Source of the DNA: Mesorhizobium atlanticum
GTDB taxonomy: Bacteria; Pseudomonadota; Alphaproteobacteria; Rhizobiales; Rhizobiaceae
Assembly: GCF_003289965.1 (NCBI RefSeq)
Contig: NZ_QMBQ01000001.1
Span: 186,001-250,000 of the forward strand
DNA length: 64,000 nucleotides
Direction of reading: 5' to 3'
The position numbers and the translations under genes were made by a program. How positions within the stretch are numbered: position 1 is the stretch's first letter; each line of letters starts with the position of its first letter. Positions 1 through 64,000 of the stretch are shown here, piece after piece. The notes beneath the pieces were generated by a model that did not search any database, was not told the DNA's origin, and saw only the letters and a program-made list of their open reading frames with translations.

Positions 1-1164
1 GTCGAGGCCCGGGTGAGCGCGCCGGGCGACGCGGAGTTCGCCGCGCTTCTGGAGCGCGCCGGCGTGTCGCTGGCGCCGGCTTTCGCGCCGGTGCGCGAAT
101 GGGCGAAGGAGATGGTCAAACGGTCACGATCGGCATCGCCCGAGGACAGGGCCAGGCTCATCTCCGGCCAGGCGGCCGAGATCGCCGCCAGGCAATGTGA
201 GGCGCTGAGCGCGGCCGCCGAAGGCTGCGATGCGGTGGTGGCGTTCGGCCTCTTCCCGTCCTGCGCCGCCGCGCGGCTGGTCGCGGAACAACGCGGCATG
301 CGCTACATGCTCGGCACGTTCTGCCCCATCTGGTTGCCGTCGCAGCACAACCGGCCGCATGAATATCCAAGCCATCCGCTGCCGGCCGGCGCGACCGATA
401 ACCGGCTGCTGTGGGAAACAGATATCCGGACCAAGAACGCGCTCTTCGGTGAGGCGGTCAACGGCCAGCGCGCATTGCTCGGACTGCCGCCGGTGGAGAA
501 TGTGCGGGATTATGTCTACGGCAATCCCGTCCTGCTCGCCTGCGATCCGGTGCTGGGGCCATGGCTGCCCTCGGACCTGATCGACGCCGTGCAGACCGGC
601 GCCTTGATCCTGCCGGACGAACGGCCCCTCCCCGATCGGCTCAACGCGTTCCTCGATGCCGGTCCGCCGCCGGTCTATATCGGCTTCGGCTCGATATCGG
701 TCGCGAGCGAAGCCGGCCGCACGGCCATCGGGACGATCCGCGCCAGAGGCCTTCGCGCGGTCCTCGCGCGTGGCTGGGCCGGGCTCGGCCTCGTCGACGA
801 TGGCGACGACTGCCTTGAGATCGGCGAGGTCAACCAGCAGGCGCTGTTCGGCCGCGTCGCCGCTGTTGTCCATCACGGCGGCGCCGGCACGACCGTTGCC
901 GCCGCGCGGGCCGGAGCGCCGCAGCTGATCGTGCCGCAGATCGGCGACCAGCCCTATTGGGCCAAGCGTGCCGCCGAGCTAGGCATCGGCGCCGCGCATG
1001 ACGGCCCGATGCCGACGACGGAGTCATTATCGGCCACGTTGGACGTGGCGCTGGCGCCCGAAACCCGCGCTCGTGCGGCGGCGGTAGCTGGCAAAATCCG
1101 CGCCGACGGCGCCGAGGTGGCGGCAAGGCTGCTGATTGAATTGCTCGGCCAATCCAGCCGGTAA
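1..1164 (+). CDS. Glycosyltransferase, GT1/MGT-like, 5' truncated by window
   Basis: The reading frame is open from base 1, and the usual N-terminal half-domain of GT1 enzymes (a start resembling MRVLL followed by a GSRGD-type loop) is missing. The gene therefore begins upstream of the window; the GTG at 13 is not a convincing start. The C-terminal half carries the donor-binding signature of GT1 enzymes: VHHGGAGTT, then a PQIGDQPYW segment, near the 3' third. Such enzymes move a sugar from a nucleotide-sugar to a lipid, polyketide or other small acceptor in the cytosol. The acceptor cannot be predicted. The stop codon is 2 bases from that of the convergent DUF4239 gene, with no visible terminator between them. 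Confidence 0.85.
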   Translation, partial: VEARVSAPGDAEFAALLERAGVSLAPAFAPVREWAKEMVKRSRSASPEDRARLISGQAAEIAARQCEALSAAAEGCDAVVAFGLFPSCAAARLVAEQRGMRYMLGTFCPIWLPSQHNRPHEYPSHPLPAGATDNRLLWETDIRTKNALFGEAVNGQRALLGLPPVENVRDYVYGNPVLLACDPVLGPWLPSDLIDAVQTGALILPDERPLPDRLNAFLDAGPPPVYIGFGSISVASEAGRTAIGTIRARGLRAVLARGWAGLGLVDDGDDCLEIGEVNQQALFGRVAAVVHHGGAGTTVAAARAGAPQLIVPQIGDQPYWAKRAAELGIGAAHDGPMPTTESLSATLDVALAPETRARAAAVAGKIRADGAEVAARLLIELLGQSSR

Positions 1165-1166
1165 GC

Positions 1167-1925
1167 TCACTGCGTGGTCAGTTCCGCCAGCGCCCTTTGC
1201 AGGGGCGCTGGCGAGATCTGGATCGGACCTGAAAAGGGCGAGTCCATGTCGATGATCAGATAGATCGCCGCGGCCACCAGCGCCGCGGAAATGAGGCATG
1301 TGAAGACGACGGTTCCATTGCGCGGCGCCCTGAAACCGAAGCTGGCGAAGATCAGCGTCAGCCAGGCGACGAGCAGGACGATCAACGGCGTGGGAATGGC
1401 GCCTTCGGACTGCTCGGCGAGTATCCAGCGTTGCTCGACCAGCTTTTGCAGCTGCTGTGTCGCGGCCTGCTGCGCAGCGTTTTGCCTGGCATCTGTGGGC
1501 GTCAATCCGGCCATGAGGTCGCCGACCTGATTGAGCAGCAGTTCCGACAGCCTGTTGGGGACGACGGTCGTGTCGCTGTCGGCCGTGGAGGTCTCGACGA
1601 CGCGCTGGACATAGGCCGTGAGCGACTGTCGGGCGCTGTCCGCCTCCGGGCCATAGTGTCGGAGCGTTCGGTCGAGCAGAATGAGATCGGTGGCGAAGGT
1701 GTGCACGTTGCCGTTGATGGACTCGAATGTGTTCTTGGCCGAGTTGATCATCAGGCCGAGCACAAGCGAGGACATCACCACGAAAAGGTTCGCGGCAAGC
1801 CGCACCACCGCGCTGGTGTCGTCCCCAAGGTGATGGGCAGGGAAGCGCTCGTGCACCATCAGGCTGACCAGCGAGGCCCCGGCCAGGCAAGCAAAGATCG
1901 CTGTCCCTACAAGCACTTCGCCCAT
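1167..1925 (-). CDS. DUF4239 (bestrophin-like) membrane protein
   Basis: A protein of 252 residues. It has two hydrophobic segments at the N-terminus (roughly residues 5-25 and 45-65), a long polar central region rich in Gln/Ala/Thr (residues 70-180), and two more hydrophobic segments near the C-terminus (about 183-205 and 212-230). This 2+2 layout with a central soluble region is typical of the DUF4239 family, sometimes annotated as bestrophin-like; its biochemical role is unknown. Likely located in the inner membrane. The ATG start at 1925 lies back to back with the upstream region of thuA. Nothing in the neighbourhood indicates its job. Confidence 0.7.
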
Positions 1926-2139
1926 GGCTGATATTGTAGCCGAGGCGCAGCGCTTGCCAATCGGCTGCGCAGCGGCTGAATCAGCGTCGAAGCATAAGTA
2001 CCTATATCATTGGCCGACAAGGGAGACTTTCACGCCGGCCTCCATGCACTGCGAAGCAAAGGTCGAAAACCGCTTTCAATACCGGGCGAAGGCGCTATCT
2101 ATGGCGCGGGGCGGCTCCCAATCACTCACGAGGCAATCC

Positions 2140-2925
2140 ATGACAATTCGCGCTGTCGTCTGGGGCGAGAACATCCATGAGCGGACCAATGAGGTGGTGG
2201 CTGGCATTTATCCGGAAGGCATGCACGCGACCATCGCCAAAGCGCTGAATGCCGACAAGGCGATCTCCGCTACGACCGCCACGCTGGAGCAGCCGGAGCA
2301 CGGCCTGCCGGAATCCCGCCTCGCCGAGACCGACGTGCTGGTCTGGTGGGGCCACAAGGACCATGGCGCGGTCGCCGACGAGGTTGTCGAGCGTGTTGCA
2401 AAGCGCGTCTGGGAAGGCATGGGGCTGATCGTGCTCCATTCCGGCCATTTCTCCAAGATCTTCAAGTGGCTGATGGGCACGCCCTGCACGCTGAAATGGC
2501 GCGAGGCCGGCGAGCGCGAGCGGCTCTGGGTGACGAGCCCCAACCATCCCATCGCCGAAGGCGTCGGCGAGTTCTTCGAGCTCGAGAACGAGGAGATGTA
2601 CGGCGAGCAGTTCGCCGTGCCGGAGCCGCTGGAAACCGTTTTTATCTCGTGGTTCCAGGGCGGCGAGGTGTTCCGTTCGGGCCTGACCTACCGGCGCGGC
2701 GCCGGCAATGTCTTCTACTTCCGGCCCGGACATGAGACCTATCCGACCTATCATGATGCCACCGTGCACAAGGTGCTGCGCAACGCGGTGAAGTGGGCGC
2801 ACAACCCGCAAGGGTCGAAGCCCGCCATCCTCGATGCGCCGAACGTGCCGGTCGAGAAGGCGCTGGAGCCGATCGTCGAGCGCGGCGGCAAGCTGCACGC
2901 GCATGGCGAGGCCGGCTTCCGCTAA
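2140..2925 (+). CDS. thuA: ThuA, trehalose/disaccharide utilisation protein
   Basis: A 261-residue protein of the ThuA family (class I glutamine amidotransferase-like fold). The frame extends further upstream to 1924, but homology-like sequence begins at [11 protein letters not shown], so the ATG at 2140 is chosen. The start sits after an Arg/Ser-rich stretch that does not look like protein. Diagnostic stretches are [17 protein letters not shown] and a C-terminal [12 protein letters not shown]. In Sinorhizobium and Agrobacterium thuA and thuB belong to thuEFGKAB and are needed to assimilate trehalose, maltitol and sucrose isomers through 3-keto derivatives. Here only A and B are present, 99 bases apart on one strand; the transporter genes are not in this window. 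Confidence 0.88.
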
Positions 2926-3024
2926 AAAGCGCTACCCTCTTTGCTCGGGATTGCGCGGAAACAGCGCCTGGGCCACATTCGCCTCGCAAGATTGAATCGA
3001 ACCAAATCGCTCGGAGGAGCAGAA

Positions 3025-4083
3025 ATGCGGCTTTTAATACTCGGAACCGGCTGGATGGCGCAGGAACATGCCCGCCGCTTCGGCGCCATCGAGGGCGTGG
3101 ACATCGTCGGCGCGGTCGACGTCGATGCGGCCCGCGTCGGCGAATACGCCGATGCCTACAAGATCCCGAAGCGCTTCACCTCGCTGGAGGCGGCGATCGA
3201 CTGGGGCGATTTCGACGCGGTCGCCAATGTCACGCCCGACCGCATCCACCACCCGACCACCATGGCGCTGATCGCCGCCGGCAAGCCGGTGTTGTGCGAG
3301 AAGCCGCTGGCGGAAAATTTCGGCAAGGCCAACGAGATGGCCGACGCGGCGGAGGCCGCCGGCATCGTCAACATGGTCAACCTCACCTATCGCAACGTGG
3401 CCGCGTTGCAGAAGGCGCGCCGGATGGTGCAGGCGGGCGAGATCGGCACGGTGCGCCATGTCGAGGCGTCCTATCTGCAGAGCTGGCTGGTGTCGAAATT
3501 CTGGGGCGACTGGCGCACCGATCCGAAATGGCTGTGGCGGTTGTCGCGCGGCCACGGCTCGAACGGCGTGCTGGGCGACGTCGGCATCCATATCCTCGAT
3601 TTCGCCAGCTATGGCGCCGCGCTCGACATCGACCATGTGTTCTGCCGGCTGCGCGCCTTCGACAAGGCGCCAGGCAACCGTATCGGCGAATACCAGCTCG
3701 ACGCCAATGACAGTTTCGCCATGACACTCGACTTCGCCAATGGCGCCTTCGGCGTGGTGCATGCCAGCCGCTGGGCCACCGGCCACATCAACGAACTGCG
3801 CCTGCGCATCCATGGCGACAAGGGTGCCGTCGAGGTGGTGCACAATCTCGACGGCTCGATGCTGAAGGCTTGCATCGGCGCCAATGTCGAGAACGCCAAA
3901 TGGGAAGAACTCGACGCAGGCTCCGTCCCGACCAACTACCAGCGCTTCGTCGAGGCGGTGAAGAGCGGCGCACAGACCGAGCCGACCTTCCGCCACGCGG
4001 CAGGCCTGCAGAAGGTTCTGGACCTCGCCGTGGTGTCGGATGAGAAACGCGCCGAGTTGAGGGCCAACGCGGATACGCAGTAG
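3025..4083 (+). CDS. thuB: ThuB, Gfo/Idh/MocA family sugar oxidoreductase
   Basis: A 352-residue NAD(P)-dependent oxidoreductase of the Gfo/Idh/MocA family. The N-terminal Rossmann motif is GTGWMAQEHA (residues 7-16) and the EKP motif characteristic of the family occurs at about residues 93-95 (CEKPLAENFG). The start at 3025 is preceded by a strong ribosome binding site, GGAGGAG, 7 bases upstream; the frame also extends upstream to 2941 without an RBS. With ThuA it is expected to interconvert trehalose-type disaccharides and their 3-keto forms in the cytosol. A RIME-like palindromic repeat follows immediately after the stop codon and may act as a transcript end. Confidence 0.87.
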   Translation: MRLLILGTGWMAQEHARRFGAIEGVDIVGAVDVDAARVGEYADAYKIPKRFTSLEAAIDWGDFDAVANVTPDRIHHPTTMALIAAGKPVLCEKPLAENFGKANEMADAAEAAGIVNMVNLTYRNVAALQKARRMVQAGEIGTVRHVEASYLQSWLVSKFWGDWRTDPKWLWRLSRGHGSNGVLGDVGIHILDFASYGAALDIDHVFCRLRAFDKAPGNRIGEYQLDANDSFAMTLDFANGAFGVVHASRWATGHINELRLRIHGDKGAVEVVHNLDGSMLKACIGANVENAKWEELDAGSVPTNYQRFVEAVKSGAQTEPTFRHAAGLQKVLDLAVVSDEKRAELRANADTQ

Positions 4084-4087
4084 CGCT

Positions 4088-4219
4088 TTCCTCGCCCCCG
4101 CCAAGGCGGGGGAGAGGTGGCTCGTCGAAGCCGAGACGGAGAGGAGGGGCGCCCTACGAAGACCCCCGCTCCGTCCGCTTCGCGGACACCTCTCCCCCGC
4201 CTTTGGCGGGGGCGAGGAA
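4088..4219. repeat. RIME-like palindromic repeat, family A copy 1
   Basis: A 132-bp element with perfect 17-bp terminal inverted repeats (4088-4104 TTCCTCGCCCCCGCCAA and 4203-4219), plus internal hairpins at each end. It fills the space between thuB and the convergent BKACE gene. Related copies occur at 46995-47178, 53064-53220 and 56682-56844; all share the order hairpin, ggtggc, then a gaagc...cgga segment. The architecture matches the Rhizobium-specific intergenic mosaic elements (RIME) described in rhizobia. It probably forms stable stems in RNA from both flanking genes. Confidence 0.8.
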
Positions 4220-4226
4220 CCAAGTG

Positions 4227-4949
4227 TCACGCCCCGCGATAGATCCCGACCGCCGCCGCGACCAGTGCCGCGTTGCCATCCGCCACGCTGCCGTCCGGCA
4301 GCGCCTTGCCATCCTCCAGCCGGACCCGTGTCGAAAACTTCCGCGCCGCCGCCCTTTCCACGAAGGGCCACACGGTCGCGTTCTCACCATGCAGCAAGAT
4401 GGAGCGGCGGATACCGGCGCGCTCCAGCACCGTCTCGATGCCCTCCGCCACGGCAAAGGCCTCGTCAATCGTCTGCTCGGAAATCTCGATCAGCACGCGC
4501 AGCACCCGCGCGCCATGATCGAGGCCGACCAGGCGCTCGGCATCGGCGATGGACGCCAGCCCCGCCTCGATGCCGATGCCGCGCTGGCGCAGGCTTTCCA
4601 TGACGATCGGCGCCGCAGTCTCGCTGAGATTGACCGAGGCGTAGTCGGGCAGCTCGCGCCATCCGGAGATGGCAACCAGCGTGCGCAGATCATCCTTCTC
4701 GATCCAGGCGCCCGTGGAGACGCCGATCAGCGTGCCCGGACAGGCGCGGCGCAGTGCCGCGACCGTCCTGTCCATCGCTTCCGGCGCCAGGCTCTCCTGG
4801 CCATCAGGCCCGCGCGCATGGACATGCAGCTCGGCCGCACCCGCAGCGATCGAGGCGGCTGCGTCGCGCGCCATCGCCTCAGGATCGAGCGGCAATGCTG
4901 GATGGAAATCGGCGGGACGGGCGCCGTTGATGCAGGCCTGGACGATCAT
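4227..4949 (-). CDS. BKACE-family beta-keto acid cleavage enzyme (DUF849)
   Basis: 240 residues, resembling 3-keto-5-aminohexanoate cleavage enzymes (BKACE). These zinc enzymes condense a beta-keto acid with acetyl-CoA and release acetoacetate plus a new CoA ester. The N-terminus IVQACINGAR and the metal-binding HxH motif in ELHVHARG (about residues 40-47) are family hallmarks. It is shorter than the usual 270-310 residues, so the substrate may be unusual. The start ATG at 4949 has only a weak upstream RBS. It is convergent with thuAB and separated from the guanidino-hydrolase gene by a strong terminator at 5054-5081, so it is probably its own transcription unit. Substrate unknown. Confidence 0.75.
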   Translation of the reverse strand: MIVQACINGARPADFHPALPLDPEAMARDAAASIAAGAAELHVHARGPDGQESLAPEAMDRTVAALRRACPGTLIGVSTGAWIEKDDLRTLVAISGWRELPDYASVNLSETAAPIVMESLRQRGIGIEAGLASIADAERLVGLDHGARVLRVLIEISEQTIDEAFAVAEGIETVLERAGIRRSILLHGENATVWPFVERAAARKFSTRVRLEDGKALPDGSVADGNAALVAAAVGIYRGA

Positions 4950-5053
4950 CTTTGCGGCAATCCTGTTTCGGCTGGCCGGAGCCTAGCCCAGGCCAAGGAT
5001 GATCGGAACGGATATGGCGAAGTCTCCTGACAGGCCGGGCCTACGAACAGAAA

Positions 5054-5081
5054 ATCCCCCTGGCCCGACGGCCAGGGGGAT
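5054..5081 (-). terminator. Rho-independent terminator after the guanidino-hydrolase gene
   Basis: A perfect 12-bp stem (5054-5065 paired with 5070-5081) with a 4-base loop. Read on the minus strand the stem is followed by TTTTCTGTT. It lies 38 bases beyond the stop of the gene ending at 5120, which it most likely terminates. Confidence 0.85.
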
Positions 5082-5119
5082 AAGCGTTCCCCTTCGGTGG
5101 TCTCGGACTCGAAAGCCCG

Positions 5120-6052
5120 TTACGCCGGCACGCGCTTCAGTGCCTGCGCCATGCAGTGGATGCCGCCGCCGGTCTTGGAGATCTCGCTCATGTCGACAGC
5201 CGCGACCTCGAAGCCGCGCGCCTTCAGCTGGCCGATGAGGCTCTTGCTGGAGGTCGGCGCGATCACCCTGTCCTTGCCGAGCGACATGAAGTTGCAGCCG
5301 AGCGCCATCGTGTCCTGGAAGGGCACGTCGATGATCTCGTGGCCCTTGCTCTTCAGCCAGTCGACGATGCCGGGCTCGGTGCAGGCGAGGCAGACGGCGG
5401 TGAGCTTTTCGGCGATCGGCACCACCATCAGGTCGATATGGACATAGTACTCGTCGATGAAAGCGAGACGCGTTTCCCAGCCTTCCTTGTCGAACCATTC
5501 CTTCACCTGGCGGGCGCCTTCTTCCTGGGTGCGGGCGCCGCCGCAGCCGATCAGCACAACGCCGTCCTCGATGACGTTGAAGTCGCCGCCCTCGAAGGTG
5601 CCGGCCGTCACCATGTCGTAGATCGGGATGCCGAGCTTCTCATAGGTGCGGATGGCGGCGTAGTTCTCGCCGCGCCGCCACCAGTTGGCCATCGCGGTGA
5701 TGAAGGCGCCGTAAGGCGTCATGACGCTGGAGTCGCGCGAATAAACCTGCATCGGCAGTTCCGGCGTCGGCTCATGCCAGTGGATGTTGACGCCGAAATG
5801 CTCGTAGGCGGCAACGAGGTCCTTGTGCTGCGCCTGCGCGATCTGGACGTTGCAGGGCGCCTCGCGCAGATGTTTCCTCGACAGCGAGCTGGTCGACAGG
5901 TGCCGCAGGAAATTGGGCGAACCGAGCAGCACGTCGGTCAGGACATCGGTCTCGTTGGCGAAGCCCCAGGCGGTCAGCGGCTTGGTGCCGCCATTGGGAT
6001 TGCGGCGCTGCAGCGAGAACGGCTCGGCGACGATGCGATCATGGACGGTCAT
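5120..6052 (-). CDS. Guanidino-group hydrolase, DDAH/arginine deiminase superfamily
   Basis: 310 residues from the ATG at 6052, which has the RBS GAGGAG 8 bases upstream; the frame also continues upstream without support. The sequence belongs to the pentein (guanidine-modifying) superfamily: an EGGDFN motif mid-protein, a catalytic His in YYVHIDLMV, and the nucleophilic Cys near the C-terminus in GGGIHCMAQ. These enzymes hydrolyse arginine, methylarginines or related guanidines through a covalent thiouronium intermediate. The closest look is to dimethylarginine dimethylaminohydrolases rather than ArcA. It is the second gene of an operon, 31 bases after an AbgB-like amidohydrolase gene. The true substrate is not known. 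Confidence 0.8.
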   Translation of the reverse strand: MTVHDRIVAEPFSLQRRNPNGGTKPLTAWGFANETDVLTDVLLGSPNFLRHLSTSSLSRKHLREAPCNVQIAQAQHKDLVAAYEHFGVNIHWHEPTPELPMQVYSRDSSVMTPYGAFITAMANWWRRGENYAAIRTYEKLGIPIYDMVTAGTFEGGDFNVIEDGVVLIGCGGARTQEEGARQVKEWFDKEGWETRLAFIDEYYVHIDLMVVPIAEKLTAVCLACTEPGIVDWLKSKGHEIIDVPFQDTMALGCNFMSLGKDRVIAPTSSKSLIGQLKARGFEVAAVDMSEISKTGGGIHCMAQALKRVPA

Positions 6053-6083
6053 GGAGTTCTCCTCTGGAATGCTCTGTTGATGG

Positions 6084-7676
6084 TCATGCGGTGGAAGCGG
6101 CCGGGATCCACCAGTCGCGCCCGCGCGGCGTGGTGACATATTCCGGCCAGCGGAAATTGATCGGGGGTTCGTAATCGCAAAGCGGCGCGATCCAGTTCGA
6201 GCCGCCGACGCCGCCGCCGGTTCGCTTGACGAACTCGTCCATGGCGGCGTCACGCGCGGCCTTGTCCTCCAGCAGGCGCAGCGCCGTCAGCGCGACCGTC
6301 TTGGCGGCACAGGTGACCATCGGGTCGATGGTGGCGGGAATGCCGCCCAGCGCATTCATCGCCCAGGACGGATAGGAATGGCCCTTGACCGCGCGCAATG
6401 CCGGGCGGGCGACGTAAAAACGCGATGTCGGCGCGTGCCAGCTCATGTCAGTGTAATCGTCGGAGGTGGAGTTCACCTGCGACGGCGGCAGGTCGCGGCG
6501 CAGGATCGCCTCGGCCTCCCGCGGCGTGATCAGCCGCTCCAGCTCGTCGATGAAGGGATTTTCGGTAGCCTCGCCGCCGGCATTGACCTGAACCTCGCGG
6601 GCAATGGCCCTCGCCGCCTCGTCCCAGCGCGGCGCGCCGACGGTCGACAGCGCCTGATAGGTGATCTCGGCCATGGCGTGGTTGGCAAGCCCCGGCCGCG
6701 ACTTCGACACCCAGTGGCGCTCGTAGCGGCAGCCGCTCATCCTGGCCGCCGCTTCGGCGTTGCGGTCGAGCACGGCCGTCACCTGCTCGGCCATGGCAAT
6801 GGTTGGCACGCGGATCATGTACTGGATCTCGGCCAAGCCTGCTGGCAGGTTGTCGGCGGTCGCCTGGCCTGCCGTCAGGATCGCCTCGCTGATCGACCAG
6901 CCGCCCTGATGCGTCAGCATGGAATCGCGCAGGGCCTTGGAGGCCATGTACATCATCATCAGCGCGTCATTGGCGCCGGGCGCCCTGACCGCCGAATGAG
7001 CCTGCGGGATCGGCGCGCCATCGCTTGCGCGAACCCAGTTTTCGGGCTCGTCGCACACAAAGCGGTAGATCATCGAATAGGCGGCGCCGCAATGCGTGTC
7101 CCAGCGCGCCGTGTTGCAGAGCGGCAGCATGTAGAAGGGATGGAACGAGATCATGCCGGCAAGGCCATCATAATAGCCTTTTGCCGCATGGATCGGCTTC
7201 GAGCCCCTCACCTTCTCGGCCGGCTCGCCGGTGAAGCGAAGCGTGCCCTTGATGCCGTGCTCCAGCATCGCCGCCTTGGTGGCCAGCAACCCGCCAAGGC
7301 TGCCGATGCCGAGACCCGAATGCGGATCGGTGTGGCCGCCTGCTTCAAAGCCCAGGCCGGACCGCGGCTGCTTCACCGTCGCAGCATCTTGGCAGTTTCC
7401 GGGCACGGCGTCATACTCGCCATACATGCCGATCACCGGGCCGTCGCCATTCGTCCAATGCGCGCAGAAGGCGGTCGGCATGCCGGCCGACCCTTCCTCG
7501 ACCGAGAAGCCCTCGCGCTTCAGCCGGTCGACATACCAGGCTGCCGACTGGTACTCGCGCCAGGCGGTCTCGCCGAAGTCGAAGATGGTGCGCGTCCAGG
7601 CCGACAGCAGCGGCTGGATGCTGTCGATCGTGGCAAGCGCGGATTCCTGCGCGGAACTCGTCACCGGTTTGTCCAT
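6084..7676 (-). CDS. M20 family amidohydrolase, AbgB-like
   Basis: 530 residues from the ATG at 7676; a TTG 33 bases further upstream (7709) is an alternative because the GGAGG before 7676 is only one base from the ATG. It resembles AbgB (aminobenzoyl-glutamate hydrolase subunit B) and related M20D amidohydrolases. An N-terminal WREYQSA segment, a GEYDAVPG motif near residue 100, a metal-binding GGHTDPHSG region followed by GIGSLGG, and the C-terminal TDMSWHAPT region are visible. These enzymes remove an acyl or amino acid group from an amide-linked conjugate. It leads an operon with the guanidino-hydrolase and is divergent from a LysR regulator and an ABC importer gene set. Confidence 0.82.
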   Translation of the reverse strand: MDKPVTSSAQESALATIDSIQPLLSAWTRTIFDFGETAWREYQSAAWYVDRLKREGFSVEEGSAGMPTAFCAHWTNGDGPVIGMYGEYDAVPGNCQDAATVKQPRSGLGFEAGGHTDPHSGLGIGSLGGLLATKAAMLEHGIKGTLRFTGEPAEKVRGSKPIHAAKGYYDGLAGMISFHPFYMLPLCNTARWDTHCGAAYSMIYRFVCDEPENWVRASDGAPIPQAHSAVRAPGANDALMMMYMASKALRDSMLTHQGGWSISEAILTAGQATADNLPAGLAEIQYMIRVPTIAMAEQVTAVLDRNAEAAARMSGCRYERHWVSKSRPGLANHAMAEITYQALSTVGAPRWDEAARAIAREVQVNAGGEATENPFIDELERLITPREAEAILRRDLPPSQVNSTSDDYTDMSWHAPTSRFYVARPALRAVKGHSYPSWAMNALGGIPATIDPMVTCAAKTVALTALRLLEDKAARDAAMDEFVKRTGGGVGGSNWIAPLCDYEPPINFRWPEYVTTPRGRDWWIPAASTA

Positions 7677-7759
7677 GCCTCCAAGAAAAGCAGTGAAGCG
7701 GCTCGTCAAAAAGTGATATGTTTTCCCGGCTCGTGCAAATTCGGTTCACCTGAGGCCTC

Positions 7760-8647
7760 TTGCGAATACCGTCCACGCAGGCGCTGCGCGCCCTAGACAG
7801 TTTTGCCCGTCACGGCAGCGTATGGCGCGCCGCCGACGAACTGCACCTCACCCGCAGCGCCGTCTCGCACCAGCTTCGCCTGCTCGAGCGCGACCTCGGC
7901 TTCGATCTGTTGCAGCGGATCGGCAAGGGCGTGGCGCTGACGCCGCGCGGCCAGCGCTACGCGGCCGATGTCAGGAAGGCGCTGACCGTGCTCGGCGACG
8001 CGGGGACGCAGAACAGCGGCGCCGGGGTCGGTGGCTCCTTCGCCATCTCCTGCCCGCCGGGCTTCGCCTCGATGTTCCTGTGCACCCATATCGGCGAGTT
8101 CCAGCAGATGTATCCGGACGTGGCGCTGTCCGTGCTGACGCCGCGGCGGCTCGACGACGTCTCAAACCCGGATGCCGACGCCTTCATCGCCTTCGGCGTC
8201 GGCAACTGGCCGAACCGGGCGGTGGAGCTGCTGTGCGAAGTCTCCTTCACGCCGCTCTGCAGCCCGAGATTGCTCAACAAGGTCGGCGGCTTCTCCAAAC
8301 CCGCCGACGTGCTGCGCGCCAGCCTGTTGCATCTTTCCGACACCGAGGACTGGGCGCGCTGGCTGGCGCTGTCCAAGGTGGAAAATCCCGATACCGAAGG
8401 CGGCATCTTCTTTTCCGACATGAACCTCGTCTTCTCGGCGGCGATCGCCGGCCAGGGCATCGCGCTCGGCGACGAACTCACCGGCCGCCAGGCGCTGAGC
8501 GAAGGCCGGCTGGTCAAGCCGTTCGAGGCGACCGTCCCGTCGCCGCGATCCTATTTCCTCGTCTTCGAGCACGCCAAGGCGGGGCATCCGGTGCTCAACG
8601 CCTTCGGCGACTGGCTGAGGGCGAAGCTGTCGGAGAGCAGGCTTTAG
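7760..8647 (+). CDS. LysR family transcriptional regulator
   Basis: 295 residues with a TTG start. The N-terminal winged helix-turn-helix spans about residues 5-62 (ALRALDSFARHGSVWRAADE, then SAVSHQLRLLE), followed by a substrate-binding-like effector domain of the GcvA/AmpR type. It is divergent from the M20 gene (83 bases between start codons) and 140 bases upstream of the ABC importer operon. That position makes it the probable regulator of both units, with its binding site expected in 7677-7759. The inducer is presumably the transported or hydrolysed compound. Confidence 0.85.
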   Translation: MRIPSTQALRALDSFARHGSVWRAADELHLTRSAVSHQLRLLERDLGFDLLQRIGKGVALTPRGQRYAADVRKALTVLGDAGTQNSGAGVGGSFAISCPPGFASMFLCTHIGEFQQMYPDVALSVLTPRRLDDVSNPDADAFIAFGVGNWPNRAVELLCEVSFTPLCSPRLLNKVGGFSKPADVLRASLLHLSDTEDWARWLALSKVENPDTEGGIFFSDMNLVFSAAIAGQGIALGDELTGRQALSEGRLVKPFEATVPSPRSYFLVFEHAKAGHPVLNAFGDWLRAKLSESRL

Positions 8648-8787
8648 GCGGATTGAGATTGGCAGCTCCAGCGTCGCCCCCCTTCCACCACCCGTGAATC
8701 AAATTTGCCGATGAGGCGAAAACTATTCGGTTGCGGTGAGCCGCAGCCATGCCTACGATTTCATCGGGAACTGAGGAAAGAGCCAGG

Positions 8788-9882
8788 ATGCAGCAACCCG
8801 GCCGGGCCGCAGAAATCAAAGCGAACGGGATCGGCAAGAGCTTCGGCTCGTTCCGGGCGCTCGACAATCTGTCGCTCGATATCGGCCGTGGCGAATTTCT
8901 GACGCTGCTCGGCCCTTCCGGCTCCGGCAAGACCACCTTCCTGATGATCCTCGCCGGCTTCGTGCAGCCGAGCGAAGGCAGGCTTTTCAGCGACGGTGTC
9001 GACATCACCGATCGTCCGGCCGAGCAGCGCGCCGCCGGCATGGTGTTCCAGGGCTATGCGCTGTTTCCGCATATGAGCGTGGAGCAGAACATCGCTTTCC
9101 CGCTCAAGGTGCGCAAGAAATCCGCTTCCGAGATCAAAAAGCGCGTCGGCGAGATGGTCGAGCGCGTCGGGCTGAAAGGCCACGAGAAGAAATTGCCGGC
9201 GCAGCTTTCCGGCGGCCAGCAGCAGCGCGTGGCGCTGGCCCGCGCGCTGGTGTTCGAGCCGGGCGTGCTCTTGCTCGACGAGCCGTTCTCGGCGCTCGAC
9301 AAGAGCCTGCGCGGCCAGATGCAGGCCGAGATGAAGCGGCTGCACCAGGAGACCGGCACCACCTTCGTCTTCGTCACCCACGACCAGAGCGAGGCGCTGG
9401 CGCTGTCCTCCCGCGTCGCCATCTTCAACCATGGCAAGCTCTTGCAGGTGGGCAGGCCGGACGAGGTCTATGACCGGCCGGCGAACCGCTTCGTCGCTGA
9501 GTTCCTGGGCGAGATCAACATGCTGCCGGTGAAGGGCGTGAAGCCCGCCGACAATGGCGCCACCGGGCTCTGCGAAGACCGCGCGGTCAACATGCGCTGC
9601 AAGGCCGAAGCGATCAAAGGCGACGCCATCCTCGCCATCCGCCCCGAGGACATGTCGATCGCGCCGGAAGCGTCGGCGAACCAGAACGGCATTGCCGCGA
9701 CCGCTGTCGCCTCGACCTATCTCGGTGCCGCGACCAAGCTCGACCTCACCACGCGCCAGGGCGCCAGGGTCACCGTCTCGGTGCCGAACGAGGTCGCGGC
9801 CGCGGCCCTGAGCAAGGGCAATTCCGTCTGGCTGACCTGGCCGGCGGAGAAGGGTTTCCTCCTTCCGGACGGAGGACAGTAG
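8788..9882 (+). CDS. ABC importer ATP-binding protein, PotA/FbpC type
   Basis: 364 residues. The Walker A motif GPSGSGKTT is at about residues 42-50, the signature LSGGQQQR at about 139-146, Walker B ends in LLLDEPFSALD, and a C-terminal TOBE domain follows after residue 240 (IRPEDMSIAP). The start at 8788 is chosen because GAGGAAAG lies 8 bases upstream; an in-frame ATG exists at 8749. This is the energising subunit of a polyamine/opine-type importer together with the solute-binding protein and two permeases downstream. The codon use and spacing suggest one operon from about 8.7 to 12.7 kb. Confidence 0.88.
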   Translation: MQQPGRAAEIKANGIGKSFGSFRALDNLSLDIGRGEFLTLLGPSGSGKTTFLMILAGFVQPSEGRLFSDGVDITDRPAEQRAAGMVFQGYALFPHMSVEQNIAFPLKVRKKSASEIKKRVGEMVERVGLKGHEKKLPAQLSGGQQQRVALARALVFEPGVLLLDEPFSALDKSLRGQMQAEMKRLHQETGTTFVFVTHDQSEALALSSRVAIFNHGKLLQVGRPDEVYDRPANRFVAEFLGEINMLPVKGVKPADNGATGLCEDRAVNMRCKAEAIKGDAILAIRPEDMSIAPEASANQNGIAATAVASTYLGAATKLDLTTRQGARVTVSVPNEVAAAALSKGNSVWLTWPAEKGFLLPDGGQ

Positions 9883-9953
9883 AGAGCGCTGCTGCGGCCT
9901 GAAATCGCCGCATCGGCTTCCGGTTCAAATCAACGACAACAAGGGGAACTGAC

Positions 9954-11066
9954 ATGAGCGATACCAAGAAACAGACGATCGAATCCCTCGCCGAGAGGAC
10001 AAAGCGCGGCGAGATCTCGCGCCGCCAGTTCGCGCAGCTTGCCGGCCTGGTGCTGGCCGGCACGCCGATGCTGCTGCGCTCGACCGGCGCCCGTGCCGAG
10101 ACCAAGGGGCTGGTGCTGGTCAACTGGGGCGGCGACGCCATCACGGCCTACGATGCCGCCTATGGCCAGGCCTTCACCAAGGACACTGGCATTCCGGTCA
10201 AGATGGATGGCTCGGGCCCGACCGAAGGCGCGATCGCCGCGCAGTTCAAGAGCGGCGCGCCGACCTGGGACCTCGTCGACGTCGACCCGTTCTCGGCGAT
10301 CACGCTGGGCGCTCAGGGCATGCTCGAGCCGATCGACTACAAGATCGTCGACAAGAGCAAGATGCGGCCGGGCTTCGGCTGGGAGTATGCCGCGTCGACC
10401 TACTTCTTCTCCTACGTCATCGCCTACGACTCGCAGAAATTCGGCTCCAACGCGCCGACCGGCATGGCCGACTTCTTCGACGTCAAGAAATTCCCCGGCA
10501 AGCGCTCGCTCTACAAATGGGGCGTGTCGAGCTGGGAGGCTGCACTTCTGGCGGACGGCGTCGCGCCGGCGTCGCTCTATCCGCTGGATCTCAAGCGCGC
10601 CCATGACAAGATCGCCGCCTTCAAGGAGAACGTCGTCTCCTATTGGGGCGGCGGCGCCGAAAGCCAGAGCGTGCTGCTCAACGGCGAAGCCTCGATGGCG
10701 ATCGTGTGGTCGACACGCGCCTCGCTGATCGAGCAGGACTCCGGCGGCCAGATCAAGTTCATCTGGGATCAGGGCCTGATCTCGCCCGGCGCGCTGGCGG
10801 TGCTGAAGAACAATCCCGGCGGCAAGGACGCGGCGATGAAGTTCATCGCCAGCACCCAGGATCCGCAGAAGGAACTTGTGATGTTCGAAAAGCTCGGACA
10901 GGGCCCGGCCAATCCAGCGGCCGACGCGCTGATCCCGGCCGACAAGAAGCGCATCAACCCGGTTGATCCGGCGAACATGGCGAAGCAGATCCCGCTCGAC
11001 ATGGACTGGTACGCCAAGAACTACGGCGCCGCGCTCGACGAGTACACCAAGATCATCTCGGCCTGA
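9954..11066 (+). CDS. Periplasmic solute-binding protein, spermidine/putrescine type
   Basis: 370 residues. The N-terminus contains SRRQFAQLAG at residues 23-32 followed by a short hydrophobic stretch and ARAE, consistent with a twin-arginine type signal peptide cut near residue 45. The mature part has the PotD/PotF-like layout: LVLVNWGGD at the start, DLVDVDPF, and the central YKWGVSSWEAALLADG. It should capture the substrate in the periplasm and deliver it to the two permeases. Because of the linked guanidino-hydrolase and amidohydrolase the ligand may be a guanidino or acyl-amine compound, but this is inference from context only. Confidence 0.87.
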   Translation: MSDTKKQTIESLAERTKRGEISRRQFAQLAGLVLAGTPMLLRSTGARAETKGLVLVNWGGDAITAYDAAYGQAFTKDTGIPVKMDGSGPTEGAIAAQFKSGAPTWDLVDVDPFSAITLGAQGMLEPIDYKIVDKSKMRPGFGWEYAASTYFFSYVIAYDSQKFGSNAPTGMADFFDVKKFPGKRSLYKWGVSSWEAALLADGVAPASLYPLDLKRAHDKIAAFKENVVSYWGGGAESQSVLLNGEASMAIVWSTRASLIEQDSGGQIKFIWDQGLISPGALAVLKNNPGGKDAAMKFIASTQDPQKELVMFEKLGQGPANPAADALIPADKKRINPVDPANMAKQIPLDMDWYAKNYGAALDEYTKIISA

Positions 11067-11088
11067 CCGGGCCGGGAACTTCTTGGCA

Positions 11089-11922
11089 ATGAGAGGCACC
11101 CTCTCCGACAGGATGGGCGCGGCGCTGCTGATGGCGCCGCTGCTCCTGTTCCTGATCCTGGCCTATGCCTGGCCGTTCCTTGGCGTGGTGAAGTGGAGCT
11201 TTACGCTCCCCACGCCCGGGCTCGGCCAGTACCATGCCCTGCTCACCGACGAGCTGGTGCAATCGGTGTTCATCCGCACGCTGCGCATCGCGGCGATCGT
11301 CACCCTCGTCTCGGTCACCGCCGCCTACGCGATCACCGTTGTCTGGGTGCGCGGTAGCCCGGTGCAGCGCGTGTTGGCCGAATTCTGCATCCTGGTGCCA
11401 TTTTGGATTTCCGTACTCACCCGCGCGTTCGGCTGGGTGGCGCTGCTCTCCAACCGTGGCCTGATCAACACCTGGCTGCAATCGATCGGCTTCATCTCGG
11501 AGCCGTTGACCCTGGTGCGCAACGAATTCGGCGTCATCGTCGGCATGTCGCACTTCCTCATCCCCTTCGCGGTGTTCCCGCTGGCATCGGCCATGCGCAG
11601 CCTGGACGAGCGCGTGCTGCTCGCGGCGCGCGGCCTTGGCTCCAGCCGCATGCGCACCTTCTGGACGGTGTTCGTGCCGATGACCCGCTCCGGCATCATC
11701 GGCTCGGCGATGATCACCTTCGTCTTCTCGCTCGGCTTCTTCGTCACGCCGGCAATCCTCGGCGGCGGCCGCTCCGTGATGATCGCGGAGCTGATCTATC
11801 TGCGCATCTTCCAGAGCCCGGACTGGGGGCTGGGCGCGGCGATCAGCGTCGTGCTGGTGGTGTTTGTCGGCGCGCTGATGGCGCTGCTTTTCCGCTACGT
11901 CAAACCGAAGCAATTGGTGTAG
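11089..11922 (+). CDS. ABC importer permease, PotB type
   Basis: 277 residues with about six predicted membrane segments, beginning MRGTLSDRMGAALLMAPLLL. The permease EAA-type loop is visible as AARGLGSSRMRTFWTVFVP near residues 175-195. The ATG at 11089 is preferred; the frame runs upstream into the binding protein gene but that part is Arg/Ser-rich and not protein-like. It begins 23 bases after the binding protein stop codon and is followed 5 bases later by the second permease, so the genes are cotranscribed. Confidence 0.86.
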   Translation: MRGTLSDRMGAALLMAPLLLFLILAYAWPFLGVVKWSFTLPTPGLGQYHALLTDELVQSVFIRTLRIAAIVTLVSVTAAYAITVVWVRGSPVQRVLAEFCILVPFWISVLTRAFGWVALLSNRGLINTWLQSIGFISEPLTLVRNEFGVIVGMSHFLIPFAVFPLASAMRSLDERVLLAARGLGSSRMRTFWTVFVPMTRSGIIGSAMITFVFSLGFFVTPAILGGGRSVMIAELIYLRIFQSPDWGLGAAISVVLVVFVGALMALLFRYVKPKQLV

Positions 11923-11927
11923 CCAAG

Positions 11928-12734
11928 ATGCCGACCTACCGTCCCGGTCCCGTCTCGCTCATCCTCGCCGTGCTGGTAGCGCTGTTCCTTTTGATGCCGC
12001 TGCTTGCCGTCATCCCAGTGTCGCTGACGCCGAGCCGCATGTTGACCATGCCGACGGGGGAACTGTCGCTGCGCCACTACCGCTCGCTGATCGAGGATCC
12101 GCGCTGGCTGGACTCCATCCTGCTTTCGCTCAGGATCGGTGTCGTCAGCAGCATCCTCTCGACGGCACTCGCGCTGACTTTCAGCCTCGGCGTCTGGATG
12201 TTCCAGCCGCGCTTCACCGCGGCCCTTGTCGGCTTCGTGCTGCTGCCGATGGTGGTGCCGCCGGTGGTCTCGGCGGTGACGCTCTATTTCCTCCTCACCT
12301 CGGTCTCCGGCCTCACCTCATTGTTCGGCTATGACACGTGGCTGGGTGTCGCGATGGCGCATTCGGTGATGACGGTGCCATTCGCCACGGTGCTTATCCT
12401 GGTCTCGCTCAGCCAGCTCGACCGGCGCATCGACCTTGCCGCGCGCGGGCTTGGCGCCACCGTTTGGGAACGCGCGACGCGCGTCATCATGCCCAACATC
12501 AAGTTCGGCATCGTCACTGCCGCCCTGCTCTCCTTCGTGCTCTCCTGGGAAGAAATCGGCGTGACTTTGTTCATCACCTCGGTGAATGCGATCACGCTGC
12601 CGCGCCTGATGTGGATGGGCCTGCGCGACAACATCGATCCGGCGATCGCGGCGCTTTCGGTGATCCTGATCGTCATCACGGTGCTGGTGCTGGCGGTGAG
12701 GATCGTGATCACCAGGCAAAAGGCCTCGTCGTAG
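11928..12734 (+). CDS. ABC importer permease, PotC type
   Basis: 268 residues with about six membrane segments. The EAA loop is AARGLGATVWERATRVIMP around residues 165-185. The start at 11928 follows the first permease stop by 5 bases and has AGCCAAG just before it. It completes the four-gene importer (ATPase, binding protein, two permeases). Its stop codon TAG is the first three bases of a degenerate family B repeat (TAGAGCGG), a situation repeated at two other genes in this window. Confidence 0.87.
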   Translation: MPTYRPGPVSLILAVLVALFLLMPLLAVIPVSLTPSRMLTMPTGELSLRHYRSLIEDPRWLDSILLSLRIGVVSSILSTALALTFSLGVWMFQPRFTAALVGFVLLPMVVPPVVSAVTLYFLLTSVSGLTSLFGYDTWLGVAMAHSVMTVPFATVLILVSLSQLDRRIDLAARGLGATVWERATRVIMPNIKFGIVTAALLSFVLSWEEIGVTLFITSVNAITLPRLMWMGLRDNIDPAIAALSVILIVITVLVLAVRIVITRQKASS

Positions 12735-12813
12735 AGCGGTTTGCCGTTCACCGGATCGTTCTCTTTTTGACGCGATCCGTACGGAAACCGCCCACACCTT
12801 CCGGAATTGCCCC
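12732..12813. repeat. Family B repeat, degenerate copy 1
   Basis: It starts with TAGAGCGG and ends with ttccggaattgcccc. It aligns, with a shortened left hairpin and several mismatches, to the copies at 24570-24674 and 36031-36134, sharing the ctctttttgacgc and gtacggaaaccgc type segments. The first three bases are the stop codon of the permease gene. Confidence 0.6.
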
Positions 12814-12826
12814 GATCCAGAAACGA

Positions 12827-12856
12827 AAGAGGCCCGCCGGGATCGGCGAGCCTCTT
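12827..12856. terminator. Hairpin terminator downstream of ABC operon
   Basis: A 13-bp stem (12827-12839 with 12844-12856, one mismatch) and a 4-base loop. Only a short T run follows on the plus strand, while the minus strand reads TTTCGTTTC after the stem. It could end transcripts from either side; the ABC operon ends 92 bases upstream. Confidence 0.6.
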
Positions 12857-13216
12857 CACGGAGCCGAAGTGGAAGTTCGGCGCCGTCATGATCCGGGGGT
12901 GTGGATCGACTCGAAATCTAGCCAACAGGGCCCCGCCGGGCGACTTACAAATCCGTAAACTTCGGTCGGTCCGCGCGCCCAACGGCGCAAGAAAAGCCCG
13001 TTCTATCAGCGGCTTGCCGGGAGCATCCGGCATCGAGACAGCGCCTGTCAAAGAAACGTGATGAACCGTCTGCCCGGCCGGCGGGACGGCAGAGCGGCTT
13101 GGAGATGCAGGGAAACACGGCGGCGTCGCGATGCGACCCGCTTGTTCGCAGTCTGCGCCATCGAGGCCCCGCACCGGACGAAGGCCCCCCGGCCTCGTCC
13201 GTGCGTGGCGGTCCGT
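12857..13216. other. Intergenic region without a recognised gene
   Basis: A 360-base interval between the ABC operon terminator and the NolR-like gene. Frames are open on both strands, but their translations are Arg/Pro-rich and have neither an RBS nor family resemblance. No RNA gene or repeat was recognised. Confidence 0.5.
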
Positions 13217-13588
13217 TCAAGCGGCCTGCGGCCGCCGCATCCTCTCGACGAACGCCTGCCTTGCCGGTCCGGCAAGAGGCTTGTCCGTGGCCAGCAGGCC
13301 ATCGAGCAGCGCCAGAAGTTCGCGCGCCGCCGAAGACTTGCAGGAATAGTAGACCATCTGACGATCGCGGCGGGTTTCGACCAGGCCAAACCTACGCAGT
13401 TTGGCCAGGTGTTGCGACAGCGCCGATTGGCTGAGTTCGACCTTGTCGGCGAGCACGCCGACCGAGAGTTCGCCCTCGGCCAAGTAGTTCATGATGAGCA
13501 GACGCTTCTCGTTGCCCATCACCGCAAGAAAGGCTGCCGCGCTTTCTGCGTTGGCGGTAAGTTTCTTCGTAACCATCGATTTCCCCAT
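13217..13588 (-). CDS. ArsR/SmtB family regulator, NolR-like
   Basis: 123 residues from 13588, or 119 from the ATG at 13576, which has GGGGAAA 5 bases upstream; both starts are plausible. The winged helix covers about residues 15-95, with recognition-helix sequence LSQSALSQHLAKLR and a wing RRDRQMVYYSC. This closely resembles NolR, the rhizobial repressor of nodulation and other genes, in the AAFLAVMGNEKRLLIM and VGVLADKVELSQ segments. No metal-binding ELCVCDL motif is present, consistent with NolR-type rather than metal-sensing members. An 8-bp inverted repeat overlaps the start region. Whether it is the functional NolR orthologue cannot be told from sequence alone. Confidence 0.78.
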   Translation of the reverse strand: MGKSMVTKKLTANAESAAAFLAVMGNEKRLLIMNYLAEGELSVGVLADKVELSQSALSQHLAKLRRFGLVETRRDRQMVYYSCKSSAARELLALLDGLLATDKPLAGPARQAFVERMRRPQAA

Positions 13589-13616
13589 GGTTCATGCTCT
13601 TCCGAAGGCCATGGGG
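13583..13616. promoter_or_regulatory. Inverted repeat over the NolR-like start region
   Basis: CCCCATGG at 13583-13590 is mirrored by CCATGGGG at 13609-13616, with an 18-base spacer. The position at the translation start suggests an operator for autoregulation. It does not match the ATTAG-type NolR box I recall. Confidence 0.35.
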
Positions 13617-13993
13617 GCAAATGGCTTCAGAGTTCCAGAGCGTTGGTGGGCATGCCCCGATTTCGACACGGGACCTGCCCTGCTTCTTTTTCGACCAGAA
13701 CCCCTTCGTAACCCGGTTGCCACCACGCCGGGGCACTGGTCTCGGACACAACGCGCGGCGTTTTTTCGGGCTCAAGTCAATGCAGACTCGGAAAAATTCC
13801 GCGCTGCTAATGCGTACCAGCGCAGCGCTCGTTCGGCAAGAATATAACGAGCCCGGCAAAACAGCGGCCAGCCGAGGACAAGAGCGGCGTCAGCCGAAGT
13901 GCATGGCAAGCTTAGCTCGCCGCGACTCACGCTCAACCTTGAAGCATGCTAATATTAACTGGCAAAAAAGGAGCCCGGCTCAAGGAGGAAGCC
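13617..13993. other. Intergenic region upstream of small gene at 13994
   Basis: About 375 bases. Possible reading frames are short and not protein-like. The stretch 13800-13975 becomes more AT-rich (gaatataac, gctaatattaactgg) and probably holds the promoter of the small gene that follows. No RNA gene was recognised. Confidence 0.45.
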
Positions 13994-14197
13994 ATGTCCA
14001 TTGCACCCAATGGCCGCAACACATTCACTCCCGACGAGACGGCGATGCTTGGCCGTGTCTATGAGAATGGCAGCATCAAGGGCGAGACCGCCGAGCAGAA
14101 GGAAGCACGCGCCTCGCGCATCATCGCCAATTACATGGCCGGCATCACCGACGAGGCGGAACTGATCGAGCTTTCGCGCAGGCCGCTTGGAAGATGA
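13994..14197 (+). CDS. Small hypothetical protein, 67 aa
   Basis: The ATG at 13994 has an excellent RBS, AAGGAGGA, 6 bases upstream. The protein is soluble, mixed charge, with no signal peptide or membrane segment: FTPDETAMLGRVYENG in the first third and KEARASRIIANYMAGI in the second, likely two or three helices. I do not recognise the family. The following gene encodes a DUF982 protein on the same strand, 105 bases downstream. Confidence 0.6.
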   Translation: MSIAPNGRNTFTPDETAMLGRVYENGSIKGETAEQKEARASRIIANYMAGITDEAELIELSRRPLGR

Positions 14198-14302
14198 GCA
14201 ACGTGCTGCGCCCGCGCGAGGCGGCTTCACGTTAAGTTGACGTTCCGGCACGGAACGCAACGGCAGAATGTCGTGTTCCGATATTGTTCGGGAGGTTCCG
14301 CG

Positions 14303-14548
14303 ATGATGCAGGGATGGTTCTCCAGGCCGGTTGAAGTCGCCGTCGGCGTTTCCGGCTCGATCCGCCACATATCCAACGCCGAACAAGCCGCCGAACTGCT
14401 GACCGGCCAATGGCGCGATGCCGGCAGCGCGCTGCATGGCGAGGCGCTGCGGGCCTGTCGCCGGGCGATCCGCGGCGACGTCCCGGCCGACGCCGCCAGG
14501 GAGGCCTTCATCGCCGCCGCGCGCGAAGCGCATGTGCTGGTCGAATAG
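14303..14548 (+). CDS. DUF982 protein
   Basis: 81 residues from the ATG at 14303 (RBS GGGAGG upstream). It shows the DUF982 pattern: an N-terminal Trp followed by S-x-PV, a central aliphatic region with RHISNAEQAAELLTGQW, then ALRACRRAIRGDVPADAAR and a terminal FIAAAREAHVLVE helix. DUF982 is a small family nearly confined to Rhizobiales, of unknown function. This is the first of three DUF982 genes in the window (others at 15139 and 59876); they diverge strongly in sequence. Confidence 0.8.
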   Translation: MMQGWFSRPVEVAVGVSGSIRHISNAEQAAELLTGQWRDAGSALHGEALRACRRAIRGDVPADAAREAFIAAAREAHVLVE

Positions 14549-14579
14549 GACATCGCGGCGGCGTGTGGCACGAGCCTGC

Positions 14580-14684
14580 CTATCGATAGAAAAGCCACAA
14601 AAGCACCAGCACCGCGAACACCGCCGGAGAGAGCAGGATTCCGGCCCGAAAAAGGCACATGGCCAACTGAAGCGGGGTGAACAT
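14580..14684 (-). CDS. Very small predicted membrane protein, 34 aa
   Basis: A 34-residue frame starting MFTPLQLAMCLFRAG and ending in a hydrophobic helix LLSPAVFAVLVLLWLFYR. One transmembrane helix covers nearly the whole C-terminal half. The RBS is weak. The pattern resembles small one-helix proteins seen in rhizobial genomes, but I have no firm family. It lies 20 bases after the next small gene on the same strand, so both may share a transcript. Confidence 0.4.
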   Translation of the reverse strand: MFTPLQLAMCLFRAGILLSPAVFAVLVLLWLFYR

Positions 14685-14704
14685 GCCCGGCGGTGTCGTC
14701 GGAC

Positions 14705-14869
14705 CTACCGAACGCGCAGATTGACGGGAAGACGACGCGCTGTTCGAAACGCGCGCGCACGATCCGTCTCATCGGGCGCACGGCTCGGTCGCGCTTCCTC
14801 GTAAAGGCCGAAAGCGGTCGCCACCAAGGTGGCAACGGTCATGGTGGATGCGAGCACGGCGATAAGCAT
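14705..14869 (-). CDS. Small predicted membrane protein, 54 aa
   Basis: Starts MLIAVLASTMTVATLVATAFG, a single N-terminal hydrophobic helix, then a charged Arg/Asp-rich tail ending NLRVR. A weak GGGAAGA lies about 10 bases before the ATG. It would be an inner-membrane protein with a short cytosolic tail. No family is recognised; support is the membrane helix plus the adjacent similar small gene. Confidence 0.4.
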   Translation of the reverse strand: MLIAVLASTMTVATLVATAFGLYEEARPSRAPDETDRARAFRTARRLPVNLRVR

Positions 14870-15138
14870 GAGAGGTCTTCCCGCGTTTCATCAGCCTGCC
14901 GGATTCATTAGCGCAGGCCGCGGGGGTGCTGCAGTGACTTTGGTCACACGATTTTCAACCATCGGAATCGCCGAGGAGCCCGTCCCGACGCTGCCCATAG
15001 TCGCCTCGAAATTCTTCGGAACCTAATGCGCGATGGTTGGTTAACGCGCGGGTCCGCAATCGCCTCACGGACCCGCATCGGACGCCATCCGGCGCCGATA
15101 GCTTGCTCAAAAAGACGATCATAAGAACGGAGGAAGTG

Positions 15139-15381
15139 ATGAACGATGTCTGGTTTTCCGAACCAGTCGTGATCGATTTAAAGCCAAACGGCCGGCGCAA
15201 GGTATCGAGTTGCTTCGAGGCGATGGAATGCCTCGACCAACGTTGGCCGGGACAGGCGCGCGACGGCGCCTGGCGCTCGGCGAGCCGCGTCTGCCGTGAC
15301 GCGCTTGACGGCCTGCGCAGCCCGGTGGAAGCCCGCAAGACGCTGCGCAAGGCGGCCAAGGTCGCCGGGCTGCTGGCGTAG
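15139..15381 (+). CDS. DUF982 protein
   Basis: 80 residues with the start ATG at 15139 and RBS GGAGGAAG directly upstream. DUF982 features: VWFSEPVVIDL at the N-terminus, a CFEAMECLDQRW helix, then ASRVCRDALDGL and the C-terminal ARKTLRKAAKVAGLL. It shares the family outline but little identity with the DUF982 proteins at 14303 and 59876. About 290 bases of sequence without a clear gene follow (15382-15670). Confidence 0.78.
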   Translation: MNDVWFSEPVVIDLKPNGRRKVSSCFEAMECLDQRWPGQARDGAWRSASRVCRDALDGLRSPVEARKTLRKAAKVAGLLA

Positions 15382-15670
15382 CCCCGATTTCCCCATGCCC
15401 GTCGCGGTTTCCCATTGCCGCGGCGGGCTTTCCGTTTTCCATACAGGCGAAGTTACGGCCGGCGCATACTGTGGAACGCGTTCAAGCACGCATCCCGTGG
15501 GGCACATGAAAACGCCGGCCGCTGGGCTTAGGGGTTGCCTGACGGGTTCAGGCCTTTCCATTTCGGCGAGTCGGGCGCCGGGCCGCAACGCGAGCGCCGG
15601 AGCATGGTAAACGCACGGTTACTATCCACAGCGCATGGTCAATCGGTCAAGCAGGCAGACGACGGCCTGG

Positions 15671-16636
15671 TCAGGCGAAACCGCCAAGCACCTCCGGAAA
15701 CTGGACCGCCATCGCGCCTTCATCCGCCTGCCTGGCATAGATCGCGTGCATCCTGCTGCCGTCATATCTGGCCCTCCGGCGCTGCACGTCCTTGCCGAAC
15801 AGGCCGGCAACCGCGTCGAAGCGTCGGAAGAAGCGCTTCACCACGCCGCGCTCGAAGGGTATGCGCTGCTCGAAAGGCCTGCCCCAGGGCGTGTCCCCTG
15901 CCAGATCCCGCCAGATGCGCAGCGCATCGAGTTCGACCCCCACCTGATTGCCCCATGGCTTGCCGCCCGCGAAATGCCTGGCCCAGGCTTGCGAGAAGCG
16001 GAATTCTCTGGTTCCGAGCGACTGCAGGTTCCAGTTTGGATGCATCGTCTGCCATTTGCCCTCGAAGGCGATGTTCAGGGCGTTCTGGTCGTTCATCTGA
16101 CCTTCAACAGCGAGTTTCCGAGCTTCCTTCATAAGCCCTTGTTCGCGCACCGGCGCCATATTGAACACGATGATGCCGGCGTTGAAGTAAGGCGCGCCCG
16201 GCCGCATGGACATTTTTTGCCGGTAAGCCGGTCGGAAATACATGTAGTCGTCATGCGCAGCGAGCAACGGCGCGTGAATTGGCTGTCCGACCAAATCGGC
16301 TATGTCTCTGTTGAAAAGAACGTCGCAGTCGACATGCGCGATACGATCGTAAGGCGCGAACTCGGCAAACTGGTCGACAAAGAGCCGGATGAATGTCGCA
16401 ATGCTGCCCGGGCGAAAGCGGTAGCCGGATGCGGCCATGAATTCCGCTACATCGACCGTCTGAATGCGATCTTCCAACAGACGATCGGCGACGCTCTTGT
16501 CGGCATCGGTCGCTCCGAGATGAAGAATGAAACCATCCGTCGGCTTTTGCGCAACGTCCAATATCCGGCGCGCCGCCAGGCAGGCATAAGGGAAGTACCT
16601 GGCGTCAGCCGCTATGAAAAAACAGGATTTCGTCAT
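15671..16636 (-). CDS. Glycosyltransferase family 8 protein
   Basis: 321 residues from the ATG at 16636 (MTKSCFFIAAD). The DxD metal and nucleotide-sugar motif is D103-C-D105 in HVDCDVLFN, and the GT8 acceptor-side signature YFNAGIIVFN occurs at about residues 150-159, followed by NDQNALNIAF. GT8 enzymes are retaining transferases, often galactosyl- or glucosyltransferases of lipopolysaccharide outer core. It starts 10 bases after the acetyltransferase gene ends, so the two form an operon, likely for decorating a surface polysaccharide. Acceptor and donor sugars are unknown. Confidence 0.82.
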   Translation of the reverse strand: MTKSCFFIAADARYFPYACLAARRILDVAQKPTDGFILHLGATDADKSVADRLLEDRIQTVDVAEFMAASGYRFRPGSIATFIRLFVDQFAEFAPYDRIAHVDCDVLFNRDIADLVGQPIHAPLLAAHDDYMYFRPAYRQKMSMRPGAPYFNAGIIVFNMAPVREQGLMKEARKLAVEGQMNDQNALNIAFEGKWQTMHPNWNLQSLGTREFRFSQAWARHFAGGKPWGNQVGVELDALRIWRDLAGDTPWGRPFEQRIPFERGVVKRFFRRFDAVAGLFGKDVQRRRARYDGSRMHAIYARQADEGAMAVQFPEVLGGFA

Positions 16637-16646
16637 TGGCTGTCGT

Positions 16647-17237
16647 TTACTGCGACTGGTTGAGGGCAGTGCCTGCCACAAAATGCTTCTCGACGAAAGC
16701 CTCGATGGGGCCAGTGAGCATTGCCGCCTCGCGTTTGACCTTGTCATCGTCCCAACGCCACCATTGGATTGCCAACAGCTTCGAGATGATCTCTTCGGAA
16801 AAGCGGTATCTGATCAGTCTTGCGGGCGAGCCGCCGACAATGGCGTAGGGCGGCACGTTCTTCGTGACCACCGCCCCTGCCCCAACGACAGCGCCATCGC
16901 CGATCTCGACTCCCGGCAGGATCACCGCGCCATTGCCGATCCAGACATCATTGCCGAGGGTGATGCCAGCCGGCTTGCCGCCATTAGGGATCGGCTCTGG
17001 CCGGTTCAGCAATCGGCTGTAGATCGGAAACGACGTCGCGCTGTCGGTCTGATGCTGGCCAGAGCACATGAAACGCACCTGGCCGGCGATAGAGCAGAAG
17101 GCTCCGATTTTGAGCGGAGCGTCCTTCGAGGGAAACATGATCTTCTGCCATTTCACACCGTAGGTGTGACGGCCAACCGTCACGTGCTCCGGCAATTTGG
17201 AACGGACTTCCCTCAGCCATTGGGAAAATTTCGACAT
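16647..17237 (-). CDS. Hexapeptide-repeat O-acetyltransferase (CatB/NodL-like)
   Basis: 196 residues. A left-handed beta-helix is indicated by the hexapeptide pattern between residues 40 and 145 (IGAFCSIAG, then [34 protein letters not shown]), followed by the typical [19 protein letters not shown]. The catalytic His of the family is probably the one in MCSGQHQTD. Such enzymes use acetyl-CoA to acetylate sugars or antibiotics. In front of a GT8 gene a polysaccharide acceptor is more likely than chloramphenicol. It is the first gene of the two-gene operon. Confidence 0.83.
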
Positions 17238-17470
17238 CAGAAACCTCGGTCGCGAACTACAGCGACATAGCCGCAGATCAACGTGGCCAGCAACAAGGGA
17301 ACCGCAAGAATTGCGCGCCGCGCTTCTGGTCGAGACGCTGGACCAGGCCGCGGGATCGAAGCGCTCCCCCTTCCTCGGCGACCATATTCACCATATCGAG
17401 CTCGATGGACTGAAACGAGATCACCGAATACCTGCTGGCGTCCGCGCCGACCAGCACTACCTCAAGCCGC

Positions 17471-18460
17471 TTGATTTTCCTGCGGCGCCGGGCAAAGAGA
17501 ACATCGGGGGGCTGCCACTATCGCGAGGCAGCCTTGGCATTCAAACCGCTGGTCGACAGGCTGAGCCGAAGCCGGACGGTGATCCGGGTAAAGGCGCTCA
17601 GAAACCAGTTCGTCTACAAAGCCTTCGAATATCGGGGGCGCGCGTCCGGGCGTCTTCTTGCGAAGGAATTGCGGGACGCCGAAGTGTCGCGCGTATGCTT
17701 CACGGTCGCCTTCAACGTGCCTTGGGTGATCGACGCCTTGACGAAAGCATGGGAGATGCGGCCGCCGGGAATGACGCTGGTCGTCGTCGACAACTCGACG
17801 AAGGTAGCCGCGAGAGAGGCCATCGCACAGATCTGCAAGATGCGCGGCGTGCCTTACCTTGCCTTGCCGATGCGGGTCGAGAAGCACCTGTCGAGATCGC
17901 ATGGAACGGCGATCACCTGGGCGTTCCACAACATCGTGCGCCATCTGAAGCCGGAGTTCTTCGGCTTCATCGACCACGACTGCTTCCCGGTCGTGCCGTT
18001 CGATATCCCGTCCAAGCTGGCCGGCAAAGCCGTGTATGGGCGCAGGGCATACGCCACCGAAAATCACGTCTACAAGGCCAAGCCGGACGATCGGCACTGG
18101 AACCTATGGGCTGGCTACTGCTTCTACCGGTTCTCCGCCGTGGCCCCTTACGAACTGAATTTCGAACCCCGCATAAATCTCGGCCTCGACACCGGCGCCG
18201 CCAACTGGGCGATCCTCTATTCGAAACTCGCCGAGACGGATGTCGCCGTAGCAAGCGTGGAACAGCGGCCGATGACGATGGCCGGCGCGGTCGGGCACCA
18301 CGAGTTCATCGACGGCGCCTTCTTTCACCTGGCCGGCGTGTCATATCCCGAACGACCGGGCTATCACCATCGAACGACGGAGCACCGCGAAATGCTCAGG
18401 GATTATGTGTGGAACACTTATCTGGGTGGTCCGGCCGGGCAGGCCGTGAGCGATTTCTGA
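17471..18460 (+). CDS. Putative glycosyltransferase
   Basis: 329 residues from a TTG at 17471. No ATG or GTG exists between the upstream in-frame stop (17411) and this codon, so the start is uncertain. The middle has a GT2-like beginning (VSRVCFTVAFNVPWVI, then LVVVDNSTK) and a probable metal-binding FIDHDCFP in place of a DxD, followed by a conserved-looking LWAGYCFYRF segment. There is no membrane segment. It is divergent from the acetyltransferase-GT8 operon and probably belongs to the same surface-sugar locus. Fold assignment to GT2 is moderate. Confidence 0.65.
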   Translation: MIFLRRRAKRTSGGCHYREAALAFKPLVDRLSRSRTVIRVKALRNQFVYKAFEYRGRASGRLLAKELRDAEVSRVCFTVAFNVPWVIDALTKAWEMRPPGMTLVVVDNSTKVAAREAIAQICKMRGVPYLALPMRVEKHLSRSHGTAITWAFHNIVRHLKPEFFGFIDHDCFPVVPFDIPSKLAGKAVYGRRAYATENHVYKAKPDDRHWNLWAGYCFYRFSAVAPYELNFEPRINLGLDTGAANWAILYSKLAETDVAVASVEQRPMTMAGAVGHHEFIDGAFFHLAGVSYPERPGYHHRTTEHREMLRDYVWNTYLGGPAGQAVSDF

Positions 18461-18523
18461 AGGCCGGCCACCGCCTCCTCCCGGTCCTTCGGAGCGCGCA
18501 GCGACGCTCGAATTTGGTTGTTC

Positions 18524-19396
18524 CTAGATACGATCAGGCGCGCGGACTAGTCCAGCAATCGCCTCGTCGATCCCAGTCCTTCCTTGACGTTTTAGGGCAT
18601 GGGGATCGCGGAAGTCGATCCAGCCTTCGTTGAAGCCGTCGAGCATGCGCATGCGCATGGCCGGATGGCGCATGCCCTGCTCGTGGAAGATCGTCTCCCA
18701 TCGCTCGCGCGGGACGATGCGTGCCTTGATCTCGCGGCCGAGGGCCTTGGCGAAGGCGGCGGCGATTTGGTTCGGCGACACCCTTTGCCCGGCCTCGAGC
18801 TCGATCACGCGGTGGCCGTGCCAATCCTCCAGCAGCAGTTCGGCAGCCGTCCTGCCGACATCCGCGGCCGAGATCATCGCGACCGGCCGATCGAGCGGCT
18901 GCAGGTAGCTGTCGATCACGCCCTGGTCGCGCGCCGAGGCGATATCCCACTGGGCATTTTCCATGAACCAGGCGGCGCGCAGGAACGTCACCGCCACGGG
19001 CAGATCGGCAAGCGCCTCCTCCAGCAGGCGCAAGGCGTTTAACAGATTGGGTTCGGCGGCATCCGCGCCGATCGTCGACAGGACGACGACCTTGGGCGGC
19101 AGCGCGCGACCAAGCGCCTCGCGGACGACGGCGATCTTCGGCAGCACGTCCGGGAAATCGTGTTCGGAATCATAGACTGGCGGCAACAGGATGAAGGCGC
19201 CCTCGACGCCCGAAAGCGCCGCGGCAAGCGGCCCGGGATCGCTCAAGTCGGCGACGGCGATCTCGCAGCCTTTGGCCAGCCACGGCGCGCCCTTGGCTTC
19301 GTCGCGAATAACGGCCCGAACCTTGTGGCCTGATGCCAACAGCGTTTCGGCAAGGACCCCGCCGACGCGGCCGGTAATGGCGGTAACTGCGAACAT
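18524..19396 (-). CDS. NmrA-like NAD(P)-binding protein
   Basis: 290 residues of the atypical short-chain dehydrogenase NmrA/HSCARG type. The N-terminal Rossmann motif is AITGRVGGVLAETLL (GxxGxxG variant) with an Arg-rich VRAVIRD after beta-2. The central FLRAAWFMEN is typical of this subfamily. Members are redox-sensing or act as NAD(P)H quinone oxidoreductases. The start at 19396 has AAGGAAAG upstream. It is divergent from a LysR gene (149 bases between starts), which is its likely regulator. Confidence 0.8.
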   Translation of the reverse strand: MFAVTAITGRVGGVLAETLLASGHKVRAVIRDEAKGAPWLAKGCEIAVADLSDPGPLAAALSGVEGAFILLPPVYDSEHDFPDVLPKIAVVREALGRALPPKVVVLSTIGADAAEPNLLNALRLLEEALADLPVAVTFLRAAWFMENAQWDIASARDQGVIDSYLQPLDRPVAMISAADVGRTAAELLLEDWHGHRVIELEAGQRVSPNQIAAAFAKALGREIKARIVPRERWETIFHEQGMRHPAMRMRMLDGFNEGWIDFRDPHALKRQGRTGIDEAIAGLVRAPDRI

Positions 19397-19545
19397 GATC
19401 TTTCCTTCATTTGTGGTGTTGACCGGGACCAGGGCCAGCGGCTGCGACGAGCCAGCGGTCTCTGGCCGGTCTTTTCACACCCTTTGCTTGCTGATCCCAG
19501 CGCCGATATGTCATCATAATCCGGACTTCAGGTTGGGAATGGCGC

Positions 19546-20451
19546 ATGACCTATGACGGAAGATTGCTGTCCGGCGTGACGGTGCTGATGGCGGTGGTCG
19601 AGGCCGGCTCGATGGCGCGGGCAGCGGACTCGCTCGGCATGACCGCATCGGGAGTCGGCCGCGCCATCCAGCGGCTGGAGGCCCGCATCGGGGTCAGGCT
19701 GCTCGACCGCACGACCCGCACCATGCAGCTGACGGACGAAGGGCGGCGCTTCCACAAGCGGGTCGGCCCTCACCTCGACGGCATCGAGGAGGCGGCGGTC
19801 GAGGCCACCGGCGCCACCTCGGTGGTTCGCGGCCGGCTGCGCGTCAATGTCGACCCGTTCTTCTCGCAACTGGTGCTGGCCGGGCACGCGGGGCGATTCC
19901 TGGCGCTCTATCCGGAGCTTCGCCTCGAGCTCATCATGCGCGACGCGGTGGGCGATCTGGTGGCGGACGGGTTCGATCTTGCCTTGCGCTTCGGCGATCC
20001 GCCGGCCGGGTCATTCACCGCGCGCAAGCTGTTCGAGACGCGCATACTTACTGTCGCGGCGCCCGCCTATATCGAGCGCCGCGGGCGTCCGCGACACCCT
20101 TCCGAATTGCCCAACCACGACGCCATCGATTTCTGGGACGCCGCGCATGGCCGCGCCTACGATTGGGAGTTCCGCCGCGGCAACGAGGCGCTGCCTGTCA
20201 GCGTCCAGACCAGGCTGATGACCTCCGACGCGCCGACCATGCTCAACGCCTGCCTCGCCGGCGCCGGCATCGCGCAGGTCTTGGAATTCGCCACACGCGA
20301 GCAGGTTCGCGAGGGGCAACTGATCGACCTATTTCCGGATTGGTCAGACGAGCTCTTCCCGCTCCACGCGATCTACCCTTCGCGGCAATACCGCACCGCC
20401 AAGGTGCGGGCGTTCGTGGAGTTTGTGATGGAGTTGTTGGCGGAGGTTTAA
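19546..20451 (+). CDS. LysR family transcriptional regulator, CrgA-type
   Basis: 301 residues. The winged helix lies at about residues 5-65 (VLMAVVEAGSMARAADS, then VGRAIQRLEARIGVRLL), followed by an effector-binding domain with the FDLALRFGD motif common to CrgA/AaeR-type LysR proteins. These often control divergently encoded oxidoreductases, and the NmrA-like gene is divergent here. A binding site is expected in 19397-19545. tRNA-Arg follows on the opposite strand. Confidence 0.85.
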   Translation: MTYDGRLLSGVTVLMAVVEAGSMARAADSLGMTASGVGRAIQRLEARIGVRLLDRTTRTMQLTDEGRRFHKRVGPHLDGIEEAAVEATGATSVVRGRLRVNVDPFFSQLVLAGHAGRFLALYPELRLELIMRDAVGDLVADGFDLALRFGDPPAGSFTARKLFETRILTVAAPAYIERRGRPRHPSELPNHDAIDFWDAAHGRAYDWEFRRGNEALPVSVQTRLMTSDAPTMLNACLAGAGIAQVLEFATREQVREGQLIDLFPDWSDELFPLHAIYPSRQYRTAKVRAFVEFVMELLAEV

Positions 20452-20489
20452 ATCCGGAGTCGGCAGATCTCGTAACCCGTTGAATAAAC

Positions 20490-20566
20490 TGGCGATCCCG
20501 GCAGGATTCGAACCTGCGACCATCGGCTTAGAAGGCCGGTGCTCTATCCAGCTGAGCTACGGGACC
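20490..20566 (-). tRNA. tRNA-Arg (anticodon TCT)
   Basis: A 77-base cloverleaf on the minus strand. The acceptor stem GGTCCCG pairs with CGGGATC (one G-T wobble), the D arm is GCTC/GAGC, the anticodon loop CTTCTAA gives TCT, the T arm contains GGTTCGAAT, and CCA is encoded. It reads AGA codons. The first anticodon-stem pair is a C-A mismatch. Confidence 0.96.
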
Positions 20567-20621
20567 GTCGGCCGGCCGGGCCGGCTGTTGCGTTACGCCA
20601 AGCGATGCAAGACTAGGGAAG

Positions 20622-20927
20622 TCAGTGCGTCCAGGGCGTCTTGCGGTCATAGCGGAAATTGTCCGAATAGGAAATCTGCCGGCGCTTGGCTTCCTTCGGC
20701 TCTTCGACGCGATAGGCGATCTTTTCCTTCTCGGCATAAGCGATCGCCTCTTCCTTCGTGTCGAAGGTGAGCTTCACCTGGCTCAGCATGTCGCCCGAGG
20801 TTGTATAGCCCATCAGCGGGTCGATCTTCTTGCGCTGGGCGGGGTCGAACTCCAGCACCCAATGTCCGGTCTTGGCCTTGCCGGATTGCATCGCGGTTTT
20901 GGCTGGACTGAAAATGCGCGCGGACAT
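20622..20927 (-). CDS. NADH dehydrogenase subunit of NDUFS4 family (complex I accessory)
   Basis: 101 residues from the ATG at 20927 with RBS AGAGGTG upstream. The protein resembles the NDUFS4/18-kDa accessory subunit of respiratory complex I: MSARIFSPAKTAMQSG at the start, WVLEFDP, then MGYTTSGDMLSQVKLTF, EEAIAYAEK and a C-terminal FRYDRKTPWTH. Alphaproteobacteria encode this subunit away from the nuo operon, as here. It would act on the cytosolic side of the peripheral arm. The gene stands alone, 55 bases from tRNA-Arg. Confidence 0.88.
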   Translation of the reverse strand: MSARIFSPAKTAMQSGKAKTGHWVLEFDPAQRKKIDPLMGYTTSGDMLSQVKLTFDTKEEAIAYAEKEKIAYRVEEPKEAKRRQISYSDNFRYDRKTPWTH

Positions 20928-21177
20928 GAGCACCTCTTTAACGCCCGACGACCGGGCACCCTGTTCGGCGCGCCACCTTAGAGCACCCTTTCGGGAGCCG
21001 GAAATCTCGCGCCAACCCGTCATTACTTTGCAATGGCCGCGGCGGCAAGGCCGCAAGCGCCCCTGCGCTCCAACGGCGCAGGGAACCTCGCCGCGCCGGC
21101 GACATTATCGAAAGGTCAGCCGGCCGGGCCGGGCCAGCCTTTCCCGGGAACCCTCAATCAGAAGCGGAGGTTTAGCC

Positions 21178-22146
21178 ATGACCAATGCTATCGAACACAC
21201 CGTCCTGCAGCTCGCCGTGCTTGTCGGCAGCCTGCGCGCCCAGTCCTTCAGCCGCAAGATCGCCAAGGCCCTGGCCGCCCGAGCGCCGGATTCCGTGCGC
21301 TGCCGCTTCATCGAGATCGGCGACCTGCCGCTTTACAACGAGGATCTGGACGGTGACGACCCGCCGGCGGCGTGGTCGGCCTTCCGCGCGGCGATGCGCG
21401 AATGCGACGCGGTGCTGTTCGTCACCCCAGAATACAACCGCTCGATCCCGGGCTGCCTGAAGAACGCGCTCGATATCGGCTCGCGCCCGCCGGGCAAGAG
21501 CGTGTTCAAGGGCCTGCCCGCAGGAGTCGTCAGTGTCAGCCCGAGCAAGATCGGCGCCTTTGGCTCCAACCAGGCGCTCAGGCAGACCTTCGTCTTCCTC
21601 GACATGCCGGTGATGCAGCAGCCGGAGGCCTATATCGGCAATGTCGCGGAACTCCTGGACGACAAAGGCGCGGTGACCCATGCCGACACCGCCACCTTCT
21701 TGGAAAAATTCATGGCCAGCCTGGAGACATGGATCAGGACGGTGCATCCTGGCCGCTCCTCCTTCGATGCCTTCATGAAGCAGCGCGAGAAGATCGCCGA
21801 GGACTATGTCAACGGCGATGCCTCCTCGCTGAAGGCGATCGTCACCCGCACCGGGCCAGCGACATTCTTCTCACCGCGCGGCGACCATCTGGAAGGCGCC
21901 GATGCGGTTGCCGGCCGTTACGAACGCGACGCCGCGAGCTTCCACAAAGGCGGCAACACCGACCTCGAGGTGCTGCAAGCGTCGGCGAGCGGGGATCTGG
22001 CGTTCTGGAGCGGCCTGCAGCACGCCAAGGCGCGCATCGGCAAGAACGGCGAGGCGACCGAGATGACCTTGCGGGTGACGGAAGTGTTCCGACTGGAGGA
22101 CGGCGCTTTCAAGCTGGTGCACCGCCATGCCGACCCGGTTCATTAG
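21178..22146 (+). CDS. NADPH-dependent FMN reductase fused to SnoaL-like domain
   Basis: 322 residues. Residues 10-190 are a flavodoxin-like NADPH-dependent FMN reductase: LVGSLRAQSFSRKIAKAL, then FVTPEYNRSIPGCLKNALD (the flavin-binding PEYN motif), and VSVSPSKIGAFGSNQAL. Residues about 200-322 form a SnoaL/DUF4440-like NTF2-fold domain ending FRLEDGAFKLVHRHADPV. The two are usually separate proteins. The RBS GCGGAGG precedes the start at 21178; the upstream open frame looks non-coding. A flavin-dependent monooxygenase gene follows 111 bases later, so this protein might supply reduced flavin or protect a reactive product. Confidence 0.85.
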   Translation: MTNAIEHTVLQLAVLVGSLRAQSFSRKIAKALAARAPDSVRCRFIEIGDLPLYNEDLDGDDPPAAWSAFRAAMRECDAVLFVTPEYNRSIPGCLKNALDIGSRPPGKSVFKGLPAGVVSVSPSKIGAFGSNQALRQTFVFLDMPVMQQPEAYIGNVAELLDDKGAVTHADTATFLEKFMASLETWIRTVHPGRSSFDAFMKQREKIAEDYVNGDASSLKAIVTRTGPATFFSPRGDHLEGADAVAGRYERDAASFHKGGNTDLEVLQASASGDLAFWSGLQHAKARIGKNGEATEMTLRVTEVFRLEDGAFKLVHRHADPVH

Positions 22147-22257
22147 CCGGCGCTTGCAGAAATCCGCGACACAATGTCGGGGGCTTTGCAACACGCACCT
22201 ATTCCTTTTGGCCTGTGAGCGGCATACATCGGATACATGGTCGTGCCACTTGAAGGC

Positions 22258-23457
22258 ATGATGACGACGACAAAGACACGAATGGGCGCGGATACGAAAG
22301 TCTCGCCGTTGGGGGCCGGCGAGCCAGCGATACTGGACGGCGCGATTGTCGTCGGCGGAGGCGCCGCCGGGCTTGCCGCCGCGCATGCGTTGACCAAGGC
22401 CGGCGTGACGACGCAGATCCTGGAGCGCGAGCAGAGGCTGGCCGAACCCTGGCACCGCCGCCACGACAATCTGCACCTCAACACGCATCGCGACCTTTCC
22501 TCATTGCCCGGCGTATCCTATCCGGCGGGGACACCGGCCTTCCCGCACCGCAGCGCCGTCGTGCGCCACCTCAACGAGTTCGCCGAGACGCACCGGCTAT
22601 CTATCGCCTTCGGCGTCGAGGTCGACGAGATCGAGTTTCACGGCGCCCACTGGCTGTTGCGAACGAGCGTGGGCCTGAAGGCGGCGCGATATGTGGTGAT
22701 CGCCACCGGACGCGACCGGCAGCCCTTCATCCCGGCCTGGAAGGGCATGGACGATTTTTCCGGCAGGATCATCCATTCGGCCGATTTCGGAAAAGCAAGC
22801 GACTATGCCGGCAAGAAGGTGCTGGTGGTCGGCGCCGGCAACTCCGGCTTCGATGCGCTCAACCATCTTTCCCGCGTCGAGACGGGCCAGATCTGGCTTT
22901 CGGCGCGCAACGGACCTTCGCTGCTGCCCAAGCGCATCGGCAAGATCGCGGTCCACCGCGTGTCGCCGTTCATGGCCAACCTGCCCACATGGCTCGCGGA
23001 CGCGGCCATGGCGGCAACGCAGCGCCTGGTGTTCGGAGATCTGACGAAATACGGCCTGCCCCCTGCCCCGTCGGGCGGTGCCAGCCGGCTTGGCTCCGAC
23101 TATACCGCGATCGCCGCCGACGACGGCGCGGTCAAGGCCATCAAGGCCGGGCGCGTCATCGTCGTGCCGCAGTTGCGCGAATTCAGGCGCGACGGCGTCG
23201 TGCTCGACAATGGCCAGTCGATCGCGCCCGACATCGTCATTGCCGCCACCGGCTACCGAACGGGGCTGGAAACGATGCTGGGCAAGCTCGGCGTGCTCGA
23301 CGCCAAGGGCGTGCCGCTGTTCAACGGCGCCGCGAACGACCCAAAGCTGCCCGGGCTCTGGTTCACCGGCATGCGGCCGAGCATTCGCGGCTGCTTCTCC
23401 AACGCGACAATCCAGGCCGCGGCGATCGCCGGGAAGGTCGCCGGCCTGAAGCACTGA
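22258..23457 (+). CDS. Flavin-containing monooxygenase (CzcO/YUCCA-like)
   Basis: 399 residues from the ATG at 22258 (GAAGG just upstream); an ATG at 22237 is possible. The FAD Rossmann motif is VVGGGAAGLAAAHA near residue 30, and the NADPH motif VVGAGNSGFDAL near residue 200, with the FMO-type ATGRDRQPFIP between and a C-terminal ATGYRTGL. Such class B flavoprotein monooxygenases oxidise N, S or aldehyde substrates. It follows the FMN reductase-SnoaL fusion on the same strand, so the two may act on one substrate. That substrate is unknown. Confidence 0.83.
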   Translation: MMTTTKTRMGADTKVSPLGAGEPAILDGAIVVGGGAAGLAAAHALTKAGVTTQILEREQRLAEPWHRRHDNLHLNTHRDLSSLPGVSYPAGTPAFPHRSAVVRHLNEFAETHRLSIAFGVEVDEIEFHGAHWLLRTSVGLKAARYVVIATGRDRQPFIPAWKGMDDFSGRIIHSADFGKASDYAGKKVLVVGAGNSGFDALNHLSRVETGQIWLSARNGPSLLPKRIGKIAVHRVSPFMANLPTWLADAAMAATQRLVFGDLTKYGLPPAPSGGASRLGSDYTAIAADDGAVKAIKAGRVIVVPQLREFRRDGVVLDNGQSIAPDIVIAATGYRTGLETMLGKLGVLDAKGVPLFNGAANDPKLPGLWFTGMRPSIRGCFSNATIQAAAIAGKVAGLKH

Positions 23458-23529
23458 ATCGAACGGTCGCTTTGGCCTCCGTTTTTGTGTTGCCTTCCGG
23501 GCGTGCGCCCCCTATACGCCGCGGGACGT

Positions 23530-23606
23530 CGGAGTGTAGCGCAGCCTGGTAGCGCACCTGATTTGGGATCAGGGGGTCGCGTGTTCGAATCACGCCACTC
23601 CGACCA
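23530..23606 (+). tRNA. tRNA-Pro (anticodon TGG)
   Basis: A 77-base cloverleaf. Acceptor stem CGGAGTG pairs perfectly with CACTCCG, followed by discriminator A and an encoded CCA. The anticodon loop TTTGGGA gives TGG, and the T loop is GTTCGAAT. It decodes CCA and, by wobble, other proline codons. Confidence 0.97.
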
Positions 23607-23676
23607 TCGTTTTTTCCCCGCAAAATTGCCGTGCCGGTCTCGCGGCCCAGGGGCCTGACCAGAAGGGCTCTTCATC

Positions 23677-24399
23677 TTGGCAGCCACGGTCGTAGCGATC
23701 CTCGACAGGGACAATTGGGACGCCAACACCGACATCATCGTCGTTGCCGATGTTTCCAGGCGGCGGCTGACATGGGTGCCGCGCGACTTGTGGTCTCCCC
23801 TCATAGGCGACCGTATCAATGCCGCCTTCGCCGTCGGCGGCGGCGGGCTGCTGCTCGATGCGCTCGCGCAATTGGGATTTACAGCGCAAAGCGCGGTCTG
23901 CCTCCGGCGCGGCGCGACCGAGGCCGCGCTTGCCGGCGCCAGTGTCCGGGTGCCGATCCGCGAGCCGCTCGATTTCTGGTATCCGCTGACGCCGACCAGC
24001 CGCCTTGAGGACGGGCGCCGGCAGGTCTCGTTTCGCCCACCGGATGAAACGCTGTCCGGCGAACGGCTGCACCAGTGGATCGGCGCCCGCACCATGGTCG
24101 ACGGCCAGGGAACCGACTTCCACCGCATGCGGCGCCAGATCGTGTTCCTGCGAGCCCTCATCGCCCAGGATTTCGATTTCCGCTCGGTGTTGAAGGATCC
24201 GGAACTGGCACGCATCACCGGTGAGGATCCGTTGCCCCTCCTGGCCCGCGTCGGGGTCAATTGGCGCATGCAGGTGCATGACTGGGTGGATGACGCCGTC
24301 ATCGACGGCAGGATGGTCCTGGTCCCGCGCAAGCCGAAGCCATGGTGGCGGCGGCAATTGCGCCGGTTGCGGGACAGGCTCAAGGGCAAGCGGACCTAG
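23677..24399 (+). CDS. LytR-CpsA-Psr (LCP)-like domain protein, no membrane anchor
   Basis: 240 residues from a TTG at 23677. The first 100 residues match the core of LCP phosphotransferases: TDIIVVADVSRRRLTWVPRD (VPRD as in the family's PRD motif), then IGDRINAAFAVGGGGLLLDAL. LCP enzymes attach glycopolymers to peptidoglycan or lipid in Gram-positives, with an N-terminal membrane anchor that is absent here. The C-terminal third is basic (KPKPWWRRQLRRLRDRLKG). It directly follows tRNA-Pro. Function in a Gram-negative is unknown; a polymer-transfer role is only a guess. Confidence 0.62.
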   Translation: MAATVVAILDRDNWDANTDIIVVADVSRRRLTWVPRDLWSPLIGDRINAAFAVGGGGLLLDALAQLGFTAQSAVCLRRGATEAALAGASVRVPIREPLDFWYPLTPTSRLEDGRRQVSFRPPDETLSGERLHQWIGARTMVDGQGTDFHRMRRQIVFLRALIAQDFDFRSVLKDPELARITGEDPLPLLARVGVNWRMQVHDWVDDAVIDGRMVLVPRKPKPWWRRQLRRLRDRLKGKRT

Positions 24400-24569
24400 C
24401 CCATTCGGTCGCAGGAACGGTAAACCCGCCGGGCGAGAACCCCAACACCCTCGAGCCCGGCGAGCCTACAACCCGATCTGGAACGCGACCGGGACCGGGA
24501 TCAACCGGCACAGTCGGCGTTGCAAGACTGATGCCGGAAAGACTGTTCCGAAATGGGACGGCTACGCCC

Positions 24570-24674
24570 TTAGAGCGCTTCAGCGTTTCACGGAAACGGT
24601 GAAACGCTCTAACTCTTTGTTTTTACGCAATTGCGGACGGAAAACCGATCACACTCTTCCTGGAATTGCTCTAA
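24570..24674. repeat. Family B repeat, copy 2
   Basis: A 105-bp element bounded by TTAGAGC and GCTCTAA. It contains a hairpin (cgcttcagcgtttc with gaaacgctct) and a second segment acgcaattgcggacggaaaa. It matches the reverse complement of 36031-36134 closely. Bases 24671-24673, read on the minus strand, are the TAG stop of the FitB-like toxin gene. Confidence 0.8.
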
Positions 24675-25087
24675 GGCTCCCACGGATTGATCACCGACAC
24701 GCCGGCCGCATAAAATGGCGCCGTGTCGCGCGACGCAACCTGAAAGCCTTTCGCGGTGGCGATGGCTGCGATGTACCCATCAGGCATGGGAAACCCCTTT
24801 CCGGCGGCTCTCGCCTTCACGGCGAGACCGGCGTAGCGGCGTGCCGCCTCGGCGTCGAAGACCAGGATGCGCTGATCGAAGATTGCGCAAATTCCGGCGA
24901 AGGCGTCGGCCAGCGCATTTTTGCGGCGGCCGGCCGGCATGGCTTCGATGCCGAACAGTACTTCCGCCAGCGTGATGCTGGACAGGTAGAGTGTCTCGGC
25001 AACCTGCTCATCCAGCCAGTCCAGGACCGCGGGACTAGGCTGCGGTCTCATCACCTCCGAAACGACATTGGTGTCCAGGAGGATCAT
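24671..25087 (-). CDS. PIN-domain toxin, VapC/FitB-like
   Basis: 138 residues. The four acidic residues of the PIN nuclease site are visible: D5 (MILLDTNVVSE), E42 (LAEVLFGIE), D103 (MPDGYIAAIA) and D121. The spacing and the DGYIAAIA motif match FitB-type VapC ribonucleases. It overlaps the antitoxin gene by 4 bases (ATGA), which couples translation. Its TAG stop codon is the first three bases of a family B repeat. As in other type II systems the toxin should be inert while bound by the antitoxin. Confidence 0.88.
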   Translation of the reverse strand: MILLDTNVVSEVMRPQPSPAVLDWLDEQVAETLYLSSITLAEVLFGIEAMPAGRRKNALADAFAGICAIFDQRILVFDAEAARRYAGLAVKARAAGKGFPMPDGYIAAIATAKGFQVASRDTAPFYAAGVSVINPWEP

Positions 25088-25338
25088 TCGAATTTCAGCG
25101 GCTCAGCCGGCCTTTTCTCACGGACTTGTTCAAGTGCTTCAACGTCCTCGTCCGTCACGCCCGCCCGGCGAGCGATGGCGGACAATAGCGTGCCCACCCT
25201 GATGCGGCCCTCCGGCCGAACCGCATCTTCAAGAATGGCGCGGATTTCCGCCTCCGTGCTGCGGCCATTGATGGCCGCGCGCACCCGCAAGGCACGATGT
25301 GTTTCCTCCGGAAGGTTTCTGATCGTAACTGCAGTCAT
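25084..25338 (-). CDS. FitA-like ribbon-helix-helix antitoxin
   Basis: 84 residues from the ATG at 25338 (an in-frame ATG at 25347 is an alternative). The N-terminus MTAVTIRNLPEETHRALRVR is a ribbon-helix-helix DNA-binding fold, followed by RSTEAEIRAILEDAV and a C-terminal tail that should wrap the toxin (EALEQVREKRPAEPL). This is the FitA arrangement. It should repress its own operon; a candidate operator lies immediately upstream at 25339-25366. Confidence 0.88.
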   Translation of the reverse strand: MTAVTIRNLPEETHRALRVRAAINGRSTEAEIRAILEDAVRPEGRIRVGTLLSAIARRAGVTDEDVEALEQVREKRPAEPLKFE

Positions 25339-25366
25339 TGATATCATACCGATTGCATTGCTATCA
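25339..25366. promoter_or_regulatory. Candidate FitA operator
   Basis: TGATATCA (25339-25346), a 12-base spacer, then TGCTATCA (25359-25366), directly abutting the antitoxin start codon. The half-site sequence and the 12-base spacing recall the TGCTATCA-N12-TGATAGCA operator known for gonococcal FitAB, with one mismatch and with the halves in the opposite order. Binding here would block transcription or translation start. Confidence 0.5.
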
Positions 25367-25520
25367 ATGTATCGCATTATCACCTCGGTGTCACGTGCCT
25401 GCCGATGAGCCCTGCTTATCGTCGGGCGCGGCTATACGAACCGGGGGGCCGCGGCTCGAACAATCCCTGTCGCTTCCAACGTTGTCGCCGGTCTAGACTT
25501 CGGACAAAGGGGGATTGTCG

Positions 25521-25784
25521 ATGCCTGTTCTCGAGGCGCTGCTGTCACTGATCGGCCCAGCCTACCTGGCCTACTACGGCTTCGCGATTCCGGTCATGGT
25601 GGTCTGGGCAATTCTGTGCGCTGCCCTGTGGGTCTGGAACAACCGCCCAAGCAAGCGGCAGAGCGGCGTCGCCCGGTCGCGGTCCGCCGGCGTGATGGTC
25701 TTCGTCCTCGTCGCCGCCTGTTACATCGCAGCGCATACGGGCGTGTATCTTTTGGCCCGGCATCTGGCCGGGCTCTGGGCATAG
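25521..25784 (+). CDS. Small membrane protein of unknown function, 87 aa
   Basis: The ATG at 25521 has AAGGGGGA upstream with good spacing. Two hydrophobic helices are clear: residues about 8-40 (YLAYYGFAIPVMVVWAILCA) and 58-82 (GVMVFVLVAACYIAAHTGVY), joined by a basic loop WNNRPSKRQSGVARSR. This suggests a two-helix inner-membrane protein with a cytosolic loop. I do not recognise a family. It is convergent with hdaA, with a hairpin between the stop codons. Confidence 0.6.
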   Translation: MPVLEALLSLIGPAYLAYYGFAIPVMVVWAILCAALWVWNNRPSKRQSGVARSRSAGVMVFVLVAACYIAAHTGVYLLARHLAGLWA

Positions 25785-25791
25785 TTTTTTG

Positions 25792-25814
25792 CCTTCTCCC
25801 CCTGTGGGAGAAGG
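25792..25814. terminator. Hairpin between convergent genes (family A repeat fragment)
   Basis: CCTTCTCCC and GGGAGAAGG form a stem between the stops of the small membrane protein gene and hdaA; a run of six T precedes it on the plus strand. The sequence equals the outer hairpin of the repeat at 46995-47178, so it may be a repeat remnant acting as a bidirectional terminator. Confidence 0.55.
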
Positions 25815-25821
25815 GAAATGC

Positions 25822-26505
25822 CTAGATATCGAACTCGCCCTGCCCTTCGTCCATGGCGCTGACCGTCTCGGCCGCGAGCGCGCGGGTGATCGGCGTCTTG
25901 CGCTCGAGCGCGGCGCGGTCGAGGCGCCCGACGACCCGCATGGCGGTGCCGAGCGAACGCTCGATGCGGCGCACCAGATATTGCACCACATGCGGCTCGA
26001 CCTCGACCTGGCGGTCGGCGAAGAGCTTCGTGATGACGCCGGCAAGCAGCAGGTCGTCGGGCTCATGGATCTCGATCGTCGCCGCCGCCTTCAGCCGCGA
26101 GACGAGGTCGGGCAGCGCGACGCGCCAGGCCGAGGGGAAACGCCGCGCCGTAAGCAGCAGCGTCGAGCCCGCGCCACGCACTTCGTTGATGAGGTGGAAC
26201 AGGCCCTGCTCATCGATCGCCGCCTTGTCGATATCGTCGATGAGCACCGGCCTGATGCCGAGGCCGGCAATGTGCTCGCCGATCCGGCCTGGATCGATGG
26301 CGACGGCATGCGCCCGCTCCTGCCATATCCGGGCGAGATGCGTCTTGCCCGAGCCGGGCGGCCCGGCCAGCACGACCACCGGCGACGGCCAGTCCGGCCA
26401 GCGGTCGATCAGCGATGCGGCTTGCGCGTTGGTGCCCGAGACCACGAGCTCGTCGCGCGAATAGCCGGTGCCGTGGCCGAGATCGAGCGGCAGCTGGCGC
26501 GGCAT
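25822..26505 (-). CDS. hdaA: HdaA, DnaA-related replication regulator
   Basis: 227 residues. The N-terminal RQLPLDL (residues 3-9) is a beta-clamp binding motif of Hda proteins. The AAA+ domain shows Walker A GPPGSGKTH (48-56) and Walker B LIDDID (about 88-93), and no DnaA domain IV follows. HdaA with the sliding clamp stimulates ATP hydrolysis by DnaA after initiation. The ATG at 26505 is used; a GTG upstream would overlap the AI-2E gene. Position beside purM/purN and a CDP-alcohol phosphatidyltransferase is the conserved alphaproteobacterial neighbourhood. Confidence 0.86.
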   Translation of the reverse strand: MPRQLPLDLGHGTGYSRDELVVSGTNAQAASLIDRWPDWPSPVVVLAGPPGSGKTHLARIWQERAHAVAIDPGRIGEHIAGLGIRPVLIDDIDKAAIDEQGLFHLINEVRGAGSTLLLTARRFPSAWRVALPDLVSRLKAAATIEIHEPDDLLLAGVITKLFADRQVEVEPHVVQYLVRRIERSLGTAMRVVGRLDRAALERKTPITRALAAETVSAMDEGQGEFDI

Positions 26506-26527
26506 ATCGGTTCGCTCGCCGGCCACT

Positions 26528-27778
26528 TCAGCCACGCGGCTTCGTGCGATGGCCGCCGCCGCGATCGGCCGGCAATGGCGGCACGGGCTCTGTGGCGTGA
26601 CCCTTGTAAAGCGGCGATTCGAGGTAGCGGGCGATGGCGAAGCGCACCAAGACGCCAATCGCCGCCGAGGCCGGCACGGCAATCAGAAGGCCGACGAAAC
26701 CGAACAGCGCGCCGAAGGCAAACAGCGCGAACATCAGCCAGACCGGATGCAGGCCGACGCTCTTGCCGACCAGCCGGGGCTGCAGGATGTTGCCCTCGAT
26801 GAACTGGCCGACGAAGAACACGCAGGCCACCAGCACCACCATGGTCCAGTCCGGCCAGAACTGGACGAAGGCGACGCCGACGGCGAGCACCAGCCCGGTC
26901 AAGGATCCGACATAGGGGATGAAGGAGATCACCCCGGCGAAGAAGCCGATGAGGATGGCGAAGTTCAAGCCGGTCAGCGTCAGCCCGGTGGCATACATGG
27001 CGCCGAGCACCAGGCAGAGCGTGCCCTGGCCGCGCACGAAGCCGGCGGTGGCGGTGTTGATGTCGCGGGCGAGCGCGCGCACCGTCTCGACATGGTCGCG
27101 CGGCACCCAGCCGTCGACCTCGGCCACCATGCGGTCCCAGTCGAGCAACATGTAGAAGGCGACGACCGGGGTGACGACGAACAGGCTGACCACCGAGACC
27201 AGCGCCACGCCGGAGCTCCAGATCGAGGTGAAGACGGTGGTGAGCAGGCTGAAGCCGGAGGTCAGGAGCGAGTTCAGCCCGTCGCGCAGGCCGGCGGCGT
27301 TGACGCCAAAACGCTGCTCCAGCCATTTCGGGTCGAAGCTGGTGATCAGCGACTGCAGGCGCGTGAGATATTCCGGCAGCTTGCGGGCGAAATCGGCCAT
27401 CTGGGTGGCCAGCACCGGCACGAGGATGACGAAGGCCAGCACCACCACGACGATGAAAGCGATCAGGATCACCACCGTCGCCATCAGGCGCGAGAGGCCG
27501 AGCCGCTGCAGCCAGTCGGCGACCGGATCGAGGAAATAGGCGAGCACCATGCCGGCGACGAAAGGCAGGAGGATGCCTGAGAAGACATAGAGGAACAGCG
27601 CCAGCAGGACGCCCGTTGCCACCCAGAAGAAGACCTGACGGCGAAGCCCACCGGAGCTGTCGTCAGCGGCGATCACCGCGCCATCGTAGTCAGGCGTCCG
27701 TGCTGGAGCCGCCCCACTTGCCGATGCCCGACTTGGTGTTGTCGTTCTGGGAGTTGCTCGTCCGGGAGCCTTCGCCAT
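26528..27778 (-). CDS. AI-2E family transporter (PerM/YdiK-like)
   Basis: 416 residues with about eight membrane segments in the AI-2E family layout: a helical pair near residues 48-85 (FFWVATGVLLALFLYVF), an extended soluble region 120-200, then the conserved GFFAGVISFIPYVGSL and a final cluster (FFVGQFIEGNILQPRLVG). Family members export small molecules or solutes, and the substrate is not inferable. The ATG at 27778 overlaps the upstream phosphatidyltransferase gene by 89 bases; a GTG at 27676 would avoid the overlap. hdaA starts 22 bases after it ends. Confidence 0.83.
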   Translation of the reverse strand: MAKAPGRATPRTTTPSRASASGAAPARTPDYDGAVIAADDSSGGLRRQVFFWVATGVLLALFLYVFSGILLPFVAGMVLAYFLDPVADWLQRLGLSRLMATVVILIAFIVVVVLAFVILVPVLATQMADFARKLPEYLTRLQSLITSFDPKWLEQRFGVNAAGLRDGLNSLLTSGFSLLTTVFTSIWSSGVALVSVVSLFVVTPVVAFYMLLDWDRMVAEVDGWVPRDHVETVRALARDINTATAGFVRGQGTLCLVLGAMYATGLTLTGLNFAILIGFFAGVISFIPYVGSLTGLVLAVGVAFVQFWPDWTMVVLVACVFFVGQFIEGNILQPRLVGKSVGLHPVWLMFALFAFGALFGFVGLLIAVPASAAIGVLVRFAIARYLESPLYKGHATEPVPPLPADRGGGHRTKPRG

Positions 27779-28307
27779 AGCCGCTCATATGCCTCAGCCA
27801 AGCCACGAGATAGGCCGCGGCCGAAGCCACGGTCAAGACCCCGGTCAGCAATATGAGCGCGGTCCGCAGCAGGCCCAGATGCGCGGCAAAGGCCAGCTCA
27901 CCCAGCACAAGCGCCGCCAGCACGATCTGCGTGGCGGTGTTGGCCTTCGAAACGAAGAGCGGCTTCACCTCGACCGGATTGCTCATCACGCTGGACAGGA
28001 GAACGGCGCAGACGATGAGCCCGTCACGCGAGACCATGGTGACCACCAGCCAGAGCGGCAATTCTCCGGCAAAGCCCATGACGACGAAGGCCGAGACCAG
28101 CAAAAGCTTGTCGGCGACCGGATCGAGATAGGCGCCGAGGCGGGACGACTGGTTCCAGCGGCGCGCTATGAAGCCGTCGACGCCGTCGGAAATGCCGGCG
28201 ACGAGGAAGCTGGCGAAGGCCCACCCCCAAAGCGACTGCAGCATGGCCAGCACCACGGCGGGCACAAGCAGCAGCCGCATGATCGTGATCATGTTGGGGA
28301 TGGTCAC
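27690..28307 (-). CDS. CDP-alcohol phosphatidyltransferase family protein
   Basis: 205 residues from a GTG at 28307 (VTIPNMITIMRLLLVP), matching the usual start of PgsA-like enzymes. The catalytic motif D-G-x2-A-R-x8-G-x3-D-x3-D is complete in the segment from DGFIARRW to GAYLDPVAD. About five membrane helices follow. Such enzymes transfer a phosphatidyl group from CDP-diacylglycerol to an alcohol. The neighbourhood suggests the PgsA-like protein commonly next to hdaA/purM rather than the main PgsA. The C-terminus ends in a polar Ser/Asn-rich tail. Confidence 0.83.
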   Translation of the reverse strand: MTIPNMITIMRLLLVPAVVLAMLQSLWGWAFASFLVAGISDGVDGFIARRWNQSSRLGAYLDPVADKLLLVSAFVVMGFAGELPLWLVVTMVSRDGLIVCAVLLSSVMSNPVEVKPLFVSKANTATQIVLAALVLGELAFAAHLGLLRTALILLTGVLTVASAAAYLVAWLRHMSGYGEGSRTSNSQNDNTKSGIGKWGGSSTDA

Positions 28308-28375
28308 CTGATGTCCCGTCGTGACTTTTTTGTCGGGGAATAGATGAGGGAGATGGAAGATAGGTGCAAGAGCGA

Positions 28376-28460
28376 TGCGGCGAAGCTGCCAATCTCCCGC
28401 AAGCGGGGAGATTGGCCGTAGCCTCGGCTTTCGCCAATCACCCCGCTTTTCCTCGGGAAC
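28376..28460. repeat. Family C intergenic repeat, copy 1
   Basis: A hairpin caatctccc/gggagattg (about 28389-28414) followed by ctttcgccaatcacc. A related arrangement, hairpin then ctttcgccaatcatc, occurs at 49463-49516. It sits between the divergent phosphatidyltransferase and purM genes. Confidence 0.5.
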
Positions 28461-28543
28461 AAACTCCCTCACCCGCGCGTCATCCTTGCTCCCCGAAACC
28501 ATTCATGCGAAGAGCCCGCAATGGAAACAGGGATGAGCCGGAT

Positions 28544-29623
28544 ATGAGCAAGGGCGACAAGGCCAAGCGCAAGAATGGGCTCACCTATGCCGAGGCGGGC
28601 GTCGACATCGACGCCGGCAATCTGATGGTCGAGAAGATCAAGCCGCTGGTGCGCGCGACGCGCCGGCCGGGCGCGGATGGCGAGATCGGCGGGTTCGGCG
28701 GGCTGTTCGACCTGAAGGCGGCCGGCTTCACCGATCCGGTGCTGGTCGCGGCCAATGACGGCGTCGGCACAAAGCTCAAGATCGCCATCGATTCCGGCAA
28801 GCACGACACGATCGGCATCGACCTCGTCGCCATGTGCGTCAACGACATCGTCGTGCAGGGCGCCGAGCCGCTGTTCTTCCTCGACTATTTCGCCACTGGC
28901 AAGCTCGATCCGGACCAGGGCGCCTCGATCGTCGGCGGCATCGCCGAGGGCTGCCGGCAGGCCGGCTGCGCGCTGATCGGCGGCGAGACGGCCGAAATGC
29001 CCGGCATGTACCACGCCAAGGACTATGACCTTGCGGGTTTCGCGGTCGGCGCGGCCGAACGTGGCCAGTTGCTGCCGACCGACGACATCGTCGAGGGCGA
29101 CGTGCTGCTCGGCCTTTCCTCCTCCGGCCTGCACTCCAACGGCTTTTCGCTGGTGCGCCGCGTCGTTGCCGCGAGCGGCCTTGGCTGGAGCGATCCGGCG
29201 CCGTTCAACGAGGAGCTCAGCCTCGCCGAGGCGCTGCTCGAGCCGACGCGCATCTATGTGAAGTCTATTCTCAAAGCGATCCGCAACACGCATGGCATCA
29301 AGGCGCTGGCCCACATCACCGGCGGCGGTTTCCCGGAAAACATTCCGCGCGTGCTGCCGAAGGATTTTTCGGCCGAGCTCGACCTCGAGGCGATCGACGT
29401 GCCGCCGGTATTCTCGTGGCTGGCAAAGAGCGGCGGCGTGGCACCGGAAGAAATGATGCGCACCTTCAATTGCGGCATCGGCATGATCCTCGCCGTCGCC
29501 TCCGGCCAGGCGGCGCAGGTCGCGGCAGTGCTGCAGGAAGCCGGCGAGACGGTGACGCCGATCGGCCGGATCGTGCCGCGCCGCGACGCCGGCGTCATCT
29601 ACAGGGGCTCGATCGGCCTATGA
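28544..29623 (+). CDS. purM: PurM, phosphoribosylformylglycinamidine cyclo-ligase
   Basis: 359 residues. Signature sequences of AIR synthetase are present: [15 protein letters not shown] at the N-terminus, [33 protein letters not shown], and [13 protein letters not shown]. It makes aminoimidazole ribotide in purine synthesis, ATP dependent, in the cytosol. The ATG at 28544 is used although the open frame starts earlier. The TGA stop overlaps the ATG of purN by 4 bases, giving translational coupling. Confidence 0.95.
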
Positions 29624-30327
29624 GCAGGAAGCGCACGGTCGTCCTGATCTCGGGGCGCGGCTCCAACATGACGGCGCTGATCGCGGCCGCCGCCGATCCC
29701 AGTTATCCAGCTGAAATCGTCGGCGTGATCTCCGACCGCGCCAACGCCGCCGGTCTCGGCATCGCTCAGTCGCGCGGCATCGCCACCAAGGTCATCCAGC
29801 GCGCCGACCATCCGAGCAAGGATGCCTATGATGCCGCGATCGATGCCGCGCTCACCGGATTCGGCGCCGAGATCGTGGCGCTCGCCGGCTATATGCGCAT
29901 CCTCGGCCGTGGCCTTGTCGAGAAATGGCAGGGGCGCATGGTCAACATCCACCCTGCCCTGCTGCCGGCCTTCAAGGGATTGGATACGCATGCGCGCGCA
30001 ATCCGCGCCGGCGTGCGCATCCATGGCTGCTCGGTGCATTTCGTCACGCCGGAGATGGATGACGGCCCGATCATCGCGCAGGCCGCCGTGCCGGTGATGG
30101 TCGGCGACAACGAGGACACGCTTGCCGCACGCGTGCTGAAAGCCGAGCATCGGCTCTATCCGCTGGCGCTCGGCCTCGTCGCGGAGGGCAAGGCGAGCAT
30201 GGAAAAGGGCCACACAGTGCTTGCCCATTTCGCCGACGACGCCGAGAACGCCAGCTCGGTGGTGATGGCGCCGGATCCGCTGCGCGAGGAGACCGACCTC
30301 GAACAGCTGGCGCGGATCACGCCGTAG
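29620..30327 (+). CDS. purN: PurN, phosphoribosylglycinamide formyltransferase
   Basis: 235 residues. The formyl transferase core has the substrate-binding start [13 protein letters not shown], the catalytic [16 protein letters not shown] with Asn-His, and the conserved [17 protein letters not shown] with Asp. It formylates GAR using 10-formyl-tetrahydrofolate. The start ATG overlaps the purM stop. A C-terminal extension of about 35 residues ([17 protein letters not shown]) is usual for rhizobial forms. An unknown gene begins 4 bases after its stop. Confidence 0.94.
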
Positions 30328-30331
30328 GCGA

Positions 30332-31171
30332 GTGGGCGCAGTGCTTGACAAGCGGGCAAGGGAAATTCTCCTCCAGACGTTCTGGAAGAACGGCTGGATC
30401 AGGGACACGGACAGACGCATCTCACCCGACGATTTCGCTTACGCAAAGCGCATGGGGTATATGTTCGACCCTATCAAACTGTCGCACGATCAGGTGGTCT
30501 CGCAACTGATCGAGGAGCGTGACCGAGCAAACCCGACTGCTCTTTCCGATGCTTTCCTAGCAAGCCTCGGCAGCCGTCGATTGGATCTGAGGTCGGCGCT
30601 CGGCAGTTACGCGTTCGCCACAAACTTTCCTCGACATGAAATCGCCGCTACCCCCGCTACCGTCGTTCCTTCTGGCGCTCGACGATGCGCGTGGTGCGGG
30701 TTCTACGGGCACCCAACTCCTGCCGAATTCGATCTGAACGTGCTAAATTTCGAGCGCCACAAATGGGGTGGCGTGCGTCGCGACAATCCAACCTATGTCT
30801 GGCTGGACCTGTCGCTCTTTCGAACAGAGCCGCTCCCGGAGTCTACAGCCGCCGACAGACAGACAATGCATCGCATAATAGAGACGGCGAGTTCCATGCG
30901 GGCCGTCGCAACGGTAAGCGACCTGGAAAAGGCACTCGCCGGCACCTTCCAATCGTCCAAGGCCGAGAGACGCGTGCTCATTGAAATTCTTGCCGTTTGC
31001 GGGGTTCTTCAACCAAGAAACCGAAGCGGATATTTCGGCGAGTTCACACTTGCCAATGAGCGAGAGCATACCGGCCAGCATCTGAACGACTGGCGCTATC
31101 CTGCGATATGGTGGCGAGGGTCGGACGGAGTGAGCGAGAGCGCGCTTGCCGCGCACTTTCCAGGCTTGTGA
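30332..31171 (+). CDS. Hypothetical protein with CxxC motif, 279 aa
   Basis: Begins 4 bases after purN at a GTG (30332); a second GTG at 30341 is also possible. Soluble, no signal peptide. Visible features are a helical N-terminal third (REILLQTFWKNGWI), a CAWCGFYGH motif near residue 118 that could hold a metal or be redox active, and a GYFGEFTLANEREH segment near the C-terminus. I do not recognise the family. The base composition is less GC-rich than purMN, which suggests recent acquisition next to a core operon. Confidence 0.6.
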   Translation: MGAVLDKRAREILLQTFWKNGWIRDTDRRISPDDFAYAKRMGYMFDPIKLSHDQVVSQLIEERDRANPTALSDAFLASLGSRRLDLRSALGSYAFATNFPRHEIAATPATVVPSGARRCAWCGFYGHPTPAEFDLNVLNFERHKWGGVRRDNPTYVWLDLSLFRTEPLPESTAADRQTMHRIIETASSMRAVATVSDLEKALAGTFQSSKAERRVLIEILAVCGVLQPRNRSGYFGEFTLANEREHTGQHLNDWRYPAIWWRGSDGVSESALAAHFPGL

Positions 31172-31198
31172 ATCGCTGGCCTAAGGGGAGTCGGAGCC

Positions 31199-31531
31199 TT
31201 GGAGATCTTCGACAGCGCGGTCCGTACCAAAGGCGATTTCGCCGGCGTCTTCGAGTATGAAGAGACCGATGGCCCGCAGAGCGCCACAGCTTATTTTTAC
31301 CTGTGCGAGGCCCAGGGCGAAGCAGCCGGGCCGATCATCGGCATAATCCATATTCGTTCAGGAGCCTGGTCGATCACCGAGGCCGACATCGCCGTCAAAT
31401 GGGATAGAGGCGAACAGCGCGTAGGCCTCTTCGTCTTTGGTGCGCTGACCGCGGCCTTCGACATCGAGACGGGGGCGAGATACGGTGGTAGGCATGGCAA
31501 GGATTTCAACGCCGAGATTCCGTGGTCCTGA
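31199..31531 (+). CDS. Hypothetical protein, possibly DUF2251-like
   Basis: 110 residues from a TTG at 31199 (AAGGGGAG upstream). Predicted mostly beta-strand: GDFAGVFEYEETD, then TAYFYLCEAQGE, IIGIIHIRSG and VGLFVFGALTAAFDIETG. The opening EIFDSAVRTKGDFAGVFE is reminiscent of DUF2251 proteins, which have no known function. No signal or membrane segment. The SixA-like gene begins 3 bases after its stop, so the two are cotranscribed. Confidence 0.6.
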   Translation: MEIFDSAVRTKGDFAGVFEYEETDGPQSATAYFYLCEAQGEAAGPIIGIIHIRSGAWSITEADIAVKWDRGEQRVGLFVFGALTAAFDIETGARYGGRHGKDFNAEIPWS

Positions 31532-31534
31532 TCG

Positions 31535-32050
31535 ATGCCCGTGAAACAGCTCCTCGTCCTGCGCCACGCCAAGTCGAGCTGGGACGATCCCGCACTTACC
31601 GATTTCGACCGTCCTCTCGCCCCGCGCGGGCTGAAAACCGCGCCGCTGATGGGGCGGGAGCTTGCCCGGCGCGGCTGGCTACCGGATCTGGCGCTGGTCT
31701 CGCCGGCGCTGCGCGCCCGCGATACCTGGCGGCTGGTCGCCCAGGAACTACCGAAGCATGTGCAGGCGGAATTCGCGGAAGAGCTCTACGAGGCGGCGCC
31801 TGCCACCGTCCTGGCGCGCGTGCGGCAGGTCAAGGCGACGAATCTGCTGGTGATCGGCCACAATCCCGGCCTGCAGCAGTTCGTGTTGCGGCTGGCCGGC
31901 GCCGGCTCGGATGAGAGCGTTTTCAAGAAGATCGAAGCGAAGTTTCTGACGGCGGCACTTGCGCGGTTCACGCTGGACGAGGATTGGGCGGATCTTGCGT
32001 TGGGCGGTGCCAGGCTGACGCATTGCCTGCGGCCCAAGGATTTGCGGTAG
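31535..32050 (+). CDS. SixA-like histidine phosphatase
   Basis: 171 residues of the histidine phosphatase superfamily. The catalytic RHAK motif is R10-H11-A12-K13 in LLVLRHAKSSWDD, and the second His lies in NLLVIGHNPGLQQF at about residue 109. SixA proteins dephosphorylate phosphohistidine on signalling proteins such as ArcB or PTS components. It starts 3 bases after the preceding gene. A perfect hairpin terminator follows at 32078-32103. Confidence 0.85.
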   Translation: MPVKQLLVLRHAKSSWDDPALTDFDRPLAPRGLKTAPLMGRELARRGWLPDLALVSPALRARDTWRLVAQELPKHVQAEFAEELYEAAPATVLARVRQVKATNLLVIGHNPGLQQFVLRLAGAGSDESVFKKIEAKFLTAALARFTLDEDWADLALGGARLTHCLRPKDLR

Positions 32051-32077
32051 CGCCCGGAGCTTGCCGGTCCAATAAGC

Positions 32078-32103
32078 AAGGCGGCGGGCAAGCCCGCCGC
32101 CTT
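32078..32103. terminator. Terminator between SixA-like and DUF680 genes
   Basis: A perfect 12-bp stem (32078-32089 with 32092-32103) with a 2-base loop, followed on the plus strand by TTTGGTATTTT. It lies between convergent stop codons (32050 and 32129) and could serve both. Confidence 0.85.
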
Positions 32104-32128
32104 TGGTATTTTCAAAGAAGCGGATCAA

Positions 32129-32374
32129 TTACCTACCCCAGTTGTCCGGTGACGGACCCCAATCCGCGGCGCCGGTCGCGCCGGTCTTCATGTCGGTATC
32201 GACCTTGGGGGCCGGCGTGACTGTCTTGTGCTTCGGGATCGAAGCCGTGACGCTGCTGTCGGCGCCGACGGCTGACTGGTTCACACCATCAGCGCCGTAG
32301 TGATCGCTGCCAGCGGATGCGGTGCCCATGGCGGCGACAAGCATGGCGGCCGCGACGAATGCAATCCTGGTCAT
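32129..32374 (-). CDS. DUF680 exported protein, copy 1 (divergent)
   Basis: 81 residues from the ATG at 32374 (AAGGAA upstream). A Sec signal peptide, MTRIAFVAAAMLVAAMGTAS, ends AGSDHYG; the mature part is small and polar: ADGVNQSAVGADSSVTASI, then a Lys/Thr/Pro stretch and ending DWGPSPDNWGR. This is the DUF680 family, small exported proteins of mesorhizobia with no known function. The C-terminus NWGR is like the one at 33272 (IWGR) and differs from the LFGNH ending of the two middle copies. Confidence 0.83.
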   Translation of the reverse strand: MTRIAFVAAAMLVAAMGTASAGSDHYGADGVNQSAVGADSSVTASIPKHKTVTPAPKVDTDMKTGATGAADWGPSPDNWGR

Positions 32375-32537
32375 GTTCGATTTCCTTGTTCCGTGTCGTT
32401 TGATCGGCAGTGGCCTTGGGAGGATGGCCCCCGCTGCCGAGAAGACCGGCGGCGGCCGGGATTTATTCCCCGCACCTTCGCTTTTCAGCGGCCAGAGCAG
32501 CCTCGGCTTCAACTTCGATCGGAAAAAGGAGAACGAT

Positions 32538-32567
32538 TACAAATACTTGTGATACAAATACTTGTGA
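32538..32567. repeat. 15-bp perfect tandem repeat upstream of DUF680 copy 1
   Basis: TACAAATACTTGTGA occurs twice in direct succession (32538-32552 and 32553-32567). Each unit contains an imperfect palindrome ACAAATACTTGT. It lies about 165 bases upstream of the copy 1 start codon, in a stretch where the upstream gene ends at 32650. Possibly a regulatory site or a recent slip duplication. Confidence 0.7.
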
Positions 32568-32607
32568 AGCGATTCATGCCACCAGTAGCCGGCTTCACAA
32601 ACGCAGA

Positions 32608-32628
32608 GCGGCGGGACAAGCCCGCCGC
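32608..32628. terminator. Hairpin downstream of DUF680 copy 2
   Basis: GCGGCGGG (32608-32615) and CCCGCCGC (32621-32628) form an 8-bp stem with a 5-base loop, 22 bases beyond the stop at 32650 of copy 2. The T run lies on the plus-strand side, so termination on the minus strand would be weak. Confidence 0.5.
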
Positions 32629-32649
32629 CTGAGTTTTTTGCAGACCGGA

Positions 32650-32856
32650 TCAGTGGTTGCCGAACAGGTCGTGATTGGCGCCCTGCACGACCGGCTGATG
32701 GATATCCGCGTCGGGCTTCGTGACCGAGGCTGTTGCGGTCCGGTCGACGGTGGTGACCGGCCGATTGGCGTTGGCCGAGCCGTAATTGTCGGAGCTGGCG
32801 AAAGCAGTGCCGGTGGCGACGAGAATGGCGGCTGCGGTAAGGACGAACTTGGTCAT
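32650..32856 (-). CDS. DUF680 exported protein, copy 2
   Basis: 68 residues from the ATG at 32856, with AGGAGT 8 bases upstream. Signal peptide MTKFVLTAAAILVATGTAFA, then SSDNYGSANANRPVTTVD, TATAS and the terminal VVQGANHDLFGNH. It is most like copy 3 (same length, same LFGNH ending). The longer upstream frame is not protein-like. Secreted or periplasmic; function unknown. Confidence 0.85.
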   Translation of the reverse strand: MTKFVLTAAAILVATGTAFASSDNYGSANANRPVTTVDRTATASVTKPDADIHQPVVQGANHDLFGNH

Positions 32857-33010
32857 TTCAAATACTCCTGGTTCTGGGGTTGCGCTGTTATCGATCGGGA
32901 GCGATTGACGATCCGATGACCAGCCAATCGGCACGGCACGCACTGGACATCGCCCGGGTGCTGCCCGCTCGTTCCACTGGTCTGAATTTCCCTGGATCGG
33001 CCCCGTCCGA

Positions 33011-33217
33011 TTAGTGGTTGCCGAACAGGTTGTGATCAGCGCCCGTGACGACCGGCTTCTGAGCGCCCGCGTCCGACTTCTGGATCGAAGCGGTGGACGA
33101 GGTGTCGACCGAGGCGGCCGGCTGGTTGGCATTGGCCGAACCGTAGTTGTCCGAGCCGGCGAAAGCAGCACCGGTGGCAACGAGAAGGGCGGCGGCGGTA
33201 AGAGCGATCTTGGTCAT
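33011..33217 (-). CDS. DUF680 exported protein, copy 3
   Basis: 68 residues from the ATG at 33217; leader TCTGGAGTAACTCAA just before it. Signal peptide MTKIALTAAALLVATGAAFA, mature AGSDNYGSANANQPAASVD, TSSTASIQKSD and ending VVTGADHNLFGNH. The signal peptide is nearly identical to copy 4, which indicates a recent duplication. It is 54 bases downstream of copy 4 on the same strand. Confidence 0.87.
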   Translation of the reverse strand: MTKIALTAAALLVATGAAFAGSDNYGSANANQPAASVDTSSTASIQKSDAGAQKPVVTGADHNLFGNH

Positions 33218-33271
33218 TTGAGTTACTCCAGATTCAAGTTGTTGGTTGACGTTGGTCAGGAAGGGGCCGGA

Positions 33272-33502
33272 TTAGCGGCCCCAGATGCCCTGGCCGGATT
33301 CCGGCTGGTTCTGAGCCGGCCTGATGTGAAGGTCGCGCTGCTCGAACTTGCGGATCGAACCCGTGACGGTGTTGTCGACCTTGCCCGCGGGGGCGGTCAC
33401 GGCCGGCTGATTGACGTTGTCGGAACCGTAATGGTCACTGCCGGCAAAGGCGCCGCTCGTAGCGACGAGGAGGGCAGCGGCGGTAAGAGCAATCTTGGTC
33501 AT
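33272..33502 (-). CDS. DUF680 exported protein, copy 4
   Basis: 76 residues from the ATG at 33502 with leader TCTGGAGTACTTAAA, almost the same as copy 3. Signal peptide MTKIALTAAALLVATSGAFA, then AGSDHYGSDNVNQPAVTAP and a variant C-terminal half (RKFEQRDLHIRPAQNQPE) ending IWGR. The stop codon lies in the loop of a hairpin (33263-33269 with 33276-33282). It is the promoter-proximal gene of the array. Confidence 0.86.
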   Translation of the reverse strand: MTKIALTAAALLVATSGAFAGSDHYGSDNVNQPAVTAPAGKVDNTVTGSIRKFEQRDLHIRPAQNQPESGQGIWGR

Positions 33503-33625
33503 TTTAAGTACTCCAGATTTTCAAAGTCATGTCCGTCTAGTGGCGTGCCTTGATGGAAATTCGCGTCGCTCGGACCACCCCGAGATGGGTCTGCCCTGCT
33601 GCCAGTTCCAATCACGAAAAGTTGT

Positions 33626-33644
33626 GAACCGAACCGTTCGGTTC
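33626..33644. promoter_or_regulatory. Palindromic operator-like site 1
   Basis: A perfect 19-bp interrupted palindrome, core AACCGAAC-C-GTTCGGTT (33627-33643). It is 124 bases upstream of DUF680 copy 4. Site 2 at 33787 is its reverse complement. The region 33503-33985 between the divergent genes otherwise holds no gene. The shape is typical of a TetR-family operator; no tetR gene is adjacent. Confidence 0.6.
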
Positions 33645-33786
33645 GATCTTGAAATTGCGTGAAAGCCCAAGCGGCTAAACACTTATCATTTGATATCAAT
33701 CGGTTACGGCGAGCGACTGTCGAGATGCCACTCTGGCCAGACCTGCCAGCGTTCACTGTGGTTACACGAACCGTCAACATTAATTG

Positions 33787-33803
33787 AACCGAACGGTTCG
33801 GTT
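33787..33803. promoter_or_regulatory. Palindromic operator-like site 2
   Basis: AACCGAAC-G-GTTCGGTT, 17 bp, the same sequence as site 1 read from the other strand, 160 bases away (start to start). It is about 180 bases upstream of the response regulator start. The identity of both sites supports a common regulator acting on the intergenic region. Confidence 0.6.
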
Positions 33804-33985
33804 TCATCACTTGCACGACGCGGCAAGGGCCTCGGCGGGCATCGTGATCGGGATGGCGGCCGCCGGGAAACCGCGTTTGCCTTGCGGGCGGATCGATACT
33901 ATCGGTTGCCTCAGGGAACCAATTCGGACGCCGCCTGCCGCTCTCGGCCAAGGTCGGCACCGTTGGGAGGAAACAGCGACGAACG

Positions 33986-34663
33986 ATGCGACTGCTGCTT
34001 GTCGAGGACAATCGCGAACTGGCCGATTGGCTGAGCAAGACGCTGCGCCAGGCGAGCTATGTCGTCGACGTCGTGCATGACGGCGAGGATGTCGAGCATG
34101 CTTTGGCGGCCGGCGATCACGCCTTGATCATCCTCGACCTTGCCCTGCCCCGCATGGGCGGCATGGAGGTGCTGAAAAGGCTGCGGGCGCGCGGCAACCC
34201 GGTGCCGGTGATCGTGCTTACCGCCAACGCCAGCCTCGACGGCAGGGTCAAGGGGCTGAACGAAGGCGCCGACGACTATCTGGCCAAACCCTTCCAGATC
34301 GAGGAGCTGGAGGCGCGCATCCGCGTGCAGCTGCGCCGGGCCAACGACCGCACCGCGCCGGTCATCACCTGCGGCGACCTCGTCTTCGACACCAACACCC
34401 GCCTGTTCTCGCTTGCCGGCACGACGCTGTCGCTGACGCCGCGCGAGCACGCGGTGCTGGAACAGCTCGTCGTCAAGGCCGGACGCACGGTGAGCAAGGC
34501 GGCGCTCTCGGCGGCGATCTACGACTTCGACACCGACGCCGACCCCAGCGCCATCGAGATCTATGTGCATCGCCTGCGCAAGAAGCTCGAGGGATCGCGC
34601 GTCCAGATCGCCACCTTGCGTGGCCTCGGCTACCTCTTGCGCCAAGACGATCCGGCGTCATGA
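33986..34663 (+). CDS. OmpR-family response regulator (QseB/TctD-like)
   Basis: 225 residues. Receiver domain: acidic E8-D9, phosphorylation site D51 in LIILDLALPRMGG, and conserved K near residue 101 in YLAKPF. The C-terminal winged helix of the OmpR/PhoB type covers about residues 125-220 (LTPREHAVLEQL, then VSKAALSAAIYDF and IEIYVHRLRKKLEG). It overlaps the kinase gene by 4 bases (ATGA), so the pair is coupled. The stimulus is unknown. Confidence 0.9.
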   Translation: MRLLLVEDNRELADWLSKTLRQASYVVDVVHDGEDVEHALAAGDHALIILDLALPRMGGMEVLKRLRARGNPVPVIVLTANASLDGRVKGLNEGADDYLAKPFQIEELEARIRVQLRRANDRTAPVITCGDLVFDTNTRLFSLAGTTLSLTPREHAVLEQLVVKAGRTVSKAALSAAIYDFDTDADPSAIEIYVHRLRKKLEGSRVQIATLRGLGYLLRQDDPAS

Positions 34664-36033
34664 GAATCGGCAGTCTTCGGATCGGCAGCCTTCGAATCCA
34701 ATTGCTGGCCTGGGTGGTGCTGCCGCTGGCCGGGCTCGCCGGGATCAATCTATGGACCAGCCATGGCAATGCGCGCGCGACTGCCGATCTGGTCACCGAT
34801 CGGATGCTCATGGCATCGGCGCGCGCCATCGCCGAGCAGGTCGCTGTCAAAGACGGCGTGCTCGACGCCACCATTCCACCGGCGGCGATCGAAATGTTCG
34901 ATACCGGCGATCGCGACAGTGTCTACTACCATGTCGAGACCGCGGGCGGACGCCTGCTGACCGGCTATCCCGACCTGCCGAAGGCGGCACGGCGCGGCAG
35001 TATCGAGACCGGCTTTCGCGATCACCGCCTGCGACTGGCAACGCTCAGCCATACGGTCATCGGCGCCGGGCCGGATTCGCCGATCACGGTCACGGTCGGC
35101 GTGACGCTCGGCGGTCACGATGCGATGGTGAAGCGTCTGTGGTTGAGCGCCTTTGGCCAGCAGCTGGCGCTGGTGGCGATCGCCGGCGTTTTCGTGCTGC
35201 TTGGCCTGCGCCGCGGGCTGGCGCCGCTGATCCGCCTTAGCGATGCGGTTCGCTCGCCGGGCCGCAGCGACCTCGACCCGATCGAGGTGACGGGCGCGCA
35301 GAGCGAGATCAGGCCGCTGATCGAGGCGCTCAATGCTTATATGGCGCGCGTGCGGGCGCAGATGGCGGCGCAGCGCCGCTTCATCGCCAATGCCGCGCAC
35401 CAGTTGCGCACGCCGCTGGCGCTGCTGTCGACACAGGCGAGCTATGCGTTGCGCGAAAGCGCCGCGGATCGACGGCGGGAAGCGCTTGTGGCGTTGCAGG
35501 CAAGTTCAGGCAAACTGGCGCGACTGGCCGAGCAGTTGCTGACGCTCTCGCGTGCCGAGCCCGGCAGCCGGCGGCCACGTGCCGATCGCATCGACCTCTC
35601 CGAGGCCGCCCGCCAGGTTCTGGAGGCACATGCGCCGAAGGCGGTCGAACGCAACATCGACCTCGGCCTCGAGGAAACCGGCCCCGTGCCGGTCATCGGC
35701 GACGGGACGATGTTGCGGGAGATGATCGTCAATCTTGTCGACAACGCGTTGCGCTACACACCGGCCGGCGGCAGCGTCACCGTCAAGCTCACCGCCGCTG
35801 GCGACGAGGCTGAGCTCACGGTCATCGACAGTGGACCCGGCATTCCCGTGGAAGAGCGGGAGCACGTCTTCGAACGCTTCTACCGCATCGCCGGCTCGGC
35901 CGAGGAAGGCAGCGGGCTCGGGCTCGCCATCGTCCATGAGGTTGTCGAGAATGCCGGCGGCAGCGTCACACTCGGCGACGCCGCCGCTGGCGGGCTCAAG
36001 GTCGAGGTGCGGCTGCCGCTGGCAGGCAACTAG
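34660..36033 (+). CDS. Sensor histidine kinase (QseC/TctE-like)
   Basis: 457 residues. Two membrane helices (about 13-30 and 162-182) enclose a periplasmic sensor region. The dimerisation box RFIANAAHQLRTPLALL has the phosphoacceptor His247; the catalytic ATPase domain shows the N box NLVDNALRYTPAGG and the G boxes DSGPGIP and GSGLGLAIV. It forms a two-component pair with the preceding regulator. The TAG stop codon is the beginning of a family B repeat (TAGAGC). Confidence 0.9.
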   Translation: MRIGSLRIGSLRIQLLAWVVLPLAGLAGINLWTSHGNARATADLVTDRMLMASARAIAEQVAVKDGVLDATIPPAAIEMFDTGDRDSVYYHVETAGGRLLTGYPDLPKAARRGSIETGFRDHRLRLATLSHTVIGAGPDSPITVTVGVTLGGHDAMVKRLWLSAFGQQLALVAIAGVFVLLGLRRGLAPLIRLSDAVRSPGRSDLDPIEVTGAQSEIRPLIEALNAYMARVRAQMAAQRRFIANAAHQLRTPLALLSTQASYALRESAADRRREALVALQASSGKLARLAEQLLTLSRAEPGSRRPRADRIDLSEAARQVLEAHAPKAVERNIDLGLEETGPVPVIGDGTMLREMIVNLVDNALRYTPAGGSVTVKLTAAGDEAELTVIDSGPGIPVEEREHVFERFYRIAGSAEEGSGLGLAIVHEVVENAGGSVTLGDAAAGGLKVEVRLPLAGN

Positions 36034-36134
36034 AGCAATTCCAGGAAAAGTGCGTAGCGGTTTTCCGTCCGGAATTGCGCAAAACAAAGGCTTAGAGTGG
36101 TTCGGCTTTTCCCTGAAACGCTGAACCGCTCTAA
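36031..36134. repeat. Family B repeat, copy 3
   Basis: A 104-bp element starting TAGAGCAATTCC and ending CCGCTCTAA. It carries a hairpin near its right end (ttcggcttttccctgaaa...) and the gcggttttccgtccggaattgc segment. It is close to the reverse complement of 24570-24674. Bases 36031-36033 are the histidine kinase stop codon. It lies 6 bases before the end of the convergent ABC permease gene. Confidence 0.82.
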
Positions 36135-36140
36135 GGCGGT

Positions 36141-37019
36141 TCACTGCGTCTCATGCAGCGGCTGAGGACGCCACTTTGCCAGCCGGCTCTCGACCATCGT
36201 CATCAGGTACTCGGCGCCCAGGGCCACCACCATGACGATGACGATCGCGGCATACATGCCGGCCGCGTCGAACGAGCCCTTGGCGATGTTGATCAACAGC
36301 CCGATGCCGTAGCGCGAGCCGACGAACTCGCCGACGATGGCGCCGATGATGGCGAAGCCGAAGCTGACATGCAGGCTGGCGAAAATCCAGCTCATCGCCG
36401 ACGGCACGATCACCGAACGGGTCAGCTGCCAGTCGGAGGCGCCGAGGATACGGGCATTGGCGATCATGGCACGGTCGGCCTCGCGCACGCCCTGGAAGGC
36501 GTTGTGGAAGACGACGAAGAACACCATGACGAAGGCCAGCGCCACCTTGGAGGCGAGGCCGAGGCCGAGGATCATGATGAAGATCGGCGCCAGCACCACG
36601 CGCGGGATCGAGTTGATCACCTTGATGTAGATCGAGAAGATATCGGCGGCCATGCGGTTGCGGCCGAGCGCGACGCCGATGATGATGCCGGCGACCGAAC
36701 CGGTGACGAAGCCCAGCACCGACTCTTCCATGGTGACATAGAGATGGTACCAGAGCGGGCCTTCCGAGGTGCCCTCGGTGATCCACTCATAGAGCCGCGC
36801 GGCGATCGTGCTCGGCATGGCGTAGAAGAAGGGATCGATCCAGGCCATGCGGCCGGCGATTTCCCACAGGCCGAGGAAGACGAGCAGGATACCCAGCCGC
36901 CAGAACGTGACGGTGTGGCGGCGATGCACGGCGGCTTTGGCGGCGGCGGCCTCGATCTCGGCGTCCGAGGTTCCGGGCCGGAAGGCGGTGGTCGGGATGT
37001 TGACGGTGGCATCTGTCAT
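36141..37019 (-). CDS. ABC transporter permease, TauC/SsuC type
   Basis: 292 residues from the ATG at 37019, with GAGGAG 8 bases upstream. Six or so membrane helices (first FWRLGILLVFLGLWEIAG), and the EAA loop IANARILGASDWQLTRSVIVP near residue 190. Typical of nitrate/sulfonate/taurine importers (also hydroxymethylpyrimidine type). It is the last gene of the set: binding protein, ATPase, permease. Confidence 0.86.
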   Translation of the reverse strand: MTDATVNIPTTAFRPGTSDAEIEAAAAKAAVHRRHTVTFWRLGILLVFLGLWEIAGRMAWIDPFFYAMPSTIAARLYEWITEGTSEGPLWYHLYVTMEESVLGFVTGSVAGIIIGVALGRNRMAADIFSIYIKVINSIPRVVLAPIFIMILGLGLASKVALAFVMVFFVVFHNAFQGVREADRAMIANARILGASDWQLTRSVIVPSAMSWIFASLHVSFGFAIIGAIVGEFVGSRYGIGLLINIAKGSFDAAGMYAAIVIVMVVALGAEYLMTMVESRLAKWRPQPLHETQ

Positions 37020-37030
37020 GTCGGTTCTCC

Positions 37031-37840
37031 TCACGCCGCCGCGCGGGCGTAGCTGGTCTCGACCTCTTCCTTGAGATCGGCCCAGATGGTGCGCGAATAG
37101 TCGATGAAGCGCTGCTCGTAGCGGATGTCGGCGACGACGCGCGGGCGCGGCAGGTCGATCGTGTAGACGGATTTTACCGTCGCCGGTCCGGCGGTGAGCA
37201 CATAGACCTTGTCGGCCAGCGCGATCGCCTCCTCGAGGTCGTGGGTGACGAAGACGACGGAGGCCTTCGCCTCGGACCAGAGGCGCAACAGTTCTTCATG
37301 CATCAGAACCCGGGTCTGCACGTCGAGCGCGGAGAACGGCTCGTCCATCAAGAGGATCTCTGGGCCGTTGATGAAGGTCTGGGCGAGCGCCACGCGCTTG
37401 CGCATGCCGCCGGAGAGCTGGTGCGGATAGTGCTGTTCGAAGCGGGCCAAGCCGACGCGTGCCAGCCAGTCGCGGGCGGAAGCCTGCGCCTGTGCCTTGG
37501 GCTTGCCGCGAAACAGCGGCCCGGCCATGACATTCTCGATCACCGTGCGCCAGGGAAACAGCGCATCGGTCTGGAACACGAAGCCGATACGCGGGTCGAT
37601 CCCCTTGACCGGCGCGCCCATGACGCGGACCTCGCCGGCGCTCGGGCTGGCGAGCCCGGTGACGAGGTTCAGCGTCGTCGACTTGCCGCAGCCGGTCGGG
37701 CCGACGACGGCGACGAACTCGCCGCGTTCGACCGTCATGGTGAAATCGCGGATCGCCGTCAGCGATTTGCCGGTGGGGGAAAGGAAGCGACGGCTGACAT
37801 TGATCAGCTCGATCGCCGGAGCGGTCTTTTCGACAGCCAT
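37031..37840 (-). CDS. ABC transporter ATP-binding protein, TauB/SsuB type
   Basis: 269 residues. Walker A GPTGCGKSTT near residue 48, signature LSGGMRKRVALAQ, Walker B ILLMDEPFSALD, and switch His in VTHDLEEA. The start ATG at 37840 is chosen; the frame runs upstream but is Arg-rich. It overlaps nothing and ends 11 bases before the permease start. It powers import of the solute bound by the SBP at 37948. Confidence 0.88.
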   Translation of the reverse strand: MAVEKTAPAIELINVSRRFLSPTGKSLTAIRDFTMTVERGEFVAVVGPTGCGKSTTLNLVTGLASPSAGEVRVMGAPVKGIDPRIGFVFQTDALFPWRTVIENVMAGPLFRGKPKAQAQASARDWLARVGLARFEQHYPHQLSGGMRKRVALAQTFINGPEILLMDEPFSALDVQTRVLMHEELLRLWSEAKASVVFVTHDLEEAIALADKVYVLTAGPATVKSVYTIDLPRPRVVADIRYEQRFIDYSRTIWADLKEEVETSYARAAA

Positions 37841-37947
37841 GGTTGAACAGACTCCAATAGCGGGCGATCCCCGCGCGGGAGATCGCCGGACGTGGAAACA
37901 AGGCGGGCATGGTGGCGCGAGGTCGGAACCTCGCGCCGTCCTGACGG

Positions 37948-38961
37948 CTACTTCACGTTCTTGACGAATTCCGTGGTGTAGGTCTTCGACAGGTCGATCT
38001 GCTTGCCCTGCAGTTCCTTCTTGAAGGCGGAGAGCACGGTCAGCACCGTTTCCGGACCGCCCTGGGGCATCACGCCATCGGCGGTAAACATGCCTTTGCC
38101 GGCGTCGAGCGCCTTCACGTAGCCTTCCTCGTCGCCGACATAGTAGTCCTTCGGCATCTTCGCGGCGATCTCGGCGCCGCTGTGCGTGTTGATGAATTTC
38201 AGCGTCTTGACGAAGGCATTGGCGAGTTTCTGCACCGTGTCCTTGTGCGCCTCGACCCACTCGGTCTGCATATAGAGCGAGGCGGCCGGATAGGTGCCGC
38301 CGAGCGCGGCCTTGGTGCCGTCCATTGTGCGCATATCGATCAAGACCTTGGCTTCGCCGGTCTTGAGCAGCCGCGTGATCGTCGGTTCGGTCGTCATGCC
38401 GGCCTGGATCTTGTCCTGCTGCATGGCGGCGATGAAGGTGTTGCCGGCGCCGACCGGAACCGAGGTGAAATCGCCGAGCTTCAAGCCGTTCTTGACCGCG
38501 AGATATTCCGTCAGGAAGTTGGTCGAGGAGCCGAGGCCGGTGACGCCGAGATTCTTGCCCTTGAAGTCGGCGGGAGACTTGATCTCGGGATGCTTGGACG
38601 AGACCAGCTCGACCTCGCCAGGCGCCTGACTGAACTGGACGACGGATTCGACGAACTTGCCCTTGGCCTGCAGGTCGATGCTGTGGTCGTAGAAGCCGAC
38701 CACGCCCTGCACGGCGCCTGCCAGCATCTCGTTTTCGGCATCGACGCCCGCCGGCTCGTTGAGCAGCTCGACGTCGAGGCCTTCATCCTTGAAATAGCCG
38801 AGCGCCTCGGCGAGCTTGGCCGGCAGGTAGATCTGCTTTTCGTAGCCGCCCACCATGATCGAAATCTTGTCTGCGGCCGACGCCGTCGTCGCGCCCGCGG
38901 CAAGCATGGCAAGCGTCAGCGTCGCCGAACGAAGAGCGTGTTTAGAGATAAAACCGGTCAC
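37948..38961 (-). CDS. ABC transporter substrate-binding protein, NMT1/THI5-like
   Basis: 337 residues from a GTG at 38961 that has a GGAGGAA ribosome binding site 5 bases upstream. Signal peptide (ATLTLAMLAAGATTASAAD) cut near residue 31; the mature part fits NMT1/THI5-like binding proteins (KISIMVGGYEKQIYLPAKLAEALG, then GLGSSTNFLTEYLAVK). Ligands of this family are nitrate, sulfonates, taurine or pyrimidines. No enzyme gene lies next to it, so the ligand cannot be set. Confidence 0.86.
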   Translation of the reverse strand: MTGFISKHALRSATLTLAMLAAGATTASAADKISIMVGGYEKQIYLPAKLAEALGYFKDEGLDVELLNEPAGVDAENEMLAGAVQGVVGFYDHSIDLQAKGKFVESVVQFSQAPGEVELVSSKHPEIKSPADFKGKNLGVTGLGSSTNFLTEYLAVKNGLKLGDFTSVPVGAGNTFIAAMQQDKIQAGMTTEPTITRLLKTGEAKVLIDMRTMDGTKAALGGTYPAASLYMQTEWVEAHKDTVQKLANAFVKTLKFINTHSGAEIAAKMPKDYYVGDEEGYVKALDAGKGMFTADGVMPQGGPETVLTVLSAFKKELQGKQIDLSKTYTTEFVKNVK

Positions 38962-39099
38962 GTAACTTCCTCCACCTGGGCGGCGCGCCATCCGAGCTGC
39001 GCCGCATCTCCTCCTTGCCGACCCCTCCCGGGCCAGTCACGGCGAACGCCGCGAATGCCGTCATGGCATGGCCAAGCTTTCAGCTGGCTTTCAGCCTTT

Positions 39100-39876
39100 T
39101 TAGCGACCGCCAAAGCCGAGCACGTCGCGCATGTCGTATTCGCCGGGTGGTCGGCCGGCGACCCAAAGTGCCGCCGCGATGGCGCCGCGCGCGAACATCG
39201 AGCGATCCCCGGCGGCATGCGAGAGCGTGACCGTCTCGCCTTCGGCAAGGAAGCTCACGATATGCTCACCGACGATGCCGCCGCCGCGCAGCACGGCAAA
39301 GCCGATCTCGCCGGCACCGCGCGGACCAACGAGGCCGTCGCGGGCGCGCTTCGCCACATTGTCCAACTCGACGCCTCGCCCGCGCGCGGCCGCCTCTCCC
39401 AGCATCAGCGCCGTGCCCGACGGCGCGTCGACCTTGAAGCGGTGATGCGCTTCGAGGATTTCGATGTCGCAATCGTCAGGCCCAAGCGCCCTTGCGGCCT
39501 GCTCGACCAGGCCGGTCAGCATGTTGAGGCCAAGCGAATAGCTGCCGGAGCGCACGATGGCGATTGTCTTTGCCGCCTCGGCGATTGCGGCCAACTCCGA
39601 TGCGGTGAAACCCGTTGAGCCGATCACCAGCGCCGGACCGCCGCGCACCGCGCAGGCTTTGGCCAATTCGGCGGACGCCGCGGGCGTGGTGAAATCGATC
39701 ACCACGTCGGCAAGCGAAAGCGCTTCGTCGCGCTCGACCAGCCCCTCGCCCACACTGCCCGGCCGCTGGAAGCGCGCGACGAGCTGCAGCCGCGGATCGG
39801 CGGCGACGGTCTCCGTCATCTGTTGTCCCATGCGGCCGAGCGCACCGGCGATGGCCAATCTGAGCGGGTGCGGCAT
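39100..39876 (-). CDS. dapB: DapB, 4-hydroxy-tetrahydrodipicolinate reductase
   Basis: 258 residues from the ATG at 39876. NAD(P) motif [15 protein letters not shown] at the N-terminus; the catalytic [20 protein letters not shown] is complete with His-His and Lys. It reduces HTPA in the diaminopimelate/lysine pathway in the cytosol. The gene stands alone; 210 bases separate it from the divergent Sel1-like gene and probably contain both promoters. Confidence 0.92.
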
Positions 39877-40086
39877 GGCGATTCCTGTCGAAAGCCCGAG
39901 TCGTAACAATCCTCTAGCACGCTGCGTTGGCAAAGTGATTCAAGCGGCCGCGGGCCACGACATCGGGGCGATACGAGGGCGAACTATAGGCGAATGTGAA
40001 GCGCCACACTCATCATCGCTGACGCGACATGCTAATTTAGCGCCTGTGTGTCCGGCCGTGCCCGGACTGTCCGAGGGGGGACGCTC

Positions 40087-42894
40087 ATGCTGCGGCCAGT
40101 GCATGCCCTGGTACTTTCCTGCCTCGCCTTGACGCCGCTTGCCGGCGCGGCCTTCGCGGCTCAGGCATCTTCCGAAAAGTCAGACGATGCGGCCAAAAAG
40201 GCGGCGGACGATCCGGCCAAAAAAGCCGCGGACGATGCGGCCAAGAAGGCGGCGCTCGCGGAGGCGATCAGCGTCTGCGACAAGGGCGCCTCGGTGCCGC
40301 TCGATCCCGAAGCCAAGGCGCCGCCTGTTCAGTATGGCGAGCTCTTCCCGCAGGATTTCGATCTGAGCAAGCTCAAGGTCTTGGCCGAGAAATGCCAGGC
40401 GGCGATGCTCGGCGCGCCACAGGAAAAGCGGCTGACGCTTGAATGGCTGCGGGTCCAGGTCGCGCTCAACCAGCCGGGACTCACCTTTCTTCTGCCGCAG
40501 ATCAAGCTCATCGCCGACGGCGGCAGTCCGGAGGCGAATTATCTGCTCTATGAGATCTATTCGGTGCATCGGCACGACAGCGCCGACGCCAGTGCGCCGC
40601 CGGTCTCGCGCGACATGGCGCTCGACGCCTTGCAGAAGGCAGGCGCTGCCGGTCATCTCACGGCCCTTGTGACTCTGCTGCATCAGTACAGCGACGGACC
40701 GCTGCTGCGCCGCGACGCGCATAAGCTTGTCGAGACCGCCCAGCACATCATCGACGCGCCGGTTCAAGGCCCCTCGCCCGGCGAATGGGACAGCCAGCTC
40801 CGCAAGGCCATGCCGCTGCTGATCGCGCAGACGGTGCTGGAGAATGACGGTTTCGCCGCCGAAGAGCAGCAAAAGGCATTTCAAGCCGTGGACGCGGATT
40901 CCAAGGCAGGTACCAGTGGACCCGAACCGTCGGTGCTCGCCTATATCAAGGCGCTGCGGCTGGGACGCGGCACGCAGCAGGACGCGGCGAAGGCCAGGCA
41001 ATTGCTCGAGGCGCGCGTCGCCAGCGATCAGTATGCCGTGCCGATGCTGGCCGACATGCTGGCCAAGGGCGAAGGCGGGCTGGCGGACGGCAAGCGCGCG
41101 ATCGCGATGCTGCGCGGCGCCACCAAGAACGTCGCCGGCGCCGGGCCGCTGCTCGCCGGCCTGCTGCTCGACGGCAAGGTCGTCGGCCGCCAGCCGCGTG
41201 AGGCGATCCAGCTGCTCAATGCCCCATGGGACCTCGACGCCAGCATCAGGCTGGCGAAGCTGCTTCCCGATTATGACGGCTTTCAAATCGACAATCCGGA
41301 CCAGCTGGTCGAGCGCCTGAGCGACGCCGCCGAGGCCGGCGAACCAGGTGCCGCGCTGGCGCTGGCGCGGCTGCAGCTGTCGGACGATCAGCAGTTCAAG
41401 AACGAGGATTTGGCGCGTGCCATGCTGAAGCCGCTGGCGGACGGCGGCGACCGCGAGGCGCTCTGGCTCTACGCCTCGACGCAATATGCCAATCTCGATT
41501 CGACCAGCTATCGCCCGTCGCGCCACGACGAGGGGCTGAGCGACGATCAATTGAAAGCGCTGATCGACGAAGGCGAAGCCAGGAAGGAGCAGCAGGCTTA
41601 TCTGCTGCACGCAAAGCTCCTGCGCAAGGGCGTGGTCTATCCGCAGGACGACCTGAAGGCGACGGCGATGCTGATCAACGCCGCCAATCTCGGCAGCGTC
41701 GAAGCGATGGTGCTGCTGGGCGATGCCTATGACGACGGTCTCGGCATCGACAAGAACCCGCGCGAGCGCCTGCATGCCTGGCGCGAGGCGGAGCGGCTCG
41801 GCTCGCTCAGGGCAAGGAGCAAGCTCGCCAACGCCTTCACCTTCGACAGCTTCGATCATCTGATGACGCTGCGCGAAGGCATCACCGACCGCATCGCGCT
41901 TTACAATGACGGCATCGGCAGGATGGGCGCCGGCGTGTTCGGCGCCAACGACGCCGACATGGAGCTGAGCGGCGTCTTTTCCGGACCGGCCTCCAGCGCC
42001 GGAACGGCGGCGATCGCGGCCGCGGTGATGGATGCTTTCCGCGAGGCGCCGGCCGGCCTCGACGACCAGAACCTTGTCGGCATCGGCAAGGCGCTGCCCG
42101 ATGAGATCCGCGTCGCCATCGAGACGACGCTGAAGAGCGAAGGTTTCTACACCGGCGAGCCGAAAGGCTATTTCGGCCCGGACGCGCGCAAGGCGCTCGC
42201 GGCCTGGGTCGACGCGAAGGGCCCGCTTGGCGATGCTCCCAGCCCGCAAGCCGCAGCCGGGACACAGCAGGCCGCGCCGGCTCCGGGCGGCCTCGACGCG
42301 GACCTCGTCAACCGCATCCGCGACAAGGTGTTTGCCCAGGCGCAGGCAGCCAAGACCGACAAGCAGAAGCTTGCCGCCATCAAGCAGCTCGGCGTTCTGG
42401 CCCGCTACGGCGATCTTCCCTCGCGCTGGGTGCTGGTGCGCAACTACCATCAGGCGCGCGCCATCCGATCGGTGGTGACGCCCGAGGAGATCACTCGCTT
42501 CGCGCTGGATATACTGGTGTCGAAGCCGGAGGGCGTCGAGAAGCCGGAATTCGAGTTCATCTTCGACCTGACGCAGATCGCGCAGGATCGGAAATCACGC
42601 GCGGTCGGCGGCGCCACGCTGCAAGCGATCCGCGACGATCCGCGCCTGCAGGACCCGCTCACGCTCGGCGCCATCATGGGTCAGTTCGCCTTCGCGCCGG
42701 ACGCCTGCGACTCCGTGCTCGCCGCCGCCAGGAAAGCCGGCATCGACAGCTTGGGCTCGGACGGATGCGACGAGGACACGCGAACGGCCCTCATTGCCTT
42801 CGCCAAGGACAAGGGCGCGTCCGGTGTCGATGCGGCGGCGCGCAAGGCAGCCGTGGATGAGATCAAGGCGCTGGATGCGCAGGCCGCGAAGTAG
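40087..42894 (+). CDS. Large exported Sel1-repeat protein with peptidoglycan-binding-like motif
   Basis: 935 residues. A Sec signal peptide (MLRPVHALVLSCLALTPLAG...FAAQ) precedes a low-complexity Lys/Ala/Asp region, KKAADDPAKKAADDAAKK. The central part (residues 120-640) has degenerate Sel1/TPR-type helical repeats with motifs such as ALWLYASTQYANLDS and AMVLLGDAYDDGLGI. Near residue 690-720 a PG-binding-type segment occurs (GFYTGEPKGYFGPDARKALAAW). Such proteins scaffold envelope complexes or sense the envelope, as ExoR-like Sel1 proteins do in rhizobia. Exact role unknown. Confidence 0.72.
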   Translation: MLRPVHALVLSCLALTPLAGAAFAAQASSEKSDDAAKKAADDPAKKAADDAAKKAALAEAISVCDKGASVPLDPEAKAPPVQYGELFPQDFDLSKLKVLAEKCQAAMLGAPQEKRLTLEWLRVQVALNQPGLTFLLPQIKLIADGGSPEANYLLYEIYSVHRHDSADASAPPVSRDMALDALQKAGAAGHLTALVTLLHQYSDGPLLRRDAHKLVETAQHIIDAPVQGPSPGEWDSQLRKAMPLLIAQTVLENDGFAAEEQQKAFQAVDADSKAGTSGPEPSVLAYIKALRLGRGTQQDAAKARQLLEARVASDQYAVPMLADMLAKGEGGLADGKRAIAMLRGATKNVAGAGPLLAGLLLDGKVVGRQPREAIQLLNAPWDLDASIRLAKLLPDYDGFQIDNPDQLVERLSDAAEAGEPGAALALARLQLSDDQQFKNEDLARAMLKPLADGGDREALWLYASTQYANLDSTSYRPSRHDEGLSDDQLKALIDEGEARKEQQAYLLHAKLLRKGVVYPQDDLKATAMLINAANLGSVEAMVLLGDAYDDGLGIDKNPRERLHAWREAERLGSLRARSKLANAFTFDSFDHLMTLREGITDRIALYNDGIGRMGAGVFGANDADMELSGVFSGPASSAGTAAIAAAVMDAFREAPAGLDDQNLVGIGKALPDEIRVAIETTLKSEGFYTGEPKGYFGPDARKALAAWVDAKGPLGDAPSPQAAAGTQQAAPAPGGLDADLVNRIRDKVFAQAQAAKTDKQKLAAIKQLGVLARYGDLPSRWVLVRNYHQARAIRSVVTPEEITRFALDILVSKPEGVEKPEFEFIFDLTQIAQDRKSRAVGGATLQAIRDDPRLQDPLTLGAIMGQFAFAPDACDSVLAAARKAGIDSLGSDGCDEDTRTALIAFAKDKGASGVDAAARKAAVDEIKALDAQAAK

Positions 42895-42926
42895 CAACGC
42901 AAGCGAGATGCAGCGCCGCGACGGAC

Positions 42927-44414
42927 CTATTGCGCCTTGTCGACGCGATCAAGGATCGCGCGGTAGCGGCTGCATACGGCGGCGTCCTGGTAGAAATCCA
43001 CTTCGGTATCGATGATCTGGTCAAGGCTCATTCCGCGATAATGCGCCTTGACCTTCGCCAGGACATCTTGCGCCTGCCTGATGTCGCCCAGTTCGGAATG
43101 GCAGATGATAAGGCGGATGAGCGACCATGGTGTCACGGTCGCCATCTTCGCGTAGCAGGCAGCCGCCTCGCGATATCGCCCGGCCGTCGTCAGCAGGACG
43201 CCACGGAAGTCGTCGTACCATCCCACGGCGTATGGGTCGCGGCGCTGGGCTTCGGCTATTTCATCGAGCCCTTGCTCCGGCCTGTCCGTGTGATTGAGGA
43301 AAATAGCGCGGATGCTGAGAATGAACGGATCGTTCGGATTGAGCGCAACCGCCCGGTCAAGGCTGATTTCCGCTTGCCTGAATTGGCGCAGGTACAAGTG
43401 AGCGAAGCCGGTGGCGAGATGCCCATAGGCTTCGTCGGGATCGAGGCCCAATGCTGTTCTTGCGATCTCCAGTCCGGAATGCAAATGGCCGGGATTGTTG
43501 TAGTCCCAATAGTACTTGATGGACTCCACGAAGCTCAGCATGGCGTGGGCGGCGGCAAACTGCGGATCGAGCTTTACCGCCTGGCGCAGAAATGGCTCCG
43601 CTTCGAGCACCGTGTCATAGACGGCCGCCAGTTGCAGCGCCCGCAGGTAAGACTCATAGGCTGACATGTTGTTGGTTGGCCTGGCCCTGGCGCGCGAAGC
43701 AATCGCGGTTCTGGCCTGCCGGGCCAGACGCGCCGCGATCATCCGGGTGATTTCGTCCTGGATGGCGAAAATGTCGTCGAGTTCCCGGTCGTAGTGTTCG
43801 CCCCAGATATGGGCCATCGACAAAGCATCGGTTAGCTGCACGGCGACCCGCACCCGGTTGCCGATCTTGCGCACACTGCCTTCGACGACATATTGGACGC
43901 CAAGCTTGCTCGCCACCTCCGCCGGGTCATGCGTCTTGCCGCGGAACTGGAACGAGGAGTTCCGCGCGATGACCAGAAACTCCTTATACTTGCCGAGCTC
44001 GGCAATGATGTCTTCGGTAATTCCGTCGCTGAAATAGTCCTGCTCCGGGTCGCCGCTCATATTGTCGAAGGGCAGTATGGCGATAGACGGTCTGGACGAC
44101 GCCGCTGCATCTGCCGAAACCGCGAAGGGTCTGGGCCCTGCATATTTGTAGCCGCGACCATGCACGGTAGCGATCAGCTCGGCAGACAGAAGTTTGCGCA
44201 GCGCCGAAATGTGGACCTGCAGCGTGTTCTCCTCCACCACCACGCCAGGCCAGACCGCATCGAAAAGTTCGGCCTTGCCGAGCACCTCATCGGGCCTGTC
44301 GAGCAGCATGGCGAGGATGTCGAAGGAACGCGCCGAAAGCTCCACCGGGCCGTTCGGGCCCAGCAACCGCCGTTCGGCTCGCCTCAAACGATAGGTCCCA
44401 AACTCCAAGTCCAT
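42927..44414 (-). CDS. Winged-helix / TolB-like / TPR regulator (CadC-like, soluble)
   Basis: 495 residues from the ATG at 44414. N-terminal OmpR-type winged helix about residues 5-95 (LEFGTYRLRRAERRLL, then VVEENTLQVHISALRKLLS and GRGYKYAG). Next a TolB-like or adenylate-cyclase associated region (SIAILPFDNMSGDPEQDYFS, QYVVEGSVRK), then TPR helices to the end (GHLATGFAHLYLRQ). No transmembrane segment, unlike CadC. Two 26-bp direct repeats upstream (44467-44527) may be its binding sites. Confidence 0.82.
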   Translation of the reverse strand: MDLEFGTYRLRRAERRLLGPNGPVELSARSFDILAMLLDRPDEVLGKAELFDAVWPGVVVEENTLQVHISALRKLLSAELIATVHGRGYKYAGPRPFAVSADAAASSRPSIAILPFDNMSGDPEQDYFSDGITEDIIAELGKYKEFLVIARNSSFQFRGKTHDPAEVASKLGVQYVVEGSVRKIGNRVRVAVQLTDALSMAHIWGEHYDRELDDIFAIQDEITRMIAARLARQARTAIASRARARPTNNMSAYESYLRALQLAAVYDTVLEAEPFLRQAVKLDPQFAAAHAMLSFVESIKYYWDYNNPGHLHSGLEIARTALGLDPDEAYGHLATGFAHLYLRQFRQAEISLDRAVALNPNDPFILSIRAIFLNHTDRPEQGLDEIAEAQRRDPYAVGWYDDFRGVLLTTAGRYREAAACYAKMATVTPWSLIRLIICHSELGDIRQAQDVLAKVKAHYRGMSLDQIIDTEVDFYQDAAVCSRYRAILDRVDKAQ

Positions 44415-44466
44415 CGGCCAAGAACCACCCTCACGGGCAGGATAATCCAAGATCACCCTGAAGGCG

Positions 44467-44527
44467 AACTTCAGGGCCGTTCGGGAGTCTTCGCTTCAAG
44501 CAACTTCAGAGCCGTTCAGGACTCTTC
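44467..44527. repeat. Two 26-bp direct repeats upstream of the winged-helix regulator
   Basis: aacttcagGgccgttcGgga-type units at 44467-44492 and 44502-44527, differing at three positions, 35 bases apart. They lie 53-113 bases upstream of the regulator start and 63-123 upstream of the small gene at 44590. Direct repeats are the usual target form of OmpR-type winged-helix proteins. Confidence 0.65.
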
Positions 44528-44589
44528 AGGTTCGAGCCAAGGACCTGGGTGGGGAGCGGTGCCATTTGTCGCCGTCACTGGAGGACATC

Positions 44590-44805
44590 ATGGCTGACAT
44601 CCTCACCACCCCGACTTCCGTCCGGCGCTTCAAGCTGGCGCGGCTAAGCTTTCCGAGGCTTGCAATCGGCGCATCGCTCAACGCCATATCCGGCTTGGTG
44701 GGCGATGCGCTCAAGATAGCTTATGTGGACCCCTACGCCAGTCTTGGTCGCCAACCGCAAGTCGCCCCGGACGATGATCTCGAAGGCCGAGATCCCAGTT
44801 GGTGA
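44590..44805 (+). CDS. Small hypothetical protein, 71 aa
   Basis: Start ATG at 44590 preceded by GGAGG. The N-terminal half is basic (TSVRRFKLARLSFPRLA), followed by a moderately hydrophobic IGASLNAISGLVGDALKIAYV and an acidic tail ending DPSW. No recognised family. Divergent from the winged-helix regulator and convergent with the molybdopterin oxidoreductase gene, so it may be the regulator's target. Confidence 0.5.
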   Translation: MADILTTPTSVRRFKLARLSFPRLAIGASLNAISGLVGDALKIAYVDPYASLGRQPQVAPDDDLEGRDPSW

Positions 44806-44835
44806 GCCATCAGGCCATGGCAGACCGTGAAGTAA

Positions 44836-46941
44836 TCAGAGCGCCCTGAGCCAGACCTTGTTGTCATGGACGGCGGCGCCGCCATAGGGCGCCGGCGCAT
44901 CGGCGCCGGTCAGCACATTGATGCCCTCGCCCCGTTCATGCGCGCTGTTCGGCCAGATGCCTTCCGCAATCACCACGCCTCGCTTCACGCCGTCGAAGAA
45001 TCTGGCGTGCAGCACCAGGTCGCCGCGCCGGTTGCCGACCTCGACGCGGCCGCCATTTTCGATGCCGAGCGCTTCGGCATCTTCGCGGTGGATGAGCAGC
45101 TCCGGCCTGCCTTCCTTGGCCTTCGATACCGGCGTCTCGGCAAAGCTGGAATTGAGGAAGTTGCGCGCCGGCGAGGTCGCCAGCCGGAACGGATGCTCCT
45201 CGTCCGCCACTTCGATCAGCTCGACATGGTCCGGAAATTCCGGCAGCCGCTCGACGGGTCCGAACAGGCCCATGCTTTTCGGCGGCCGGTTGGGCGCCGA
45301 CTGGCCGGTCCAGTTGGGCCGGAAATGGAACTTCTTGTCGGCATGGCCGAAGCCGTTGATGAAATGCGCGTCGTCGAAGTCGGGCTGCAGGTCGACCCAC
45401 TTCTGTTCCCTCAAACTATCGAAGCTGCCGAGGCCGCGCTTGCCGAGGATGATGTCGATATGCTCGCGCTCGGTCAGGCCGAAACCCGGACGGTCGCCGA
45501 CGCCCAGCCGCTTGCCGAGCTCCTCATTGACGTAGTGGTTGGTGCGCGGCCCTTCCGGCGGCTCGATCAGCTTGGGGCCGAGCGTGATGTGCTGGTTGCC
45601 GCCGCCCTTGTAGATGTCGTCATGCTCCAGAAACATCGTCGCCGGCAGCACGACGTCGGCGAGCTTGGCCGTATCGGTCATGAACTGCTCGTGCACGCAG
45701 GTGAACAGGTCCTCGCGCAGAAAACCCTGTTTCACCAGTCGCTGCTCCGGCGCGACATTGGCCGGATTGGTGTTCTGGATCAGCATCGCCGTCACCGGCG
45801 GGCCGCCATAGAGCGCGTCTTGGGCTCCGGTCAGCACCGGGCCGATGCGCGAATGGTCGAGATAGCGGATGTTCGGGTCGCGCATCGCGGTGCCTTCGAG
45901 CACATCCTGGTTCAGCTTGAAGATGCCCGAATTGGAATGGAAGGCGCCGCCGCCCTCATATTGCCAAGCGCCGGTGACGGCGGCGATCGAGGACGCGGCG
46001 TGCATGTTGATCGAGCCGTTGCGCTGGCGCGCGAAGCCATAGCCGAGACGGAAATAAGTCTTCTTCGTCGTGCCGACGATCCGCGCGAAAGCTTCGATCT
46101 CGGCGACGGAGAGCCCGGTGATGGCGGCGGCCCATTCGGGCGTGCGGCTGCGCAGATGCTCTTCGAGCCCGCGCGGATCGTCGGTGTATCTTTCGAGATA
46201 GGCGCGGTCGGCGAGCCCATCGCGGAACAGCACATGCATGACCGCGCAGGCGAGCGCGCCGTCGGTGCCGGGCCTCAGCACCAGGCCGAGATCGGCCTGC
46301 TTCATCGTGGCGTTATCGTAGATGTCGATGACGACGATTTTCGCGCCGCGCTCTTTCCGCGCCCGCATCGCATGGGTCATGACGTTGACCTGCGTGACCA
46401 CGGCATTGGTGCCCCAGATCACGACGCAATCGGCCTTGGCCATCTCGCGCGGGTCGGGACCGCGCAAGGCGCCCACACCCATCATCCAACCGGTCCAGGC
46501 GAGATTGGTGCAGATCGAGCCGAAGAAGCCTGAATATTTCTTCGCGTGACGGAGCCGTTCGATGCCGTCGCGCTGCACCAGCCCCATCGTGCCGGCGTAG
46601 AAATAAGGCCAGACGGTTTCCGAGCCGTATTTCTCTTCCGCCGCGATGAATTTTTCCGCCACGAGGTCGAGCGCCGCTTCCCAGCTCGCTTCCTTCCAGG
46701 CGCCCTCGCCTTTGGCGCCCGCGCGCGCCAGCGGCTTCAGCAGCCGGTCCGGATGATGCACCCGGTCGGCATAGCGCGCGACCTTGGCGCAGACGACGCC
46801 CGCCGTATAGCTGTTCGCCTTGGCGCCATGCACGCGGCCGATGCGGTTGTTGTCGAGCACCTCGACTTCGAGCGCGCAGGTGGAAGGGCAATCGTGCGGA
46901 CAGGCCGAATGGCCGATCCGGAGCTTGGCGTGCTGGTTCAT
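44836..46941 (-). CDS. Molybdopterin oxidoreductase, stand-alone
   Basis: 701 residues. An N-terminal [4Fe-4S] motif CPHDCPSTC with C14, C18, C22 and C51 is followed by the molybdopterin domains: FYAGTMGLVQRDG, the conserved CVVIWGTNAVVTQVN, VIDIYDNATMKQADLGLVLRPGTDGAL and a C-terminal dinucleotide-binding domain (NGGRVEVGNRRGDL). It resembles formate dehydrogenase/thiosulfate reductase-like members. No Fe-S or membrane subunit gene is nearby and there is no Tat signal, so a cytosolic reductase or oxidase is expected. Substrate not inferable. Confidence 0.87.
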   Translation of the reverse strand: MNQHAKLRIGHSACPHDCPSTCALEVEVLDNNRIGRVHGAKANSYTAGVVCAKVARYADRVHHPDRLLKPLARAGAKGEGAWKEASWEAALDLVAEKFIAAEEKYGSETVWPYFYAGTMGLVQRDGIERLRHAKKYSGFFGSICTNLAWTGWMMGVGALRGPDPREMAKADCVVIWGTNAVVTQVNVMTHAMRARKERGAKIVVIDIYDNATMKQADLGLVLRPGTDGALACAVMHVLFRDGLADRAYLERYTDDPRGLEEHLRSRTPEWAAAITGLSVAEIEAFARIVGTTKKTYFRLGYGFARQRNGSINMHAASSIAAVTGAWQYEGGGAFHSNSGIFKLNQDVLEGTAMRDPNIRYLDHSRIGPVLTGAQDALYGGPPVTAMLIQNTNPANVAPEQRLVKQGFLREDLFTCVHEQFMTDTAKLADVVLPATMFLEHDDIYKGGGNQHITLGPKLIEPPEGPRTNHYVNEELGKRLGVGDRPGFGLTEREHIDIILGKRGLGSFDSLREQKWVDLQPDFDDAHFINGFGHADKKFHFRPNWTGQSAPNRPPKSMGLFGPVERLPEFPDHVELIEVADEEHPFRLATSPARNFLNSSFAETPVSKAKEGRPELLIHREDAEALGIENGGRVEVGNRRGDLVLHARFFDGVKRGVVIAEGIWPNSAHERGEGINVLTGADAPAPYGGAAVHDNKVWLRAL

Positions 46942-46994
46942 GCGGGGTGTTTAGCGGGTTTTGCAGGAGAGGTGTAGGGCCAGACGAGGCTCCT

Positions 46995-47178
46995 CCTTCT
47001 CCCCTGTGGGAGAAGGTGGCCGGGCGAAGCTCGGTCGGATGATGGGTGTTGGAAGGATCGCAACGATTAAGAAATTGGCGCTTGAAGCGCCCTATTCTTC
47101 AGCGCCCAGTTTCTTCCAGCACCCCTCATCCATCTCGGCGCTGTGCGCCGATCCACCTTTTCCCACAAGGAGAGAAGG
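46995..47178. repeat. RIME-like palindromic repeat, family A copy 2
   Basis: About 184 bp with outer hairpins ccttctcccctgtgggagaagg (46995-47016) and ccttttcccacaaggagagaagg (to 47178), and inner sequences cttccagcacccctcatcc. It fills most of the 248-base gap between the start of the molybdopterin oxidoreductase gene and the end of the ABC-F gene. The copy inside the EamA gene is the closest in the window. Confidence 0.82.
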
Positions 47179-47189
47179 AAAAGGGCGCG

Positions 47190-49067
47190 CTACTCCGCGA
47201 TCCCTTCCTCATATTCCGCCGACATCGCCAGCCACTTGTCCTCGTTCACGGCAAGCGTATGGGCAAGCTGCGAGCGCTCCTTGGCCAACCGCGTCGCGGT
47301 GGAGGGATCCTTCTCGTAGATCGCCGGGTTGGCGAGCTCGTCCTCGATCAGGTCGATGCGCTTGCGGATGCGGTCCATCAGCGCCTCGGTGGCGCGGATT
47401 TCCTTCGCCAGCGGCTCCAATGCCGCGCGGCGCTGGGCGGCCTCGCGGCGGCGGTCGGCCTTGGAAGCCTTGTCGGCTTCCTTCTGCTCGCGGCGGTTGG
47501 AGGACACGCCGGTGACCAGCGTCTTATAGTCCTCCAGGTCGCCGTCATAGGGATTGACCGCGCCGTCCTTGACCAGCCACAGCCGATCGGCCGTCGCCTC
47601 CAGAAGATGCCGGTCGTGCGAGATCAGGATCACCGCGCCCGGGAAATCGTTCAGCGCATGGATCAGCGATTCACGGCTGTCGATGTCGAGATGGTTGGTC
47701 GGCTCGTCGAGGATGAAGAGGTTCGGACCCTCGAAGGCGGACAGGCCCATCAGCAGCCGTGCCTTCTCGCCGCCGGACAGATCCCTGGCCGCTGTGTTCA
47801 TCTTCTCGGTCGACAGGCCGAACTGGGCGACGCGGGCGCGCACCTTGGCTTCAGGCGCATCCGGCATCAGCCGGCGCACATGCTCATAGGCGTTTTCCTC
47901 TGGGCGCAGATCGTCGAGCTGATGCTGAGCGAAGATCGCCACCTTCAGTCCGGGCGCAACCGTGACCGAGCCGGTCTCGGCCTTTAGCCGCCCGGCGAGC
48001 AACTTGGCGAAGGTCGACTTGCCGTTGCCGTTGGCGCCGAGCAGCGCGATGCGGTCGTCGGCATCGATACGCAGCGTCATCTTCTTCAGGATCGGGTTGC
48101 CTTCGGTATAGCCCACATTGACGCTGTTCAGCGCCACGATCGGCGAGGCGACTGTCTTGACCGGCTCGGGAAAGGAGAACGGCCGCACCGTGTCGTTCAC
48201 CACGGCGGCGATCGGCTTCAGCTTCTCCAGCGCCTTCAGGCGCGACTGCGCCTGCCTTGCCTTGGAAGCCTTGGCGCGGAAACGCTCGACGAAGGATTCC
48301 ATGTGCTTGCGCTGCGCTTCCTGCTTGACGCGGCTTTTCTCCTGCAGCTCCCGCTGCTCGGTGAGCTGCCGCTCGAACTGGTCGTAGCCGCCACGCCAGA
48401 AGGTCAGCTTCTTCTGATCGAGATGGACGATCGAGTTGACGGCGCGGTTGAGCAGGTCGCGATCATGCGAGATCAGCAACACCGTGTGCGGATACTTCGA
48501 GACGTAGTTCTCAAGCCACAGCGTGCCTTCGAGGTCGAGATAGTTGGTCGGCTCGTCGAGCAGCAGCAGGTCCGGCTCGGAAAAGAGCACGGCGGCCAAA
48601 GCCACGCGCATGCGCCAGCCGCCGGAGAAGGACGAGGCCGGCCGCTTCTGCGCGGCATCGTCGAAGCCGAGGCCGGCCAGGATGGTGGCGGCCCGGGACT
48701 CTGCCGAATGCGCGTCGATGTCGGCGAGCCTGGTGTGTATCTCGGCGATGCGGTGCGGATCTGTCGCGGTCTTCTCCTCTTCAAGCAGAGCCTGGCGCTC
48801 GACATCGGCCTTCAGCACGATTTCGATAAGCGGCTCCTCGGTGCCGGGGGCTTCCTGCGCCACCTGGCCGATGCGCGTGTTTTTGGGCAGGCTGATCGAG
48901 CCGGTCTCCGAAGGAAAATCACCCGTGATTGCCTTGAACAGCGTGGTCTTGCCGGTGCCGTTGCGGCCGACAAGGCCTGCCTTCGTGCCGGCCGGCAGGG
49001 TGAGCGAGGCGTGATCGAGAAGCAGCCGCCCCGCCATGCGCAGCGTAAGGTCGTTGATGATAAGCAT
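47190..49067 (-). CDS. ABC-F family ATPase, YheS/Uup-like
   Basis: 625 residues from the ATG at 49067. Two ABC domains: Walker A GRNGTGKTTLF (near 32-42) and GANGNGKSTFAK (about 335-346), each with a LSGG signature (FSGGWRMRVALA and LSGGEKARLLMG) and DEPTNYLDL/DEPTNHLDI. A positively charged linker (EKSRVKQEAQRKHMESFVERF) between them is the P-site/arm region. ABC-F proteins act on ribosomes and lack membrane helices. It is a housekeeping-type gene; no antibiotic link is visible. Confidence 0.87.
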   Translation of the reverse strand: MLIINDLTLRMAGRLLLDHASLTLPAGTKAGLVGRNGTGKTTLFKAITGDFPSETGSISLPKNTRIGQVAQEAPGTEEPLIEIVLKADVERQALLEEEKTATDPHRIAEIHTRLADIDAHSAESRAATILAGLGFDDAAQKRPASSFSGGWRMRVALAAVLFSEPDLLLLDEPTNYLDLEGTLWLENYVSKYPHTVLLISHDRDLLNRAVNSIVHLDQKKLTFWRGGYDQFERQLTEQRELQEKSRVKQEAQRKHMESFVERFRAKASKARQAQSRLKALEKLKPIAAVVNDTVRPFSFPEPVKTVASPIVALNSVNVGYTEGNPILKKMTLRIDADDRIALLGANGNGKSTFAKLLAGRLKAETGSVTVAPGLKVAIFAQHQLDDLRPEENAYEHVRRLMPDAPEAKVRARVAQFGLSTEKMNTAARDLSGGEKARLLMGLSAFEGPNLFILDEPTNHLDIDSRESLIHALNDFPGAVILISHDRHLLEATADRLWLVKDGAVNPYDGDLEDYKTLVTGVSSNRREQKEADKASKADRRREAAQRRAALEPLAKEIRATEALMDRIRKRIDLIEDELANPAIYEKDPSTATRLAKERSQLAHTLAVNEDKWLAMSAEYEEGIAE

Positions 49068-49203
49068 AGCCGCGCTTTTGCACGGGACATCGGCGCTTCG
49101 CAAGAGCCAGCGTCTGGACGAGGCCTGCCGCGCGGTCTGCAAACGTTCAGCAAAAAAATCGACGGGGCTGGAACCAGTTGCCGACCGAAGCGTTTGGAGG
49201 CCC

Positions 49204-49437
49204 GTGATCCGCTATCTCGCCCTCGCCTTCATCTTCTTCCAGGTCGCCACGACAACCGCGCTGGCGACGCAGGTGGTTCTGTTCGAGAGCGAGACTGCTC
49301 CAATTGCTCTTCCAGTTGAATCGACGGGCCGTGCACCGACACAGCCAATCTCCCCGCTTATGGGGCGCGCGACGGAACATTTGCTGATCCAGATCGACAG
49401 CGGAAAACAACTCCGGCCATCGCCCATGAATGACTGA
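49204..49437 (+). CDS. Small exported hypothetical protein, 77 aa
   Basis: GTG start at 49204 with RBS TGGAGG 3 bases before CCC. The N-terminus IRYLALAFIFFQVATTTALA is a Sec signal peptide, followed by TQVVLFESETAPIALPVES and a polar tail ending RPSPMND. No family is recognised. Back to back with the ABC-F gene (136 bases between starts). Confidence 0.55.
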   Translation: MIRYLALAFIFFQVATTTALATQVVLFESETAPIALPVESTGRAPTQPISPLMGRATEHLLIQIDSGKQLRPSPMND

Positions 49438-49462
49438 GAGGCAGCGCTCCCACCGCCCTGCC

Positions 49463-49516
49463 GGGCATCTCCCCACAGGAAGGGAGATCGTTCACTCCCG
49501 TCTTTCGCCAATCATC
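49463..49516. repeat. Family C intergenic repeat, copy 2
   Basis: Hairpin gcatctcccc...gggagat followed by ctttcgccaatcatc, matching the arrangement at 28376-28460. It lies between the small exported protein gene and the LprI-type gene. Confidence 0.5.
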
Positions 49517-49623
49517 GCTGCTTACACTTTGCTTGCCACGTCACGGATTTGGCGTTGATCGCCGCCATTGTCTCAACCTATGCTGGCATAGGCGCCGGGG
49601 CCGATTCAAACAGAGGGCAGATC

Positions 49624-50394
49624 ATGTCGAGCAAGACCTCGCTCCTTTCGGCCTCGCTGGCGGTCGCGATTTTCGCAATCGCGGCCGGGCTGCTTCTCAC
49701 AACGCCCGCGGCCCGCGCGGCAGCCGTCGACTGCGCGACGGCGAAGACGCAGGCCGACCTTGCCACCTGCACGACCGCGAATGCCGCTTCGGCCGACGCA
49801 GGGCTCAACGCTGTTTACAAGGCGCTGGCGGCCCGTCTCGCTCCCGCCGACCTGAAACGCCTGCGCGACGCGCAGCGCGCCTGGATCCCGTTTCGCGACA
49901 AGGAATGCGCCTTCCGCACCCAGCCCTATGCCGACGGTTCGATCTATTCGAGCCTGGTCGGGGTTTGCAAGGCGGAGTTGACCAAGGCGCGGCTGGCGCA
50001 GTTGCAGCACCAGTTGCAATGCCCGGAAGGCGATCTTTCCTGCGTGCCGCAAAGCGGCGGCAGTGCCGCGAATGCCGGCGCCGCGCCTGCGAAGGCCCAG
50101 CCTGCCAAGGCCGCGCCTGCGACAGCTAAAGCTGCGCCTGCGACGGCCAAAGCCGCGCTTGCGAAACCCGCCGCAGCCCAGGCTGGCCAGAACGATACGA
50201 GGCCATGCGTGCAATCCGCCGGCAAGGCGAAGTCGGACCAATATGTCTCGCAATGCGTCCAGGTTTCGCCGGCGACCAACCCGCCCTGCAATGGCCAGAA
50301 CGCATGCAGCATGATGATCGACGAGATCAAGCGCGGCTGCGCCATGATCGGCAATGACAATCCGCCGGCCTTCTGTTCCGCCTATAAGGGCTGA
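49624..50394 (+). CDS. Exported LprI/DUF1311-domain protein with Ala/Lys/Pro linker
   Basis: 256 residues from the ATG at 49624. Signal peptide (LAVAIFAIAAGLLLTTPAARA) then an LprI/DUF1311 domain with its cysteines (VDCATAKTQADLATCTT, QRAWIPFRDKECAF, VGVCKAEL). A repetitive Ala/Lys/Pro stretch (residues 155-190, APAKAQPAKAAPATAKAA) joins a second Cys-rich tail (PCNGQNACSMMIDEIKRGC). LprI-type proteins include periplasmic lysozyme inhibitors, but the role here is not proven. Confidence 0.78.
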   Translation: MSSKTSLLSASLAVAIFAIAAGLLLTTPAARAAAVDCATAKTQADLATCTTANAASADAGLNAVYKALAARLAPADLKRLRDAQRAWIPFRDKECAFRTQPYADGSIYSSLVGVCKAELTKARLAQLQHQLQCPEGDLSCVPQSGGSAANAGAAPAKAQPAKAAPATAKAAPATAKAALAKPAAAQAGQNDTRPCVQSAGKAKSDQYVSQCVQVSPATNPPCNGQNACSMMIDEIKRGCAMIGNDNPPAFCSAYKG

Positions 50395-50687
50395 GCCGTG
50401 CGCCCGCCCAGCCGCAAGCCCGAGGCAATCAACATTCCCGGGCGGAAGATCAATCCGGCGCGGCAAGACAACCGCAAGTTAGGCTTGTGCTCAATATTGG
50501 TGCAGCGATCGACGATACCACCAAAAAAGGACAGCAAAATCTTCCGGGCCGGGCATGATGCTTGTCAAAAATTGATTTCAGTTTTTATCCTAAACCTGCA
50601 ACCTTGCGGACGCGCCGTGAGTCGTGAGTAGGCGCCAACGATAACTTGGTCCAAGCAACTTGGCCCTTGCAATGTCAGGAGCTCACG

Positions 50688-50882
50688 ATGGGCGAAGCGG
50701 TCAACGATCTGCGAACGCTGAGATATGTGGCGGAGATCGCGCGCAGGCTGGCGAAGATGCTCTCGCGCACGCGCTACCAGATGCTCGTCTATTTTCTTGA
50801 AATGACCGCCGTAGAGGCGGACAGCCTCGCCGCCGAGCAGGATCGCGACCGCCACGACGAGAGCAAGCCGCCCCGCAACTGA
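50688..50882 (+). CDS. Small hypothetical protein, 64 aa
   Basis: ATG at 50688 with AGGAG upstream. Helical and basic: LRTLRYVAEIARRLAKMLSR, then TRYQMLVYFLEMTAVEADSL and a charged tail. No membrane segment or signal. A sequence of 293 bases without a gene precedes it. Family not recognised. Confidence 0.55.
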   Translation: MGEAVNDLRTLRYVAEIARRLAKMLSRTRYQMLVYFLEMTAVEADSLAAEQDRDRHDESKPPRN

Positions 50883-51031
50883 TGCCGGGTGTTCGGCGCG
50901 TTGGCAGAGACCACTTTTGCGGGATTGCTTGAAGCGCGTCGCGCTGAAACGGATTCAGGCGTGGCGCTGTCAGTCTTCGTTTGACGCATGTGGATGTCCC
51001 AGAACCGCTGCGCGCTTCCGGGCGACTGGCA

Positions 51032-51205
51032 TCAATTGCCTTTCTTCTCCAGGCCGCTCATGCGGTCCAGGATGGCGAGGCATTTCAGCCGCCGCGCCTC
51101 GATGACCACGCGGTGCTCATGCTCGAGAATGGCGCGCTCGAAGTCGTCCAGCGCGGCGAGCGCGGCGTGCAGATCGGCGGGGGGACGTCCCAACGAAAAC
51201 AGCAC
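51032..51205 (-). CDS. Possible small protein, 57 aa
   Basis: A GTG start at 51205 gives MLFSLGRPPADLHAALAA then DDFERAILEHEHRVVIEARR and ending GLEKKGN; the sequence is helical and looks protein-like, while the upstream part of the same frame does not. No good RBS. The surrounding 50883-51350 region has no other gene. Support is weak. Confidence 0.3.
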   Translation of the reverse strand: MLFSLGRPPADLHAALAALDDFERAILEHEHRVVIEARRLKCLAILDRMSGLEKKGN

Positions 51206-51350
51206 GCGCCGCGCTTCGACCCCCCTCGGCCGCGCCGACGGACACCTGTCCGGCCACGCGGCGACGCAACATGCCGAGAGCGGTCCGACGGCCGCGCCAT
51301 GACGATGGCGCGGCCTCATTCATTGCCTCAGGCAGCACCTCGGTCCGGCC

Positions 51351-51803
51351 TCACGCCTTGCCCTTGCGCTTGCCCTTGCCCGCATCACCGCCGGCCGGCT
51401 TGCGGCCGAGGCCGGAAGATTTGGCCAGCGCCGAGCGAGTTGCCGAATAGCTGGGCGCCACCATCGGATAATCGGCAGGCAGGCCCCATTTGGCGCGGTA
51501 TTCGTCCGGCGTCAGGCCGTGATCGGTCGCAAGGTGGCGTTTCAGCGACTTGAACTTCTTTCCGTCCTCCAGGCAGACGATGTGATCCGGGAAGACCGAA
51601 CGCTTCGGGTTGACGGCGGGCGTCAGCGCCACCGCCTCCTTGACGACGCTGCCGCCGGCGAGCTTGCGCACCGATGCGCTGACGCTGGCGATCAGATCAG
51701 GCAGGCCGGAAGCAGGGAGCGGATTGTTGCCGACATAGGCGGAGACAATGTCGGCGGTCAGTTCGATTGCAGTCTTATCGTCGATGTTGGACAATTTTTT
51801 CAC
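51351..51803 (-). CDS. MucR/Ros family regulator with altered zinc finger
   Basis: 150 residues, GTG start at 51803. Follows the MucR/Ros pattern: ELTADIVSAYVGNN at the N-terminus, then the finger segment HIVCLEDGKKFKSLKRHLATDHGLTPDEYRAKW split by family-typical residues, and YPMVAPSYSATRSALAK with a basic tail. The second coordinating Cys of the Ros finger (CLECG) is Asp here (CLEDG). MucR proteins control exopolysaccharide, motility and virulence or symbiosis genes and bind AT-rich DNA. It may be one of several MucR paralogues in mesorhizobia. The upstream region is AT-rich. Confidence 0.88.
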   Translation of the reverse strand: MKKLSNIDDKTAIELTADIVSAYVGNNPLPASGLPDLIASVSASVRKLAGGSVVKEAVALTPAVNPKRSVFPDHIVCLEDGKKFKSLKRHLATDHGLTPDEYRAKWGLPADYPMVAPSYSATRSALAKSSGLGRKPAGGDAGKGKRKGKA

Positions 51804-52147
51804 CTTCTGCCGGCCCTCAAATCGCCAGCTTGTTTTTAAGACTTTTGTCGGTGTATCGAATTGGACAAGCCCCCCAACGGACCGTCCAGAGTCAGTAAAG
51901 CTACGCGACTCAATACCGGATTATGTTTCTACGCTGGCTGCAAACGCGCAAGTTAGGATTTCTAATAGCTATAACAGATGTTTTATAGCACCGGTGGTCC
52001 GGCTGGATAGGTAAAACCTACGGTGGCACTCGGTCGGCCAAGGAAGTTGCTGAAAAATCGAAGTTCAGGCCAAGTTCCGCCACGGTAACGATAATCCGCC
52101 GGTTGGATGTCGGCCATTCGCGCTTCCGCGGCGCCAGGGCAAATCGC
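51804..52147. other. AT-rich regulatory region upstream of mucR paralogue
   Basis: A 344-base gap without a gene. Bases 51930-52000 are clearly AT-rich (gttaggatttctaatagctataacag), unlike the surrounding high-GC DNA. MucR-type proteins bind AT-rich promoters and often repress themselves, so this may contain an autoregulatory site. No RNA gene was recognised. Confidence 0.45.
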
Positions 52148-52369
52148 TCATTTGACGGCGACGCCGCGCCTGATATCCGCCGAAGGGCTGTCCGCCAGGA
52201 TTTCCAGCACGCGTTTCCAGCGCGCGCAGCGGCCAAAGTCCCTTTGCTCGATAGCCTTTTCCGCCTTCATGGCTGCATAGAGCGACGCTTCCGCGCCAAA
52301 CTCCCTGACCAGCCAGTGCGCCTCCTGTCTGGCGCGGCGTTCGTCCTCGTCAACGGGCATTCTGGACAT
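52148..52369 (-). CDS. Small hypothetical protein, 73 aa
   Basis: Start ATG at 52369 (an alternative at 52360). Helical, charged: MSRMPVDEDERRARQEAHWL, then EAEKAIEQRD-like FGRCARWKRVLEIL and RRGVAVK. Its start overlaps the stop of the EamA gene by 20 bases, so it is translationally linked to that operon. Family not recognised; role in the oxygenase/exporter operon is possible but unsupported. Confidence 0.55.
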   Translation of the reverse strand: MSRMPVDEDERRARQEAHWLVREFGAEASLYAAMKAEKAIEQRDFGRCARWKRVLEILADSPSADIRRGVAVK

Positions 52370-53477
52370 TGTGCCTGGTCTCCGTACCTTCGATGCCGAC
52401 CGCGAGGCAACTGCCAATGACGAGGACGGCGCCGGCAAGCGCCGTCATCGACAGGCTTTCGCCCGACAAGGTCAGAAGAAACGTGGAAGCGATCGGCGTC
52501 AGATAGGCGACGACCGCTATTTTCCCGCCGTGATCGAGCTTTGCCGCGCGCGACCAGAAATAGTAGCCGAGCCCCATCGGGCCGGCGCCGAGATAGAGGC
52601 CGAGCAGGAGATGCGCACCGGTCAGGCGTCCAGCGCCGTCATGCAGGCACCAGGCAAAGGTGAGCGCGACGCCGATGAGTGCCGAGGGCAATAGCAGACG
52701 CTCCGGCGACACGCCAAGGCGGCCGACGGTAAGCGAGTAGAAGGCCATGCAGAGCGCCGAACCGAAAGCGGCGAGATAGCCGACGACGCTGCCGCCTCCG
52801 AACCAGGCCCTGTTGAACCAAAAATGCGCGCGCCCTCCGGAAATGACCAGCGCCACGCCGGCGAAGCCGACGGCCGCGGCCAGCCCGAGCAGCAGTGGAC
52901 GACGCGGCCGGCCCAAAAGGATAACCGCCGCGGCGGTCATCAGCGGCCAAGTATAGGCGACGAGGTTCGCCTCGATGACCGGCATCGAGGCGAACCCGAT
53001 ATATTGCAGCACCATGGTGCCGACCAGACCAAGGAAGCCGACGGCGTAGGCGGCAAGCGCGGGCCTCCCCCTCTCCCCTTGTGAGAAAAGGCGTCGCCGA
53101 AGGCGACGAGGTGCTGGACGGAGTGAGGCTTTGTCATCGTCAGGCGCGAGTGCCAGACGGGACAAATCGCGTTCCTTCCAACACCCCTCATCCGTGTCGG
53201 CGCTACCCGCCGATCCAGTGCTCATCAGCCGGATCAGCGCGAAGACCAGGGCCGCCCCGCAAAATTGCAGGAACTGCACTTGCGACACCGGATAGAGGGC
53301 AAGCAGCGTCTTGCCGACCAGGGCGTTGGTCGCCCAGAGCGCCACCGCGCCGAGGGCGAAGGCCAGCGCCGCCGCGGGGGCGGCGCTGGAACGGTCCTGA
53401 CAGTCCGGCACGACCGGGCCGAGGCTCAGCGACGCTGAGGGCGGCTGGCGCTCGACCGGATCGTTGGTCACTACCAC
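52350..53477 (-). CDS. EamA-type exporter with in-frame repeat insertion
   Basis: 375 residues from a GTG at 53477. EamA/DMT transporter with about ten membrane helices: residues 35-60 (ALGAVALWATNALVG), 64-86, then AYAVGFLGLVGTMVLQYIGF, and a C-terminal half with WSRAAKLDHGGKIAVVAYL. Residues about 88-138 (GSADTDEGCWKERDLS to LFSQGERG) interrupt the helix 2-3 loop and are encoded by a RIME-like repeat (53064-53220). The frame stays open, so the protein may still function. The start overlaps the oxygenase gene by 7 bases, indicating one operon; a 2OG-oxygenase product may be the exported compound. Confidence 0.8.
   Translation of the reverse strand: MVVTNDPVERQPPSASLSLGPVVPDCQDRSSAAPAAALAFALGAVALWATNALVGKTLLALYPVSQVQFLQFCGAALVFALIRLMSTGSAGSADTDEGCWKERDLSRLALAPDDDKASLRPAPRRLRRRLFSQGERGRPALAAYAVGFLGLVGTMVLQYIGFASMPVIEANLVAYTWPLMTAAAVILLGRPRRPLLLGLAAAVGFAGVALVISGGRAHFWFNRAWFGGGSVVGYLAAFGSALCMAFYSLTVGRLGVSPERLLLPSALIGVALTFAWCLHDGAGRLTGAHLLLGLYLGAGPMGLGYYFWSRAAKLDHGGKIAVVAYLTPIASTFLLTLSGESLSMTALAGAVLVIGSCLAVGIEGTETRHNVQNAR
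53064..53220. repeat. RIME-like palindromic repeat inside the EamA gene, family A copy 3
   Basis: Ends cctccccctctcccct and the inner ttccaacacccctcatccg and tcggcgctacccgccgatc match the copy at 46995-47178. The element is read through in frame by the EamA gene and adds about 51 residues without a stop. Confidence 0.8.
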
Positions 53478-54304
53478 GACTCCCTTGCTCCGCCGGAAAC
53501 CGGCTCAGCGGCGGGCTGCGGCATGGGATGCTCCTCGGCGTGGCGCCGGTAGGCGGGCAGCTGGTTGGTCCAGACATCCTCGGCCAGTTCGTTCACCCAG
53601 GCACGGTCATGGTCGTTGTCGGCGGCGAGGTAGAACATGCGGTTGTCGTCGACATAGGGCTTGGTCGCCGAGCGCTGGTTGAGCACCAGCGTGACGCGCT
53701 CGCCGAGCTGGATCGGCGCGGTGCGGTGGAGCACGCCCAGGAACTGGCCGAGCGTGGCGTAGTTCATCTTGTGGTCGATGCGCATGATCTTGTTGCGCGG
53801 CAGGTCGCGGCCGGATTCCAGGATGGAGCGGCCGGTCTCGGAATCGTCGCAATAGATTTCAAGATGACCGCCGATGAGAGGGTCGCTGATCGACAGCGGG
53901 ATGAGCTCCGTCACCGGAACGCCGTCGCAATGCCATTCGACGGCGCCGTCCCTGGGGTTCATGAAGGTGACGGTCGAACCGACGATCGACAGCGGATAGG
54001 GCTCGAGCTTGGTGCCCATCATGTCGGACAGCCTTTCCAAGCGCAGCTTGTCGTGCAAAAGCTCTTTGATTTCGGGAATATAGCGGTCGGCGCCGGTGAT
54101 AAAGGTGAGGTCGAGGTGTTTGTGAACGGCGTGGCTGGCCTTCAGCTTCAGGGCAGCTTCCTCGATCGCGGCAAGCAGAGCCGGATCGTAACCGTGACGA
54201 TACTGGGCGACGCCGAAGGTCGAGACTTTCCAGGCGGTCTCATGACCAATGATGGCCTCGCGGCTCATTGCGCAACGCAGTTCGGGAATTGTATGGGCGT
54301 TCAT
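53471..54304 (-). CDS. Fe(II)/2-oxoglutarate-dependent oxygenase-like protein
   Basis: 277 residues. The metal triad H125-x-D127 (EWHCDG) and H193, followed ten residues later by R203 (HRTAPIQLGER), match the jelly-roll 2OG oxygenase pattern. Around it, GGHLEIYCDD and MNYATLGQFLGVLHRT support a full core. Function could be hydroxylation or desaturation of a small molecule. It is the first gene of an operon with the EamA exporter (7-base overlap) and is divergent from a LysR regulator (112 bases), the likely controller. Confidence 0.75.
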   Translation of the reverse strand: MNAHTIPELRCAMSREAIIGHETAWKVSTFGVAQYRHGYDPALLAAIEEAALKLKASHAVHKHLDLTFITGADRYIPEIKELLHDKLRLERLSDMMGTKLEPYPLSIVGSTVTFMNPRDGAVEWHCDGVPVTELIPLSISDPLIGGHLEIYCDDSETGRSILESGRDLPRNKIMRIDHKMNYATLGQFLGVLHRTAPIQLGERVTLVLNQRSATKPYVDDNRMFYLAADNDHDRAWVNELAEDVWTNQLPAYRRHAEEHPMPQPAAEPVSGGARESW

Positions 54305-54416
54305 TCTACTTTCTCCAAGATGGGGGCAACACTTGGTTAACAGTCATTTAAACGCCCACCCCTGTAAATTTAGGAATGCTGGTGGTAGCGTAAGCCCAGC
54401 TTAAGGTCGAAACCCC

Positions 54417-55385
54417 GTGCGTCTGCTCAGTCAGGTCAACCTCAACTCGCTGAAAATCGTGGAGAGCGCCGCGCGGCACAGGAATTTCACGCGCGCCGGC
54501 GAAGAGCAGTTTATCACCGCTTCCGCCGTCAGCCAGCGCGTGAAGAGCCTTGAGGACCAGTTGCGCTTCAAGATCTTCGAGCGCGGCGGCAACGCGGTGT
54601 CGTTGACGCCGGAGGGCGAGACCTATGTGGCGCGCGTGCGCGAGGCGCTGGAACGGATCGTGGCGGCGAGCATGGAGGCCACCGGCCAGTCGCAGGCGCA
54701 TGTGCTGCGGATCTGCGTGCTGCCGACCTTCGCGGCGCGCTGGCTGTTTCCCAGGCTGATGACCTTCCAGCGGCAATATCCCGACATCGAGATGCGGGTG
54801 TCGACATCCTACGCCACGCATGAATTCTCGACCTCGGAATATGATCTCGAGATCCGCTACGGCGACGGCAATTTCCCCGGCCTCATCTCAGAACTGCTGT
54901 TCAAGGAAGACCTGACGCCGGTGTGCAGCCGCAAGCTGTTTCACGAGGTGCTGGGCGACAAGCCGCTGTCAAGGGTGACGCCGGAGGACCTGCGCTTCTT
55001 CACGCTGCTGCATTCCGAAACCTGCACCCAGAACTGGCAGTCGTGGTTGGGCTTTGCCGGCGCGAGCTTCGTGCTTGGCGAAACCAGGAGCGTCTATTTC
55101 GATTCCTGCATGATGTCCTACGAGGCCGCCAATGCCGGGATGGGCTTTGCCGTCGCCAACCGTGCCTATATGGCAAGCGACATCCGCGCCGAACGGCTGG
55201 TGGCTCCCTTCGCTGTCCACCATCCCAACACGGCGGGCTGGTACTTCGTAAGCCCCATCAAGGCGCTCGGCGCCCGCAAGGTGGAGCTGTTCAAGCAGTG
55301 GATCCTGGCCGAAGCGGCGCTGACGCAGCGCCAGCTCGACGTCGAGATCGCCGGCGGACAGCCGGGGCGCGCGGCGGTGGCGTGA
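54417..55385 (+). CDS. LysR family regulator, GcvA-like
   Basis: 322 residues from a GTG at 54417. Winged helix about residues 7-65 (NSLKIVESAARHRNFTRAGE, ASAVSQRVKSLE), then an effector domain of the GcvA type with YDLEIRYGDGNFPG. Divergent from the oxygenase-EamA operon, so it probably governs it and responds to a related small molecule. Confidence 0.86.
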   Translation: MRLLSQVNLNSLKIVESAARHRNFTRAGEEQFITASAVSQRVKSLEDQLRFKIFERGGNAVSLTPEGETYVARVREALERIVAASMEATGQSQAHVLRICVLPTFAARWLFPRLMTFQRQYPDIEMRVSTSYATHEFSTSEYDLEIRYGDGNFPGLISELLFKEDLTPVCSRKLFHEVLGDKPLSRVTPEDLRFFTLLHSETCTQNWQSWLGFAGASFVLGETRSVYFDSCMMSYEAANAGMGFAVANRAYMASDIRAERLVAPFAVHHPNTAGWYFVSPIKALGARKVELFKQWILAEAALTQRQLDVEIAGGQPGRAAVA

Positions 55386-55394
55386 GGTGTCAGC

Positions 55395-55916
55395 TCATTC
55401 TCGCAGCAGATACTTCAGTTCCATCACCCTGTTCGCACGATGATCGAGATGACAGTTCGCATTGTCCAGCGCAGCCATCGTTCCCTCATAGTTCGAACGG
55501 ATTTCACAATCGAAATCGCTCCACGCCCTCCACATCGACTGTGATTTTTGGATCCCCTTGGGCGCGCCTTTGAACTGTAGCAGACGACCATAGACATCAT
55601 CGAGAATACGACCCCAGGCCATCGCCGAAAAACCGGAGCACTGATTGTTGTCGTACTGGTTGCCTTTCCCACCATCGAATTGAGAAACACAGACCTTGGT
55701 CGGCGTGTACACGCAACTGTCGCGCTCCTGAGGCTCCACACTATCAAGACAACCACGTGCAATGGCCTCCGCCGAGTCTACGGCGACCTCGTCACTGCTC
55801 CAGTCGTAGAGCTTTTCGGTCGAGTTTGCCGTGCTTGGAAAAGCGGGAACACCGAGTGCGACCGACAGCGCTATGCGGGCGGTCAGCCCGGAAAGGGACA
55901 ATAGTTTGAGAAACAC
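55395..55916 (-). CDS. Exported LprI/DUF1311-type protein
   Basis: 173 residues from a GTG at 55916 (GGAAGAC next to it). Signal peptide LSGLTARIALSVALGVPAFP. The mature part has the LprI pattern of cysteines (ARGCLDSVEPQERDSCVY, KVCVSQF, NNQCSGFSAMAWGR, SDFDCEIRSNYEG). A second LprI-type protein in the window besides that at 49624, but without the Ala/Pro linker. Convergent with the LysR gene. Base composition is lower in GC than its neighbours. Confidence 0.75.
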   Translation of the reverse strand: MFLKLLSLSGLTARIALSVALGVPAFPSTANSTEKLYDWSSDEVAVDSAEAIARGCLDSVEPQERDSCVYTPTKVCVSQFDGGKGNQYDNNQCSGFSAMAWGRILDDVYGRLLQFKGAPKGIQKSQSMWRAWSDFDCEIRSNYEGTMAALDNANCHLDHRANRVMELKYLLRE

Positions 55917-56199
55917 GTCTTCCAAGCTCCCCGTTCGTCCGAAGCGTAGGACCATTCCAGCAATCCGATAGAAGTGAACCAGTTATGGCGCAACCTGGCA
56001 GAATTCCGATATTTCCGGTGAGTTCCCTGGGACTGCATAGCCGGTTAGCGCGATCGCACCATGACGCAAGGCCGAGACTCAGCTATGTTGGATTGCGCGG
56101 CGGGCCTGATTTTCCCGCTTGGCCGGCGCTATCCAGCTTCCTCCCAAGCAGCGCCGGCCTTCTTCGCTTCAGGCCGACGATGATTCAACCCGCCCTGCC

Positions 56200-56382
56200 C
56201 TATTGCTTCGGAGGCGTGCCCGGCTGGTCGCCGCCGGTGGTCGATTTCGGCACCGGGTTCTTGTCGACCTGAGGGTTCTGATTGACTTCATCGCCCGGCG
56301 CCTTGGTGGGTTGCACGCTGTTGTCGCAGGCGGCGAGCACGAGCCCTGCCGCAAGAGCCAGCAGCACAGGAAGCTTCATCAT
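56200..56382 (-). CDS. Small lipoprotein, 60 aa
   Basis: ATG at 56382 with GAGGAGG 6 bases upstream. A signal peptide with lipobox (LALAAGLVLAAC, Cys at residue 19), then a hydrophilic Asn/Pro/Lys region VQPTKAPGDEVNQNPQVD and ending QPGTPPKQ. It should be anchored to a membrane by its N-terminal lipid. Function unknown. Confidence 0.75.
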   Translation of the reverse strand: MMKLPVLLALAAGLVLAACDNSVQPTKAPGDEVNQNPQVDKNPVPKSTTGGDQPGTPPKQ

Positions 56383-56505
56383 GACGACCTCCTCTCGTTC
56401 GCCCCTTTCATAATGGCAAACGAGGCGGTGGCGGTTTGGTTGCGCGTGAGGGGAACCAACCGGCCTGCGCCCGGTTGAAAGCCAATCGAACCGCACGAGG
56501 AGACG

Positions 56506-56676
56506 ATGATGATCCGCCTGCTGCTTACCGGCCTTTTCGCCTACATCGCCTACCGCGTCGCCGTGAGGATCATCGACGAGGTGCCTGGCGATGTCGCGCC
56601 GCTGGACATGCCGGGCGATGAGAGGCGCGCGCTGCGGCGCCAATCGGCGGCAATGGGGGTAGAGCCGAAGCGCTAA
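56506..56676 (+). CDS. Small membrane-associated protein, 56 aa
   Basis: ATG at 56506 with GAGGAG upstream. A short hydrophobic helix MMIRLLLTGLFAYIAYRVAV is followed by a polar, acidic then basic tail (DEVPGDVAPLDMPGDERR) ending VEPKR. A single-span protein with a cytosolic tail is likely. No family recognised. Diverges from the lipoprotein gene. Confidence 0.55.
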   Translation: MMIRLLLTGLFAYIAYRVAVRIIDEVPGDVAPLDMPGDERRALRRQSAAMGVEPKR

Positions 56677-56681
56677 CGCCC

Positions 56682-56844
56682 TTTCCTTGTCCCACGGACG
56701 TGGGGGAGCGGTGGCTCGGTGAAGCCGAGACGGAGTGGGGTCGACCAGCGCTCCACTAGACAATGCATGCGCCAACTCACCGCCGGCGCAGCCCCCTCTC
56801 CGGCCGCTTCGCGGCCACCTCTCCCGCTCGCGCGGGCGAGGAAA
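56682..56844. repeat. RIME-like palindromic repeat, family A copy 4
   Basis: About 163 bp; ends tttccttgtcccacgg and ctcgcgcgggcgaggaaa, with ggtggctcggtgaagccg and ccgcttcgcggccacctc inside, matching the copy at 4088-4219. It lies 38 bases before the UvrD-like helicase start. Confidence 0.78.
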
Positions 56845-56881
56845 TTATTGCGAACAAAGCGGAAACGATGCTTGATGGGCG

Positions 56882-58963
56882 ATGAACATCGCCGCTCGTG
56901 ATTCGTCCTTCGAGACGCCCGCCTATCTTGCCCGGCTGAATGACGAGCAGCGGCTGGCGGTGGTGCATGGTGACGGCAAGGCGGCGGCGCCGCTGCTGGT
57001 GATCGCCGGCGCCGGCTCCGGCAAGACCAACACGCTGGCGCATCGCGTCGCCCATCTCATCGTCAAGGGCGCCGATCCGCGCCGCATCCTTTTGATGACG
57101 TTTTCCCGCCGCGCCGCCGCCGAGATGGCCAAGCGCGTCGAGCGCATCGCCGGCGAGGTGCTGGGGCGCGACGCCGCGATCATCGGCGACGCGCTTGCCT
57201 GGGCCGGCACGTTTCACGGCATCGGCGCCAGGCTCTTGCGCGACTATGCCGAGCAGATCGGGCTCGATCCCGCCTTCACCATCCATGACCGCGAGGATTC
57301 CGCCGACCTGATGAACCTTGCGCGGCACGAGTTGGGATTCTCGAAAACCGAGAGCCGCTTCCCGACCAAAGGTACCTGCCTGCAGATCTATTCGCGCGCG
57401 GTGAACGCGCAGGCGCCGCTCGGCGAAGTGCTGGGCTCGGCCTTCCCGTGGTGCGCGGCATGGGCGGACCAGCTGAAGGAGCTTTTCGCGGCCTATGTCG
57501 AGGCCAAGCAGGCGCAGAACGTGCTCGATTACGACGATCTTCTGCTCTACTGGGCGCAGATGGCGGCCGAGCCGGAAATCGCCGCTCACCTCGGTTCCCG
57601 CTTCGACCATGTGCTGGTCGACGAGTACCAGGACACCAACCGCCTGCAGGCATCGATCCTTCTGGCGCTGAAGCCGGACGGCGCCGGCCTGACGGTGGTG
57701 GGCGACGACGCGCAGTCGATCTATTCCTTCCGCGCCGCCGAAGTGCGCAACATCCTCGACTTCCCAAGGCAGTTCGCCCAGGCAGCGGCGGTCGTCACGC
57801 TGGAGCGCAACTACCGCTCGACCGAGACGATCCTTGCCGCAGCCAACAGGGTGATCGGCGAGGCCAGCGAGCGCTTCACCAAGAATCTGTGGACCGAGCG
57901 CCGGTCCTCGCACAAGCCGCAGCTGGTCAGCGTGCGCGACGAGGCCGAGCAGGCGAATTATGTCTGCCAGGCGATCCTGGCCGAACGCGAGGCCGGCACG
58001 GCGCTGAAGTCGCAGGCGGTGCTGTTTCGCACCTCGAGCCACAGCGGACCGCTGGAGGTGGAGCTGACACGCCGCAACATCCCCTTCGTCAAGTTCGGCG
58101 GCTTGAAATTCCTCGACGCCGCGCATGTCAAGGACATGCTGGCGATGCTGCGCTTCGCCGAGAATCCGCGCGACCGCGTCGCCGGTTTCCGCGTGCTGCA
58201 ATTGATGCCGGGGATCGGCCCGTCCGCCGCTTCGCAGATCGTCGAGGCGATGGCGACGTCGCTGGACGAGACGCTGGGCCTTGCCCGCTTCCGGCCGCCG
58301 CAGCGCGCCGCGCAGGATTGGCCGGTGTTCCTCGACATCTATAGCGGCTTACGCGCCGGCGCCAAATGGCCGGCGGATCTGGAACGGATCAGGCTCTGGT
58401 ACGAACCGCATATGGAACGCATCCATGAGGATGCGATCACGCGACGCGCCGATCTCCTGCAGCTCGAGCAGATCGCTTCGACCTATCCGTCGCGCGAACG
58501 CTTCCTGACCGAGTTGACGCTCGACCCGCCCGATGCCACCAGCGACCAGGCCGGGCCGCCACATCGCGACGAGGACTACCTCATCCTCTCGACCATCCAT
58601 TCCGCCAAGGGCCAGGAATGGAAGAACGTCTTCGTGCTCAACACGGTCGACGGCTGCATCCCGGCCGATCTCGGGGTCGGCACCAAGGAGGACATCGAGG
58701 AGGAACGCCGGCTGCTCTACGTGGCGATGACCAGGGCCAAGGACAGTCTGCATCTGGTGGTGCCGCAGCGCTTCTATCCGCACAACCAGGCGGCGCGCGG
58801 CGACCGCCATGTCTATGCCTCGCGCACCCGCTTCATCCCGGCCTCCATGCTTTCGGCCTTCGAGCAGTCGTCCTGGGCCAGCGCCGCGATCAAGGACGAC
58901 CCGCGTCAGCGGCCGGGCGTCAAGGTCGATCTCGGCGCCCGCATGCGCGGCATGTGGAAATAG
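56882..58963 (+). CDS. UvrD/Rep-family ATP-dependent helicase
   Basis: 693 residues. Motif I AGAGSGKT at 42-49, motif II DEYQDTN at 247-253, the motif III-like GDDAQSIYSFRAAE, and motif V/VI TIHSAKGQEWKNVFV and YVAMTRAKDSLHLV. This is a superfamily 1A helicase, acting 3' to 5' on DNA in repair or replication restart. It is shorter than canonical UvrD (about 720) and a paralogue is likely elsewhere. The start ATG at 56882 has no strong RBS. A RIME-like repeat is upstream. Confidence 0.87.
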   Translation: MNIAARDSSFETPAYLARLNDEQRLAVVHGDGKAAAPLLVIAGAGSGKTNTLAHRVAHLIVKGADPRRILLMTFSRRAAAEMAKRVERIAGEVLGRDAAIIGDALAWAGTFHGIGARLLRDYAEQIGLDPAFTIHDREDSADLMNLARHELGFSKTESRFPTKGTCLQIYSRAVNAQAPLGEVLGSAFPWCAAWADQLKELFAAYVEAKQAQNVLDYDDLLLYWAQMAAEPEIAAHLGSRFDHVLVDEYQDTNRLQASILLALKPDGAGLTVVGDDAQSIYSFRAAEVRNILDFPRQFAQAAAVVTLERNYRSTETILAAANRVIGEASERFTKNLWTERRSSHKPQLVSVRDEAEQANYVCQAILAEREAGTALKSQAVLFRTSSHSGPLEVELTRRNIPFVKFGGLKFLDAAHVKDMLAMLRFAENPRDRVAGFRVLQLMPGIGPSAASQIVEAMATSLDETLGLARFRPPQRAAQDWPVFLDIYSGLRAGAKWPADLERIRLWYEPHMERIHEDAITRRADLLQLEQIASTYPSRERFLTELTLDPPDATSDQAGPPHRDEDYLILSTIHSAKGQEWKNVFVLNTVDGCIPADLGVGTKEDIEEERRLLYVAMTRAKDSLHLVVPQRFYPHNQAARGDRHVYASRTRFIPASMLSAFEQSSWASAAIKDDPRQRPGVKVDLGARMRGMWK

Positions 58964-58978
58964 GACGCCCGCCTAATC

Positions 58979-59045
58979 CATGTCGCCCAGAAGTGTGCAG
59001 CGGTTCTGGGACAACGACACGCATCAAAACAAAGACTTAAAGTCG
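58979..59045. repeat. Family B repeat, degenerate copy 4
   Basis: atgtcgcccagaagtgtgcagcggttctgg and aacaaagacttaaag align with the gcgtagcggttttccg...aacaaaggcttagag part of 36031-36134. It lacks the outer ends. It begins 16 bases after the helicase stop. Confidence 0.5.
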
Positions 59046-59159
59046 CCCGAAGCCATGGTGCGGAGCGTCGACGCGCAAACCGGCTTGCAGGCGTTCGTCG
59101 CGGAACTTTTCATCCGGCAAAGGGTTTCCGTTAGGAAAATCTAATGCAAGGAGGCCGCA

Positions 59160-59471
59160 ATGAAGAACCTCATTCTAGCCGCCATGCTTGGCGTGGCCGC
59201 CATGGCGCCGGCAACGGTTCCGACCCAGGCGACAAGCCTGACCATCACCACCGATGACGGCATGGGCAGATACAATGACGACTATTACTGGCGCCGCCAC
59301 CATATGCGCAACGACGACTGGCGCTACAGCGGCCGGTACGAGATGGGCGACGGATACCGCTACGGTCACCATCGCAACTGCATGGTCAGGGTGCACAAGC
59401 GCTGGCATCACCACCATTGGGTCGTGAAGAGGGTCTGGAGCTGCGGCCTCCACAGAGGCTGGCGGTATTAG
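59160..59471 (+). CDS. Exported His/Arg/Tyr-rich small protein
   Basis: 103 residues from the ATG at 59160 (AAGGAGG 5 bases upstream). Signal peptide (LAAMLGVAAMAPATVPTQA); the mature part is very rich in His, Arg, Tyr and Trp (DDYYWRRHHMRNDDWRYSG, RWHHHHWVVKRVWSC), with two Cys. The His clusters could bind metal. It resembles small exported proteins of rhizobia but I recognise no family. Confidence 0.65.
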   Translation: MKNLILAAMLGVAAMAPATVPTQATSLTITTDDGMGRYNDDYYWRRHHMRNDDWRYSGRYEMGDGYRYGHHRNCMVRVHKRWHHHHWVVKRVWSCGLHRGWRY

Positions 59472-59527
59472 GGAGCCGACGCCGACGCGGGCGTTGAAGG
59501 CGGCGCCCATAGGACTGGGTGGAAAAA

Positions 59528-59713
59528 ATGCGTTTGGTCCCATCAACGATGAGTTGGCGGCAACGGCTCGCCGAACGGGCCGGCCAGCTCTTCGTCAACA
59601 TCGTCGCGACGCTGTTCGCCGGGATCGCGATCTTTCTCTTGGTGCTATCGGCGTATTACCACGTGCCGCGCCCCCCGGCGGAAGTGGCAATCATAGCCGG
59701 CTCCGGGCCGTGA
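59528..59713 (+). CDS. Small membrane protein, 61 aa
   Basis: ATG at 59528 (a GTG at 59519 is possible). Polar N-terminus SWRQRLAERAGQL then a single helix FVNIVATLFAGIAIFLLVLSA and a short tail ending AIIAGSGP. Likely one-span inner-membrane protein with cytosolic N-terminus. No recognised family. Confidence 0.5.
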   Translation: MRLVPSTMSWRQRLAERAGQLFVNIVATLFAGIAIFLLVLSAYYHVPRPPAEVAIIAGSGP

Positions 59714-59875
59714 TCGCCCGCAACCGCTTTGGCAAGGCGGGCGGACTTTGGCAACGCGGGCGTGAAAAGATCGGTGGCGGTGGAACCTCGCGCCGCAACG
59801 CGCGTTGTCCGGCGTCCGATCCAAGACCGAGGCTGGCAGCCCTGCCGTCCTCCGCCCAATTTCCGCGAGGTCTAA

Positions 59876-60178
59876 ATGCACGACAGGATATTCTTCACCC
59901 CGGTCGCCCTCAGCGTCGGCGCCGGCCACAAGCGTATGATCGCCTCGCTGTTCGAGATGCATGACTTCCTGACCGAGTTTCCGCCGTCGCGGCGGCGGCT
60001 GAGCTACGGCGCCGCGGTAAAGGCCTGCGAAGCGGCGCGGGCCGGAGAAATCCCTGCCGAGTCGGCGCGCGATGCGCTGATCACCTTCGCGGTGACCGCC
60101 GGGATCCTGTGGCCGTCGGACCAACCGATCGTCTCGGTGAAGCCGGTCGCGCGCGGCTATGGCGGCTTTGCCGCCTGA
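59876..60178 (+). CDS. DUF982 protein
   Basis: 100 residues from an ATG at 59876 preceded by GCGAGG. DUF982 layout: FFTPVALSVGAGHKRMIASL, a central RRLSYGAAVKACEAARAG and DALITFAVTAGIL, with a 15-residue C-terminal extension (VSVKPVARGYGG). Third member in the window. Confidence 0.72.
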   Translation: MHDRIFFTPVALSVGAGHKRMIASLFEMHDFLTEFPPSRRRLSYGAAVKACEAARAGEIPAESARDALITFAVTAGILWPSDQPIVSVKPVARGYGGFAA

Positions 60179-60254
60179 GTTTCCGGCAAAGCCCCCGGGG
60201 CAAGGCACGCAGCCTATGAACCGACCCCGGGTCAGTTCGGGCCTTCCAACACCG

Positions 60255-61064
60255 TTATTCCGGCTTGCCGGCCGAGGCCTCGGCGATCGGCGCGGCCGGT
60301 TCGGCCGCTGCAACGAGGGGATAGACGAGCTGCTGGTGGTAGAGCTGCGGCACCGGCTCGTCGACACCGTATTTTTCCGGCATCCTCGGCGGCATGAACA
60401 AAGTGCCGCCGATCAGGTCGAGAAAGGGCAGTTGCCCGGCGAAGTTCTTGTCATAGGCCTCGCGTTCGTTGGCATGGTGCCAGTGATGGAATTGCGGCGA
60501 GGCAATCAGCCATTTCAGCGGCCCGAACCTGATGCGCGTGTTGGAGTGGATGAACACCGACTGCCAGTGGTAGGTCAGCACGTAGATGAGGACCGCCTCG
60601 GCGGAAAAACCCAGCGCGAACAGCGGCACGAACGAAGCCGACTTGGTCAGGATCTGGTCCACCGGGTGCACGCGGTGCGCGGCCAGCCAGTCCATCTCCT
60701 CGATCGAGTGGTGGATGGCGTGGAAGCGCCACAGGAACGGCACCGCGTGGAAGGCGCGATGGGCAAGGTAGAAGCCGATGTCGGCGATAAGCAGAGCCTC
60801 GATCGCCTGCAGCCACACAGGCTGCGACTGGACGGCGGCGGTGAGCGCCTCGGGAACGAAACGCTGCGCCAGCAGCATAGCCGCGCCAACCACCGATACT
60901 ATGCCGGCCTTGACGACGATGCCGTTGAAGAGCAGGTAGAAAACGTCGTTCAGCCAATGTCGGCGCGTCGCCGACTGCTCGCCATGCAGCGGCAGGAGCT
61001 GCTCCAGCGGGATGAAGATGAGGGCGATGATCAGCACCGCCTTGAAGTCGATAAGATCGAACAC
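60255..61064 (-). CDS. Fatty acid hydroxylase / sterol desaturase family protein
   Basis: 269 residues with several membrane helices (the first at about 8-24). The di-iron histidine boxes are visible: HRAFHAVPF, HAIHHSIEE and HHWHHANE, with a further His in VHPVDQ. Such enzymes insert OH or a double bond into lipids. C-terminal part ends with an Ala-rich polar tail. The gene is alone; the substrate is likely a membrane lipid (for example an ornithine lipid or hopanoid) but unknown. Confidence 0.85.
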   Translation of the reverse strand: MFDLIDFKAVLIIALIFIPLEQLLPLHGEQSATRRHWLNDVFYLLFNGIVVKAGIVSVVGAAMLLAQRFVPEALTAAVQSQPVWLQAIEALLIADIGFYLAHRAFHAVPFLWRFHAIHHSIEEMDWLAAHRVHPVDQILTKSASFVPLFALGFSAEAVLIYVLTYHWQSVFIHSNTRIRFGPLKWLIASPQFHHWHHANEREAYDKNFAGQLPFLDLIGGTLFMPPRMPEKYGVDEPVPQLYHQQLVYPLVAAAEPAAPIAEASAGKPE

Positions 61065-61245
61065 GGTCGCTCGCGGATCGGCTGAGGTCAGCTGCCGACA
61101 CTAGCCGCCAAAGGATGAACGGACCGTTGATGGCGCCCGGGTTGCGGCACGTGGCTGCCCCGAAATCCGATGGGCGTTTCGGCCCGCCGCCAAGGTGTGC
61201 GGACTCGCCGAGGCCGCCTATGCCTGAGTCGCCACCAAGGGATGC

Positions 61246-62022
61246 CTAGTGCATGGTGCCGCCGGCAAGCGCGCCGCGCTGGCTCTCGAAGCTCACCTGG
61301 TCGCGGCCGTTGGACTTGGCCTTGTAGAGATGGCGGTCGGCGACCTGGAACATATCATGGTAGGTGGTCGGGCCGCTGAAGGCGATGCCGCCGATGCTCA
61401 CGGAAAGCGGCCAGGGTCGCCCGTCGGGGGCAAACTCGGCCTCGCGGATGCGGCGCCTGATGGATTCGGCGACCAGGAAGGAGCGCGCAGCGTCGGCGCC
61501 GGGCAGGAAGACCGCGAATTCCTCGCCGCCGATGCGTCCGACAATGTCGGCGCCGTGCAGTTGCCCCTTGATCGTCGCGGCGATCAACCTCAGCGCCTGG
61601 TCGCCGCAATCGTGGCCCAGGCGGTCATTGATCGACTTGAAATGGTCGGCATCGACGATCAGCAGCGCGCCGGCGTCGGCGACCGTTTGATTGCGTGCCT
61701 GATCGAGATAGGCCTCGACCAGCATTGAGAAGGCGCCGCGGTTGAAGACCGCGGTCAGGCTGTCGGTCGCGGCGATGACGCTGAGCTCCTTTTGCGTGAT
61801 CGCCAGCTGGCGCATCTTCCACATTAGGAAGAACAGAAAGGAGCCGCCGAGGAAAAGCGGCAGGAAAAGATCCGTCAGCTTCGCCCACAGCAGCGCCTGC
61901 GGCGACAGCGCGGGAAAATTGAAGGAATCGACGAAGAAGGCGACGGCAATGAAAAAGGCTGTGCCGGCGGCGGTGACCACCACGACCCTGCCCCAACTTG
62001 TCGGGGACAAATCGATGCGCAT
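61246..62022 (-). CDS. Membrane GGDEF diguanylate cyclase
   Basis: 258 residues from an ATG at 62022. Two membrane helices (about 13-35 and 47-68) precede a GGDEF domain (residues 85-250). The active site is RIGGEEFAVF, with the metal-binding ADHFKSIND and the following FSGPTTYHDMFQVADRHLYKAK. The inhibitory RxxD site is not obvious (LHGAD replaces it), so product feedback may be absent. It makes c-di-GMP; input signal unknown. Confidence 0.88.
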   Translation of the reverse strand: MRIDLSPTSWGRVVVVTAAGTAFFIAVAFFVDSFNFPALSPQALLWAKLTDLFLPLFLGGSFLFFLMWKMRQLAITQKELSVIAATDSLTAVFNRGAFSMLVEAYLDQARNQTVADAGALLIVDADHFKSINDRLGHDCGDQALRLIAATIKGQLHGADIVGRIGGEEFAVFLPGADAARSFLVAESIRRRIREAEFAPDGRPWPLSVSIGGIAFSGPTTYHDMFQVADRHLYKAKSNGRDQVSFESQRGALAGGTMH

Positions 62023-62286
62023 GCCATTGCTCCCACTGCTACCGGCTTATTGTGGAGCGCGAGCGCAAAGGAAGTCCTAACATATTAGCTCCAATGCAAG
62101 TGTGGTTAACAGGCCGCCGGAACCACCCGTGGTGGCAGGCAAGCAGAAAGCCTGCCGCCAAGACGGCAGGCTTCCCGACTGACCGGAAGTTCTCGTCAAC
62201 GCACCGCCAGCCGTGGCGGGCGATGCGGTAGGAGATGCCGCGGAGCCTCACGGCCGGTCCGGCGTTGCGGCTACCTCTCGAACGCG

Positions 62287-62859
62287 TCAACGGCGCGCGA
62301 TCATCAGGCAGAGCGCCCTGAGATCGCTGTCATAGGTGCCTTGGCTGGAAAGCACGTCGGCGCAGCGCTTCTTCATCCGCGCAAGTTGGGTGCCCGACAT
62401 CTGCGCAACAGCGGCTGAAGGCTTGGGTCCGACCGAAGGCTCGGGGGTGCCCGGAACTGCCGAAGTGCCTGGTATGCCGACACCGACACCGGCGGAGGCT
62501 CCAAGCGTCCCGATGCCGACATTGGCGCCGCTGGTGCCAATCGAGGCGGTGGCTCCGGTGTCGGTCCCGCCCAGGGACACCGCTGCATCGGCCGCCTGGT
62601 CGCCGCCTACCGAAACGGCAGCGTTAGCGCCATTAGTACCGCCGATGGAAGCCGTAGCACTGGTGCTGCTTCCCCCAAACGAGGCATCCGCATTGGCACC
62701 GCTCGCGCCGCCGGCGTTGGCGCTGGCCCCATTACCACCGACGGACACGCCGCCGAGACCGCCCAGTCCAAGACTTGCAGCATTCCCTGGAACCGCCAAA
62801 ATGGCGACAATCGCGCCGCAAGTAAGGACTTTATGCAATTCCCGAATGATACTTGGCAT
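62287..62859 (-). CDS. Exported Gly/Ala/Ser-rich repeat protein
   Basis: 190 residues from an ATG at 62859 with GAGGAG 8 bases upstream. Signal peptide (KVLTCGAIVAILAVPGNAAS). Residues 30-130 are a repetitive Gly/Ala/Ser/Thr region with recurring GGxxxxAxAS units (ASFGGSSTSATASIGG, AAVSVGGDQAADAAVSLGG), then a C-terminal helix with two Cys (KKRCADVLSSQ, RALCLMIARR). Likely a secreted or outer-surface structural protein. A 280-base gap lies upstream. Confidence 0.7.
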   Translation of the reverse strand: MPSIIRELHKVLTCGAIVAILAVPGNAASLGLGGLGGVSVGGNGASANAGGASGANADASFGGSSTSATASIGGTNGANAAVSVGGDQAADAAVSLGGTDTGATASIGTSGANVGIGTLGASAGVGVGIPGTSAVPGTPEPSVGPKPSAAVAQMSGTQLARMKKRCADVLSSQGTYDSDLRALCLMIARR

Positions 62860-63139
62860 GATACTCTCCTCATTAGACAGAATATGCTGCACTGCATCAC
62901 ACATGCACCGCGTTCTTTGGTAACGCCGCGCGCATACCTATCTACGTCGACAGCCATGCCTCAGTTTCAAAACCGAATTTGCGGTAATCTTTTTTAGTTT
63001 CTTGTTTTCATACCGAATTGCTAAATAACTTTTCGACTTTTTGTCGATATTTAAGCAAGCAAATCAGTCAACAAGCACTCCACAAGCACCATTCGCAACG
63101 AACCCGCGGCAGAAATGTGTGGGTTCCCAAAGCCATGCT

Positions 63140-63649
63140 TCAGGCGTAGGCGCGGCCCTCCTCGGAGCGCTGGAACAACATCAGGTCGAGCGGCACCGAA
63201 GGCCGGCCGAGCACCGTCAGCACCATATGCGCCTGGCCGCGATGATGGGTCTGGTGGTTGAAGAAATGGCTGAGCGCCGGTGGAAGCCGCTGCGAGACGG
63301 TGCGCATGTCGACGGTCATGTAGGAGAAGCGGCCGGCAATCGCCTTGTCGCCCATGCCGCTCACCCAGTCGACGATCCTCCTGTCCTCGGCCTCGCGCGC
63401 CAGCTTCAGGGCGGGCAAGGCTCGGTACAGGATGGCGGCGGTGTTGGACGGCGCATCGCCCTCGCCGGTGAAGCGCTTCATCCAGACGCGGTCGACGGCA
63501 AGCAGATGGTTGAGCGTGCCAAGCATCGAGCCGAAGAAGGCCCCGACGTCGCGACCGAGTTCCTCCTCGTCAAGATCGGCAGCGGCATCGTAGAGGCGGC
63601 CGTTGGCCCATTGATTGTAGGCCGCAAACATCATGAAATGCTGCTTCAT
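63140..63649 (-). CDS. DinB family protein
   Basis: 169 residues from the ATG at 63649 (GTGGGAAGA before it; an alternative ATG is at 63667). Four-helix DinB fold: FMMFAAYNQWANGRLYDAA at the N-terminus, the metal-site His in GTLNHLLAVDRVWM, and HFFNHQTHHRGQAHMVL near the C-terminus. DinB proteins bind a divalent metal through three His and often act in thiol or stress metabolism. Divergent from the GST gene by 62 bases. Confidence 0.87.
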   Translation of the reverse strand: MKQHFMMFAAYNQWANGRLYDAAADLDEEELGRDVGAFFGSMLGTLNHLLAVDRVWMKRFTGEGDAPSNTAAILYRALPALKLAREAEDRRIVDWVSGMGDKAIAGRFSYMTVDMRTVSQRLPPALSHFFNHQTHHRGQAHMVLTVLGRPSVPLDLMLFQRSEEGRAYA

Positions 63650-63711
63650 TCTTCCCACCCGGCTCATCACGAAATCCGGGCTCTTCGTAACCTGCAGCAA
63701 CGGACCCGCCA

Positions 63712-64000
63712 ATGACCATTCTGCTTTACGACCTCGTCGGCCATGATGTCGGCCGCCCATTCAGCCCGCATTGCTGGAAGATCAAGATGGCATTGGCGCA
63801 CAAAGGGCTCACCGCGACCAAGGTGCCGACGCGCTTCCTCGAAGTGCCCAAGGTGGAAGGCGGCGTGTCGAAGACGGTGCCGGTGATCCGCGACGGCGAG
63901 CGGGTGGTTGCCGATTCCTTCGCCATAGCGCTCTATCTCGACGAAGCCTATCCGGATCGGCCGACGCTGTTCGCCGGCGAAGGCGGCAAGGCGATGGCGC
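63712..64000 (+). CDS. Glutathione S-transferase, 3' truncated by window
   Basis: 96 codons from ATG 63712 to the window end, with no stop. The N-terminal thioredoxin-like domain is visible: ILLYDLVG, then SPHCWKIKMALAHKG (the active-site region of GST, with Ser and Cys), VPVIRDGERVVADSFAIALYL (cis-Pro and the E/D-S motif) and DEAYPD. It should conjugate glutathione to electrophiles or act as a disulfide reductase. The C-terminal helical domain lies beyond the window. Confidence 0.88.
   Translation, partial: MTILLYDLVGHDVGRPFSPHCWKIKMALAHKGLTATKVPTRFLEVPKVEGGVSKTVPVIRDGERVVADSFAIALYLDEAYPDRPTLFAGEGGKAMA

Follow-up and report, generated by a model that had tools for sequence, protein, structure and literature searches.

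In-frame palindromic repeats in one loop of an EamA exporter across species of Mesorhizobium

The EamA gene of the window and its insert

The minus strand of the window, that is, the whole 64,000-nucleotide stretch of Mesorhizobium atlanticum DNA that was analyzed, contains an open reading frame (ORF) of 375 codons (52350-53477) that encodes an exporter of the EamA/DMT superfamily and harbors an in-frame insert. The protein belongs to the EamA family, with a match to Pfam PF00892 (E = 3.8e-19) that scores 69.8 bits against a gathering score of 28.2. It scores 67 bits against NCBIfam YddG, below the cut-off of 300, and is related by sequence to PDB 5i20, which we take to be a YddG. Directly upstream of the EamA gene and outside the element lies another minus-strand ORF (53471-54304), which served as a linked phylogenetic marker.

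The insert is a palindromic repeat of type M2 (53060-53217, minus strand; the types are introduced below) that occupies approximately residues 88-139, with the GTG at 53477 counted as residue 1, in the loop that joins predicted helices 2 and 3. It was detected with nhmmer (59.5 bits, E = 3e-17) using a profile of 11 full-length copies from G000, the genome of the window, none of them from EamA. One of these 11 members is the intergenic copy of the same family at 46987-47186 (plus strand; 201.8 bits), located between the minus-strand ORFs 44836-46941 and 47190-49142, and the best profile orientation of the EamA insert, on the plus strand of the window, is the same as that of this copy. BLASTN with the repeat at 46970-47195 as the query also matched positions 53171-53217, at 85% identity (E = 4e-9), and the ORF 52350-53477 stays open across the insert. 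These observations bear out the original prediction of an intergenic repeat that keeps the frame open within EamA, which had been placed at 53064-53220, within a few bases of the boundaries given here.

In a structure model used for helix positions only (low confidence: pLDDT 50, pTM 0.31), the insert is non-helical and falls between the helices at residues 64-92 and 138-164, in accord with the proposed location between helices 2 and 3. YddG-type transporters have a cytoplasmic N-terminus so that, given the relationship with 5i20, the insert-bearing loop would be cytoplasmic. The stretch from LQFCGA to LQY comprises 91 residues in the window protein compared with 49-60 in 26 insert-free orthologues, a net gain of 31-42 residues, which is less than the length of the insert because the native loop itself consists of about 20 residues and is variable. 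The addition is accordingly smaller than the 51 residues claimed at the outset.

The predicted RNA fold of the window copy (53070-53217; -71.6 kcal/mol, z = -3.9) is weaker than those of the inserts in orthologues L009 (-112.5 kcal/mol, z = -11.8) and L007 (-107.6 kcal/mol, z = -10.4), and a comparison with its full M2 relative L061 (genome G131) shows that 27 bp are missing from the window copy, among them the outer stem on the gene-5' side. Per nucleotide, the folds of the 29 parsed EamA inserts span -0.76 to -0.49 kcal/mol; the mean is -0.71 among 73 repeat copies from elsewhere, and 48 windows taken from gene bodies give -0.44. Judging from these predicted folds, the EamA inserts range from near-pristine to decayed. 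The copy in the window ranks with the more decayed ones and is old and partly deleted, so that the suggestion of a living case of repeat-driven insertion applies to the genus, in which the inserts of some species have folds comparable to those of free copies, rather than to this particular copy.

Orthologues, reading frame and selection

An EamA orthologue was detected at E = 1e-80 or better in 102 of 146 Mesorhizobium genomes, and 68 of these orthologues were read; the matches of the other 34 start at residues 137-141, as those of the insert-free ones do. A full in-frame repeat is present in 32 of the 68, a shortened in-frame remnant in 7 (L083-L086, L088, L090 and L091; L086, which has no profile match, was judged by eye), and no repeat in 26, the other three being special cases, namely, L078 with a run of N, L080 with a composite insert and the frameshifted L087. 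All 32 full inserts are read through and are placed after FALIR in the helix 2-3 loop, with repeat-profile scores of as much as 153 bits in other species. Mesorhizobium sp. WSM3859 and M. hawassense are among the insert-bearing strains. Aligned in one orientation, they comprise four types, P (12 inserts), M1 (14), M2 (3, including that of the window) and M3 (3). The original prediction named two outcomes under which the insertion idea would fail, a segment carried by all orthologues and an insignificant match to the repeat. Neither was observed, given that the match is highly significant (E = 3e-17) and that 26 of the 68 orthologues lack the segment. They do not lack exactly that segment, as had been expected, the net difference being the 31-42 residues indicated above, and the loop varies in all orthologues read.

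The insert of L080 (G163) is different from the others and longer, a composite in the EamA loop that holds only part of the repeat. In L087 (G121), the sole clear case of a broken EamA frame among the 68, the C run of the left stem is one base short, and there is a right-stem loss; the frameshift could mark a pseudogene, act as a slippage switch or stem from an assembly error. In the midpoint-rooted gene tree, insert-bearing orthologues are found in two parts, with L082, L090 and L091 grouping with the insert-free L013, L089 and L093, which implies either two insertions or one insertion along with losses. L014, within the main insert clade, contains neither an insert nor a visible remnant.

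The EamA inserts keep the frame far more often than other copies of the repeat, a conclusion that is well supported. All 14 M1 inserts (the reference L009 included) are in frame and stop-free, compared with 21 of 73 other copies in the matching frame, and the same holds for all 11 tested P inserts of the 12 (the reference L007 included, L070 omitted due to a misparsed boundary), compared with 11 of 73. This test covered P and M1, with M2 and M3 outside it, and the Fisher p values on frame keeping are too small because the species share ancestry. One P copy contains non-triplet indels that cancel out.

In the C-terminal part of the gene, pN/pS is 0.23 for P carriers, 0.23 for M1 carriers, 0.25 for all 32 carriers and 0.24 for the 26 insert-free orthologues, and the corresponding JC dN/dS values are 0.19, 0.19, 0.21 and 0.17. 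Purifying selection is thus similar with or without the insert, so that the carriers as a group do not look like pseudogenes; the insert-containing protein is presumably made and capable of transport. Within the insert, the in-frame pN/pS is 0.55 for P and 0.64 for M1, compared with 1.72 and 0.60 (P) and 1.15 and 0.62 (M1) in the wrong frames, that is, close to one wrong frame and below the other, which gives no clear sign of peptide-level selection. Differences at codon positions 1/2/3 are distributed 15/39/46% in the P inserts compared with 27/35/38% in other copies, and 27/35/38% in the M1 inserts compared with 17/32/51% in other copies; P alone leans slightly towards protein-level constraint.

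Insert types and repeat copies outside EamA

The repeat family, about 150 to 200 bp in length, consists of two inverted hairpin arms, with a stem close to CTTCTCCCCTTGTGGGAGAAGG, and a variable center between them. In EamA, type P is found in one orientation and types M1, M2 and M3 in the other: the P center occurs with the plus orientation in 12 of 12 inserts and the M1 center with the minus orientation in all 13 that were parsed. Of the 12 P inserts, 11 share a deletion of 9 nt at the left junction, which is also present in 1 of 13 M1 inserts and 2 of 4 parsed M2/M3 inserts. This parsing yielded no center from L001, L061 and L062, and L071 along with the three M3 inserts matched neither reference center; in another parsing step, L001 and L061 were unparsed, and L010 and L070 were misparsed. 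The linkage of type, orientation and junction points to a few founders. The P and M1 peptides are unrelated, with mean loop charges of +5.8 and -0.1, respectively, and differ between sister species. Inspection by eye suggests that each stem variant, gene-left or gene-right, mostly remains on its own side in either orientation; outside EamA, the stem arrangement seen in the M inserts is rare (4 of 73 copies).

The type of the insert is unrelated to phylogeny, and close relatives often differ. Nearest neighbors defined by the upstream gene share the type in 8 of 35 cases compared with 8.4 expected in shuffles (remnants and special cases were counted as types), and the types are scattered over the midpoint-rooted gene tree. 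Insert identity does not track the identity of the gene at 4-fold sites (rho = 0.22 and -0.16); L004 and L011, for example, have inserts that are 98% identical and share 66% of the 4-fold sites. The P or M1 type showed no link to the upstream gene or to the flanks, which were examined up to 240 bp away in 40-bp windows. In the sister pair L004 (M1) and L067 (P), the right stem and the 18-nt junction are identical, and the interior is different. Across pairs of different type, the mean edit distance of the right junctions is 5.95 for near relatives (n = 19) vs 6.54 for distant ones (n = 314), with no significant difference (p = 0.28), and the right stems of near relatives are less alike than those of distant ones (4.26 vs 2.91), so that these comparisons lend no general support to stem-anchored exchange.

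In G000, where 40 of the 98 candidates were scored, the search returned 92 match rows, with several rows to a copy, and the searches for free copies scored 5 per genome, so that the copy numbers are lower bounds. We examined 91 distinct copies outside EamA, 40 in G000 and 51 elsewhere in the genus, part of the latter chosen for long open frames. According to our own codon-usage gene caller, which relies on no annotation, none of the 91 copies is inside a predicted gene, 8 touch a gene edge and 80 have a predicted stop codon at a distance of no more than 60 bp; 23 lie between convergent genes and 4 between divergent ones. As an in-gene test, this caller was dropped because it placed 17 of the 32 EamA inserts inside a gene, 12 partially inside and 3 in intergenic regions. 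It was replaced by the coding score on both sides of a copy within an ORF open across it, with the threshold set after viewing both sets. By this two-sided score, all 32 EamA inserts range from 10.8 to 22.9, and the 91 other copies attain at most 9.7, that is, no other clear in-gene case is present in this incomplete list of copies. The family is an intergenic repeat of rhizobia, to which the EamA copies are the exception.

The highest-scoring copy outside EamA (L167:2024-2221 in G011, score 9.7) falls within a 355-codon open frame and, according to the gene caller, is flanked by minus-strand genes on both sides; it may be an antisense shadow. On contig C24 of G000, at approximately 425-437 kb, at least seven copies (L042, L050, L051, L057, L059, L140 and L150) occur within 12 kb with changing orientation, five of them spaced by 500-600 bp between small plus-strand genes. 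At the order level, at least 17 of 121 genomes contain a match to the repeat at E = 1e-8 or better, three of these in the genus, with 6 candidates scored per genome. Partial matches were detected in 8 plasmid records, 6 without a gene under the match and 2, from one organism, with an SDR gene. An Rfam search at E ≤ 1 over 44000-56000 found nothing on the repeat and returned two unrelated sub-threshold rows; a sub-threshold match to a trypanosomatid snoRNA at 48235-48296, in an ABC-F-like ORF, is almost certainly due to chance. The RAYT domain PF01797 was not found in any of the 16 genus genomes searched.

Free copies 97-99% identical to the M1 insert of L009 are present in G082, G074, G077 and G150, among others, and the two that were inspected with our own script both lie outside genes. 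Two free P-like copies (G103 and G148), likewise outside genes, have P-like centers and are 93% identical to L007, which makes them no more distant from it than several EamA P copies (91-93%). P-like centers are found in 0 of 73 other copies in the first sample, and free P copies seem to be uncommon in the genomes of that sample. The existence of free copies near both M1 and P elsewhere makes fresh insertion possible for both types. Confinement of P to EamA is ruled out by the two free copies, and the likeness of the L004, L009 and L011 inserts (97-98%) as proof of allelic exchange is weakened by the free copies that are equally close to L009. One free copy, L261:1493-1656 (G082:C1:3659538-3659684), matches the EamA insert of genome G011 at 99% identity; the EamA match of G082 itself starts past the insert region.

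Origin of the inserts and relation to known systems

We are somewhat inclined to conclude that the repeat was inserted in frame in an ancestor within the genus and was tolerated, and that a few founder types were then exchanged between species and trimmed. Under this scenario, a palindromic repeat of approximately 150 bp would have entered the helix 2-3 loop of EamA in the ancestor of part of the genus, and the loop would tolerate the insert, such that the gene stays under purifying selection. Selection would act on the insert mainly via the reading frame, purging stops and frameshifts while the peptide drifts. Both the insertion and the selection for the frame are well supported. A few founder types, P in one orientation and M1, M2 and M3 in the other, might have spread between species through exchanges that replaced only the insert, in which the similar outer stems may have anchored recombination; on several occasions, in-frame deletions would have shortened inserts while sparing the repeat ends. 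Allelic exchange fits the linkage of type, orientation and junction as well as the L004/L067 pair. Taken further, the EamA loop could be a trans-species shuffled cassette, in which Mesorhizobium species trade a few in-frame alleles of the repeat, present in two orientations, as independent blocks delimited by the palindromic stems of the repeat itself, fast enough to erase the phylogenetic signal of the type without a trace in the flanking DNA. We hold this stronger version only tentatively, as possible but doubtful; if true, the palindromic repeat would be a recombination handle that re-programs a segment of about 50 residues in a protein in one step, beyond plain insertion.

The same loop could instead be a hot spot that independent fresh copies of active subfamilies repeatedly enter and from which old ones are deleted, with no exchange between species. 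The coexistence of near-pristine and decayed inserts, the remnants, which show that sites get cleared, and the free copies close to the M1 and P inserts in other species agree with re-insertion, which is a serious rival even if we consider it somewhat unlikely: the full linkage of center and orientation (12 of 12 and 13 of 13) and the same 9-nt deletion in 11 of 12 P inserts are unexpected from many independent events, P-like centers are missing from the 73 copies of the first sample, and the single orientation of each type stays unexplained. Ectopic gene conversion by copies from the same genome, or flipping of the interior between the inverted stems, would change type and orientation and draws on the stems being inverted repeats, on the stem variants that by eye tend to keep their gene side and on the rarity of the M-type arrangement elsewhere. 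We find it improbable, given that no pure inversion was observed among the 25 parsed P and M1 inserts, in which center and orientation are inseparable, and that, with 5-40 candidates scored per genome, the best other copies of the same genome are less similar to the inserts than EamA copies of other species (for L009, 93-94% vs 98-99% for EamA copies elsewhere; for L007, 85% vs 92-96%). In-place inversion as the main source of the two orientations was set aside because center type and orientation never separate.

Co-option of the inserted peptide for a function, for example, regulation of the exporter, is very unlikely: although, unlike the 91 other copies, the insert persists in frame across a large part of the genus, and the P inserts differ less at first codon positions (15% vs 27% of the differences in other copies), the P and M1 peptides are unrelated in sequence and charge even between sister species, in 7 species the loop has returned to nearly its native length, and protein-level selection gives no clear sign. 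That there was no insertion at all, the similarity stemming from GC-rich low complexity or from an ancestral loop lost elsewhere, is hardly credible. The window copy is degraded, the loop is variable in all orthologues read, and the midpoint-rooted tree is compatible with loss in some species, but profile scores reach 153 bits for EamA inserts in other species, the L009 insert folds like free copies (-112 kcal/mol), and an ancestral loop would require that a dispersed 150-bp repeat originated here. The profile match and the insert-free orthologues also argue strongly against a resemblance by chance.

The EamA loop presents a natural experiment on proteins taking in mobile DNA, in one gene, at one site and over dozens of species. 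All stages are present: the empty site, the near-pristine insert, the swapped type, the decayed copy, the in-frame remnant and one broken frame.

RIMEs (Rhizobium-specific intergenic mosaic elements) are palindromic. In the passages of the literature cited here, they are rhizobial and described as intergenic (PMC2573895) and, compared by description, share both features with the Mesorhizobium repeat, the EamA copies being intragenic. REPINs, or BIMEs, are described in the relevant passages as extragenic elements present in many copies, each a pair of inverted palindromic units whose spacer is less conserved (PMC3116915). The Mesorhizobium repeat likewise has two inverted palindromic units with a variable spacer; membership among REPINs was dropped because RAYT is found in 0 of 16 genus genomes. 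The GTAG/CGTC REPs, according to the sections consulted, are mostly located downstream of genes, with some intragenic cases, and different REPs occupy approximately the same recB site in two Xanthomonas species (PMC3733652). REP units measure 20-40 bp, in contrast to about 150 bp for the Mesorhizobium element.

The parallel that the original prediction drew with Rickettsia holds in the parts of the reports cited here: the RPEs of Rickettsia and their Wolbachia counterparts are palindromic repeats of 100-150 bp inserted in frame in conserved proteins, with one product shown to be active (PMC2229807, PMC10969869). For RPE-4/6/7, elements of different RPE groups can be found at neighboring positions in orthologues, a pattern that the authors attribute to a hot spot or to divergence (PMC3767692). 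Depending on the passage, RPEs are reported in 19 reading frames or in 44 integrations, nearly half of them in ORFs (PMC2229807, PMC10969869, PMC3767692). By these descriptions, the RPEs and the EamA repeat are alike in being palindromic and in frame in a conserved ORF, with the frame kept. Of the features of an RPE-like class, we observed a dispersed-repeat copy in a conserved ORF as well as insert-free orthologues along with an open ORF, but not many unrelated genes carrying the repeat: RPEs are described in many genes per genome, whereas EamA is the single clear host gene of the Mesorhizobium repeat, as judged from the 91 copies examined outside it. The EamA repeat further differs from the RPEs, as described, in its two orientations with unrelated peptides, in types unlinked to phylogeny over 32 species and in its in-frame remnants. 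The questions raised in Rickettsia, tolerance or function and hot spot or divergence, become testable in culturable soil bacteria.

In the portions of the literature consulted, in-frame palindromic repeats are described in Rickettsia, in Wolbachia, among enterobacterial and Yersinia MITEs, in Coxiella and among the REPs of several genera (PMC2229807, PMC5896051, PMC6649704, PMC10969869, PMC3767692, PMC3733652), and a search of titles and abstract starts in the open-access literature did not turn up any Mesorhizobium protein reported to contain such a repeat. In-frame palindromic repeats as such are already known elsewhere; what is distinctive here is the swapping at one site across species.
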